32,379 nucleotides of DNA, taken from the NCBI GenBank assembly GCA_944324465.1, contig CALUWI010000021.1, forward strand, positions 1 through 32,379, in the 5' to 3' direction. Numbering within the stretch: the first letter of the stretch is position 1; every line of letters starts with the position of its first letter. The notes beneath the pieces were generated by a model. That model was not told the origin of the DNA. It was given only the letters and a program-made list of their open reading frames with translations, and did not search any database. This document shows, in pieces, positions 1-32,379 of this stretch. The position numbers and the translations under genes were made by a program. Source of the stretch: an uncultured Mucispirillum sp. (lineage in GTDB: Bacteria; Chrysiogenota; Deferribacteres; Deferribacterales; Mucispirillaceae).

Positions 1-364
<364 letters not shown>

Positions 365-445
365 AAAACCTAATATTAAGTGGTTATTACTCTATACTCC
401 TTTTACTTAATTCTTATTCAATAAATTTTGCTTATGCGTTGTTGT

Positions 446-502
446 TTTAAAATTTTATTCAGTCATTTACTGACAAGGTAAACTCCTTCATAAAATTTTA
501 AA
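446..502 (+). other. Structured 23S-5S spacer (branched stem)
   Basis: The 193-nt spacer between 23S and 5S has no tRNA. It contains a perfect 13-bp inverted repeat (446-458 with 490-502). The repeat encloses two short hairpins, GTCA-TTTAC-TGAC (462-474) and AAGG-TAAACT-CCTT (475-488). Together they would fold as a three-way junction. I infer a pre-rRNA processing element, since spacer stems are commonly cut by RNase III-type enzymes. Nothing here proves that role. Confidence 0.5.
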
Positions 503-557
503 GCCGCCTAGCCTAACCAAAATTTATAATATAAGATGTTTAAAAGAAATGAAAATT

Positions 558-678
558 GCTTTGGTGGTCTTAGAGGGGAGGTAACACCTGTTCCCATACC
601 GAACACAGCAGTGAAGGGCCCCATCGCCGAATGTACTTAGTGAAGATAACACTTGGGAGACTAGGTCGCCGCCAAAGC
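558..678 (+). rRNA. rrf: 5S ribosomal RNA
   Basis: The gene has typical 5S architecture. Closing stem GCTTTGGTGG (558-567) pairs with CCGCCAAAGC (669-678). Between them lie the conserved CCCATaCCGAACaC block and the CCATCGCCGAATGTA segment. The length, about 121 nt, is normal. It is co-oriented with the 23S and followed at once by a terminator, so it ends the rRNA operon. Confidence 0.97.
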
Positions 679-689
679 TTAAAAATATT

Positions 690-725
690 AAGAGCTGTCT
701 ATATACTAGACAGCTCTTTTTTTTA
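690..725 (+). terminator. rRNA operon intrinsic terminator
   Basis: AGAGCTGTCT (691-700) and AGACAGCTCT (708-717) form a perfect 10-bp stem with a small loop. A run of about eight T follows. It lies 12 nt after the 5S 3' end. Confidence 0.93.
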
Positions 726-730
726 TAACT

Positions 731-790
731 ATTTACTATTATTTAATATCATTTAATATTATTTACTATCATTTTATATTATTTAGCATT
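731..790. repeat. Six-copy 10-bp tandem repeat
   Basis: Six consecutive decamers keep the register ATTTAnTATY: ATTTACTATT, ATTTAATATC, ATTTAATATT, ATTTACTATC, ATTTTATATT, ATTTAGCATT. The period is close to one helical turn and the A/T tracts are phased. The array lies directly behind the rRNA terminator. It may be an intrinsically bent segment or simply a slippage product of AT-rich DNA. Confidence 0.7.
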
Positions 791-810
791 TTATTGATTT
801 GAGTATATGG

Positions 811-937
811 GAGCATGTGCAAAAAAGTCTGTAAAAACAGTTTTCTATAATTAAATATTTACTATCCTGCTCTATGAATAACAGAATAAAATTATTCAGA
901 AGAGCAGGGATTTATTTTTCATATTCCTCACAGGCTC
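811..937 (+). mobile_element. Insertion-sequence remnant or MITE-like element
   Basis: The left edge, 811-835, matches 32304-32328 at 23 of 25 positions. Both copies then resume with AGTTTTCTAT after a short gap that is 10 nt shorter here. The right edge CACAGGCTC (929-937) is the exact reverse complement of GAGCCTGTG, the outermost bases of the copy at 32304. The 127-bp interval therefore looks like both ends of one element with the transposase deleted. The ends resemble IS256-type termini as I recall them, without a search. No target-site duplication is visible, so the element is probably old. Confidence 0.5.
866..918 (+). terminator. Hairpin inside the IS remnant, terminator-like
   Basis: CCTGCTCT (866-873) pairs with AGAGCAGG (901-908). 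A second helix, GAATAA (876-881) with TTATTC (892-897), stacks inside it. The tail after the stem is T-rich but interrupted. It could be a transcription stop left over from the element, or a second stop behind the rRNA operon. Confidence 0.4.
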
Positions 938-1208
938 TTTTAATAAAAACTGACATACATTATATACTCTACAGCAAATCTTTATTATTACTTTGAAATG
1001 TAATTTAACTATCTTAAAATAATCAGCAGGTTTTTGTATTATAAGAAAAATATTTCAATATCATGCTGTAATTATTTGTATTTATATTTAATATTGTTGA
1101 ATAATCAGTAAGTTTTTTCTCTTCACATATAATATTAAGGTTTATTTTAATTAAAAAATTATTTATTACTGTATTTAGTTAGAAAATTACACATATTTTA
1201 ATATCTTA
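938..1208. other. AT-rich intergenic stretch, nothing recognised
   Basis: Between the IS remnant and the promoter of the MORN-type gene I see only AT-rich sequence. There is no open frame with a start and ribosome site, no RNA fold and no convincing terminator. A lone TATAAT at 1128-1133 has no suitably spaced -35 box. Confidence 0.6.
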
Positions 1209-1237
1209 TTGATTTTAAATATATAATAAGATAGAAT
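1209..1237 (+). promoter_or_regulatory. Putative sigma-70 promoter of the MORN-type gene
   Basis: TTGATT (1209-1214), a 17-nt spacer and TAGAAT (1232-1237) make a plausible promoter. The start codon lies about 55 nt beyond the expected transcription start. The leader has a short ACTGT/ACAGT inverted repeat. AT-rich DNA gives many chance matches. Confidence 0.45.
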
Positions 1238-1300
1238 GCTGTGCAGTTAAAATATAGGACTGTTATTATATTAGACAGTTTCTATTAATGGAGATAAATT

Positions 1301-2029
1301 ATGAATAAAGTTTTATTTAGTCTAATACTTATTTTATGCTTTAACACTTTAGCTATTGCTGATGATAATGTAAAAAAAGTATATTATAACAGTGGTAAAT
1401 TAGAGTGTGAATTTCCGCTTAAAAGTGATGTATACCATGGTCCATCTAAATGCTATTATGAAAATGGAAAGGTTAAGCAAGAAGTTACATTTAACAATGG
1501 ATTGGCTGATGGTATTGCTAAGTTTTATTATGAAAGTGGTGCATTAATGGAGGAAACACCATATAAGTATAATTTAAAAAACGGGCTGCAAAAGCAATAT
1601 TATGAAAATGGCAACCTGAAACAAGAAGCTGTCTTTGTTAATGATAAAATAGAAGGGCTTACAAAGTCTTATTATGATAGTGGAGAGTTAAAACAAGAGC
1701 TGGAATTTAAAAATGACATGGCAGAAGGTACAGCAAAAATATATAGTAAAAGCGGCAAATTACAGCAGGAAATCCAGTTCAAGAATGGTATTAGAGATGG
1801 TTTTTCCAAATGGTATCGTGAAGATGGCAGTATGGAAGCAGAAGCTCAATATAAAAATGATAAAAGAAATGGAACAACTATACATTATACAAAAAATGGC
1901 AGAGTTTGGGCAGAAATTGAATATCAAAATGATAAATCTGTCAGTGGAAAATGTAGTGATGGTAGAAAATGGACAAATGCAGAATTATCAAACTGGGATA
2001 GAGGATTAACAGTTTCCTGTGGTAACTAA
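1301..2029 (+). CDS. Secreted MORN-type (YwqK-like) repeat protein
   Basis: A 242-residue protein with a cleavable Sec signal peptide (residues 1-20, cut after AIA) followed by eight tandem repeats of about 23 residues. The repeats follow YYxxGxLxxExxFxNxxxxGxxxx, the MORN_2 pattern seen in proteins annotated as the YwqK-family antitoxin group. The last repeat runs into a short Cys-containing tail (C218 and C240, possibly disulfide-bonded). Start: GGAG at 1290-1293 precedes the ATG. The family label 'antitoxin' comes from Bacillus YwqK; here there is no adjacent toxin and the protein is exported, so I do not infer that role. It more likely acts as a periplasmic or surface scaffold. It is a single-gene unit facing the haem operon. 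Confidence 0.85.
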   Translation: MNKVLFSLILILCFNTLAIADDNVKKVYYNSGKLECEFPLKSDVYHGPSKCYYENGKVKQEVTFNNGLADGIAKFYYESGALMEETPYKYNLKNGLQKQYYENGNLKQEAVFVNDKIEGLTKSYYDSGELKQELEFKNDMAEGTAKIYSKSGKLQQEIQFKNGIRDGFSKWYREDGSMEAEAQYKNDKRNGTTIHYTKNGRVWAEIEYQNDKSVSGKCSDGRKWTNAELSNWDRGLTVSCGN

Positions 2030-2394
2030 GCAGGTATATATTAAATATTTATATTTTCTTAAAATTAGATATGATTTATTAGATAATTACTAAAATTTGT
2101 TTTTAAAAACTTAGTTCTCTCTGCAGAATATAAAGCTGGTATTTCATTATAGATTATAAGAAGTATATATTAATTAAAAAAAATATCAGCTTTTGATTTG
2201 CATATAAATTTTAGATTCTGTATAATTATATTAAACTTATTTTTAGAATATTTTATGTACTTTTAAATACTGCATATTCTGAAAATATTTTATAATATAA
2301 AAGTTTATTTATATTAAATATGGCTGTTTTTATTTATTATAATGAAATAAGATTTTGAAAGTGTAATTTTAAAATTTATGCTTTTATTATAAAT
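2030..2394. other. Convergent intergenic region
   Basis: This AT-rich stretch lies between the converging MORN-type gene and the haem operon. The only structure I see is AAAGCTGGTAT (2132-2142) with ATATCAGCTTT (2183-2193), one wobble pair, a 40-nt loop and a few trailing T. It could be a weak terminator for the MORN-type gene. I find no small gene here. Confidence 0.45.
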
Positions 2395-2431
2395 AAAAAA
2401 GGCAGGGACAATTTTATATGCTGTCTCTGCC
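2395..2431 (-). terminator. Haem operon terminator
   Basis: Read on the minus strand, GGCAGAGACA and TGTCCCTGCC form a 10-bp stem with one wobble pair. A run of six T follows (the A run at 2395-2400 on the plus strand). It lies about 28 nt past the hemB stop codon. Confidence 0.88.
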
Positions 2432-2459
2432 AAAATATTATTATTTATTAAAAATATTG

Positions 2460-3428
2460 TTATTTATTTAATTTTCTAGCTGCATCTTTTGCAAAGTATG
2501 TAATGATTAAATCGCTTCCTGCCCGTTTCATAGAAAGCAGTGTTTCCATAACTACTTTTTCTTCATCTATCCAGCCGTTTTTAGCTGCTGCTTTAATCAT
2601 AGAATATTCGCCAGATACATTATATGATGCAACAGGAACAACACAGCTGTCTTTTACATCTCTGATAATATCAAGATAAGCAAGTGCTGGTTTTACCATA
2701 ATAATATCTGCACCTTCTTCTATATCCTGAAATGCTTCTTTTAATGCTTCACGTCTGTTTGCTGGGTCCATTTGGTATGTTTTTCTGCTGCCAAATGCTG
2801 GAGTAGAATCTGCAGCATCTCTAAATGGTCCATAATAGCCTGATGCATATTTAACTGCATAGCTCATTATAGGTATATTTTCAAAACCGTTGTCATCAAG
2901 CATTGTTCTAATGGCTGCAACTCTGCCATCCATCATATCACTTGGAGCAACCATATCTGCACCTGCTTCTGCATGTGATAATGCTTCTCTTGCAAGCATA
3001 TCAAGTGTGCTGTCGTTATCTACATCGCCATTTACTACATGTCCGCAGTGGCCGTGGCTTGTATATTCGCACATACAAACATCTGTAATAACATATAAAT
3101 CTGTATAATCTTTTATAGCTTTTATGGCTTTTTGAACAATACCATCGCTGCCATAAGCACCGCTTCCTTCTTCATCTTTATGGTTAGGAATACCAAAAAG
3201 TATAACAGATTTAATACCTAAACTTTCTACTTCTTTTGCTTCCTTAATAACTTCATCTATGCTTAAATTATATATTCCTGGCATTGAAGGCACTTCATTT
3301 CTTATGCCTTTTCCTTCGCATACAAATAACGGGTAAATAAAATCATTTACTGAAAGAGTTGTTTCTCTTACCATACTTCTGATATTTTTGCTGGACCTTA
3401 GTCTTCTTGAACGAGTTATTGGAAACAT
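2460..3428 (-). CDS. hemB: Delta-aminolevulinic acid dehydratase (porphobilinogen synthase)
   Basis: HemB condenses two 5-aminolevulinate molecules into porphobilinogen in the cytoplasm (EC 4.2.1.24). The 322-residue length is standard. The Schiff-base lysines are visible at K193 (in [12 protein letters not shown]) and K246 (in IMVKPALAY). The active-site zinc cysteines C118, C120 and C128 lie in [14 protein letters not shown], so this is the zinc-dependent type rather than the magnesium type with Asp replacements. It is the last gene of the haem operon, 16 nt after hemD. GGAG precedes the start. Nothing is missing from the catalytic core. Confidence 0.98.
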
Positions 3429-3444
3429 AATATACTCCTTTTTA

Positions 3445-4149
3445 TTATATTATTTCTACCATAGACTCTACAGTAAAATTTTCTGGATATCTGGATTTAA
3501 TACCCTGTTTATCAAGAAAAAGTGCTGTTGTTGTGCCTATGCTTACTATATCTAATAGAGATTTATCTCCATTAAATTGTCTTAAAAATGATTTTGCTGC
3601 ACTTGGCGAGCAAAATGTAACTGTATCTATTTTATTATCTACTATAAAGTTATCAACATATCCATCTGGATATTCTGCAAAATTTGTTTCATAAACTGCC
3701 GGTGTAATTAATTCTGCACCCATTGCATTAAGCTGTTCTACAGGCAGTTCAAGCCTTTTTTCAGCACCTGGAGATAATATTCTGGCATTCTGCAAAGGTA
3801 TAGAATAAATTATCTGCATAGCATTATTTAAGTCATAAACAGTAGGTGTTATATGGCTTGATATTCCTAAAAATACTTCCATAGCATGAGCTGTTTTTTC
3901 GCCAAGAGCAATATATGCTTTGCCGTGAATATTATTATGGTATGGAGCAAAATATTTTACAGCATTAGCACTTGTGAAAAATATTATTTCGTATTCTCCC
4001 GGCTCAATTACAGGGCATAACTGCACTGTTTCAATCATTGGCAGCAGAAAAGGGTAATGACCTTTTGCAGATAATGCATTTACAAAAGTGCCAGACTGTT
4101 CAAACTGCCTTGTAACAAGCACGCGTTTTGGACTGTCAAAAATTTTCAT
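3445..4149 (-). CDS. hemD: Uroporphyrinogen-III synthase
   Basis: HemD closes hydroxymethylbilane into uroporphyrinogen III with inversion of ring D (EC 4.2.1.75). The family is poorly conserved. Its marks here are the N-terminal PKRVLVTRQ strand, the TSANAVKYF segment near residue 60 and the [12 protein letters not shown] segment near 180, all expected for the two-domain HemD fold. The protein has 234 residues, slightly short but within range. It follows hemC by 3 nt, implying translational coupling, and precedes hemB. Position between hemC and hemB makes the call firm despite weak motif conservation. Confidence 0.93.
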
Positions 4150-4152
4150 AAA

Positions 4153-5076
4153 CTATGAATATATTTCCTTTAATATTTCATCACCACCAGCATCAAGCAC
4201 CATTTCTGCAAGTTTAATTCCTGCTTCTTCTGGATTAGCTTTATTACCAGTATATTCTTTTGCTATTTTTTTGCTGCCGTCAAGGTTATATATAATACCT
4301 TTTACATATATTTTATCACCCTGCAGTACAGAATGACAGCCTATAGGTATCTGGCAGCCACCTTGTAATTTGCGTAAGAATGCTCTTTCACAAAGAGCTC
4401 TTGTATAGCTGTCTTTATGGCCTATAAAAGATAAAATTTCTTTTATTTCATTATCATTACTTCTTATTTCAATGCCTAATATGCCTTGGCATGATGCAGG
4501 AAGCATTTTGTCAACTGGCAGTATTTCTTTAATATTTTCAGTAACTTCAAGCCTTTTAAGCCCTGCATAAGCAAGAATGATTGCATCATACATTCCGTCA
4601 GTTAATTTCTGCATACGGGTCTGTACATTGCCTCTTAAATCAAGTACTTCTAAATCTGGTCTTAATTCTAAAAGCTGTAGTTTTCTTCTTAAAGATGATG
4701 TACCAACTTTCGCACCTTTTGGAAGTTCATCAAGAGAATTATATTTAATAGATAAAAACGCATCCTGTGGTGCTTCACATTCTGGACTTTCAAAAAGCTC
4801 TAATCCCTCTGGCAGCTCCATTGGCACATCTTTCATGCTGTGTACTGCTATGTCTGCTTTTTTCTCAAGAAGTGCTGTTTCTATTTCTTTTACAAAAAGC
4901 CCTTTGCCGCCTATTTTAGCAAGTGGCACATCTAATATTTTATCGCCCATTGTTTTTATTATTTCAAGCCTGCATGATATATCTTTATGGTGATTTTCTA
5001 TTTCACTTTTAATATATTCTGCCTGCCATAAAGCAAGTTTTGAGCCTCTTGTTGCAATTACCACTTCTTTTTTCAT
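4153..5076 (-). CDS. hemC: Hydroxymethylbilane synthase (porphobilinogen deaminase)
   Basis: HemC polymerises four porphobilinogens on a dipyrromethane cofactor (EC 2.5.1.61). The 307-residue protein shows the N-terminal IATRGSKLALWQA block, the catalytic Asp D83 in HSMKDVP, the arginine-rich GTSSLRRKLQL and LRGNVQTR blocks, and the cofactor-attachment cysteine C241 in LQGGCQIPIG. One oddity is the PASCQGILGIE segment near 193-203, where a glycine is more usual before QG; this adds C196. AGGAGAG lies just upstream of the ATG. It sits 34 nt after hemA. Confidence 0.98.
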   Translation of the reverse strand: MKKEVVIATRGSKLALWQAEYIKSEIENHHKDISCRLEIIKTMGDKILDVPLAKIGGKGLFVKEIETALLEKKADIAVHSMKDVPMELPEGLELFESPECEAPQDAFLSIKYNSLDELPKGAKVGTSSLRRKLQLLELRPDLEVLDLRGNVQTRMQKLTDGMYDAIILAYAGLKRLEVTENIKEILPVDKMLPASCQGILGIEIRSNDNEIKEILSFIGHKDSYTRALCERAFLRKLQGGCQIPIGCHSVLQGDKIYVKGIIYNLDGSKKIAKEYTGNKANPEEAGIKLAEMVLDAGGDEILKEIYS

Positions 5077-5110
5077 CTATCTCTCCTATGGTTATGTCTT
5101 TTTCTACTTA

Positions 5111-6397
5111 TTATTTTTTAAAGATTATATCCATTACTTCTGTTATGGAATATTTGCCGTTATCTGTTGCATGCTCTTTTAAATTCATAAAAGGTTTATG
5201 AAGTATTTTATTTAAAGTAGCAGTTAAAAGATAATTTAAATGTTCTATTTCTTTTTCATCAGTTATTTTAAATTTTTCGCAGTATTTTTGTAATTCTTCG
5301 TTTCTTTTTTCTTCAAAATAAGAACGCATATTTTTAATAACAGGTGTAATTTTTAATGATTCCATCTGTTCATCAAAAGCATAGGCTGCATTATGGACAA
5401 TATCCCATGCTTTTTTAGCTTCTTTTTCTCTTTCTTTTTTATTGGCTTCTACAACATTTTTTAAGTCGTCAATATCGTATATATATGTATTTTCTATTTC
5501 AGCACCTTTTGGGTCAATATCCCTAGGTACAGCAATATCAATAAAGAACATAGGGCGGGAAGGGCGTTTTTTCATTGCTTCTCTAATCATATCAGCAGTA
5601 ACAACAAAATCTGGCGAGCCGGTAGATGAAATAATAATATCTACTTCCGGCAGTTTTTGTGCAAATCTGTCAAAAGTAACTGCATCGCCTGAAAATTCTT
5701 CTGCTAATTTTAGAGCTTTTTCAAAAGTTCTGTTAGTAACTATTATAGAGCCGATATTTGAGCCAACTAAATGTCTTGCTGCAAGTTCGCACATTTCACC
5801 AGCTCCAATAATCATTGCTTTTGCAAGTGATAAATCAGAGAATATTTTTTTAGCCAGTTCAACAGCAGCATAGCTGACAGATACAGGGTTTTCAGATATT
5901 CCTGTAACAGTTCTTACTTTTTTAGCAGTTTTTAAAGTAAATTCAAAAAGTCTGTTTAAAAAGCCGCCCATGCCGTGATTTTCTTTTGATATTTCAAAAG
6001 CATCTTTAATCTGCCCAAAGATTTGCGGCTCACCTAATACAAGGCTGTCAAGACCAGAAGCAACTGCAAAAAGGTGAGTAACAGCTTCTTTGCCTGAAGC
6101 AAAGTAAGTGTATTTTGCTAAATCTTCCACAGCAAGCTGGCAGTTTTGAGCAACAATGCTTAATATTTCGCATTTATCGCATATTGGCGAATGTATATCA
6201 CATTTATCACAAAGATAATTTTTTATAACAAAATAATATTCCACCCTGTTGCAGGTAGATACTAAAAATAGTTCCTGTACACTGTTTTCTGCAAGGAATT
6301 TTTTATAAAGGCCTTCCATTTCATCTTTTTTTATAGCCATACGCTCTCTGACAGTAACAGGAGCAGAATTATGATTTAAACCTAGAACCACTAACAT
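5111..6397 (-). CDS. hemA: Glutamyl-tRNA reductase with an extra four-cysteine segment
   Basis: HemA reduces Glu-tRNA(Glu) to glutamate-1-semialdehyde with NADPH, the committed step of the C5 haem pathway (EC 1.2.1.70). The 428 residues include the N-terminal LGLNHNSAPV block, catalytic C49 in STCNRVEYY, the ASGLDSLVLGEPQI block, the Rossmann GAGEM motif and a C-terminal dimerisation region. Unusual: residues 63-76 carry two CDKC pairs separated by six residues, plus C86. This is where E. coli HemA, as I recall it, has an ordinary helical segment. The pairs could bind zinc or act as a redox switch. GAGG precedes the ATG. It follows the hemX-like gene by 6 nt. Confidence 0.97.
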   Translation of the reverse strand: MLVVLGLNHNSAPVTVRERMAIKKDEMEGLYKKFLAENSVQELFLVSTCNRVEYYFVIKNYLCDKCDIHSPICDKCEILSIVAQNCQLAVEDLAKYTYFASGKEAVTHLFAVASGLDSLVLGEPQIFGQIKDAFEISKENHGMGGFLNRLFEFTLKTAKKVRTVTGISENPVSVSYAAVELAKKIFSDLSLAKAMIIGAGEMCELAARHLVGSNIGSIIVTNRTFEKALKLAEEFSGDAVTFDRFAQKLPEVDIIISSTGSPDFVVTADMIREAMKKRPSRPMFFIDIAVPRDIDPKGAEIENTYIYDIDDLKNVVEANKKEREKEAKKAWDIVHNAAYAFDEQMESLKITPVIKNMRSYFEEKRNEELQKYCEKFKITDEKEIEHLNYLLTATLNKILHKPFMNLKEHATDNGKYSITEVMDIIFKK

Positions 6398-6403
6398 ATT
6401 TAA

Positions 6404-7195
6404 TTACCTCAGCATAAAATTAGCAACGCCAACATAAGTTACTAATATTAAAATAAACCCAATAACTGTCCACTGGGCAGTCTGCTTTGGTGTCATAGGT
6501 CTGCGTTTTTTTAATATCATTAATACTGCATATAAAAACCATGTTAGAATTGAAAATATTATTTTTGCAGATGATAAAATTTCTTCTAAATTATTCTGCA
6601 GCATCCACACAAACCCAAGTGCAGAGCCTATTGTAAAGAAATAAAAACCTATCTGCAAAGATGTATCATTTATACTTGCAATAGTATCAAGAGCAGGAAA
6701 TCTTTGGAAAATAAAACCAAAATTTTTCTTTTTAAGCTGTGCTTCCTGAATAAGATACATAATAGACGCAATAAAAGCTGCCACTAAAAATGTTGTACCG
6801 AGTACAATAAATGGCAGGTGAACATAACGCCATATAGAATCAACTACAGGGTAAGATGGGCTCACATTTGGTGGAAAACATATAGCAACCAGAGATGCAG
6901 CCACCATAAATGGAGAAATAAAAAGCCCTACAAGAGGTCTGTTATATTTTGCATATAATATAAAATATGTAATACCGAATGAAATACATACCATATTCAT
7001 TACATCATATAATGTGGATGTAGGCACAGCACCAGTATTAAAATACCTTAAAGCCATATCTGCAATATTAAAAAGCAGCCCTAAGCCCATAAATATATTA
7101 AAAATGTTGCGGACATTTCTATTGCCCCACAGTAAGAAAAGCATTATATGAATAAATGCAATCATATAAAATATAAGAGAAATGTAGGAAATCAT
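6404..7195 (-). CDS. HemX/CcsA-like integral membrane protein
   Basis: A 263-residue protein with about eight hydrophobic segments. The layout matches the CcsA/ResC/HemX superfamily: a conserved His in RYVHLPFIVLG, then the QRFPALDTIASINDTSLQIGFYFFTIG block. The tryptophan-rich WWD haem-handling motif that follows in true cytochrome c haem lyases is absent; only VWMLQNNLEE remains there. That, and its position just upstream of hemA, argues for the HemX type, which in Bacillus lowers HemA levels, rather than a cytochrome c assembly enzyme. It is first in the haem operon and has a GAGAGG ribosome site. Confidence 0.82.
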   Translation of the reverse strand: MISYISLIFYMIAFIHIMLFLLWGNRNVRNIFNIFMGLGLLFNIADMALRYFNTGAVPTSTLYDVMNMVCISFGITYFILYAKYNRPLVGLFISPFMVAASLVAICFPPNVSPSYPVVDSIWRYVHLPFIVLGTTFLVAAFIASIMYLIQEAQLKKKNFGFIFQRFPALDTIASINDTSLQIGFYFFTIGSALGFVWMLQNNLEEILSSAKIIFSILTWFLYAVLMILKKRRPMTPKQTAQWTVIGFILILVTYVGVANFMLR

Positions 7196-7357
7196 AAAAA
7201 CCTCTCAATCTATTATAAAAAAGCATATTTGCTGTATATTTTTTAAACCATAATATTTATGCTGAATAAATAATTGTTTATATTATTAACCCTATGACTT
7301 TTTAAACCTATAAATAAAGTATATATTACAAATTTAACAAAATTTCTACATATTAAA

Positions 7358-7428
7358 AGAAAATATAATTTTATTCAGACTGTAAAAAAAGTATATTCTT
7401 TTACCAATCTGAAAAAATATAATTTTCT
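7358..7428. repeat. Imperfect inverted repeat with a duplicated AAAATATAATTTT box
   Basis: This lies in the 253-bp gap between the divergent haem operon and MATE gene. Two exact copies of AAAATATAATTTT occur at 7360-7372 and 7414-7426. The surrounding arms (7358-7387 and 7399-7428) are imperfect inverted repeats of about 30 nt. Each box contains a perfect TATAAT, and the second is placed well to be the MATE -10 element. No good -35 box is present. It may be an operator pair or an AT-rich coincidence. Confidence 0.45.
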
Positions 7429-7448
7429 CTTTAAAATATTTTAATAAT

Positions 7449-8831
7449 ATGGTATTGCAGTGTATGATGTTACAAGAAAATAACTCATTTGTTAAGAGAA
7501 AAATTATCTACCCTGTAAAAAATTTGATGCCTCTTATGAAAGACAGCTGGAAGATGAGCTGGCCTATTATGGTAATGATGGTATTTGAATTTATTATGTC
7601 TATGACAGACATATATATTGCAGGCAGATTTGGCGAAGCTGTAAAGGCTGCAACAGGTCTTGCAAGTCAGGTATACAGTTTCTTTATAATGACAGGCCAT
7701 GCATTAACTATTGGTGCTGTATCAGTATTATCCCGTCTTTTTACATCTGATGATAAAAGAAAATTCCGCTCAGCTGTATTTACTTCTGTGCTTTCTGCCT
7801 TTTTGTTTGGTATAGTAATATGTGTAATCGGTGTAACATTTTCTACTAAAATAGCCACATTATTAAATGCTCCAGATGAAGTAAAAGGGTATGCATCATC
7901 TTTAATAAAAATATATTTTCTTGGCATTATTTTCCATATGACATTAATTAATATGAATGGTGTATTAAGGTCATGCAAGCGTGTAACTGTTACTATGGGA
8001 GTAATGATATTTGCAGCAGTATTAAATATTATATTACTGCTTTACTTTTACAATTTTACAGATTTAGGTTTTAAAGGTATAGCCGTTTCTACAGCCATAA
8101 GCATAACATCAGCTTCTATTGTTAATATGGTTATAATGTTTAGAATTATTAAGAAAACATACATTTTTTCATTTCCTATATTAAAACAGATATTATCTAT
8201 TGGCTGGCCTGGCGGTATAGTATCTCTTAGCTGGCAGCTTGGCGGCACTGCTCTTTATGCAGTATTAGGTATGCTTTCTTATAACTCTGTAGAGATTATG
8301 GCAGCTTATGCTACAGGACTTAGAATAGAAAGTGCTATATTTATGCCTGCCTTTGCATTTAATATGGCAAATGCTGTAATTGTAGGCAACTTAATGGGTG
8401 AGAAAAAATTTGATGAAGCATATAAAAGCGGGCTTACAACTGCATTTATTTCTATGGGTGTTGTAACTATTATGATAGCTGTTGTGCTGCTGAATGCCCG
8501 CTCTATTGCAGAATTTTTAGAGCCTAATCCTCAGGTTGTAGATGAAATTATTAAATATATTTATATATGTATGATTGCAGAGCCTTTTATTGCCTTAAAC
8601 CTTGCTATGACTGGTGCATTAAATGGTGCAGGGGATACAAAAGCTACAATGTTTTATGCAATATTAAATGTATGGGTATTAAGACTTCCACTGGCATATA
8701 TTTTTGGCATAGTATTAGGATTTCATGCCTCAGGAATATGGTGGGCATTAAACTTTGGTTTTTTTCTGCAGTCTATACTTTCTACCAGAAGATTTATAAG
8801 CAAAAAATGGCAGAAAATAGAGATAGTATAG
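7449..8831 (+). CDS. MATE-family multidrug/toxin exporter
   Basis: A 460-residue membrane protein with about 12 transmembrane segments in two halves, as in NorM/DinF-type cation-coupled antiporters. Diagnostic stretches are SWPIMVMMVFEFIMSMTDIY at the first helix, GASVxx-like ALTIGAVSVLSRLF in the second helix region, and the repeat-equivalent SIGWPGGIVSLSWQLGG near residue 255. ALNGAGDTKATMFYAI near 395 is a typical MATE signature. The start is uncertain: the ATG used has no clear ribosome site, and ATGs 15 and 18 nt downstream are equally possible. The substrate cannot be told from sequence. The next gene begins 3 nt after this stop, so the two are probably co-translated. Confidence 0.92.
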   Translation: MVLQCMMLQENNSFVKRKIIYPVKNLMPLMKDSWKMSWPIMVMMVFEFIMSMTDIYIAGRFGEAVKAATGLASQVYSFFIMTGHALTIGAVSVLSRLFTSDDKRKFRSAVFTSVLSAFLFGIVICVIGVTFSTKIATLLNAPDEVKGYASSLIKIYFLGIIFHMTLINMNGVLRSCKRVTVTMGVMIFAAVLNIILLLYFYNFTDLGFKGIAVSTAISITSASIVNMVIMFRIIKKTYIFSFPILKQILSIGWPGGIVSLSWQLGGTALYAVLGMLSYNSVEIMAAYATGLRIESAIFMPAFAFNMANAVIVGNLMGEKKFDEAYKSGLTTAFISMGVVTIMIAVVLLNARSIAEFLEPNPQVVDEIIKYIYICMIAEPFIALNLAMTGALNGAGDTKATMFYAILNVWVLRLPLAYIFGIVLGFHASGIWWALNFGFFLQSILSTRRFISKKWQKIEIV

Positions 8832-8834
8832 ATT

Positions 8835-9356
8835 ATGGTTGTATTAATTAATGGTGCATCATGCACAGGAAAAACTAATCTTGCACAACAATTAATGGAA
8901 AAATATAAAATACCATATTTATCTATAGACCATATAAAAATGGGTCTGATTAGAAGCGGAAATACTTCTCTTACACCATACGATGATGAAAAACTTCAGC
9001 CTTATTTATGGAATATCATAAAAGAAATTATTAAGACAGTTATAGAAAATAATCAGAACATTATAATAGAAGGTGCATACATTCCTTTTGATTATAAAAA
9101 AGATTTTGCTGATAAGTATTTAGATAAAATAAAATATATATGCCTTGCTATGACTGAAAACTATATAAATAAAAATTATAATCTTATTACAAATAATGCT
9201 GATATTATAGAAAACAGGGGAGCAGCATTTTCTATTGATAAAGATTTTTTAATAAGTGAAAATAAAAAATATATAGAAAACAACAGAAAGTATAATCTGC
9301 CTGTCAAACTTATAGATGATACATACTTGATAAATGTTGACTTGGAAAACATTTAA
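8835..9356 (+). CDS. Small P-loop kinase-like NTPase
   Basis: A 173-residue soluble protein with an N-terminal Walker A motif GASCTGKT (residues 7-14). IDHIKMG, at about 37-43, occupies the place of the nucleoside/adenylate-kinase acceptor region, and IIIEGAYIPFD at about 75-85 resembles a Walker B/lid strand. The organisation resembles AAA_33/zeta-toxin-like and small-molecule kinases. The substrate is unknown. It starts 3 nt after the MATE stop without its own ribosome site, so it is likely coupled to the exporter. A phosphorylating partner for an exporter would recall drug-modifying kinases, but that is speculation. The C-terminal part is rich in Asn, Lys and Ile. Confidence 0.7.
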   Translation: MVVLINGASCTGKTNLAQQLMEKYKIPYLSIDHIKMGLIRSGNTSLTPYDDEKLQPYLWNIIKEIIKTVIENNQNIIIEGAYIPFDYKKDFADKYLDKIKYICLAMTENYINKNYNLITNNADIIENRGAAFSIDKDFLISENKKYIENNRKYNLPVKLIDDTYLINVDLENI

Positions 9357-9377
9357 TTTAAATTAAGATAAAAAATG

Positions 9378-9405
9378 TAGACAAATAATTTTTTTGTGCT
9401 ATATA
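9378..9405 (+). promoter_or_regulatory. Possible promoter before the DUF2156 gene
   Basis: TAGACA (9378-9383), a 16-nt spacer and TATATA (9400-9405) lie about 20 nt before the first start codon. It could drive the DUF2156 and SPFH genes independently of the MATE unit. Confidence 0.35.
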
Positions 9406-9424
9406 TGAAAACTCTAATAAATAT

Positions 9425-10306
9425 ATGATAAATGGTAATTATAAAATGGATTTTAAAGAATTAGAATATTCTCACAGAGCATCTCTTGCACCAATACTTC
9501 GTGCAAAAAACTCATGTCTTTCTGAATACAGCTTTACTAATGCATATCTGTTTAGAAAGCCGCATAGTTATCAAGTGGCAGAAAGTGACGGCTGCACATT
9601 TTTACATGGTGTAACTTATGATAATAAAACATATATGATGCCAGTATGTCCTCTTGAAATTATACCTCAGAAAAAATTAATTGAAATGGGTGCATTAGTT
9701 GATTTTTTCTTTCCTATTCAAGAAGAATGGCTTACATTTTTTCCAGAAGATAAGTTTACTTATTCTTATCTTGACGGCGATTCTGATTATATCTATTTAA
9801 CAGAAAGGCTTGCAACAATGGCAGGCAGGAAACTTGCGAAAAAAAGGAACCTGTTAAAGCAGTATAATGAAGGATATAAAACAGAAGATTTTGAGCTTAC
9901 TCCAGAAAGGTTTGATGATGCAAAATATATTCTGGATATATGGGAAAGAGATATACTTAGGTCAGAAAATCATGGCTCAGATTATGCAGAAACTTTGGAA
10001 GCTCTTGAAAAAATGACAGAGTTTAATCTGCGTGGTATGATTTCTTATGCTGATGATAAACCATCTGGCTTTGTGCTTGGTGAAGAATTAAATGATGTAA
10101 CATTTGCACTTCACTTTGCAAAAGGTATAAGAGAATATAAAGGGATATATCAGCATTTATATAATGCTTTCAGTATAAAGTTAAACAGTGAATATAAGTA
10201 TATTAACTTTGAGCAGGATTTAGGAAAAGATACGCTGCGTCAGGCAAAATCAACATATTACCCAGATGAAATGCGTAAAAAATACAGAGTAGCTTTAATT
10301 AAATAG
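9425..10306 (+). CDS. DUF2156 (phosphatidylglycerol lysyltransferase C-terminal type) protein
   Basis: A 293-residue soluble protein of the DUF2156 family, a double-GNAT fold shared with the catalytic half of aminoacyl-phosphatidylglycerol synthases. Visible marks: KRNLLKQY near residue 141, the central GMISYADDKPSGFVLGEEL strand-turn region and the C-terminal YINFEQDLGKDTLRQAKSTY block. Stand-alone members lack membrane helices, and their substrate is generally unknown. The true start may be the second Met (9446), since family members usually begin near MDFKEL; neither ATG has a good ribosome site. It is 19 nt upstream of the SPFH gene, probably the same transcript. Confidence 0.82.
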   Translation: MINGNYKMDFKELEYSHRASLAPILRAKNSCLSEYSFTNAYLFRKPHSYQVAESDGCTFLHGVTYDNKTYMMPVCPLEIIPQKKLIEMGALVDFFFPIQEEWLTFFPEDKFTYSYLDGDSDYIYLTERLATMAGRKLAKKRNLLKQYNEGYKTEDFELTPERFDDAKYILDIWERDILRSENHGSDYAETLEALEKMTEFNLRGMISYADDKPSGFVLGEELNDVTFALHFAKGIREYKGIYQHLYNAFSIKLNSEYKYINFEQDLGKDTLRQAKSTYYPDEMRKKYRVALIK

Positions 10307-10325
10307 TGAACAAAGGAGAGAGTTT

Positions 10326-11645
10326 ATGGAACAAACTACACAGAAGCCTAAAAATATTATTTTAAGAGTACTTGGTAAAACAAAGTATATTATTATTTCA
10401 GCAGTTGTTTTATTTGGATTAATTATATTTTTTATGGATTCATTAATTGGCAATGTTGATGCAAATGAATATCAAGTTAAACAGGCTTTTATGACAGGTG
10501 AATTATCTGCCCACTTAACACCTGGATGGTATCTTAAAGCAATGGGAACAATATACAGATTTCCAAAAACAGAAACAGTTTATTTCACAAGAGATAATAT
10601 TGATAACCCGGCAAATCAAGGACCTGTAACTGTAACTTTTTCAGATAACTCACGGTGTGATATAAGCGGAACTGTAAGGGTGATTATGCCTACAAGTGAC
10701 CAGTATGCTATTGATATTGTTGCAAAACATTCTAACAGAACATTTCAGGATTTTGCAGCAAAAAATATTATACCAGTTACAAAAAGGGCATTAATTACAG
10801 CTGCAACAACAATGACTGCTCCAGATGCTAAAATTAAAATGGCTGATTTAGCTACTCTTGGCCAGGACCAGTTAAATAATGGTATATTTGTACTTGAATC
10901 TACAAAAGTCAAAGAATTAGACCCTGCAACTGGTGAAGAAGTTGTTAGAGAAGTAAAACATATAAAACAATCTACAGACGGCACAACTGCAAGATTTAAA
11001 GATGATATGCCGCTTACTGCATTCGGTGCAAGTGCTACTAACTTTGTAGTAACAGATATTACATGCTCTCCAGAGATTGAAAGACAGATTTCTGACCAGC
11101 AGCAGGCAAAAATGGGTATTGCTACAGCTAAAGCAAAAGCAGCTCAGGCAGACCAGGAAGTTATTACTGCAAGAAAACAGGGTGATGCTAATATTGCAAG
11201 AATAAAAGCGGAAGAAGAAGCAAAAGCTCAGCAAATGATAGTTGCAGCAGAAAGAGAAAATAAAGTACAGATTTTAAATGCTCAAAGAGAAGTAGAAATC
11301 TCTAAACTTAAAAAACAGGAAGAAGAAAACCTTCTTGCTGCTGCAAATGTTAATAAGCAGAGAACTATTTTAGAAGCTGATGCTCAGGCTTATGCAAAAA
11401 GAAAAGTAATGGAAGCTGACGGCGCACTTGATAAAAAATTAGAAGCATATAAATATGCAGTTGAAAAACAAAGTGAAGCTATTGCAAATATTAATCTTCC
11501 ACAAATTATGATAAATGGTGATGGTTCTAATAATAAAAACGGCTCAAGCTCTATGGCTGGTATGGATTTACTGCTTCAAATGATGCTTATAAATACGGCT
11601 AAATCTCTTGGGCTTGATATGAATATAAAAAATACAGGTAATTAA
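10326..11645 (+). CDS. SPFH/band-7 (stomatin/flotillin-like) membrane protein
   Basis: A 439-residue protein with a single N-terminal membrane helix (about 23-44), an SPFH domain (about 45-250) beginning with the typical DANEYQVKQAFMTGELSAHL, and a long Ala/Glu/Lys/Gln-rich coiled coil (about 258-390). The tail is rich in Asn, Ser, Gly and Met. Proteins of this type oligomerise as membrane rings or cages and often partner with membrane proteases or organise lipid domains. The usual NfeD partner is not adjacent. AAGGAGAG precedes the ATG. A bidirectional terminator follows directly. Confidence 0.9.
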   Translation: MEQTTQKPKNIILRVLGKTKYIIISAVVLFGLIIFFMDSLIGNVDANEYQVKQAFMTGELSAHLTPGWYLKAMGTIYRFPKTETVYFTRDNIDNPANQGPVTVTFSDNSRCDISGTVRVIMPTSDQYAIDIVAKHSNRTFQDFAAKNIIPVTKRALITAATTMTAPDAKIKMADLATLGQDQLNNGIFVLESTKVKELDPATGEEVVREVKHIKQSTDGTTARFKDDMPLTAFGASATNFVVTDITCSPEIERQISDQQQAKMGIATAKAKAAQADQEVITARKQGDANIARIKAEEEAKAQQMIVAAERENKVQILNAQREVEISKLKKQEEENLLAAANVNKQRTILEADAQAYAKRKVMEADGALDKKLEAYKYAVEKQSEAIANINLPQIMINGDGSNNKNGSSSMAGMDLLLQMMLINTAKSLGLDMNIKNTGN

Positions 11646-11656
11646 TATTTAATATA

Positions 11657-11684
11657 AAAAAGTGCTGCATTAGCAGCACTTTTT
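11657..11684. terminator. Bidirectional terminator between the SPFH and TSUP genes
   Basis: AAAGTGCTGC and GCAGCACTTT, with loop ATTA, form a stem of at least 10 bp. It is flanked by A on the left and T on the right, so it works in both directions. It touches the stop codon of the converging permease gene (11683-11685). Confidence 0.92.
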
Positions 11685-12468
11685 ATTTATGTGTCCAAAT
11701 TTTATAAGAAGAAATTAAAAGAATAACCACTAAAAGCGGAATTAAGATTTTTTCGCTGACCACACCTAACAGTAGGCCGCCTAAAAATGCACCTAAAATA
11801 GAGCCTAAAGCCATAATTAAAATAAATGATTTATGAGAATATACTATTTTAAAAGAATCATCTTTTGTATATCTGATAAGCCCTGTTATCATTGTAGGCA
11901 GGCTGATTGCAAGAGAAAGGCTGCCTGCAAGTTTTATATCAATGCCAAAAAGCAGGATTAATACAGGAATAATTAATTCACCACCTGCAACACCAAGTAT
12001 AGCTGCAAAAAGACCTATAATAACACCAGAAATAATACCAAGAATGATTATGATATATTTATCTGTATTCATTATGAAGCTGGAGTATTCAACATTATGG
12101 CTGATAAATAATATGCAGGCAATAATAATAAGCATAACAGATATTACTCTGTAAAAAGTTTTTACACGCAGTTTTACTGCAATATCTGCACCAATCCATG
12201 CTCCTGCGATACTGCCTGCTAAAATATTCAGAATTATATCCCAGTGAGAAAATACTGTGCTGTATGGAATAGATACTGCTCTAAAAATAAATGCAGAAAT
12301 TACTACAATTAAACTCATGATTTTGTTTAATATTACAGCTTCCAGTGGAGGAAATTTAAATAAACCAATTAATACAGGAAGTCTGAATTCTGCTCCACCA
12401 AGCCCAATTAAACCACCAAGGGTGCCTATAATAGAGCAGGAAATAAAAGCATATACTTTTTTTAACAT
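11683..12468 (-). CDS. TSUP-family (TauE/SafE) anion permease
   Basis: A 261-residue membrane protein with about eight helices arranged as two homologous halves. Each half opens with the family's glycine-rich helix: GTLGGLIGLGGAEFRLPVL near residue 16 and IGLFAAILGVAGGELIIPVL near 150. TSUP proteins move sulfite, sulfoacetate or other small organosulfur anions. The substrate cannot be deduced, as no sulfur-metabolism gene is adjacent. It is a single-gene unit with a weak ribosome site. Confidence 0.9.
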   Translation of the reverse strand: MLKKVYAFISCSIIGTLGGLIGLGGAEFRLPVLIGLFKFPPLEAVILNKIMSLIVVISAFIFRAVSIPYSTVFSHWDIILNILAGSIAGAWIGADIAVKLRVKTFYRVISVMLIIIACILFISHNVEYSSFIMNTDKYIIIILGIISGVIIGLFAAILGVAGGELIIPVLILLFGIDIKLAGSLSLAISLPTMITGLIRYTKDDSFKIVYSHKSFILIMALGSILGAFLGGLLLGVVSEKILIPLLVVILLISSYKIWTHK

Positions 12469-12561
12469 ATAAATTACACCTGTTTAAAATTATTTTATAA
12501 ATTTAAAACAGTAAATATTAAGTTTGTCAAATATTTTTATAGATTAATGGATATAAATATG

Positions 12562-12599
12562 AAAAAATCTTCTTATTTGTTTTATCAAATAAGAAGATT
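12562..12599 (-). terminator. Terminator of the DUF1269 gene
   Basis: A perfect 14-bp stem (12566-12579 with 12586-12599, loop TTTTAT) is followed on the minus strand by six T. It lies about 15 nt past the stop codon. Confidence 0.92.
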
Positions 12600-12613
12600 G
12601 TATGATTGTATAG

Positions 12614-13114
12614 CTATTTTATTTCAGTTTTTGTTTCTGAAATAGCTTTACGAAGTTTTTCTTCATCTTCACTTGCAAGAGAAGTTTGTAAAATTGTGCC
12701 GCCAGTGCCTTTTAATTCTGCTAATGCTTTATCGCTTAAATCAGAATGAAGAAGAATGAAAAGGGTAGATGTACCTGGTTTCATTTGGTCTGCCAGCTGT
12801 TTCATAAATTTATCATCTATACCTATATCACTTAATGCACCACTTACAGCACCTGCTGCTCCACCAATTGCAAAACCAAGCAGTGGATTTAAAAAGATTG
12901 CACCAATCAGCATGCCCCAGAATCCGCCGCCTAATGCACCATAAGCTGTTAAGTTATTCATCTGGCGAAGTTTTACTTTGCCGTCTTGTTTTTTTACAGC
13001 AACAACTGCATCTTCTAATTCAACCAGATAACTTTTCTGCATTTTTAAAAAATCAAGCCTTACTTGTTCCGCTTTTAATTCATCATCATAAGAAACAACT
13101 ATTAATTTACTCAT
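12614..13114 (-). CDS. DUF1269 family membrane protein
   Basis: A 166-residue protein of the DUF1269 family. It has an N-terminal soluble part starting SKLIVVSYDDELKAEQVR. A glycine/alanine-rich double membrane segment follows (about 58-95, with GALGGGFWGMLIGAIFLNPL), then a soluble C-terminal domain with the characteristic PGTSTLFILL strand near 113. The glycine-zipper core suggests an oligomeric membrane insertion. The function of the family is not established. It has its own strong promoter, an AAAGGAG ribosome site and its own terminator, so it is an independent and probably well expressed gene. Confidence 0.9.
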   Translation of the reverse strand: MSKLIVVSYDDELKAEQVRLDFLKMQKSYLVELEDAVVAVKKQDGKVKLRQMNNLTAYGALGGGFWGMLIGAIFLNPLLGFAIGGAAGAVSGALSDIGIDDKFMKQLADQMKPGTSTLFILLHSDLSDKALAELKGTGGTILQTSLASEDEEKLRKAISETKTEIK

Positions 13115-13146
13115 TTTTTTTACTCCTTTACTTGCTTTGATAATAA

Positions 13147-13175
13147 ATTTTACAAACTATTAGACACTGTGTCAA
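13147..13175 (-). promoter_or_regulatory. Strong sigma-70 promoter of the DUF1269 gene
   Basis: On the minus strand a perfect TTGACA (13170-13175), a 17-nt spacer and TAAAAT (13147-13152) lie about 33 nt upstream of the start codon. A second TTGACA (13216-13221) lies 46 bp further upstream but has no matching -10. Between the two, ATCAA-ATGG-TTGAT (13199-13212) could be an operator. Confidence 0.78.
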
Positions 13176-13252
13176 CATATAAACATTATGTTCGGCTTAT
13201 CAAATGGTTGATATTTGTCAAGAAAGTAGACAGATAATTAAAGGCTGTTTAG

Positions 13253-13281
13253 TCAGCAGTGATATAAATAGTCACTGCTGA
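13253..13281 (-). terminator. Hairpin after the secreted-paralogue pair
   Basis: TCAGCAGTGA (13253-13262) and TCACTGCTGA (13272-13281) form a perfect 10-bp stem 11 nt past the stop codon at 13293. There is no clean T tract on either side. It may stabilise the mRNA 3' end instead of acting as a classical terminator. Confidence 0.5.
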
Positions 13282-13292
13282 TATATTATACA

Positions 13293-13826
13293 TTATAGAA
13301 ACATATATTTTGAATGGGAAAGGTTTTTTATTTTGTTGCTTTCTTTATCAAGTATCATAATAATTATTTTATCCTGTTCAAAAGGTATTTCCCATATAAC
13401 TCTGTTTTCATTTTTATAATAATGCAGTCCTATGGCAGAGATTTTATCTTCTAAACTAATTTTATTTTCTTTGCTGTCAGCAGGCATAGGAATAACTCTT
13501 GAAGAATATATAAAGTCATATCCTGCAAAAGCTGAGCCTTCAGCAAAAATATTACCTTTCATCTGCATTTTTAATGTAGAGTTAATAACATTGCCTGTAA
13601 TATTTAAATCAATAGTTACCTGACCTTTGCTGCCTGTAATAGAGTTTTTATCATCTGAATCTATAAATATTCGTTTATCTTTTAATATTACAAATCTTTC
13701 TATTTCATAAGTGCCGTTAAGGCTTACTGGGTTTTCAGTAATATTTATAGTCATAGGTTCAGAAATATCTGCAAAAGCAAATGTAGAGTTTACAGCCATT
13801 ATCAGCAGTATTAAAAAAATGCGCAT
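13293..13826 (-). CDS. Secreted protein of unknown family, paralogue B
   Basis: A 177-residue protein with a signal peptide (residues 1-19, MRIFLILLIM start, cut near AFA). I do not recognise the family. It is clearly related to its upstream neighbour: both share SxNGTYExERxxI near the mature N terminus, a DSD turn, a KMQMxG segment in the middle and IWExPFE near the C terminus. Predicted strands alternate, suggesting a small beta barrel or lipocalin-like fold, which is a guess. Start: a TTG 12 nt upstream would extend it, but GAGG (13833-13836) is placed for this ATG. The preceding stop codon is 1 nt away, so the pair is translationally coupled. Confidence 0.75.
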   Translation of the reverse strand: MRIFLILLIMAVNSTFAFADISEPMTINITENPVSLNGTYEIERFVILKDKRIFIDSDDKNSITGSKGQVTIDLNITGNVINSTLKMQMKGNIFAEGSAFAGYDFIYSSRVIPMPADSKENKISLEDKISAIGLHYYKNENRVIWEIPFEQDKIIIMILDKESNKIKNLSHSKYMFL

Positions 13827-13827
13827 A

Positions 13828-14370
13828 TTAATCCTCAAAAATTATAAAAGGCTTTTTATCTATGATAGTGGAAATATCATTTTTCTTTTCTAATTTTAAA
13901 ATAAGAGTGTAGCCTTTTTCAAAAGGCATTTCCCATATTAAATCTTCATGGTCATATATTGTCATACCAATTGATGAAAGTGCTTTTGAAAGAGATGTGC
14001 CTGATGGTCTTTGTGTTGTAAAAGTCTGGCTGTCATATAAAAAAGCATAATTGGAGATTTCCTGCCTTTTAAAAGCAGGGCCTACCATCTGCATTTTATA
14101 TATTAAATCAACAGCAACATTATTCTGGCTTATTTTTATATTGATTGTTGCTACACCTTTATCATCATATACATCATAGCTGTTATCAGAATCAAGCAGA
14201 GTATTATCGCCGTTTCTTATAATTAATCTTTCTACTTCATAAGTACCATTAAAGCTCAAAGGGTCAGTTAAGGATATAGGAACAGGAACACCTGCATATC
14301 GGTTAGTCTGTGCAAAGGCAGCAGAACAAAAACTTATTATTAAAAGGCTGAATAATATTAATTTCTTCAT
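13828..14370 (-). CDS. Secreted protein of unknown family, paralogue A
   Basis: A 180-residue protein with a clear signal peptide (MKKLILFSLLIISFCSAAFA, cut near residue 20). It is paralogous to the next gene, sharing FNGTYEVER, LDSD, YKMQMVG and IWEMPFE in the same order. No catalytic motif or lipobox is visible. GGAGTGG precedes the ATG. It follows the PLD-type gene after 50 nt on the same strand and may belong to the EngB operon or to a separate transcript. The role is unknown; tandem duplication suggests a periplasmic or surface binding protein whose two copies have diverged. Confidence 0.72.
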   Translation of the reverse strand: MKKLILFSLLIISFCSAAFAQTNRYAGVPVPISLTDPLSFNGTYEVERLIIRNGDNTLLDSDNSYDVYDDKGVATINIKISQNNVAVDLIYKMQMVGPAFKRQEISNYAFLYDSQTFTTQRPSGTSLSKALSSIGMTIYDHEDLIWEMPFEKGYTLILKLEKKNDISTIIDKKPFIIFED

Positions 14371-14420
14371 ATTTCCACTCCATTATAAAGTATAGTCGCA
14401 TATATTTGAAAGAAGTTACA

Positions 14421-15014
14421 CTATTCTTGTATTTTTGTAAAATATTCTTTTATTTTTTCTGCTTCATTTTCAGATACTATTCTGACAGAACTTTCGCTGT
14501 TTCTTTTCATAGCACTGTATGTAAAGTTATGACTGCCTGTGTAAATAATTTTATCATCAATCAAGCATAATTTTGCATGAAGTTTTTTACTTTCATTATC
14601 AAATAATACTTTTATACCATGTTTTTCTAAATGTGCGGCAGTATTTTCATTATATTTATTTGATAAGTCATCTTTTTCGCCAGATTTTTCAAAGATTATT
14701 GTTACATCAACATTTCTTTTTGCAGCATCAATAAGTGCAGAAGTAATTAAGGGAACAGGTTCTTCCAGATTTTTAATATTATAGTTATCTATTTTATACA
14801 TAAATAATGCACATGTTATGCTTTTTTCAGCACGAGCAGTATCAGAAACAAAGGATGAAATATATTCATCATTATTTAAGATTTTAAAAGAGCCATCCAT
14901 TGTATCTGGTTTTGAAATAATATTTGTAATAAGTACAAAAAGGGCAAAAAGAACAGGGGAAATGATTTTTAAGATAGTAATTATATAGCTGTAATTTTTT
15001 CTATCTCTTGCCAT
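14421..15014 (-). CDS. Membrane-anchored PLD-type (single HKD) nuclease/hydrolase
   Basis: A 197-residue protein with one N-terminal membrane helix (about 10-33) and a single phospholipase D motif: H146, K148 and D153 in HAKLCLIDD, followed by TGSHNFTYSA. Single-HKD members such as Nuc act as dimers, each subunit giving half of the active site, and usually hydrolyse nucleic acids. Here the catalytic domain would lie outside the cytoplasmic membrane. The start overlaps the engB 3' end by 34 nt with only a weak AAGAG ribosome site. No better start codon lies before the membrane helix. Expression is probably coupled to engB. Confidence 0.83.
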   Translation of the reverse strand: MARDRKNYSYIITILKIISPVLFALFVLITNIISKPDTMDGSFKILNNDEYISSFVSDTARAEKSITCALFMYKIDNYNIKNLEEPVPLITSALIDAAKRNVDVTIIFEKSGEKDDLSNKYNENTAAHLEKHGIKVLFDNESKKLHAKLCLIDDKIIYTGSHNFTYSAMKRNSESSVRIVSENEAEKIKEYFTKIQE

Positions 15015-15556
15015 ATCTGCTCTTTTCCAGTGCCTGTAATGGCAGAAAAAACAATAAGATTTTCTTTTGGAATAAGTGTTTTTTCAGCTATTATTTTTAT
15101 CTGTTTTGCTTTTTCATTATTAGACAGCTTATCAGATTTAGTAAGCACTGCAATAAGGGGAACATTTCTTGACTGCATTGCAGCTATCATTTTCATATCA
15201 TCATCATTTGGAACGCGTCTGATATCAAGAAGCAGCATACATAATGCTAAATTTTCTCTATGGGCAAAATAGTATTCTATTAATTTACCCCATGCTGCCC
15301 GTTCTGATTTAGAAACTGCTGCATAGCCGTACCCTGGCAAATCTGTAAAAATATATTTATCATCAATATTAAAAAAGTTAACAAGTCTTGTTTTCCCTGG
15401 AGTATTGCCTACTTTTACAAGATTTTTACGGCTTAATATTTTATTAATCATTGATGATTTGCCTACATTACTTCTGCCTGCAAAGCATACTTCTGGCAGG
15501 CTGCTTTTTATAAACTGTTCAGGTTTAGCAGCAGATAATATAAATGATGCATTCAT
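14981..15556 (-). CDS. engB: Ribosome biogenesis GTPase EngB (YihA/YsxC)
   Basis: EngB is a TRAFAC-class GTPase needed for assembly of the large ribosomal subunit. The 191 residues contain G1 GRSNVGKSS (27-35), the G2 threonine in PGKTRLVNFF, G3 DLPGYG (72-77), G4 TKSD (139-142) and G5 SAITGTG (about 171-177). The length is standard. The ATG directly abuts the stop codon of the DHH gene upstream, and the 3' end overlaps the PLD-type gene, so it lies in the middle of a tightly packed operon. Confidence 0.97.
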   Translation of the reverse strand: MNASFILSAAKPEQFIKSSLPEVCFAGRSNVGKSSMINKILSRKNLVKVGNTPGKTRLVNFFNIDDKYIFTDLPGYGYAAVSKSERAAWGKLIEYYFAHRENLALCMLLLDIRRVPNDDDMKMIAAMQSRNVPLIAVLTKSDKLSNNEKAKQIKIIAEKTLIPKENLIVFSAITGTGKEQIWQEIEKITAI

Positions 15557-16408
15557 TTATATTACACCAGCATTTTTCAGCAGATTATCTATATCAAATG
15601 TTTCATTTTTGATAGAGAATGCAGCTGCATTTTTATGGCCGCCGCCGCCATTTCTTTCTGCTATATGGCGAATATCAACATCTTTTCTTGAACGGAGAGA
15701 TACTTTTTTAGACTGGGCATTTATAAGCATAACATAATCTGAAATATCTTCACTTATTATATAGTTTCCAAGCTCTGAAGCATAGCTTTCTGCAAAAACT
15801 ACTGTAACAGTCAAGCCGTCTTTATCTTTTATTGTTTCAATATTACGCATAGCTTTTTTTATGTAGTTATCACGCCTTTCTTCTTCTAATGTAATCATAA
15901 GTTTTTCTGTATCAGTAAAGGTTGTGTATGGAGTGGATAAAAAGCGTTCTTCCATTCTAGTGATACCCATAAGATTAAAAAGAACGCTCATTTTTAGACT
16001 GTCTTCCCGCTTTAAAAACCACATATCAACATCATTTATGCAGCGGGCAAATTCTTCATATTCTTCTGCTTTAAAGCCTTTCTGCATAAGATATTCATAA
16101 GTAAGCATAGTGGCACATTTAGTGATATCATGATGGGTAAAATGAAAATCCTTTAATGCGTCACTGCTTGCATGATGGTCAATAATTAATACATCTTTCT
16201 CACCAGCCAGCATTTCAACTGTACCATACTGAGGGGAAACATCTGTTATTATGATTCTGTCATAATAATGGTAGTTTTCTTCAATATATCTATCTATATC
16301 GTCATAGCCAAGATATGCAGTTTTAATGTTTCCTGGCATAAATTTTTTAATTAATACTCCACAGCCTAAGCCGTCTAAGTCATTGTGAGAAATATGTAAT
16401 GTCTGCAT
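15557..16408 (-). CDS. DHH/DHHA1-family phosphoesterase
   Basis: A 283-residue protein of the DHH superfamily, which hydrolyses phosphodiester bonds in small nucleotides or short oligonucleotides with manganese. Motif I HNDLDGLG (H8, D10, D12), motif II TDVSPQ (D56), the DHH signature D77-H78-H79 and the DHHA1 motif GGGGHKNAAAF near the C terminus are all present. The N-terminal wording SHNDLDGLGCG resembles oligoribonuclease/c-di-NMP hydrolase-like members, but no CBS or membrane domain is attached. It follows the cytochrome b5-type gene by 9 nt and abuts engB. Confidence 0.9.
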   Translation of the reverse strand: MQTLHISHNDLDGLGCGVLIKKFMPGNIKTAYLGYDDIDRYIEENYHYYDRIIITDVSPQYGTVEMLAGEKDVLIIDHHASSDALKDFHFTHHDITKCATMLTYEYLMQKGFKAEEYEEFARCINDVDMWFLKREDSLKMSVLFNLMGITRMEERFLSTPYTTFTDTEKLMITLEEERRDNYIKKAMRNIETIKDKDGLTVTVVFAESYASELGNYIISEDISDYVMLINAQSKKVSLRSRKDVDIRHIAERNGGGGHKNAAAFSIKNETFDIDNLLKNAGVI

Positions 16409-16417
16409 TTATTATCC

Positions 16418-17206
16418 TTATTTTTTATCCTGCGGCCAAGTAATTTTTCCGCCATTTGCGGCAATAAAAGTAACTATAGCCATATTAATAATTGTAAAAA
16501 GTGAATAGATTGATTTAAATTGGTTATATTTTAAAAAAGATGCAATTGTATCTCCAGCACCAAGTATATGACCTGCATCTGTTAATTCTATTTTACCAAT
16601 TATTATAGCAATAACGCCTGTAATTAATAAAATCACAGAGCCAATCATTTTTTGTTTAAGTATAGAGTTTGCAAAACCATTATAGTTAATGTAAAAACTT
16701 AATGCACCAGAAGCGATTGCAGGTATTAAAAACAGCGTGCCAAAAACTGTTGCAATAAGTGATGTAGCAGTAAGGAAACTGCCTGCTTTTCCACCTAAAA
16801 TTGCAGCAAGAACCTGCACGAAAAATGCAAAGCCATACATACCAATAGGGAAGTGGATAAGTTTTGGATGTGGGTGGTTTCTTTTATACCACTGTCTTTT
16901 TGCTATCATTTTTTTATCCATGTCAGAAAGCAGATTTTCAGAATTTGGAACAACTGTTTCTGTATTTGTTTCTTGAGCTGTGCCGTCTTCTAATACATCA
17001 ACTTCTACAAAACGGAAAATATTTTTTTCGCCGTGTGGGCTCATATCAATGCTGTCAGTTAAATCTTCTCCAGCTTTAAATCTGCCCATGTGTTCACCGC
17101 CTGGCCAGAAATCACTTTTTGATATATCGTATACTTTGCCTTTATAACCGATATATGCAGGCTTGCCATCTTTGCCATTAAATTCTTTTAATTGTTCTTT
17201 TGTCAT
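16418..17206 (-). CDS. Cytochrome b5-like domain fused to DUF2231 membrane domain
   Basis: A 262-residue protein. Residues 1-75 form a cytochrome b5-type haem domain: PAYIGYKGKVYDIS, then WPGGEHMGRF, with H39 and H58 as candidate axial haem ligands. Residues about 105-262 form the DUF2231 four-helix membrane domain, opening with HPHPKLIHFPIGMYGF, whose histidines may also bind haem. The combination suggests a membrane electron-transfer protein with the soluble haem domain on the cytoplasmic side, as there is no signal peptide. GGAG precedes the ATG. It is the first gene of the operon leading to the DHH protein and EngB. Confidence 0.88.
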   Translation of the reverse strand: MTKEQLKEFNGKDGKPAYIGYKGKVYDISKSDFWPGGEHMGRFKAGEDLTDSIDMSPHGEKNIFRFVEVDVLEDGTAQETNTETVVPNSENLLSDMDKKMIAKRQWYKRNHPHPKLIHFPIGMYGFAFFVQVLAAILGGKAGSFLTATSLIATVFGTLFLIPAIASGALSFYINYNGFANSILKQKMIGSVILLITGVIAIIIGKIELTDAGHILGAGDTIASFLKYNQFKSIYSLFTIINMAIVTFIAANGGKITWPQDKK

Positions 17207-17240
17207 TTGAATCTCCTAATATTTGCACTATAATTTTTGC

Positions 17241-17269
17241 TTTATACAACATTATATATTATTTTGCAA
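17241..17269 (-). promoter_or_regulatory. Promoter of the cytochrome b5-DUF2231/engB operon
   Basis: On the minus strand TTGCAA (17264-17269), a 17-nt spacer and TATAAA (17241-17246) give an expected leader of about 27 nt. This lies in the 83-nt gap after queH. Confidence 0.6.
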
Positions 17270-17289
17270 GAAGAAAATAGTAATAGTTA

Positions 17290-17886
17290 TTATTTTTGTT
17301 TAATACTTTCGTAATAAGCATTGATTTCTTCATATTTTTTAGCATATTTTTTTGAAAGCTGGTTCAAAAACCTGTCTTCTTCACTGTATATACAGCCGCA
17401 GTAGTTTTGTCTGTATATTTCAAGTTCTTTTGAAATATCTATGCCTTCCTGCCAACCTTCTCTAAAATCATAATAATAAAAAGGAATATTGTATTCTTTT
17501 GAGATTTTTTCTGCCAGTTCTTTTATGGCTTCATGATTTTGCATTTTACTGTATAAAAGACTTGAAGAAAATGCATCCATTCCTAATTCTTTTGCTTTTT
17601 CTGCCGTTTTTAAAAGCCGTCTTTCATAACAGTATCTGCATCGTTCTTTTTCATGGTAAGCGTTCTGGCGTAAAAACTCTACTAATCCATAATAATCTTC
17701 TACTATACATTTAATATTATAATGCCTTGAAACAAGCACTGCACCTTCCATACGCTTATAATATTCCTGAACAGGATGTATATTATGATTGAAAAAATAT
17801 GTTGTAATATTATGGCCTTGAGCCTGCATAGTAATAATAGGATATATAGAGCATGGCCCGCAGCATTGATGTAATAATATATTCAT
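17290..17886 (-). CDS. queH: Epoxyqueuosine reductase QueH
   Basis: QueH performs the last step of queuosine synthesis, reducing epoxyqueuosine in tRNA, and replaces the cobalamin-dependent QueG (EC 1.17.99.6). The 198-residue protein has all family cysteines: HQCCGPC (C8, C9, C12), RCRYCYERRL (C83, C86) and YCGCIYS (C163, C165). These bind a 4Fe-4S cluster and a second metal in characterised members. Use of QueH fits an anaerobe. The start codon has no ribosome site and the predicted promoter leaves only a very short leader. No other queuosine gene is in the window. Confidence 0.95.
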   Translation of the reverse strand: MNILLHQCCGPCSIYPIITMQAQGHNITTYFFNHNIHPVQEYYKRMEGAVLVSRHYNIKCIVEDYYGLVEFLRQNAYHEKERCRYCYERRLLKTAEKAKELGMDAFSSSLLYSKMQNHEAIKELAEKISKEYNIPFYYYDFREGWQEGIDISKELEIYRQNYCGCIYSEEDRFLNQLSKKYAKKYEEINAYYESIKQK

Positions 17887-17897
17887 GGAAAATATTT

Positions 17898-17926
17898 ACT
17901 ATATAATTTTATCTATTTCAATACAA
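17898..17926 (-). promoter_or_regulatory. Putative queH promoter with near-leaderless start
   Basis: Minus strand: TTGTAT (17921-17926), a 17-nt spacer and TATAGT (17898-17903). Transcription would begin near 17891, only about five bases before the start codon at 17886. Confidence 0.5.
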
Positions 17927-17953
17927 AATATTTAAAAAATTTAAATTTTTTAC

Positions 17954-17982
17954 TTGTATTTATTTTATAAGCAATCTATTAT
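17954..17982 (+). promoter_or_regulatory. Promoter of the LivJ-type lipoprotein gene
   Basis: TTGTAT (17954-17959), a 17-nt spacer and TATTAT (17977-17982), with a leader of about 30 nt that ends in a strong GGAGG. Confidence 0.6.
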
Positions 17983-18020
17983 ATTAAGCTATTGCAGGAG
18001 AAGATAATTGGAGGAATACT

Positions 18021-19220
18021 ATGTCTTTTAAAAAACTTTTATTAATAACAGCTTTATCTGTACTTGCAGTATTATCCCTTTCCGGCTGTAAAAAAGCAGG
18101 CAATAATAATGCTGCAGAAGATGCTAATGTATTAATAATCGGCGGTCAAAACCCAGAAACTGGTGCTATGGCTGACTATGGCTCTAAAACAGTTTTAGGA
18201 GCTCAAATTGCATTTGAAGAAATTAATGCAGCTGGCGGTATCAATGGCAAACAAATTAAATTTGCTCACTATGACAGCCGTGGCGAAAAAACTGACGCTG
18301 TAAACTTAACAAGGCGTCTTTTAAAAGAAAATGCTTGTGCAATTATTGGTGAAATTACATCTGGCGGCTTTTTAGCTATGAGAGAATTAGCTAACAGCGG
18401 CGGCACAGTTGCAATCTCTACTGGTGCAACAGCTGAACATGTTACTGAAAAAAGAGTTGGCAGCGGTTATGAACATATTCCCTTTGCTTTCCGTAACACA
18501 TTACAGGATTCTGACGGTGCACCTAGCTTAACTAAATTCTTAGTACATACTAAAGGGTTTAAAAAATTTGCTATCATCACATCTACAAATAACGAATACT
18601 CTGTTGGTCTTTCTAACTTCTTTAGAGATGCAGTTAAAAATGCTGGCGGTACAGTTATTATAGAACAATCTATTAATGACGGCGATACTGATGTTTCTGC
18701 ACAAATCACTTCTATTAAAAACAGTGATGTAGATGCAGTTATCTTCACAGGCTACTATCAAGAAGCTGCTCGTCTTCTTTTAGCTAAACAGACTCAAGGT
18801 TTAAAAGCTCCACTTGTTGGCGGTGACGGTTTCCAATCACCAGACCTTTGGAATATTGCAGGGGATGCAGCAGTTGGTGCTATGTTCTATTCTGGTTTCT
18901 CAGCAGAAGTTGACAGACCAAACATTCAATCTTTTAAAGCAAAAATGCTTGAAAAAGGCAAAGAAGCAGACACTTTCTCTGCTCAAGGTTACGATGCTGC
19001 ATACTTACTTGTAGAAGCTATGAAAGCAGCTAATGTTACAGACTGTACAGATGCTTCTCAAAGAGATGCTATAAGAGCAAAACTGATGGAAATCAAAGAC
19101 TTTGAAGGTATTACTGGTAAAATGTCTATTGATGCAACAGGCAGTGCTATTAAAGAACCATTCCTTTTAGAAGTAATTAAAAAAGCAGACGGCACTTTCG
19201 GCACTCAGAGCTTAAACTAA
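18021..19220 (+). CDS. Branched-chain amino acid-type ABC transporter substrate-binding lipoprotein
   Basis: A 399-residue type I periplasmic binding protein of the LivJ/Peripla_BP_6 family, which captures leucine-type amino acids, amides or urea for an ABC importer. It is a lipoprotein: the signal peptide ends in LSGC, with lipidated C23. The mature part begins with the family's IGGQNPETGAMADYG and GAQIAFEEINAAGGINGKQI blocks, then CAIIGEITSG and GYDAAYLLVEAM near the C terminus. No permease or ATPase gene is adjacent, so it either feeds a transporter elsewhere or acts as a sensor. GGAGG precedes the ATG, and a strong terminator follows. Confidence 0.93.
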   Translation: MSFKKLLLITALSVLAVLSLSGCKKAGNNNAAEDANVLIIGGQNPETGAMADYGSKTVLGAQIAFEEINAAGGINGKQIKFAHYDSRGEKTDAVNLTRRLLKENACAIIGEITSGGFLAMRELANSGGTVAISTGATAEHVTEKRVGSGYEHIPFAFRNTLQDSDGAPSLTKFLVHTKGFKKFAIITSTNNEYSVGLSNFFRDAVKNAGGTVIIEQSINDGDTDVSAQITSIKNSDVDAVIFTGYYQEAARLLLAKQTQGLKAPLVGGDGFQSPDLWNIAGDAAVGAMFYSGFSAEVDRPNIQSFKAKMLEKGKEADTFSAQGYDAAYLLVEAMKAANVTDCTDASQRDAIRAKLMEIKDFEGITGKMSIDATGSAIKEPFLLEVIKKADGTFGTQSLN

Positions 19221-19243
19221 TTTGATTATAAGGTATTAATATT

Positions 19244-19274
19244 AAAAGCCTTCGTGAAAAGCGAAGGCTTTTTT
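19244..19274 (+). terminator. Terminator after the LivJ-type gene
   Basis: AAAAGCCTTCG (19244-19254) and CGAAGGCTTTT (19262-19272) form an 11-bp stem with a 7-nt loop and a T run. It begins 24 nt after the stop codon. Confidence 0.95.
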
Positions 19275-19418
19275 GTTATAAAGTATTGTTAAAGCATATA
19301 AAAATTGACTTGGTAAAATAATATATAAAAAATATTATATTTTTATTGCATAGATATAAAAAAATTGATACTCTATAAATGTAGTAATATTTATATTATT
19401 AATCAGGGGTTATGATTT

Positions 19419-20732
19419 ATGGCAATGATAGCAGACGAAGTGTTAAAAGCTATGAAATGTAAAGAGCTTGAAACTAAATATAGTAATGTTAGAAAAGGTT
19501 TAAGAATGTCGCTTGTTGCATTTTTAAAAGATAACCCTAATTATGAAAAACTGATAGAAGGGTTTGTAGGCATTGACCCAGCTGATAAAAAAACAGAAGC
19601 AAGGCGTAATTTTCTTGATGAACTTGGCGAAATATCTAAACTGATGGATGATGCTTTTAATAAACTTGGCGATGCTGAAGAAGGTGCTCTTGCTCATAAA
19701 CTTACAACTGTATCTGCCATTTATATGGAGCGTATTGGCCAGACATGCTTAGAAGCTAAAACAAACTATTTTCCAATGCATAAAGAAAAGTTTGCAATGT
19801 ATGTTTCTGAAGACCAGGAAGCAAAAGCCATTGTTCCTAGAACTACACTTAAAACTATCAAAAACTATCTTGATAAATGGTTTTTCTTAATGCAGCAGTA
19901 TTCTGTAAATGCAAAAGCAAAAATTATTTATACCAAACTTAATGATTTCAGAGATAAACTGCATCATTTTGAATATGTAATGGGTAAGTCAGTTAATAAA
20001 TTACAGCGTGAATATGTAAAAGAGATTATTCCTTTTATGAAAGATACAAAACTTGCTCTTTTGCGTATGCGTAAGTTTTTTGAAGCAATAGATGCATCTG
20101 CTTTTGGTAAAATGATAAAAGCACTTACAGATGTTGCTATGGAAAATGGCACAAGGGTATATGTAAAATATAATGCTGTACTTACAATAGTTGCAGGTAA
20201 TGTTAGGAAAGGCAGTGTTATTCCTGTGCAGACTATTGTTGATAAATATGATAATGTAATGTTTCCTATCAGACAGACTGTGGCAGAGCTTGATACAAAA
20301 CTTGGGGGCAGCCGTGCAAAAGACCCAGCAAAAGCATTCTGGGATATTGCTTCTCAAATTACATCATTTAGAGATGGCATGCATTCTGTTATAGATGAAT
20401 TTTCAAAAGGTATCAGCCCGTCAGATGAAGATTTTAAATTTTTCACTCATACTGCTCAAGCTGTACTTATTCCATATATGAACCAGACAAAAGGGGAAGT
20501 TAACGATACCTTTATTAATGGTGTTAAAAATTTAGACACTTTTTTCTGGAAAATTATGACGAAAGCTATAGAAAATTCTCAGGAAAAAGGCGAAAAAATG
20601 GATGAGATTGTTGGGCTTGCTGTTAGAGTTACACAAAAAGAGCTTGATAATTTCTTATCAGAAAATAAAGAACTTGCAGATGATAATTTAGCAGAAGAAA
20701 TTGAAAATGCTTCAAGCAGTTCTGAAAAATAA
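19419..20732 (+). CDS. Unrecognised all-helical cytoplasmic protein
   Basis: A 437-residue protein that I cannot assign to a family. It has no signal peptide and no membrane segment, and its sequence looks almost entirely helical. Charged heptad-like stretches occur at about 15-45, 95-135 and 150-240, with a Glu/Asn/Ser-rich acidic tail from about 400. Proline is sparse and no nucleotide-binding motif is visible. Start: AGGGG lies 9 nt before the ATG. Coding quality is good throughout, with ordinary codon use for this region, so it is a real gene. It precedes the DUF4910-type gene by 19 nt, implying co-transcription. It could be a structural or scaffold protein. Confidence 0.7.
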   Translation: MAMIADEVLKAMKCKELETKYSNVRKGLRMSLVAFLKDNPNYEKLIEGFVGIDPADKKTEARRNFLDELGEISKLMDDAFNKLGDAEEGALAHKLTTVSAIYMERIGQTCLEAKTNYFPMHKEKFAMYVSEDQEAKAIVPRTTLKTIKNYLDKWFFLMQQYSVNAKAKIIYTKLNDFRDKLHHFEYVMGKSVNKLQREYVKEIIPFMKDTKLALLRMRKFFEAIDASAFGKMIKALTDVAMENGTRVYVKYNAVLTIVAGNVRKGSVIPVQTIVDKYDNVMFPIRQTVAELDTKLGGSRAKDPAKAFWDIASQITSFRDGMHSVIDEFSKGISPSDEDFKFFTHTAQAVLIPYMNQTKGEVNDTFINGVKNLDTFFWKIMTKAIENSQEKGEKMDEIVGLAVRVTQKELDNFLSENKELADDNLAEEIENASSSSEK

Positions 20733-20751
20733 AGTTTTTTGAGCAGTTATT

Positions 20752-22011
20752 TTGAAAGAATTAATAAAAAAACATTTATATACATCAAGATCACCAGTTT
20801 CTGATGAAAATAATAATCTTGTGCATGATGTTGCATCTGAGCTTAATGCAGATATTATAAAAAGCAAATGTGGCAGCGAAGTTTTATCGTGGATTATTCC
20901 TTTATACTGGAAAGTGATAAAAGGCCAGTTGAAAGATTTATCTGGTAATATTTTAATAGATTTTAAAAATAATCCACTTCATCTTTGGACAAACTCTATT
21001 TCTTTTCAAGGCAGAATAACTAAGCAGGAATTAGAAAACCATATTCTGACAGATAAAAACCGTCCAGATTTAATACCATACCATTATAAGTTTGGGTTCA
21101 GCACAGCAATGCAAAACTGGGGATTTTGTATTTCCTATAATGATTATGTTAAAATGCAGGATAATGAATATATTGTAGATATAGATACAGAGCTGCATAA
21201 TGATAATTATATGCTTACAGGCGTAAAGACTATTAAAGGTCAGGAAAATGGCAGCACTTATGTTTTTGCAGCCCATACATGCCACCCGGCTATTGCAGTA
21301 GACGGACTTACAAATGTTATAGTACTTATGAAAGTATTCAAAGAACTTGAAAAAAGAAATGTAAAAAATACATATAAATTTGTATTTGGTTCAGAATATT
21401 ATGCAGCAGCTGCATTTTTAAATACATTAAATGAAAAAGAAGAAAAAAGTATAAAAGGTGCTTTTTTCTGCGACTTAATAGGGGCAGATACTAAGCCTGC
21501 ATATTCATCATCATTTCAAGGCGACAGCCTTATAGACAGCATTACAGCTCATATTTTTAAACACAGGGTAAAAGATTACAGCTCTTATGGTTACAGGCAG
21601 TTAATAGGTAATGATGAAATGTTTTATAATGGACCATATTATAACATACCAACAGTAACACTTGGGCAGAATGTGCCAGCATATTATCATTCAAGCGGTG
21701 ATAATTATGAAAAAATAGATTTTGATATGCTTGAAACATATAAAGAATATATTTTAGATATAATAAATATCTTAGAAACAGATTATGTACCTGTGCTTAA
21801 ATACAAAGGTCCGCTTTGCTTATCAAGATATAATCTATATATAGATTTTAAAGCAAACCCTGAAGGCTACAGACATATAGAAGCAGCACAAATATTAGCA
21901 GATGGTAAAACTTCCTGTTTTCAAATAGCAGAAAAAACAGGGGCTGAATATAATTTTATAAAAAATTTCTTTGATGAACTTGTAAAATATAATCTGGCAG
22001 TAAGAAAGTAG
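20752..22011 (+). CDS. DUF4910-type zinc aminopeptidase-like protein with C-terminal winged helix
   Basis: A 419-residue protein of the DUF4910 (formerly DUF2172) group, related to M28 metallopeptidases. Candidate zinc ligands and catalytic residues are kept: H175 and H178 in AAHTCHP, D184, E215 in VFGSEYY, D241 in FFCDLIG and H313 in YYHSSGD. The usual NDN after the His motif is VDG here. Residues about 370-419 look like a winged-helix tail (AAQILADGKTSCFQIAEKTG). Start is TTG: the preceding in-frame stop ends at 20742 and no ATG occurs for over 100 codons. Members often sit in surface-polysaccharide loci, as here beside an AAC(3)-type acetyltransferase. Confidence 0.83.
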   Translation: MKELIKKHLYTSRSPVSDENNNLVHDVASELNADIIKSKCGSEVLSWIIPLYWKVIKGQLKDLSGNILIDFKNNPLHLWTNSISFQGRITKQELENHILTDKNRPDLIPYHYKFGFSTAMQNWGFCISYNDYVKMQDNEYIVDIDTELHNDNYMLTGVKTIKGQENGSTYVFAAHTCHPAIAVDGLTNVIVLMKVFKELEKRNVKNTYKFVFGSEYYAAAAFLNTLNEKEEKSIKGAFFCDLIGADTKPAYSSSFQGDSLIDSITAHIFKHRVKDYSSYGYRQLIGNDEMFYNGPYYNIPTVTLGQNVPAYYHSSGDNYEKIDFDMLETYKEYILDIINILETDYVPVLKYKGPLCLSRYNLYIDFKANPEGYRHIEAAQILADGKTSCFQIAEKTGAEYNFIKNFFDELVKYNLAVRK

Positions 22012-22012
22012 C

Positions 22013-22840
22013 CTATTTTTTCATTACAGGCCCATCATTAGGAATTTGCCCTGCAGGAAAATCTGGTTTATGGTCAAGATGTATATATGGGTTTTTAAGA
22101 ATATTGTTAATTAAAATATCAGTAACTTGTTTTATTGAAACAGAACTTATTTTACTGGATAAATAAGGGACTGTATTAATATATTTATTATATTCTAGTT
22201 CATATTCAATATCTGTTGTTTTTTTATATTCTATATCTTTATTAAGGTATCTGACAGATGCAAATGTATAATCGTAAATCAGCTGGCCGTTAGTATAGAC
22301 TGGTATATTATATATTTTATTATACATATAAGGAACACCAGCTTTAAATTCTGCATAATGTCCCATTGTTACAGAAAACATATTTGTTCCTAAAAGAATA
22401 ATTTTAGCATCAAGTTTATATAGTTTATCAAATGCTGATTCTGCACCATAATTATGTCTTGAATGAGGTGCACATATATATTCTGCATTTTTACCAACAG
22501 CAGCAACAGCAGCTAATGGATTACAGCTTCGTTTACTTATGGGCAGGGAATGGATATATTTAGCAAAAACACCTAATTCTTTTGATACTGGTGAAAGTGC
22601 TGTGTCAAAAGGAATACCAAATCGTGCATATTCATAGAAATATGCAGGAACACACAAAGTTCCTTCACTGCCAAGAACTTCTTTAAATGTTTCATAAAAC
22701 ATACATAGAGTATCTTTTCTGGAAAAATTTTCTGTAGTACCGAATGCAGCAATGTCACTGTGAATGAATATTGTATCGCCTTTGTCTACACCAGCATTAT
22801 ATAATGCTTCTGTTATTCCTTTTTTAGTAATATATTCCAT
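22013..22840 (-). CDS. AAC(3)-family acyl-CoA N-acetyltransferase
   Basis: A 275-residue member of the aminoglycoside 3-N-acetyltransferase fold family. The marks are GDTIFIHSDIAAFG (H27), EGTLCVPAYF, RSCNPLAAVAAVGKNA, the SAFDKLYKLDAKIILLGT block and GHYAEFKAGVPY (H161). Chromosomal members in glycan loci usually acetylate amino sugars, so drug resistance should not be assumed. The start is set here because GGAG (22847-22850) lies 6 nt before this ATG. A longer frame to 22921 lacks a ribosome site and would begin upstream of the likely promoter. Its stop codon is 2 nt from that of the converging peptidase gene. Confidence 0.9.
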   Translation of the reverse strand: MEYITKKGITEALYNAGVDKGDTIFIHSDIAAFGTTENFSRKDTLCMFYETFKEVLGSEGTLCVPAYFYEYARFGIPFDTALSPVSKELGVFAKYIHSLPISKRSCNPLAAVAAVGKNAEYICAPHSRHNYGAESAFDKLYKLDAKIILLGTNMFSVTMGHYAEFKAGVPYMYNKIYNIPVYTNGQLIYDYTFASVRYLNKDIEYKKTTDIEYELEYNKYINTVPYLSSKISSVSIKQVTDILINNILKNPYIHLDHKPDFPAGQIPNDGPVMKK

Positions 22841-22867
22841 TGTAATCTCCATAATTAAGTTATTACT

Positions 22868-22895
22868 ATTATATAAAAATTTTAGCAACCAGAAA
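22868..22895 (-). promoter_or_regulatory. Possible promoter of the AAC(3)-type gene
   Basis: Minus strand: a perfect TATAAT (22868-22873) with a weak TTTCTG 16 nt upstream (22890-22895). It would give a leader of about 20 nt to the start at 22840. Confidence 0.4.
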
Positions 22896-23066
22896 ATGTT
22901 TTCTAATTTATCTACTACCACATATTTTTATTGCATTAAGATAAAAAATATAAAGTAAATACTTGTGGTTTAAACAGTTTATGTCAAAAATATAAGATTA
23001 GATTAATAAATATTATGGAAAATTATTTAATTATAAATCGGCTAATGATATTTTTTATGAGAACTT

Positions 23067-23098
23067 AAACGACTGCTTAAAATGTTGCAATCGTTTTT
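23067..23098 (+). promoter_or_regulatory. Hairpin with T tract upstream of the glycan locus
   Basis: AAACGACTGC (23067-23076) and GCAATCGTTT (23087-23096) form a stem with one mismatch and a 10-nt loop, followed by TT. It resembles a weak terminator or attenuator in the 340-nt gap before the FrhB/pyruvyl transferase gene. Nearer that gene, TGCATA-A-TATGCA (23137-23149) is a perfect palindrome that could be an operator. I see no other feature in this gap. Confidence 0.4.
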
Positions 23099-23180
23099 AG
23101 ATTTTACAAAAAACATGAGGTAAGACAAATTTTTATTGCATAATATGCACACATATGATAAATTTTAAAAGAGGTGTTAA

Positions 23181-25511
23181 ATGCATATTAACTCAGTAGA
23201 TTTTTTTAACTGTACAGGGTGTTCTGCCTGTGCTGCCAAATGTCCACATAAAGCTATAGAGATGAAGGAAAACAATAATGGCTTTCTGTATCCTGTTGTT
23301 GTAGAAGATAAATGTACAAATTGTGAGTTATGTGTTAAGATATGTCCAGCACTTCATGTTTCTAATGAAGAAAATGAACTTAAAGAATGTTATGCAGCTA
23401 TGGCTTCTGATGAAATAAGGCAGCTTAGTTCATCTGGTGGAGTGTTTACTGTCCTTGCAGAATATATTTTATCTCAAAATGGCTATGTATGCGGTGCAGC
23501 TTTTGATGATAACCTGCAGTTAAGTCATAAAATTATTAATAATGTTAATGAGCTTGATAAACTTAGACGGTCAAAATATATTGAAAGCCATATTAATAAT
23601 GCATTTTCTGATATTAAAGCTCTATTAAAAAATGATAAATATGTTCTTTTTTCGGGTACACCTTGTCAAGTGGCTGGTTTAAAAGCCTATTTAGGAAAAG
23701 AGTACGAAAAACTTTATACTATAGACTTAGTCTGTAAAGGTCCATCTTCACCAAAAGTATTTAAAAAATATCTTAGCGAACAGTTTAAAGATTTAAAAAT
23801 ATATGATTATAACTTTAGAGACAAAGCTGGCGGTTGGTATAATTATTGTGGCAGTGTTATTACTGAACATGGAAAGCAGGTATTTAAAGCTGTTGATGAT
23901 TTGTTTTATAAATTTTATATTCCAAAAATAAATATAAGAAAAGGATGCGATGAATGCAGTTATGCAAAACTTAATAGAATTGCAGATATTACTCTTGGTG
24001 ATTTTTGGGGCATTAAAGATAAGAGACCTGATTTAGATGATGGTAAAGGCACATCGCTTATTTTTTTAAATACAAGTAAAGGTAAAGAACTTTTTTTAAA
24101 ATGTAGAAAAACTTTCAAAAAATGCGAAAATGTTCCTGTAGATTATACATTTAAAAATACAATTTTAAATCCAAATGCCCACCATATTGGCAGGACAAGA
24201 TTTTTTTCTAATTTAGATAAATGCAGTTTGTATGAAAATCTGCTTGATGTTACCAATATTAAAAACAATATACTTATATTTAATACATACAATTCTAATA
24301 CAAATTTTGGTTCAGTTCTTACAGGTTTTGCATTAAATTATTTTTTTAATAATTGCTGTGATGGCAGATATAGTGCTCAAAATTTAGAGTTCAAACTGGA
24401 TGTTATTAAAAATGAATCAAAACTTTTAATTAATGAAGATTCCCATAAATTTCCAAATGGTATTAATCCTGCTTTTGCATCTTTTAGAAGAAAATATATA
24501 TCAAGCACAAGCGAAAGATTTTATATGCGAGGGCTGCCTTACTATAATGATGAATTTACTCACTTTATTGTTGGTTCAGACCAGATGTTTAATACTACTG
24601 GTTCTAATGAATGGTTTGCTGTATTACTGCAGTTTGTAAAAAATGATAAAAATATTATATCTTGTGCGGCTAGTTTTGGTAATTATAATATTGATGCAAA
24701 TGATGAAATAAAAGATATGTATAAACAGTCATTAAGTCGTTTTGACTCAATAAGTATAAGGGAAAAACAGGGTGTAGAAATATGTAAAAATTTAGGTCTG
24801 CATGCAGAGCATGTTTTAGACCCGGTTTTTTATATTGAGCCAAGTGTATATTATAAAATTGCTCAGACTGCTGCAGATAAGCAGATTTCTCCATTAGTTT
24901 GTTATTCTGTAGGTGATAACTTTTGGAATGGATTAAAAAATTATTTTGAAAACAGTCAGTCAAAGTATTTTAATAAATATGATAATATAAAACGGTTAGA
25001 TTATCATATGAGTATTGAAAGCTGGCTGTATCATATTATGAACTGTGAACTATTAATTACAAACAGTTTTCACGGTGTTTGTTTTGCAATTATTTTTGGT
25101 AAAGAATTTATAAGTGTTAATAGTCAATCTTCATCAGACAGAGTAATATCTCTTTTGGAAGATATTGGCATTGAAGGTCATAAATTCTATTCTATTGCAG
25201 AGATTGATATAAATATTGTAGAAGCTAATAAAATAGATTATCAAAAAGTTTACGATAAATTAAAGATAAAAAAAGAGAAATCAATACAAGTTTTACTAGA
25301 TGCTGTGGAAAAATTTGAGAATACAGAAGAAAAAACAAATAATAAAAAAATGTTTTTGCATAAACTTATAGATTTCTACACAAATAGATATAATGAATGC
25401 ATACAAAAATTAAAGGCTGGTAGTTTAGATTTATCTGAAGAAGAAAAAAGTAAATTAAATAATGATGCATTAAATTATAAAGCCTTTATTGATTTTATTA
25501 ATAATAATTAA
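23181..25511 (+). CDS. Fused FrhB-like iron-sulfur protein and polysaccharide pyruvyl transferase
   Basis: A 776-residue two-part protein. Residues 1-60 carry two CxxCxxCxxxC ferredoxin clusters (C11, C14, C17, C21; C45, C48, C51, C55). Residues about 65-340 match the F420-hydrogenase/dehydrogenase beta-subunit (FrhB) family, with SSSGGVFTVL, FSGTPCQVAGLKAY (C162) and CDECSYAKLNRIADITLGDFWG. Residues about 370-690 match polysaccharide pyruvyl transferases: NILIFNTYNSNTNFGSVLT, THFIVGSDQMFN, SIREKQGVEICKNLG and LLITNSFHGVCFAII. A lysine-rich helical tail ends it. Such proteins occur in capsule and exopolysaccharide loci. The first half may reduce a sugar or cofactor with flavin; the second half is expected to add a pyruvyl ketal to a sugar. 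GAGGTG precedes the ATG. Confidence 0.92.
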   Translation: MHINSVDFFNCTGCSACAAKCPHKAIEMKENNNGFLYPVVVEDKCTNCELCVKICPALHVSNEENELKECYAAMASDEIRQLSSSGGVFTVLAEYILSQNGYVCGAAFDDNLQLSHKIINNVNELDKLRRSKYIESHINNAFSDIKALLKNDKYVLFSGTPCQVAGLKAYLGKEYEKLYTIDLVCKGPSSPKVFKKYLSEQFKDLKIYDYNFRDKAGGWYNYCGSVITEHGKQVFKAVDDLFYKFYIPKINIRKGCDECSYAKLNRIADITLGDFWGIKDKRPDLDDGKGTSLIFLNTSKGKELFLKCRKTFKKCENVPVDYTFKNTILNPNAHHIGRTRFFSNLDKCSLYENLLDVTNIKNNILIFNTYNSNTNFGSVLTGFALNYFFNNCCDGRYSAQNLEFKLDVIKNESKLLINEDSHKFPNGINPAFASFRRKYISSTSERFYMRGLPYYNDEFTHFIVGSDQMFNTTGSNEWFAVLLQFVKNDKNIISCAASFGNYNIDANDEIKDMYKQSLSRFDSISIREKQGVEICKNLGLHAEHVLDPVFYIEPSVYYKIAQTAADKQISPLVCYSVGDNFWNGLKNYFENSQSKYFNKYDNIKRLDYHMSIESWLYHIMNCELLITNSFHGVCFAIIFGKEFISVNSQSSSDRVISLLEDIGIEGHKFYSIAEIDINIVEANKIDYQKVYDKLKIKKEKSIQVLLDAVEKFENTEEKTNNKKMFLHKLIDFYTNRYNECIQKLKAGSLDLSEEEKSKLNNDALNYKAFIDFINNN

Positions 25512-25579
25512 ATGTATTTGATAAAGTGGTAAAATAATATAAAATATTTGCATTTTTATACAGTAAAATATGAGTTTAT

Positions 25580-25645
25580 ATTTGCAAATGTATAATATCC
25601 TAATATTTTATAAGGCTTATAATATTATTTTAAGATAATCTTAAA
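25580..25645. repeat. Cluster of three short palindromes
   Basis: Three perfect palindromes lie within 66 bp: ATTTGCAAAT (25580-25589), TTATAAG-G-CTTATAA (25608-25622) and TTTAAGAT-A-ATCTTAAA (25629-25645). They lie about 145 bp upstream of the KAS III promoter in a 333-nt gene-free gap. They may be regulator sites or weak terminators of the preceding gene. The rest of the gap is featureless AT-rich DNA. Confidence 0.45.
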
Positions 25646-25790
25646 TATATTTTATTAATTAAACAGGTAATTTTTAAAAATTCAGCTTTATGTATTTTTT
25701 CATTATTAATCACAAACAACCTTTGCTGACTTATTATATTATCATAATATCTTGATTTCACTGCAGTATTAGTAATAAAAATGCTCTTTC

Positions 25791-25819
25791 TTGACAGTAA
25801 ACTGTATATATGATATATA
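25791..25819 (+). promoter_or_regulatory. Strong extended -10 promoter of the acyl-carrier cassette
   Basis: A perfect TTGACA (25791-25796), a 17-nt spacer ending in TGA and TATATA (25814-25819) make an extended -10 promoter. Transcription would start near 25826, just before the GGGGG ribosome site at 25835-25839. Confidence 0.75.
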
Positions 25820-25844
25820 TTTAAGAATATTCATGGGGGTATAT

Positions 25845-26996
25845 ATGGCAGTATCACAATTTAACCATGTAAAAATATCTGGTATTGAGTATGTTGTTCC
25901 AAATAATATCTGTAGAAATGTAGATGATTATCTTCATTTTTTTGATAATAATCCTAAAAAACTTCAAAGAGCTAAAAAAATTATTGGCTATGGTACTAGA
26001 TACAGTGCACCAGAAGGTGTTACAGCATCAGATATTTGTGAATATGCAGCAAACACGTTGTTGTCAAAAATAAATATGGATAATAAAAGTATTGATGTAC
26101 TGATTTTTGTATCACAATCACCAGACTATTTTGCACCTCCATCATCGCAGGTTCTGCATAAAAAACTTCAACTTTCAGAGTCGTGTGCCGTATTTGATGT
26201 TACTCAAGGCTGTACTGGTTATGTATATGGGCTATGGCTTGCATCATCATTAATAGAAAGTGGTGCAGCAAAGATAGTGCTGCTTTGTGCTGGAGATAAT
26301 ACATATATTGACCCAGAATTTGAACAAAAAGGAAAAAGTTTACTATTTTCTGACGCAGCAAGTGCTACTTTATTAGAATATTCTGAAGATATAGTAAAAT
26401 CTCACTATTATATTGGTTCAAAAGGTGAAGGATATGAATCAATTATTTTCCCTGCTGGTAGAAACAGGCTGCCAGTATCTGAAAAAATATTAAAAACTGT
26501 TATTACAGATAAGGACGGCAATAAATGGAAACTGCATGAAGGTTTTATGGATGGACTTGCCGTATTTGATTTTACAATGAATACTGTTCCTGAACATATT
26601 GCAGGCTTAATGCAGTCATCAAAGTATAGTATTGATGATATTGATTTTTTTGCAATACATCAGGCTAATAAGCAGATAGTTAAAACTGTAGCAGAAAAAG
26701 CAGGTATACCAGAATCAAAATATTCTGTAGAAACATTTAGCAAATATGGAAATCATGGTGGAATTTCATGTTTATCTAATCTTATTGATATTTATGCCGA
26801 TAATATAAAGAATAAAATGCAAAAAGTGGCTTTAATAAGTTATGGCACTGGGTTATCCTGGGCATCTGCAGTATTAGATATTGGTAATATATATTGTTCT
26901 GGTATACAGTTAACTCATTTTGAACCAGAAAGAAATCATAATGAAGAATTTGAATACTGGGTAAATAAAATATCAAATTATAGTGCAAGTAAATAA
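25845..26996 (+). CDS. 3-oxoacyl-ACP synthase III-like condensing enzyme
   Basis: A 383-residue thiolase-fold enzyme of the FabH (KAS III) family. These condense an acyl-CoA starter with malonyl-ACP. The Cys-His-Asn triad is complete: C123 in DVTQGCTGYVYGL, H272 in AIHQANKQ and N303 in KYGNHGGIS. The last motif differs from the housekeeping GNTSAAS form, which points to a specialised pathway rather than general fatty acid synthesis. Start: GGGGG lies 5 nt before this ATG; a frame extending to 25791 would begin inside the -35 box and is rejected. It is first of a cassette and is followed after 16 nt by a carrier-protein gene. The C-terminal tail (about 355-383) is polar. Confidence 0.92.
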   Translation: MAVSQFNHVKISGIEYVVPNNICRNVDDYLHFFDNNPKKLQRAKKIIGYGTRYSAPEGVTASDICEYAANTLLSKINMDNKSIDVLIFVSQSPDYFAPPSSQVLHKKLQLSESCAVFDVTQGCTGYVYGLWLASSLIESGAAKIVLLCAGDNTYIDPEFEQKGKSLLFSDAASATLLEYSEDIVKSHYYIGSKGEGYESIIFPAGRNRLPVSEKILKTVITDKDGNKWKLHEGFMDGLAVFDFTMNTVPEHIAGLMQSSKYSIDDIDFFAIHQANKQIVKTVAEKAGIPESKYSVETFSKYGNHGGISCLSNLIDIYADNIKNKMQKVALISYGTGLSWASAVLDIGNIYCSGIQLTHFEPERNHNEEFEYWVNKISNYSASK

Positions 26997-27012
26997 GTAA
27001 AGGAGATAAAAT

Positions 27013-27222
27013 ATGAATTTTTATGAAAAATTAGCAGATATATTTGAAGAAGATGTTACAGATGAAACAATTTTAAAAGATTTGGATTCCTATGATTCTT
27101 TAAGTATATTATCTATTATTGCTATGTGTGATAAAGACTATCATATAACAGTTACAGCATCAGAAATAAGAGCACTTGATACTGTTGGTGATTTAAAAGC
27201 ATTTATTGAAAGTAGAAAATAA
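27013..27222 (+). CDS. Acyl carrier protein
   Basis: A small acidic helical protein of 69 residues with the phosphopantetheine-attachment motif DSL (serine S29, in SYDSLSILSII). The helix after the serine and the VTASEIRALDTVGDLKAFIE segment match ACP helices II to IV. It would carry the growing acyl group between the neighbouring condensing enzyme and reductase. AAAGGAG precedes the ATG. Shorter than the housekeeping ACP (usually about 77-80 residues), it is a dedicated carrier. Confidence 0.9.
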   Translation: MNFYEKLADIFEEDVTDETILKDLDSYDSLSILSIIAMCDKDYHITVTASEIRALDTVGDLKAFIESRK

Positions 27223-27231
27223 ATTATACTG

Positions 27232-27963
27232 ATGGAAAAATTATATACTTTAGTTACAGGTGCAGTTTCTGAAATAGGGCAGAATGTTTGTAAAAAAATA
27301 GCTGCAAATAGTCCGCTTATACTGCAGGGCAGAGATTTTGATAAATTAAGCAGATTTAAGGAAAGTCTGCCAGAAAGCAAAGACCATTTAGTTTGGCAGT
27401 ATGATTTTATAAATGCAGATAATTTATGTTTTGATACTGCATCCTTTATAGAAAGTAATAATATACATATAAAGAATGTGGTTCATATTGCAGGTATTGC
27501 AGAGTTTTTTCCAGCTCATTTATTAAACAGGCAAAATATAAAAACTTCTTTTGATGTAAATTTTTATTCTATTTTAGATATTTTAAGTGTGCTTGCAAAA
27601 AAGAAATATAAAAGTTTTTTAAACAGTATTGTCTTGATATCATCAGTTTCTGTTCATTCTGCTTCTGGCAAAGGGATGGCTGCTTATACAAGCTCAAAAG
27701 CTGCTATGGAAATTTATGCTAAATCTATAGCCGCAGAGATTGCTCCAGCAAGAATTAATTCTATTGCATTAGGTGGAATCAAGGTTAATAAAAATGATGG
27801 TATTAGTAAGTCATTGGATAGTAATATATCATCATATCCACTAGGAATTGGTATGCCTGATAATGCTGCTGATATGGTATCGTTTTTGCTGTCAGATAAT
27901 TCATCATGGATTACAGGGCAGACATTTATTGTAGATGGTGGTTATTCTGTCTGTAAAAAATAG
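27232..27963 (+). CDS. Short-chain dehydrogenase/reductase (FabG-like)
   Basis: A 243-residue Rossmann-fold oxidoreductase of the SDR family. The cofactor motif TGAVSEIG is at residues 9-16. The catalytic residues are N110, S138 in ISSVS, and Y152 and K156 in AYTSSKAA. The C terminus has the classical SSWITGQTFIVDGGY. Placed after a KAS III and an ACP, it most likely reduces a 3-ketoacyl-ACP to the 3-hydroxy form. It starts 9 nt after the carrier-protein stop with no clear ribosome site, implying translational coupling. Confidence 0.93.
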   Translation: MEKLYTLVTGAVSEIGQNVCKKIAANSPLILQGRDFDKLSRFKESLPESKDHLVWQYDFINADNLCFDTASFIESNNIHIKNVVHIAGIAEFFPAHLLNRQNIKTSFDVNFYSILDILSVLAKKKYKSFLNSIVLISSVSVHSASGKGMAAYTSSKAAMEIYAKSIAAEIAPARINSIALGGIKVNKNDGISKSLDSNISSYPLGIGMPDNAADMVSFLLSDNSSWITGQTFIVDGGYSVCKK

Positions 27964-27977
27964 ACTGGTGGTTTTAT

Positions 27978-28190
27978 ATGGTAACTAATCTAATTGAATA
28001 TTTTGAAAATACTACTGTAAATCTAAATGCAGAAAAAACGGCAGTTATTGATAACGATAAAGAATATTATTTTAAATATATAAGAGATAATTCTAAAAAA
28101 TTAGCCACTTATTTACTTTTTTATAATATTGCAGTTTATAACCAGCCTACTGCTGTTTTTCTTGATAAATCAGTAAATGTATTTGCTTAA
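27978..28190 (+). pseudogene. Truncated adenylation-domain fragment
   Basis: A 70-codon frame with an ATG and a weak GGTGG upstream that resembles only the N terminus of the next gene. Shared pattern: M-x-TN-I-x-x-x-FEN at the start, KTA near 20, then SKKLATYLL against SRRIASYIL, and PTAVFLDKSVNVF against PIIVLLEKGVYNL. It stops where the intact protein continues into its core. None of the ATP-binding motifs is present, so it cannot be a working adenylation enzyme. I infer the leftover of a tandem duplication or gene replacement. It could still be expressed as a short peptide. Confidence 0.7.
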
Positions 28191-28209
28191 TAAATTGTAG
28201 AGGGTATTT

Positions 28210-29733
28210 ATGCAAACAAATATTATTGATTTATTTGAAAATAATGCTTTAAAAAATTATCCAAATAAAACTGCCTACAGAGATTTAAAAAATGAAGTAA
28301 CTTTTAATAATATATATGATAAAAGCAGACGTATAGCAAGCTATATATTAGATATTAAAAATATAAAAAATAAACCAATCATCGTATTATTGGAAAAAGG
28401 CGTATATAATTTACTGGTATTTCATGGTATAACTTATAGTGGCAATATATATGTTCCGATTGATATTACACAGCCAAAGGAAAGGATTGAGAATATTATA
28501 TCTGTTCTAAATCCAGAATTAGCTATTGTAAACGAGAATACAAAAGAAAAAGTTATAAATATCTTAGATAGTGAAAAGATAATATATATCGAAGATTGTT
28601 TATCATATCATATCAATGAAAAGATACTTTTAACTGTAAAACAGAATATTATAAGTACAGACCCTTTATATATACTTTTTACATCTGGTTCTACAGGAAT
28701 ACCAAAAGGTGTAGTAATAAATCATCAATCTGTACTAGATTATATTGAATGGGTATATAAAACATATAGTTTTACTTATAAAGATATTATTGCAAATCAA
28801 GCACCTTTTTATTTTGATAATTCAGTACTTGATATATATATAACATTAAAATCTGGCTGTACTCTGTATATTATGCAGGAGAAAAATTTTGCTTTTCCAG
28901 CAAAAATATTAGAAGAAATAGAAAATAATAATGTAACATCATTATTCTGGGTACCATCTGTATTAATATCAATTGCAAACTCTATGCTGCTTGAAAAATA
29001 TACATATAAAGGACTTAATAAAATTTTGTTTGCAGGAGAGGTTATGCCAAATAAACAGTTGAATGTTTGGCGTAAATATATGCCTAATGCATTATTTTCA
29101 AACTTATATGGTCCCACAGAAATAACGGTAGACTGTTTATATTATATTGTTGATAGAAAGTTTGAAGATGATGAGCCATTACCAATAGGTAAACCTTGCA
29201 GTAACAGTGATGTAATGATTTTAAATGATAATAATGAATTTGTAAAAGATAATGAAATAGGCGAAATATGTGTTAGGGGTATATCTTTATCTATGGGATA
29301 TTATAATAATCCAGAAAAAACACGAGAGGTTTTTATTCAAAATCCGCTTAATAAAAGTTATCCTGAACTTATCTATAGAACAGGAGATTTAGGATATTAC
29401 AACCACTATAAAGAAATTATGTATGTTGGTAGAAAAGATTTTCAAATTAAACATAATGGATATAGAATTGAGCTTGGTGAAATAGAAACGGCTGTTTCTT
29501 CTATAGATGAAATAAATAATTTATGTGTTTTATATAATTACTCAGCAAAACAGATTGTTTTATTCTATACAGGAAATAAAGAATTGGATTTAAAATATAT
29601 AAGGACAAAACTTCTAAGCAAAATTCCAAAATATGCATTACCTACACAGATATTTTATTTAGAAGAAATGCCATTAACAGCAAATGGTAAAATTAACAGA
29701 CAAAGATTACATAAAGAATATATTGGAGAATAA
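28210..29733 (+). CDS. AMP-forming adenylation enzyme (amino acid/D-alanine ligase type)
   Basis: A 507-residue ANL-superfamily enzyme that activates a carboxylic acid as adenylate and loads it on a carrier protein. The core motifs are intact: LFTSGSTGIPKGV (156-168), NQAPFYFDNSVLDIY (A4 region, about 196-210), NLYGPTE (298-304), YRTGDLGYY (389-397), GRKDFQIKHNGYRIELGEIE (407-426) and catalytic K494 in PLTANGKINR. Length and motif wording fit DltA and stand-alone NRPS adenylation domains more than acyl-CoA synthetases. An aminoacyl substrate is likely but unproven. AGAGGG precedes the ATG. The DltC-like carrier two genes downstream is the probable acceptor. Confidence 0.93.
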   Translation: MQTNIIDLFENNALKNYPNKTAYRDLKNEVTFNNIYDKSRRIASYILDIKNIKNKPIIVLLEKGVYNLLVFHGITYSGNIYVPIDITQPKERIENIISVLNPELAIVNENTKEKVINILDSEKIIYIEDCLSYHINEKILLTVKQNIISTDPLYILFTSGSTGIPKGVVINHQSVLDYIEWVYKTYSFTYKDIIANQAPFYFDNSVLDIYITLKSGCTLYIMQEKNFAFPAKILEEIENNNVTSLFWVPSVLISIANSMLLEKYTYKGLNKILFAGEVMPNKQLNVWRKYMPNALFSNLYGPTEITVDCLYYIVDRKFEDDEPLPIGKPCSNSDVMILNDNNEFVKDNEIGEICVRGISLSMGYYNNPEKTREVFIQNPLNKSYPELIYRTGDLGYYNHYKEIMYVGRKDFQIKHNGYRIELGEIETAVSSIDEINNLCVLYNYSAKQIVLFYTGNKELDLKYIRTKLLSKIPKYALPTQIFYLEEMPLTANGKINRQRLHKEYIGE

Positions 29734-29734
29734 T

Positions 29735-30907
29735 ATGAAAACATGTCCATTTTGTGGTAGTAATGAATACATTGATATAAGAAAAATAAATGTCTATAAT
29801 TATATGCTGTGCAATCTGCCTGTTAAAGAAGAACCTGTTCAGATGAAGATTTATACTTGCAAACATTGTGGACTTGGAATATATCATGATTATTTAAGTG
29901 ATAAAGAGTTAGAAGATATATATAATAATTATTTTTATCCATTCCATTATTTTGATAACCCTAATATATCATGGTATAATGATTTTGATGTTGATTTTAT
30001 TGCAAAACATATACAAACTGAGGATAGTAAAATTGTAGAACTTGGATGTCACGATGGCTTTTTTATGGATTTACTGCAAAAACATGCATCTTTACAAGGC
30101 AAACATTACAAAAATTTATTAGGCATAGAGCCATCTCCAAATGCTGATATTGGAATAGCTCATGGATTGAAAATAGAAAAAAACTTTTTTAAAGAAAATT
30201 ATTTTCCAGATAATGAGAAAGTTGATTTATTTTATTCAAGCCATGTATTTGAGCATATAAAGGATCCTTTTACCTTATTTAACAATATGCTTGTCCAGTT
30301 AAATAAAAATGGTAAAATAATTATAATTGTTCCAAATTTTTCTGGTTATGATATTACTCACTACTATTATTATTCTTGGCCATTTTTTGAAAAAATGGCT
30401 GAAAAATATGGAGCCAAAATTATTGATGCAAAAATTACATATTCATCTTTAAGACAGATTGAAGAATTAAAAATAGTTTTTAGTAAAAAAAATGCAGAAT
30501 ATGACGAAGTAAAGTGTCCTTTTGATATGCATTTTATTATTAAACATGAAAAGGAAATGCAGGATAAACTGGTATCTGAATTTTTAGATGGTTTTCAATT
30601 GATTAAAAAATTTGTAGAAAATAAAGAAGTTGTATACTGGTATGGAACCGCAAGTTACTACCTAGTTAGTTACTGTGGATTACTTTCAAAAAGAAAGGTA
30701 AAATATAATATCATTCCAGTTGATAATGAACAAAATAGGCAAGGTTTTAAAATTCCATACTGTTCTGCACCTGTGGAGTTATTAAAAGATTTTTCAAATC
30801 AAGTGCTGGATAATATGGTTATTTCTGAAATAGACAAAGAAACAGTTATACCATTATTAAAAAAATATAATATAAAAATTAATAATATATTGTATTCTAA
30901 ATTTTAA
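29735..30907 (+). CDS. Zinc-ribbon SAM methyltransferase with C-methyltransferase C-terminal domain (copy 1)
   Basis: A 390-residue three-part enzyme. Residues 1-50 form a zinc ribbon (CPFC at 4-7, CKHC at 42-45). Residues about 90-250 are a class I SAM-binding fold with motif VELGCHDGFF. The C-terminal third matches the Methyltransf_14 domain: VVYWYGTASYYLVSYCGLL, then IIPVDNEQNRQGFKIPYC. This is the layout of NDP-sugar C-methyltransferases. The usual YHEH catalytic segment is replaced by YDITHYYYYSWPF, so substrate or chemistry may differ. Start: GGAG lies 6 nt before this ATG, overlapping the ligase end; a longer frame lacks a ribosome site. It is paralogous to the gene at 31156. Confidence 0.9.
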   Translation: MKTCPFCGSNEYIDIRKINVYNYMLCNLPVKEEPVQMKIYTCKHCGLGIYHDYLSDKELEDIYNNYFYPFHYFDNPNISWYNDFDVDFIAKHIQTEDSKIVELGCHDGFFMDLLQKHASLQGKHYKNLLGIEPSPNADIGIAHGLKIEKNFFKENYFPDNEKVDLFYSSHVFEHIKDPFTLFNNMLVQLNKNGKIIIIVPNFSGYDITHYYYYSWPFFEKMAEKYGAKIIDAKITYSSLRQIEELKIVFSKKNAEYDEVKCPFDMHFIIKHEKEMQDKLVSEFLDGFQLIKKFVENKEVVYWYGTASYYLVSYCGLLSKRKVKYNIIPVDNEQNRQGFKIPYCSAPVELLKDFSNQVLDNMVISEIDKETVIPLLKKYNIKINNILYSKF

Positions 30908-30921
30908 CATTGGAGAATAAA

Positions 30922-31146
30922 ATGAGAGAAAAAATACTTGAAATATTACAGGATTTACGCCCAGAGCTTGATTTTACAGAAAGTAATGATTTTATTGAAG
31001 ACGGATATTTAGATTCTTTTGATATGATAGCACTTGTATCTCAGCTTGATAAAAATTACGGTATCTCAATTTTAGGGGAAGATATTATTCCAGAAAACTT
31101 CTCAAATATTGAAAATATAATAAATACTGTAAAAAAATATCAATAG
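30922..31146 (+). CDS. DltC-like acyl/aminoacyl carrier protein
   Basis: A 74-residue acidic carrier protein with attachment motif DSF (serine S32, in DGYLDSFDMIALVSQLD). The DSF form and the following helix resemble D-alanyl carrier proteins and single NRPS carrier domains more than fatty-acid ACPs. It is the likely acceptor for the upstream adenylation enzyme. The ATG used here follows GGAG (30912-30915) by 6 nt; a TTG at 30910 overlaps that ribosome site and is rejected. It sits between two paralogous methyltransferases, 14 nt after the first and 9 nt before the second. Confidence 0.9.
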   Translation: MREKILEILQDLRPELDFTESNDFIEDGYLDSFDMIALVSQLDKNYGISILGEDIIPENFSNIENIINTVKKYQ

Positions 31147-31155
31147 GTTATATAT

Positions 31156-32313
31156 ATGAAGTGTAAATTTTGTGGCGGCAGTGATTTTATTAATTTAAAT
31201 AATGTTGTTGCCTTAAATTATGTTAATTCAACATTACCTATTAAAGCAGTTCCTGTTAGTATAAAAGTTGATGTATGTACTTCCTGTGGTCTTGGTGTAA
31301 ACCATACTCCATTAAGCAGGGAAGAATATAATCAAATATATAATAATTTTTTTTATTTTGCTTATTATTTTGATGATGTATTTAAAAAATATTTTTATAT
31401 AGATGATATAAGTTTTTTTGTTAAACATATACCAAATCTTGATAGTAAAGTTGTAGAGCTTGGCTGCCATGATGGGCATTTATTATATATGATACAAGAG
31501 TATCAAAAACAGCATGGTAATGGTAATTTTACTAACCTTATGGGTATTGAACCTTCTCCAAATGCAGATATTGGTATTGCTCATGGACTGCATATAGAAA
31601 AAGCATATTTTAAACCAGGCTATTTTAAAGATAATGAAAAAGTAGATGTATTTATTTCCCGCTGTTTTTTTGAACATTTAGAAGAACCGTTTGAAATGTT
31701 TAAAGCCATGCTTGATTCATTAAGTGATAATGGTAAAATTATAATGAAAGTGCCAAATTTTACGGGATATGACCTTACTCATTTATATTACTATTCTTGG
31801 CCTTTTTTAGAGAAAATGGCTGCAAAATATAATGCAAAAATTATTGATTGTTTAATCAAATATCAAGAAATATGGAATGCAGAAGAAATTACTGTTGTAA
31901 TAAGTCATAAAGATGCAGAATATCCAGCAATAAAATGTCCATTTGATATAGAATATACAGTTAAGCATGAAAAACAGCATATTTTGGAAGATAAAAAACT
32001 GTTTTCTATGGACTGTATTGAAATGGAAAAATTTATGCGCGACAAAGAAAATGTTTATTTTTTAGGCACATCAGTTCATGCTCCATACTATTTAACAGTT
32101 CTAAATAAAATGAAAGTTAAAACAAATATTATACCAGTAGATATTCTACAGAATAGAAAAGGCTATGAACTTCCATACTGCAATAATCCTGTAATTTTAC
32201 TTTCTGATTTAAAAGGTAAAAAAATTGATGCTATGGTTATTAATGGTCATAATAAAGAAGATATTTTTGCAAAACTTAATACATATAATATAAATGTAGA
32301 AAAGAGCCTGTGA
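31156..32313 (+). CDS. Zinc-ribbon SAM methyltransferase (copy 2), 3' end altered by an insertion
   Basis: A 385-residue paralogue of the gene at 29735 with the same three parts: zinc ribbon (CKFC at 3-6, CTSC at 41-44), SAM motif VELGCHDGHL near 100, and a Methyltransf_14-like C-terminal third ending in NIIPVDILQNRKGYELPYC. It shares long identical stretches with copy 1, such as MGIEPSPNADIGIAHGL against LGIEPSPNADIGIAHGL. It also has the unusual YDLTHLYYYSWPF in place of the usual catalytic segment. The last residues EKSL and the TGA stop fall inside the insertion-sequence end that begins at 32304. Copy 1 continues several residues further, so the native C terminus has probably been lost. 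The loss is small and may be harmless. Confidence 0.88.
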   Translation: MKCKFCGGSDFINLNNVVALNYVNSTLPIKAVPVSIKVDVCTSCGLGVNHTPLSREEYNQIYNNFFYFAYYFDDVFKKYFYIDDISFFVKHIPNLDSKVVELGCHDGHLLYMIQEYQKQHGNGNFTNLMGIEPSPNADIGIAHGLHIEKAYFKPGYFKDNEKVDVFISRCFFEHLEEPFEMFKAMLDSLSDNGKIIMKVPNFTGYDLTHLYYYSWPFLEKMAAKYNAKIIDCLIKYQEIWNAEEITVVISHKDAEYPAIKCPFDIEYTVKHEKQHILEDKKLFSMDCIEMEKFMRDKENVYFLGTSVHAPYYLTVLNKMKVKTNIIPVDILQNRKGYELPYCNNPVILLSDLKGKKIDAMVINGHNKEDIFAKLNTYNINVEKSL

Positions 32314-32379
32314 AAAAAAGTCTGTAAATAGTGCGAACTTAAGTTTTCTATGATATACTAAAAAGATATGAAAGGAGCT
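32304..32379 (+). mobile_element. Left end of an insertion sequence (runs off the window)
   Basis: The sequence GAGCCTGTGAAAAAAAGTCT begins here. Its first 25 nt match 811-835 at all but two positions, and AGTTTTCTAT recurs further in. The window ends with AAAGGAG, a good ribosome site whose start codon, presumably for a transposase, would lie just beyond. The end resembles IS256-type termini as I remember them; the transposase is not visible, so the family is uncertain. Confidence 0.6.

Follow-up and report, generated by a model that had tools for sequence, protein, structure and literature searches.

The closely spaced genes between positions 25845 and 32313 of the window, the 32,379-nucleotide stretch of an uncultured Mucispirillum genome analysed here, likely form an accessory operon for decorating the flagellin glycan of Mucispirillum species. 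In the scheme we propose, KAS III would join malonyl-ACP to a short acyl starter, and an SDR reductase would act on the product, leaving a short 3-hydroxyacyl chain (probably 3-hydroxybutyryl) on a first carrier, ACP1. Independently, an adenylation enzyme would activate an alpha-amino acid and load it onto a second carrier (ACP2), and two TcaB9-like methyltransferases (MT1 and MT2) would methylate the sugar or the sugar's amino-acid substituent. These groups may be transferred to a pseudaminic-acid-type sugar, at its amino or hydroxyl positions, by acyltransferases of the AAC(3) and/or GNAT type together with a DUF4910 protein that by annotation resembles Campylobacter jejuni Cj1295; a Maf transferase would then attach the sugar to flagellin. 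The starting point is a set of sequence-level observations, namely the parts, their intact motifs, the pairing of each module with its cognate carrier, and the flagellin and pse context. All of the chemistry is modelled on these: each reaction, which amino acid is used, what is methylated, how and by which enzyme the groups are transferred, and the final structure.

All seven genes lie on the plus strand (Table 1), and every part named in the original prediction (KAS III, ACP, ketoreductase, adenylation enzyme, DltC-like carrier and two methyltransferases) is present. Transcription from a single promoter, also predicted, is credible because the genes are tightly spaced and not because of the promoter scan: an element with its -35 hexamer at 25791, ahead of the KAS III ATG at 25845, can be read by eye, but a general scan found no excess of promoter-like sites (58 versus 55.5 +/- 7.4 in shuffles), and a terminator scan was uninformative. 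At its 3' end the operon runs into a repeat that is found again, 97-100% alike, where five further contigs end; the repeat supplies the MT2 stop codon, and the final MT2 codons are cut off. Based on synteny, the window contig (C21) may join contig C14 of the same genome, which carries ACP, ligase, LuxE and LuxC genes; the window-end repeat is absent from the start of C14. A further feature, which the original prediction had missed, is a gene remnant with 59% identity over 68 aa to a second, 525-aa adenylation enzyme that is intact in the sister species G007 (Mucispirillum sp.) and almost wholly deleted in the window. With this enzyme deleted and MT2 clipped, the pathway may be partly broken here.

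Table 1. Features of the operon and of the neighbouring island genes in the window.
Feature	Position	Strand	Evidence
DUF4910/DUF2172 M28-type putative peptidase, Cj1295-like by annotation	20752..22011	+	PF16254 2.2e-33; PDB 3k9t 4e-36
AAC(3)-family N-acyltransferase (Antibiotic_NAT), candidate transfer enzyme	22013..22921	-	PF02522 6.4e-30
Polysaccharide pyruvyl transferase gene	23181..25511		
Promoter-like TTGACA-17-TATATA, TG before second hexamer	25791..25819	+	Read by eye; 5' of GGGGG ribosome-binding site
KAS III (FabH-type)	25845..26996	+	PF08541 1.6e-18, PF08545 2.2e-14
ACP1, carrier of the KAS III module (YDSLS)	27013..27222	+	PP-binding 25.0 bits, above cut-off 20.8
SDR reductase (FabG-like)	27232..27963	+	PF13561 2.6e-28; YxxxK present
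Remnant, N-terminal 70 aa of second adenylation enzyme	27978..28190	+	Similarity to G007 enzyme
Free-standing amino-acid adenylation enzyme (DltA-like)	28210..29733	+	TIGR01733 331.7 bits, above cut-off 317.4
MT1 methyltransferase, N-terminal CxxC...CxxC	29735..30907	+	PF13489 1.1e-10; PDB 5t6b 8.2e-6; Foldseek
ACP2, DltC-like carrier (LDSF)	30922..31146	+	PP-binding 21.5 bits, above cut-off 20.8
MT2, MT1 paralogue	31156..32313	+	About 50% identity to MT1; last codons are repeat sequence
End of multicopy repeat, probably an insertion sequence	32304..32379	.	Copies at other contig ends

The first module consists of adjacent KAS III, ACP and ketoreductase genes with intact catalytic residues, a trio also found in G007 and in a further relative, G001. 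KAS III keeps the FabH-type Cys-His-Asn triad (C123/H272/N303); its best NCBIfam model is PRK12880 (232 bits, below the cut-off of 436), and it misses the cut-off of the general FabH subfamily TIGR00747 (153 versus 292.1 bits). The motif GNHGG, which had been singled out as a variant, is indeed present but not functionally odd, since the triad is kept and the orthologue and an own-genome paralogue read GNTAG and GNTSS. Identity to the G007 orthologues is 61% for KAS III, 62% for ACP1 and 44% for the SDR. KAS III adjoins an acyl-type ACP in the window, in a second locus of the same genome (G000:C8), and in G001, G003, G005 and G007.

The adenylation enzyme, in turn, adjoins a DltC-type carrier or lies at most one gene away from it in the window and in every sister locus examined. 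The predicted arrangement of two separately loaded carriers, acyl-type ACP with KAS III and DltC-type carrier with the adenylation enzyme, is thus supported. Identity to G007 reaches 80% for the adenylation enzyme and 85% for ACP2. The enzyme has the alpha-amino-group-binding Asp, within FDNSV; its specificity code, read by eye from an alignment as D-N-L-F-L-A-L-V-D-K, indicates no single amino acid, and of this code only the Asp was used as evidence. A free-standing amino-acid adenylation enzyme with a small carrier is also the design of the Dlt system, and DltA and DltC are the closest subfamily models. The two proteins could act as DltA and DltC, with an MBOAT protein moving the amino acid across the membrane and onto a polymer at the cell surface, and the genome does have MBOAT genes, one of them adjoining the pse operon. 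However, both curated cut-offs are clearly missed (314.9 bits versus 559.85 for the adenylation enzyme against TIGR01734 DltA; 29.8 versus 68 for ACP2 against DltC, PRK05087, its best NCBIfam model), no DltB or DltD partner lies nearby, and none of the copies of the module has a recognisable MBOAT or DltD-like gene in its vicinity. Moreover, G006, a single-contig genome, has MBOAT genes yet lacks the module, showing that module and MBOAT genes do not occur in step, and we regard a Dlt-like role as very improbable.

Related genomes speak for flagellin decoration. The gene order, sought in other genomes, recurs as modules in Mucispirillum genomes and as a nearly full run in G007, where KAS III, ACP, SDR, AAC(3), two adenylation enzymes, MT1, ACP2 and a formyltransferase-GNAT fusion follow one another. 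A flagellin gene in G008 has the orthologous adenylation enzyme (61% identity), the carrier and a GNAT gene as neighbours. Paralogous modules lie near flagellin in G000:C8, G001, G005 and G007, in loci holding KAS III, ACP, AAC(3)-DUF4910 and DltA-like and DltC-like proteins; the window's own genome has AAC(3) fused to DUF4910 in its flagellin-linked operon. Furthermore, a NeuB-family synthase is found near a Maf-type flagellin glycosyltransferase in all 10 genus genomes searched. In the window's own genome, PseB, PseC and PseI score above their cut-offs, as does Maf with PF01973; the match to NF050051 PseD reaches 168 bits, below that model's cut-off of 670. PseG was not found there, suggesting that this genome's NulO route is not fully standard, and the window operon holds no sugar aminotransferase, PseC sitting on contig C2. 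The predicted link to a flagellar glycan is supported by these modules beside flagellin genes and by the genome's own pse and maf genes.

In the window, the operon has neither flagellin nor pse genes next to it. It belongs to an island flanked by a conserved 437-aa gene and ffh, away from flagellin and pse genes, whose content varies between species and includes a polysaccharide pyruvyl transferase gene. This setting would suit a variable island decorating another surface glycan, LPS or capsule, that merely resembles the flagellin-linked set, and O-antigens can contain N-acyl-aminoacyl sugars. We consider this unlikely, given that five genomes have these modules linked to flagellin, that in G008 the linked adenylation enzyme and carrier are directly orthologous to those of the window, and that no gene of the island was recognised as a glycosyltransferase or O-antigen polymerase.

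Flagellin decoration also has precedents, and the description of the operon as a new pathway was overstated. The Pseudomonas syringae viosamine island (vioA, vioM, vioT, vioS, vioB, vioR, acp) likewise combines KAS III, ACP, 3-oxoacyl-ACP reductase and methyltransferase for a flagellin glycan, vioS, acp and vioR matching the first module; its proposed product is dTDP-N-(3-hydroxy-1-oxobutyl)-2-O-methylviosamine, and mass spectrometry was applied to vioR and vioM mutants (PMC3927599). Unlike the window, it lacks an adenylation enzyme and a second carrier, and its sugar is viosamine rather than pseudaminic acid. In Aeromonas and Enterobacteriaceae, too, flagellar glycosylation islands are reported to carry sets of carrier, ligase and reductase genes. 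According to the available portion of one account, Aeromonas group II polar flagellum islands share ACP, LuxE and LuxC with contig C14, which also has a ligase, and hold AMP-dependent synthetase, 3-oxoacyl-ACP reductase and pse genes, whereas they are rich in glycosyltransferases and that portion lists no KAS III, DltA/DltC-like pair or DUF4910 (PMC7874193). A methylated amino acid, N-methyl-L-threonine, is carried by the type A flagellin glycan of Clostridium difficile 630, but through a phosphate linkage, and the available text of that report does not mention a carrier protein (PMC4441256).

The analogy with C. jejuni, drawn in the original prediction, is reasonable. The Cj1295-Cj1308 locus shares acyl carrier genes, Pse and Maf with Mucispirillum (PMC3068675, PMC6338021), and the window's DUF4910 and AAC(3)-type genes correspond in kind to Cj1295, annotated as a putative aminopeptidase, and to Cj1296/7, annotated as an N-acetyltransferase, a fit at the level of published annotation only (PMC3068675). 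Cj1295 is required for di-O-methylglyceroyl-Pse on flagellin (PMC3068675); this acyl group, di-O-methylglyceric acid, differs from that proposed for Mucispirillum. In the literature searched, Cj1307/Cj1308 receive only passing mentions. Counting against the scheme, the transfer step has several competing candidate enzymes.

Each half of the operon hence resembles known flagellin-modification systems, and the combination and its end product are not described in the literature searched, which also held nothing specific on an aminoacyl-carrier or O-antigen precedent for sugar aminoacylation. Speculatively, the 3-hydroxyacyl group of ACP1 and the (methylated) amino acid of ACP2 could be joined into an acyl-aminoacyl side chain on pseudaminic acid, making the operon a miniature stand-alone nonribosomal-type line dedicated to a flagellin sugar, an idea we advance tentatively and with more doubt than belief. 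Flagellar glycosylation islands often hold unexplained carrier-protein, ligase and reductase genes, of which Mucispirillum offers a compact case: carrier pairs, the Cj1295-like protein and AAC(3)-type enzymes recur by flagellin, and module-less relatives serve as natural negatives. In mouse models, Mucispirillum is associated with inflammation (PMC5285517); its recognition by the host may be influenced by the decoration of its flagellin.

MT1 has a fold like that of dTDP-sugar C-methyltransferases. The first 18 Foldseek matches of MT1, whose start is better placed at 29735 than at 29684, in agreement with the orthologue, are the sugar methyltransferases KijD1, TcaB9 and MtmC (E 1e-15 to 2e-14, TM 0.57-0.63), with which the MTs share the overall fold and N-terminal Cys pairs but just 16-17% identity. 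Among the residues mutated in TcaB9 (Y76, H181, Y222, E224 and H225), a HMMER alignment to KijD1 equates Y76, H181 and H225 with MT1 Y68, H174 and H209, whereas D206 and T208 replace Y222 and E224. Nothing in the analysis shows the methyl group going to a carrier-bound product, one of the two targets originally suggested. KAS III, adenylation enzyme, carriers and methyltransferases together make a typical parts list for a small natural product, and the operon might release a secreted free acyl-amino acid with no glycan involved. The sugar-methyltransferase fold speaks against this, as do the links to flagellin, pse and DUF4910 genes seen in a number of genomes and the failure to recognise a condensation domain, thioesterase or exporter in the window operon, leaving such a product extremely improbable. 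A broad scan of 84,980 species genomes placed the methyltransferase family at five loci, so it is either rare or too divergent for such a scan; one homologue, in the methanogen Methanoregula, lies near PseB, PseC, PseG and PseI, all above cut-off.

The KAS III, ACP, reductase, adenylation enzyme, DltC-like carrier and two methyltransferases named in the original prediction are all present, as seven intact or nearly intact genes spaced by about 20 bases or less, in an assembly of 2.42 Mb that is 97.5% complete (the window being contig C21). The nearest relatives with a name are MAGs of uncultured Mucispirillum sp. KAS III possesses the catalytic residues C123/H272/N303; the supposedly variant GNHGG motif does occur, yet it retains the catalytic Asn. 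Moreover, the SDR displays a YxxxK motif, both carriers (ACP1 and the DltC-like ACP2) a serine within DSL or DSF, and the adenylation enzyme the amino acid-binding Asp, in FDNSV. This enzyme scores above the curated cut-off for amino-acid adenylation and below that for DltA; ACP2 falls below the curated DltC cut-off. A single phosphopantetheinyl transferase was found in the genome (Pfam ACPS, PF01648, sole match). The 70-aa remnant, overlooked at first, shares 59% identity over 68 residues with an enzyme of 525 aa that is intact at the corresponding place in the sister genome G007. The final 76 bases of the window are repeat sequence, with further copies at the ends of five other contigs; the repeat supplies the final codons of the methyltransferase MT2, since MT2 ends inside it. 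For the single promoter proposed upstream of KAS III, a promoter-like TTGACA-17-TATATA is discernible by eye, but a scan of the sequence for promoter-like sites gave no excess over shuffled sequence.

Positions of the operon, its surroundings and related genes (G000, own genome; G001, G005 and G007, other Mucispirillum genomes; L, numbered stretches of these genomes)
Feature	Position	Strand	Content
Border protein	window 19419-20732		437 aa, kept across the genus; no convincing family match
DUF4910 gene	window 20752-22011
AAC(3) gene	window 22013-22921
Protein immediately upstream of operon	window 23181-25511		776 aa; ferredoxin/FrhB-like domains joined to polysaccharide pyruvyl transferase
Operon	window 25845-32313	+	KAS III, ACP1, SDR, [remnant], adenylation enzyme, MT1, ACP2, MT2
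Remnant	window 27978-28190		N-terminus of second adenylation enzyme
MT1 start	window 29735		Best placement
G007 syntenic run, first part			KAS III, ACP1, SDR, AAC(3), adenylation enzymes 1 and 2, MT1, ACP2
G007 run after ACP2			Formyltransferase-GNAT fusion, second KAS III, metallo-beta-lactamase-fold protein, ACP, SDR genes, ffh
G007 fusion	L015:13930-15639		569 aa, formyltransferase and GNAT domains, immediately 3' of ACP2
Broken DUF4910 gene, G001	L049:11238-12102		At island site
Broken DUF4910 gene, G005	L050:231-659		At island site
Broken methyltransferase gene, G000 C8	L051:19188-19951		63-aa and 98-aa pieces
Formyltransferase-like gene, G000 C2	L073:13256-13828		Between cytidylyltransferase-like gene and PseI
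MBOAT acyltransferase gene and neighbour, G000 C2	L073:19026-19877 to L074:2164		Neighbour 521 aa, without Pfam family

Synteny with G007, together with the location of the ffh-side part of G000 on contig C14 (alongside LuxC, LuxE, an AMP-ligase and radical SAM genes), makes it probable that the end of the window and the start of C14 are parts of a single variable island, bounded by the conserved 437-aa gene and ffh. Sequence beyond the IS was thereby obtained by synteny, not by direct joining. The same interval holds a different gene set in G003 and has shrunk to a broken DUF4910 gene in G001; the breaks in G001 and G005 would fit a loss of the island.

Related modules recur beside flagellin. 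On contig C8 of G000, a flagellin gene adjoins KAS III, ACP, a fusion of AAC(3) with DUF4910 (two distinct genes in the window), a carrier resembling DltC and an enzyme resembling DltA; a glmU-like gene comes next. This arrangement is also found in G001 and G005, with a variant in G007. In G008, a flagellin gene has as neighbours a GNAT and the direct orthologues of two window genes, ACP2 and the adenylation enzyme (the latter 61% identical). The C8 operon additionally harbors a broken methyltransferase gene, at whose position G003 has a 254-aa ORF. Of the ten Mucispirillum genomes, eight have the free-standing adenylation enzymes, which G006 (one contig, 98% complete) and G002 (86% complete) lack; outside the genus, across 46 genomes of the order, matches of E ~1e-50 or better fell in frames of at least 1788 aa, NRPS-like in look.

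We infer every chemical step of the following scheme. KAS III and SDR would generate a short 3-hydroxyacyl-ACP1, the adenylation enzyme would load an amino acid on ACP2, and AAC(3)-type or GNAT enzymes with the DUF4910 protein would place the groups on a sugar. The first step is modelled on the P. syringae viosamine island, where VioS/VioR/ACP were proposed to make a 3-hydroxyacyl group and vioR and vioM mutants were studied by mass spectrometry (PMC3927599). In C. jejuni, di-O-methylglyceroyl modification of pseudaminic acid on flagellin depends on Cj1295, whose annotation is putative aminopeptidase (PMC3068675). Published islands for flagellar glycosylation that contain ACP, reductase, AMP-ligase, LuxE and LuxC come from Aeromonas (PMC7874193) and from Enterobacteriaceae, where a liposugar was suggested (PMC4875605); a methylated amino acid on a flagellin glycan is described for C. 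difficile (PMC4441256). The literature searched held no description of a hydroxyacyl module combined with a DltA/DltC-like aminoacyl module and recurring next to flagellin.

The methyltransferases were originally suggested to modify the carrier-bound product or its sugar. MT1 matches the sugar 3-C-methyltransferase 5t6b in sequence (8.2e-6), and the first 18 Foldseek matches of its predicted structure (pLDDT 82, pTM 0.80, from an input alignment of five sequences only) are KijD1, TcaB9 and MtmC (E 1e-15 to 2e-14). It has equivalents of TcaB9 Tyr76, His181 and His225, and lacks those of Tyr222 and Glu224. When 84,980 species genomes were scanned for this methyltransferase family, just five loci emerged. 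One of them, from a Methanoregula MAG, has PseB, PseC, PseG and PseI nearby and encodes a protein with the C-methyltransferase C-terminal domain PF08484; two others (in G003 and a Deferribacterales genome) adjoin genes reading as DUF4910 relatives. The fold and these pse-linked and DUF4910-linked loci favor a pseudaminic-type sugar, or the substituent on it, as the methylation target, although action of MT1 on the carrier-bound amino acid would be equally allowed by its position between the adenylation enzyme and ACP2.

A NeuB-family synthase lies near Maf in all ten genomes of the genus. The G000 pse operon comprises PseB, PseC, a cytidylyltransferase-like gene (identified by eye, without an NCBIfam match), a formyltransferase, PseI and a Maf/PseD-like protein; PseG was not found in this genome. 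The operon is adjoined by the MBOAT gene and its neighbour, a pair not seen next to the G006 pse operon. The pse-operon sugar of G000 may be N-formylated. In G006, a GNAT-like gene takes the place of the formyltransferase-like gene.
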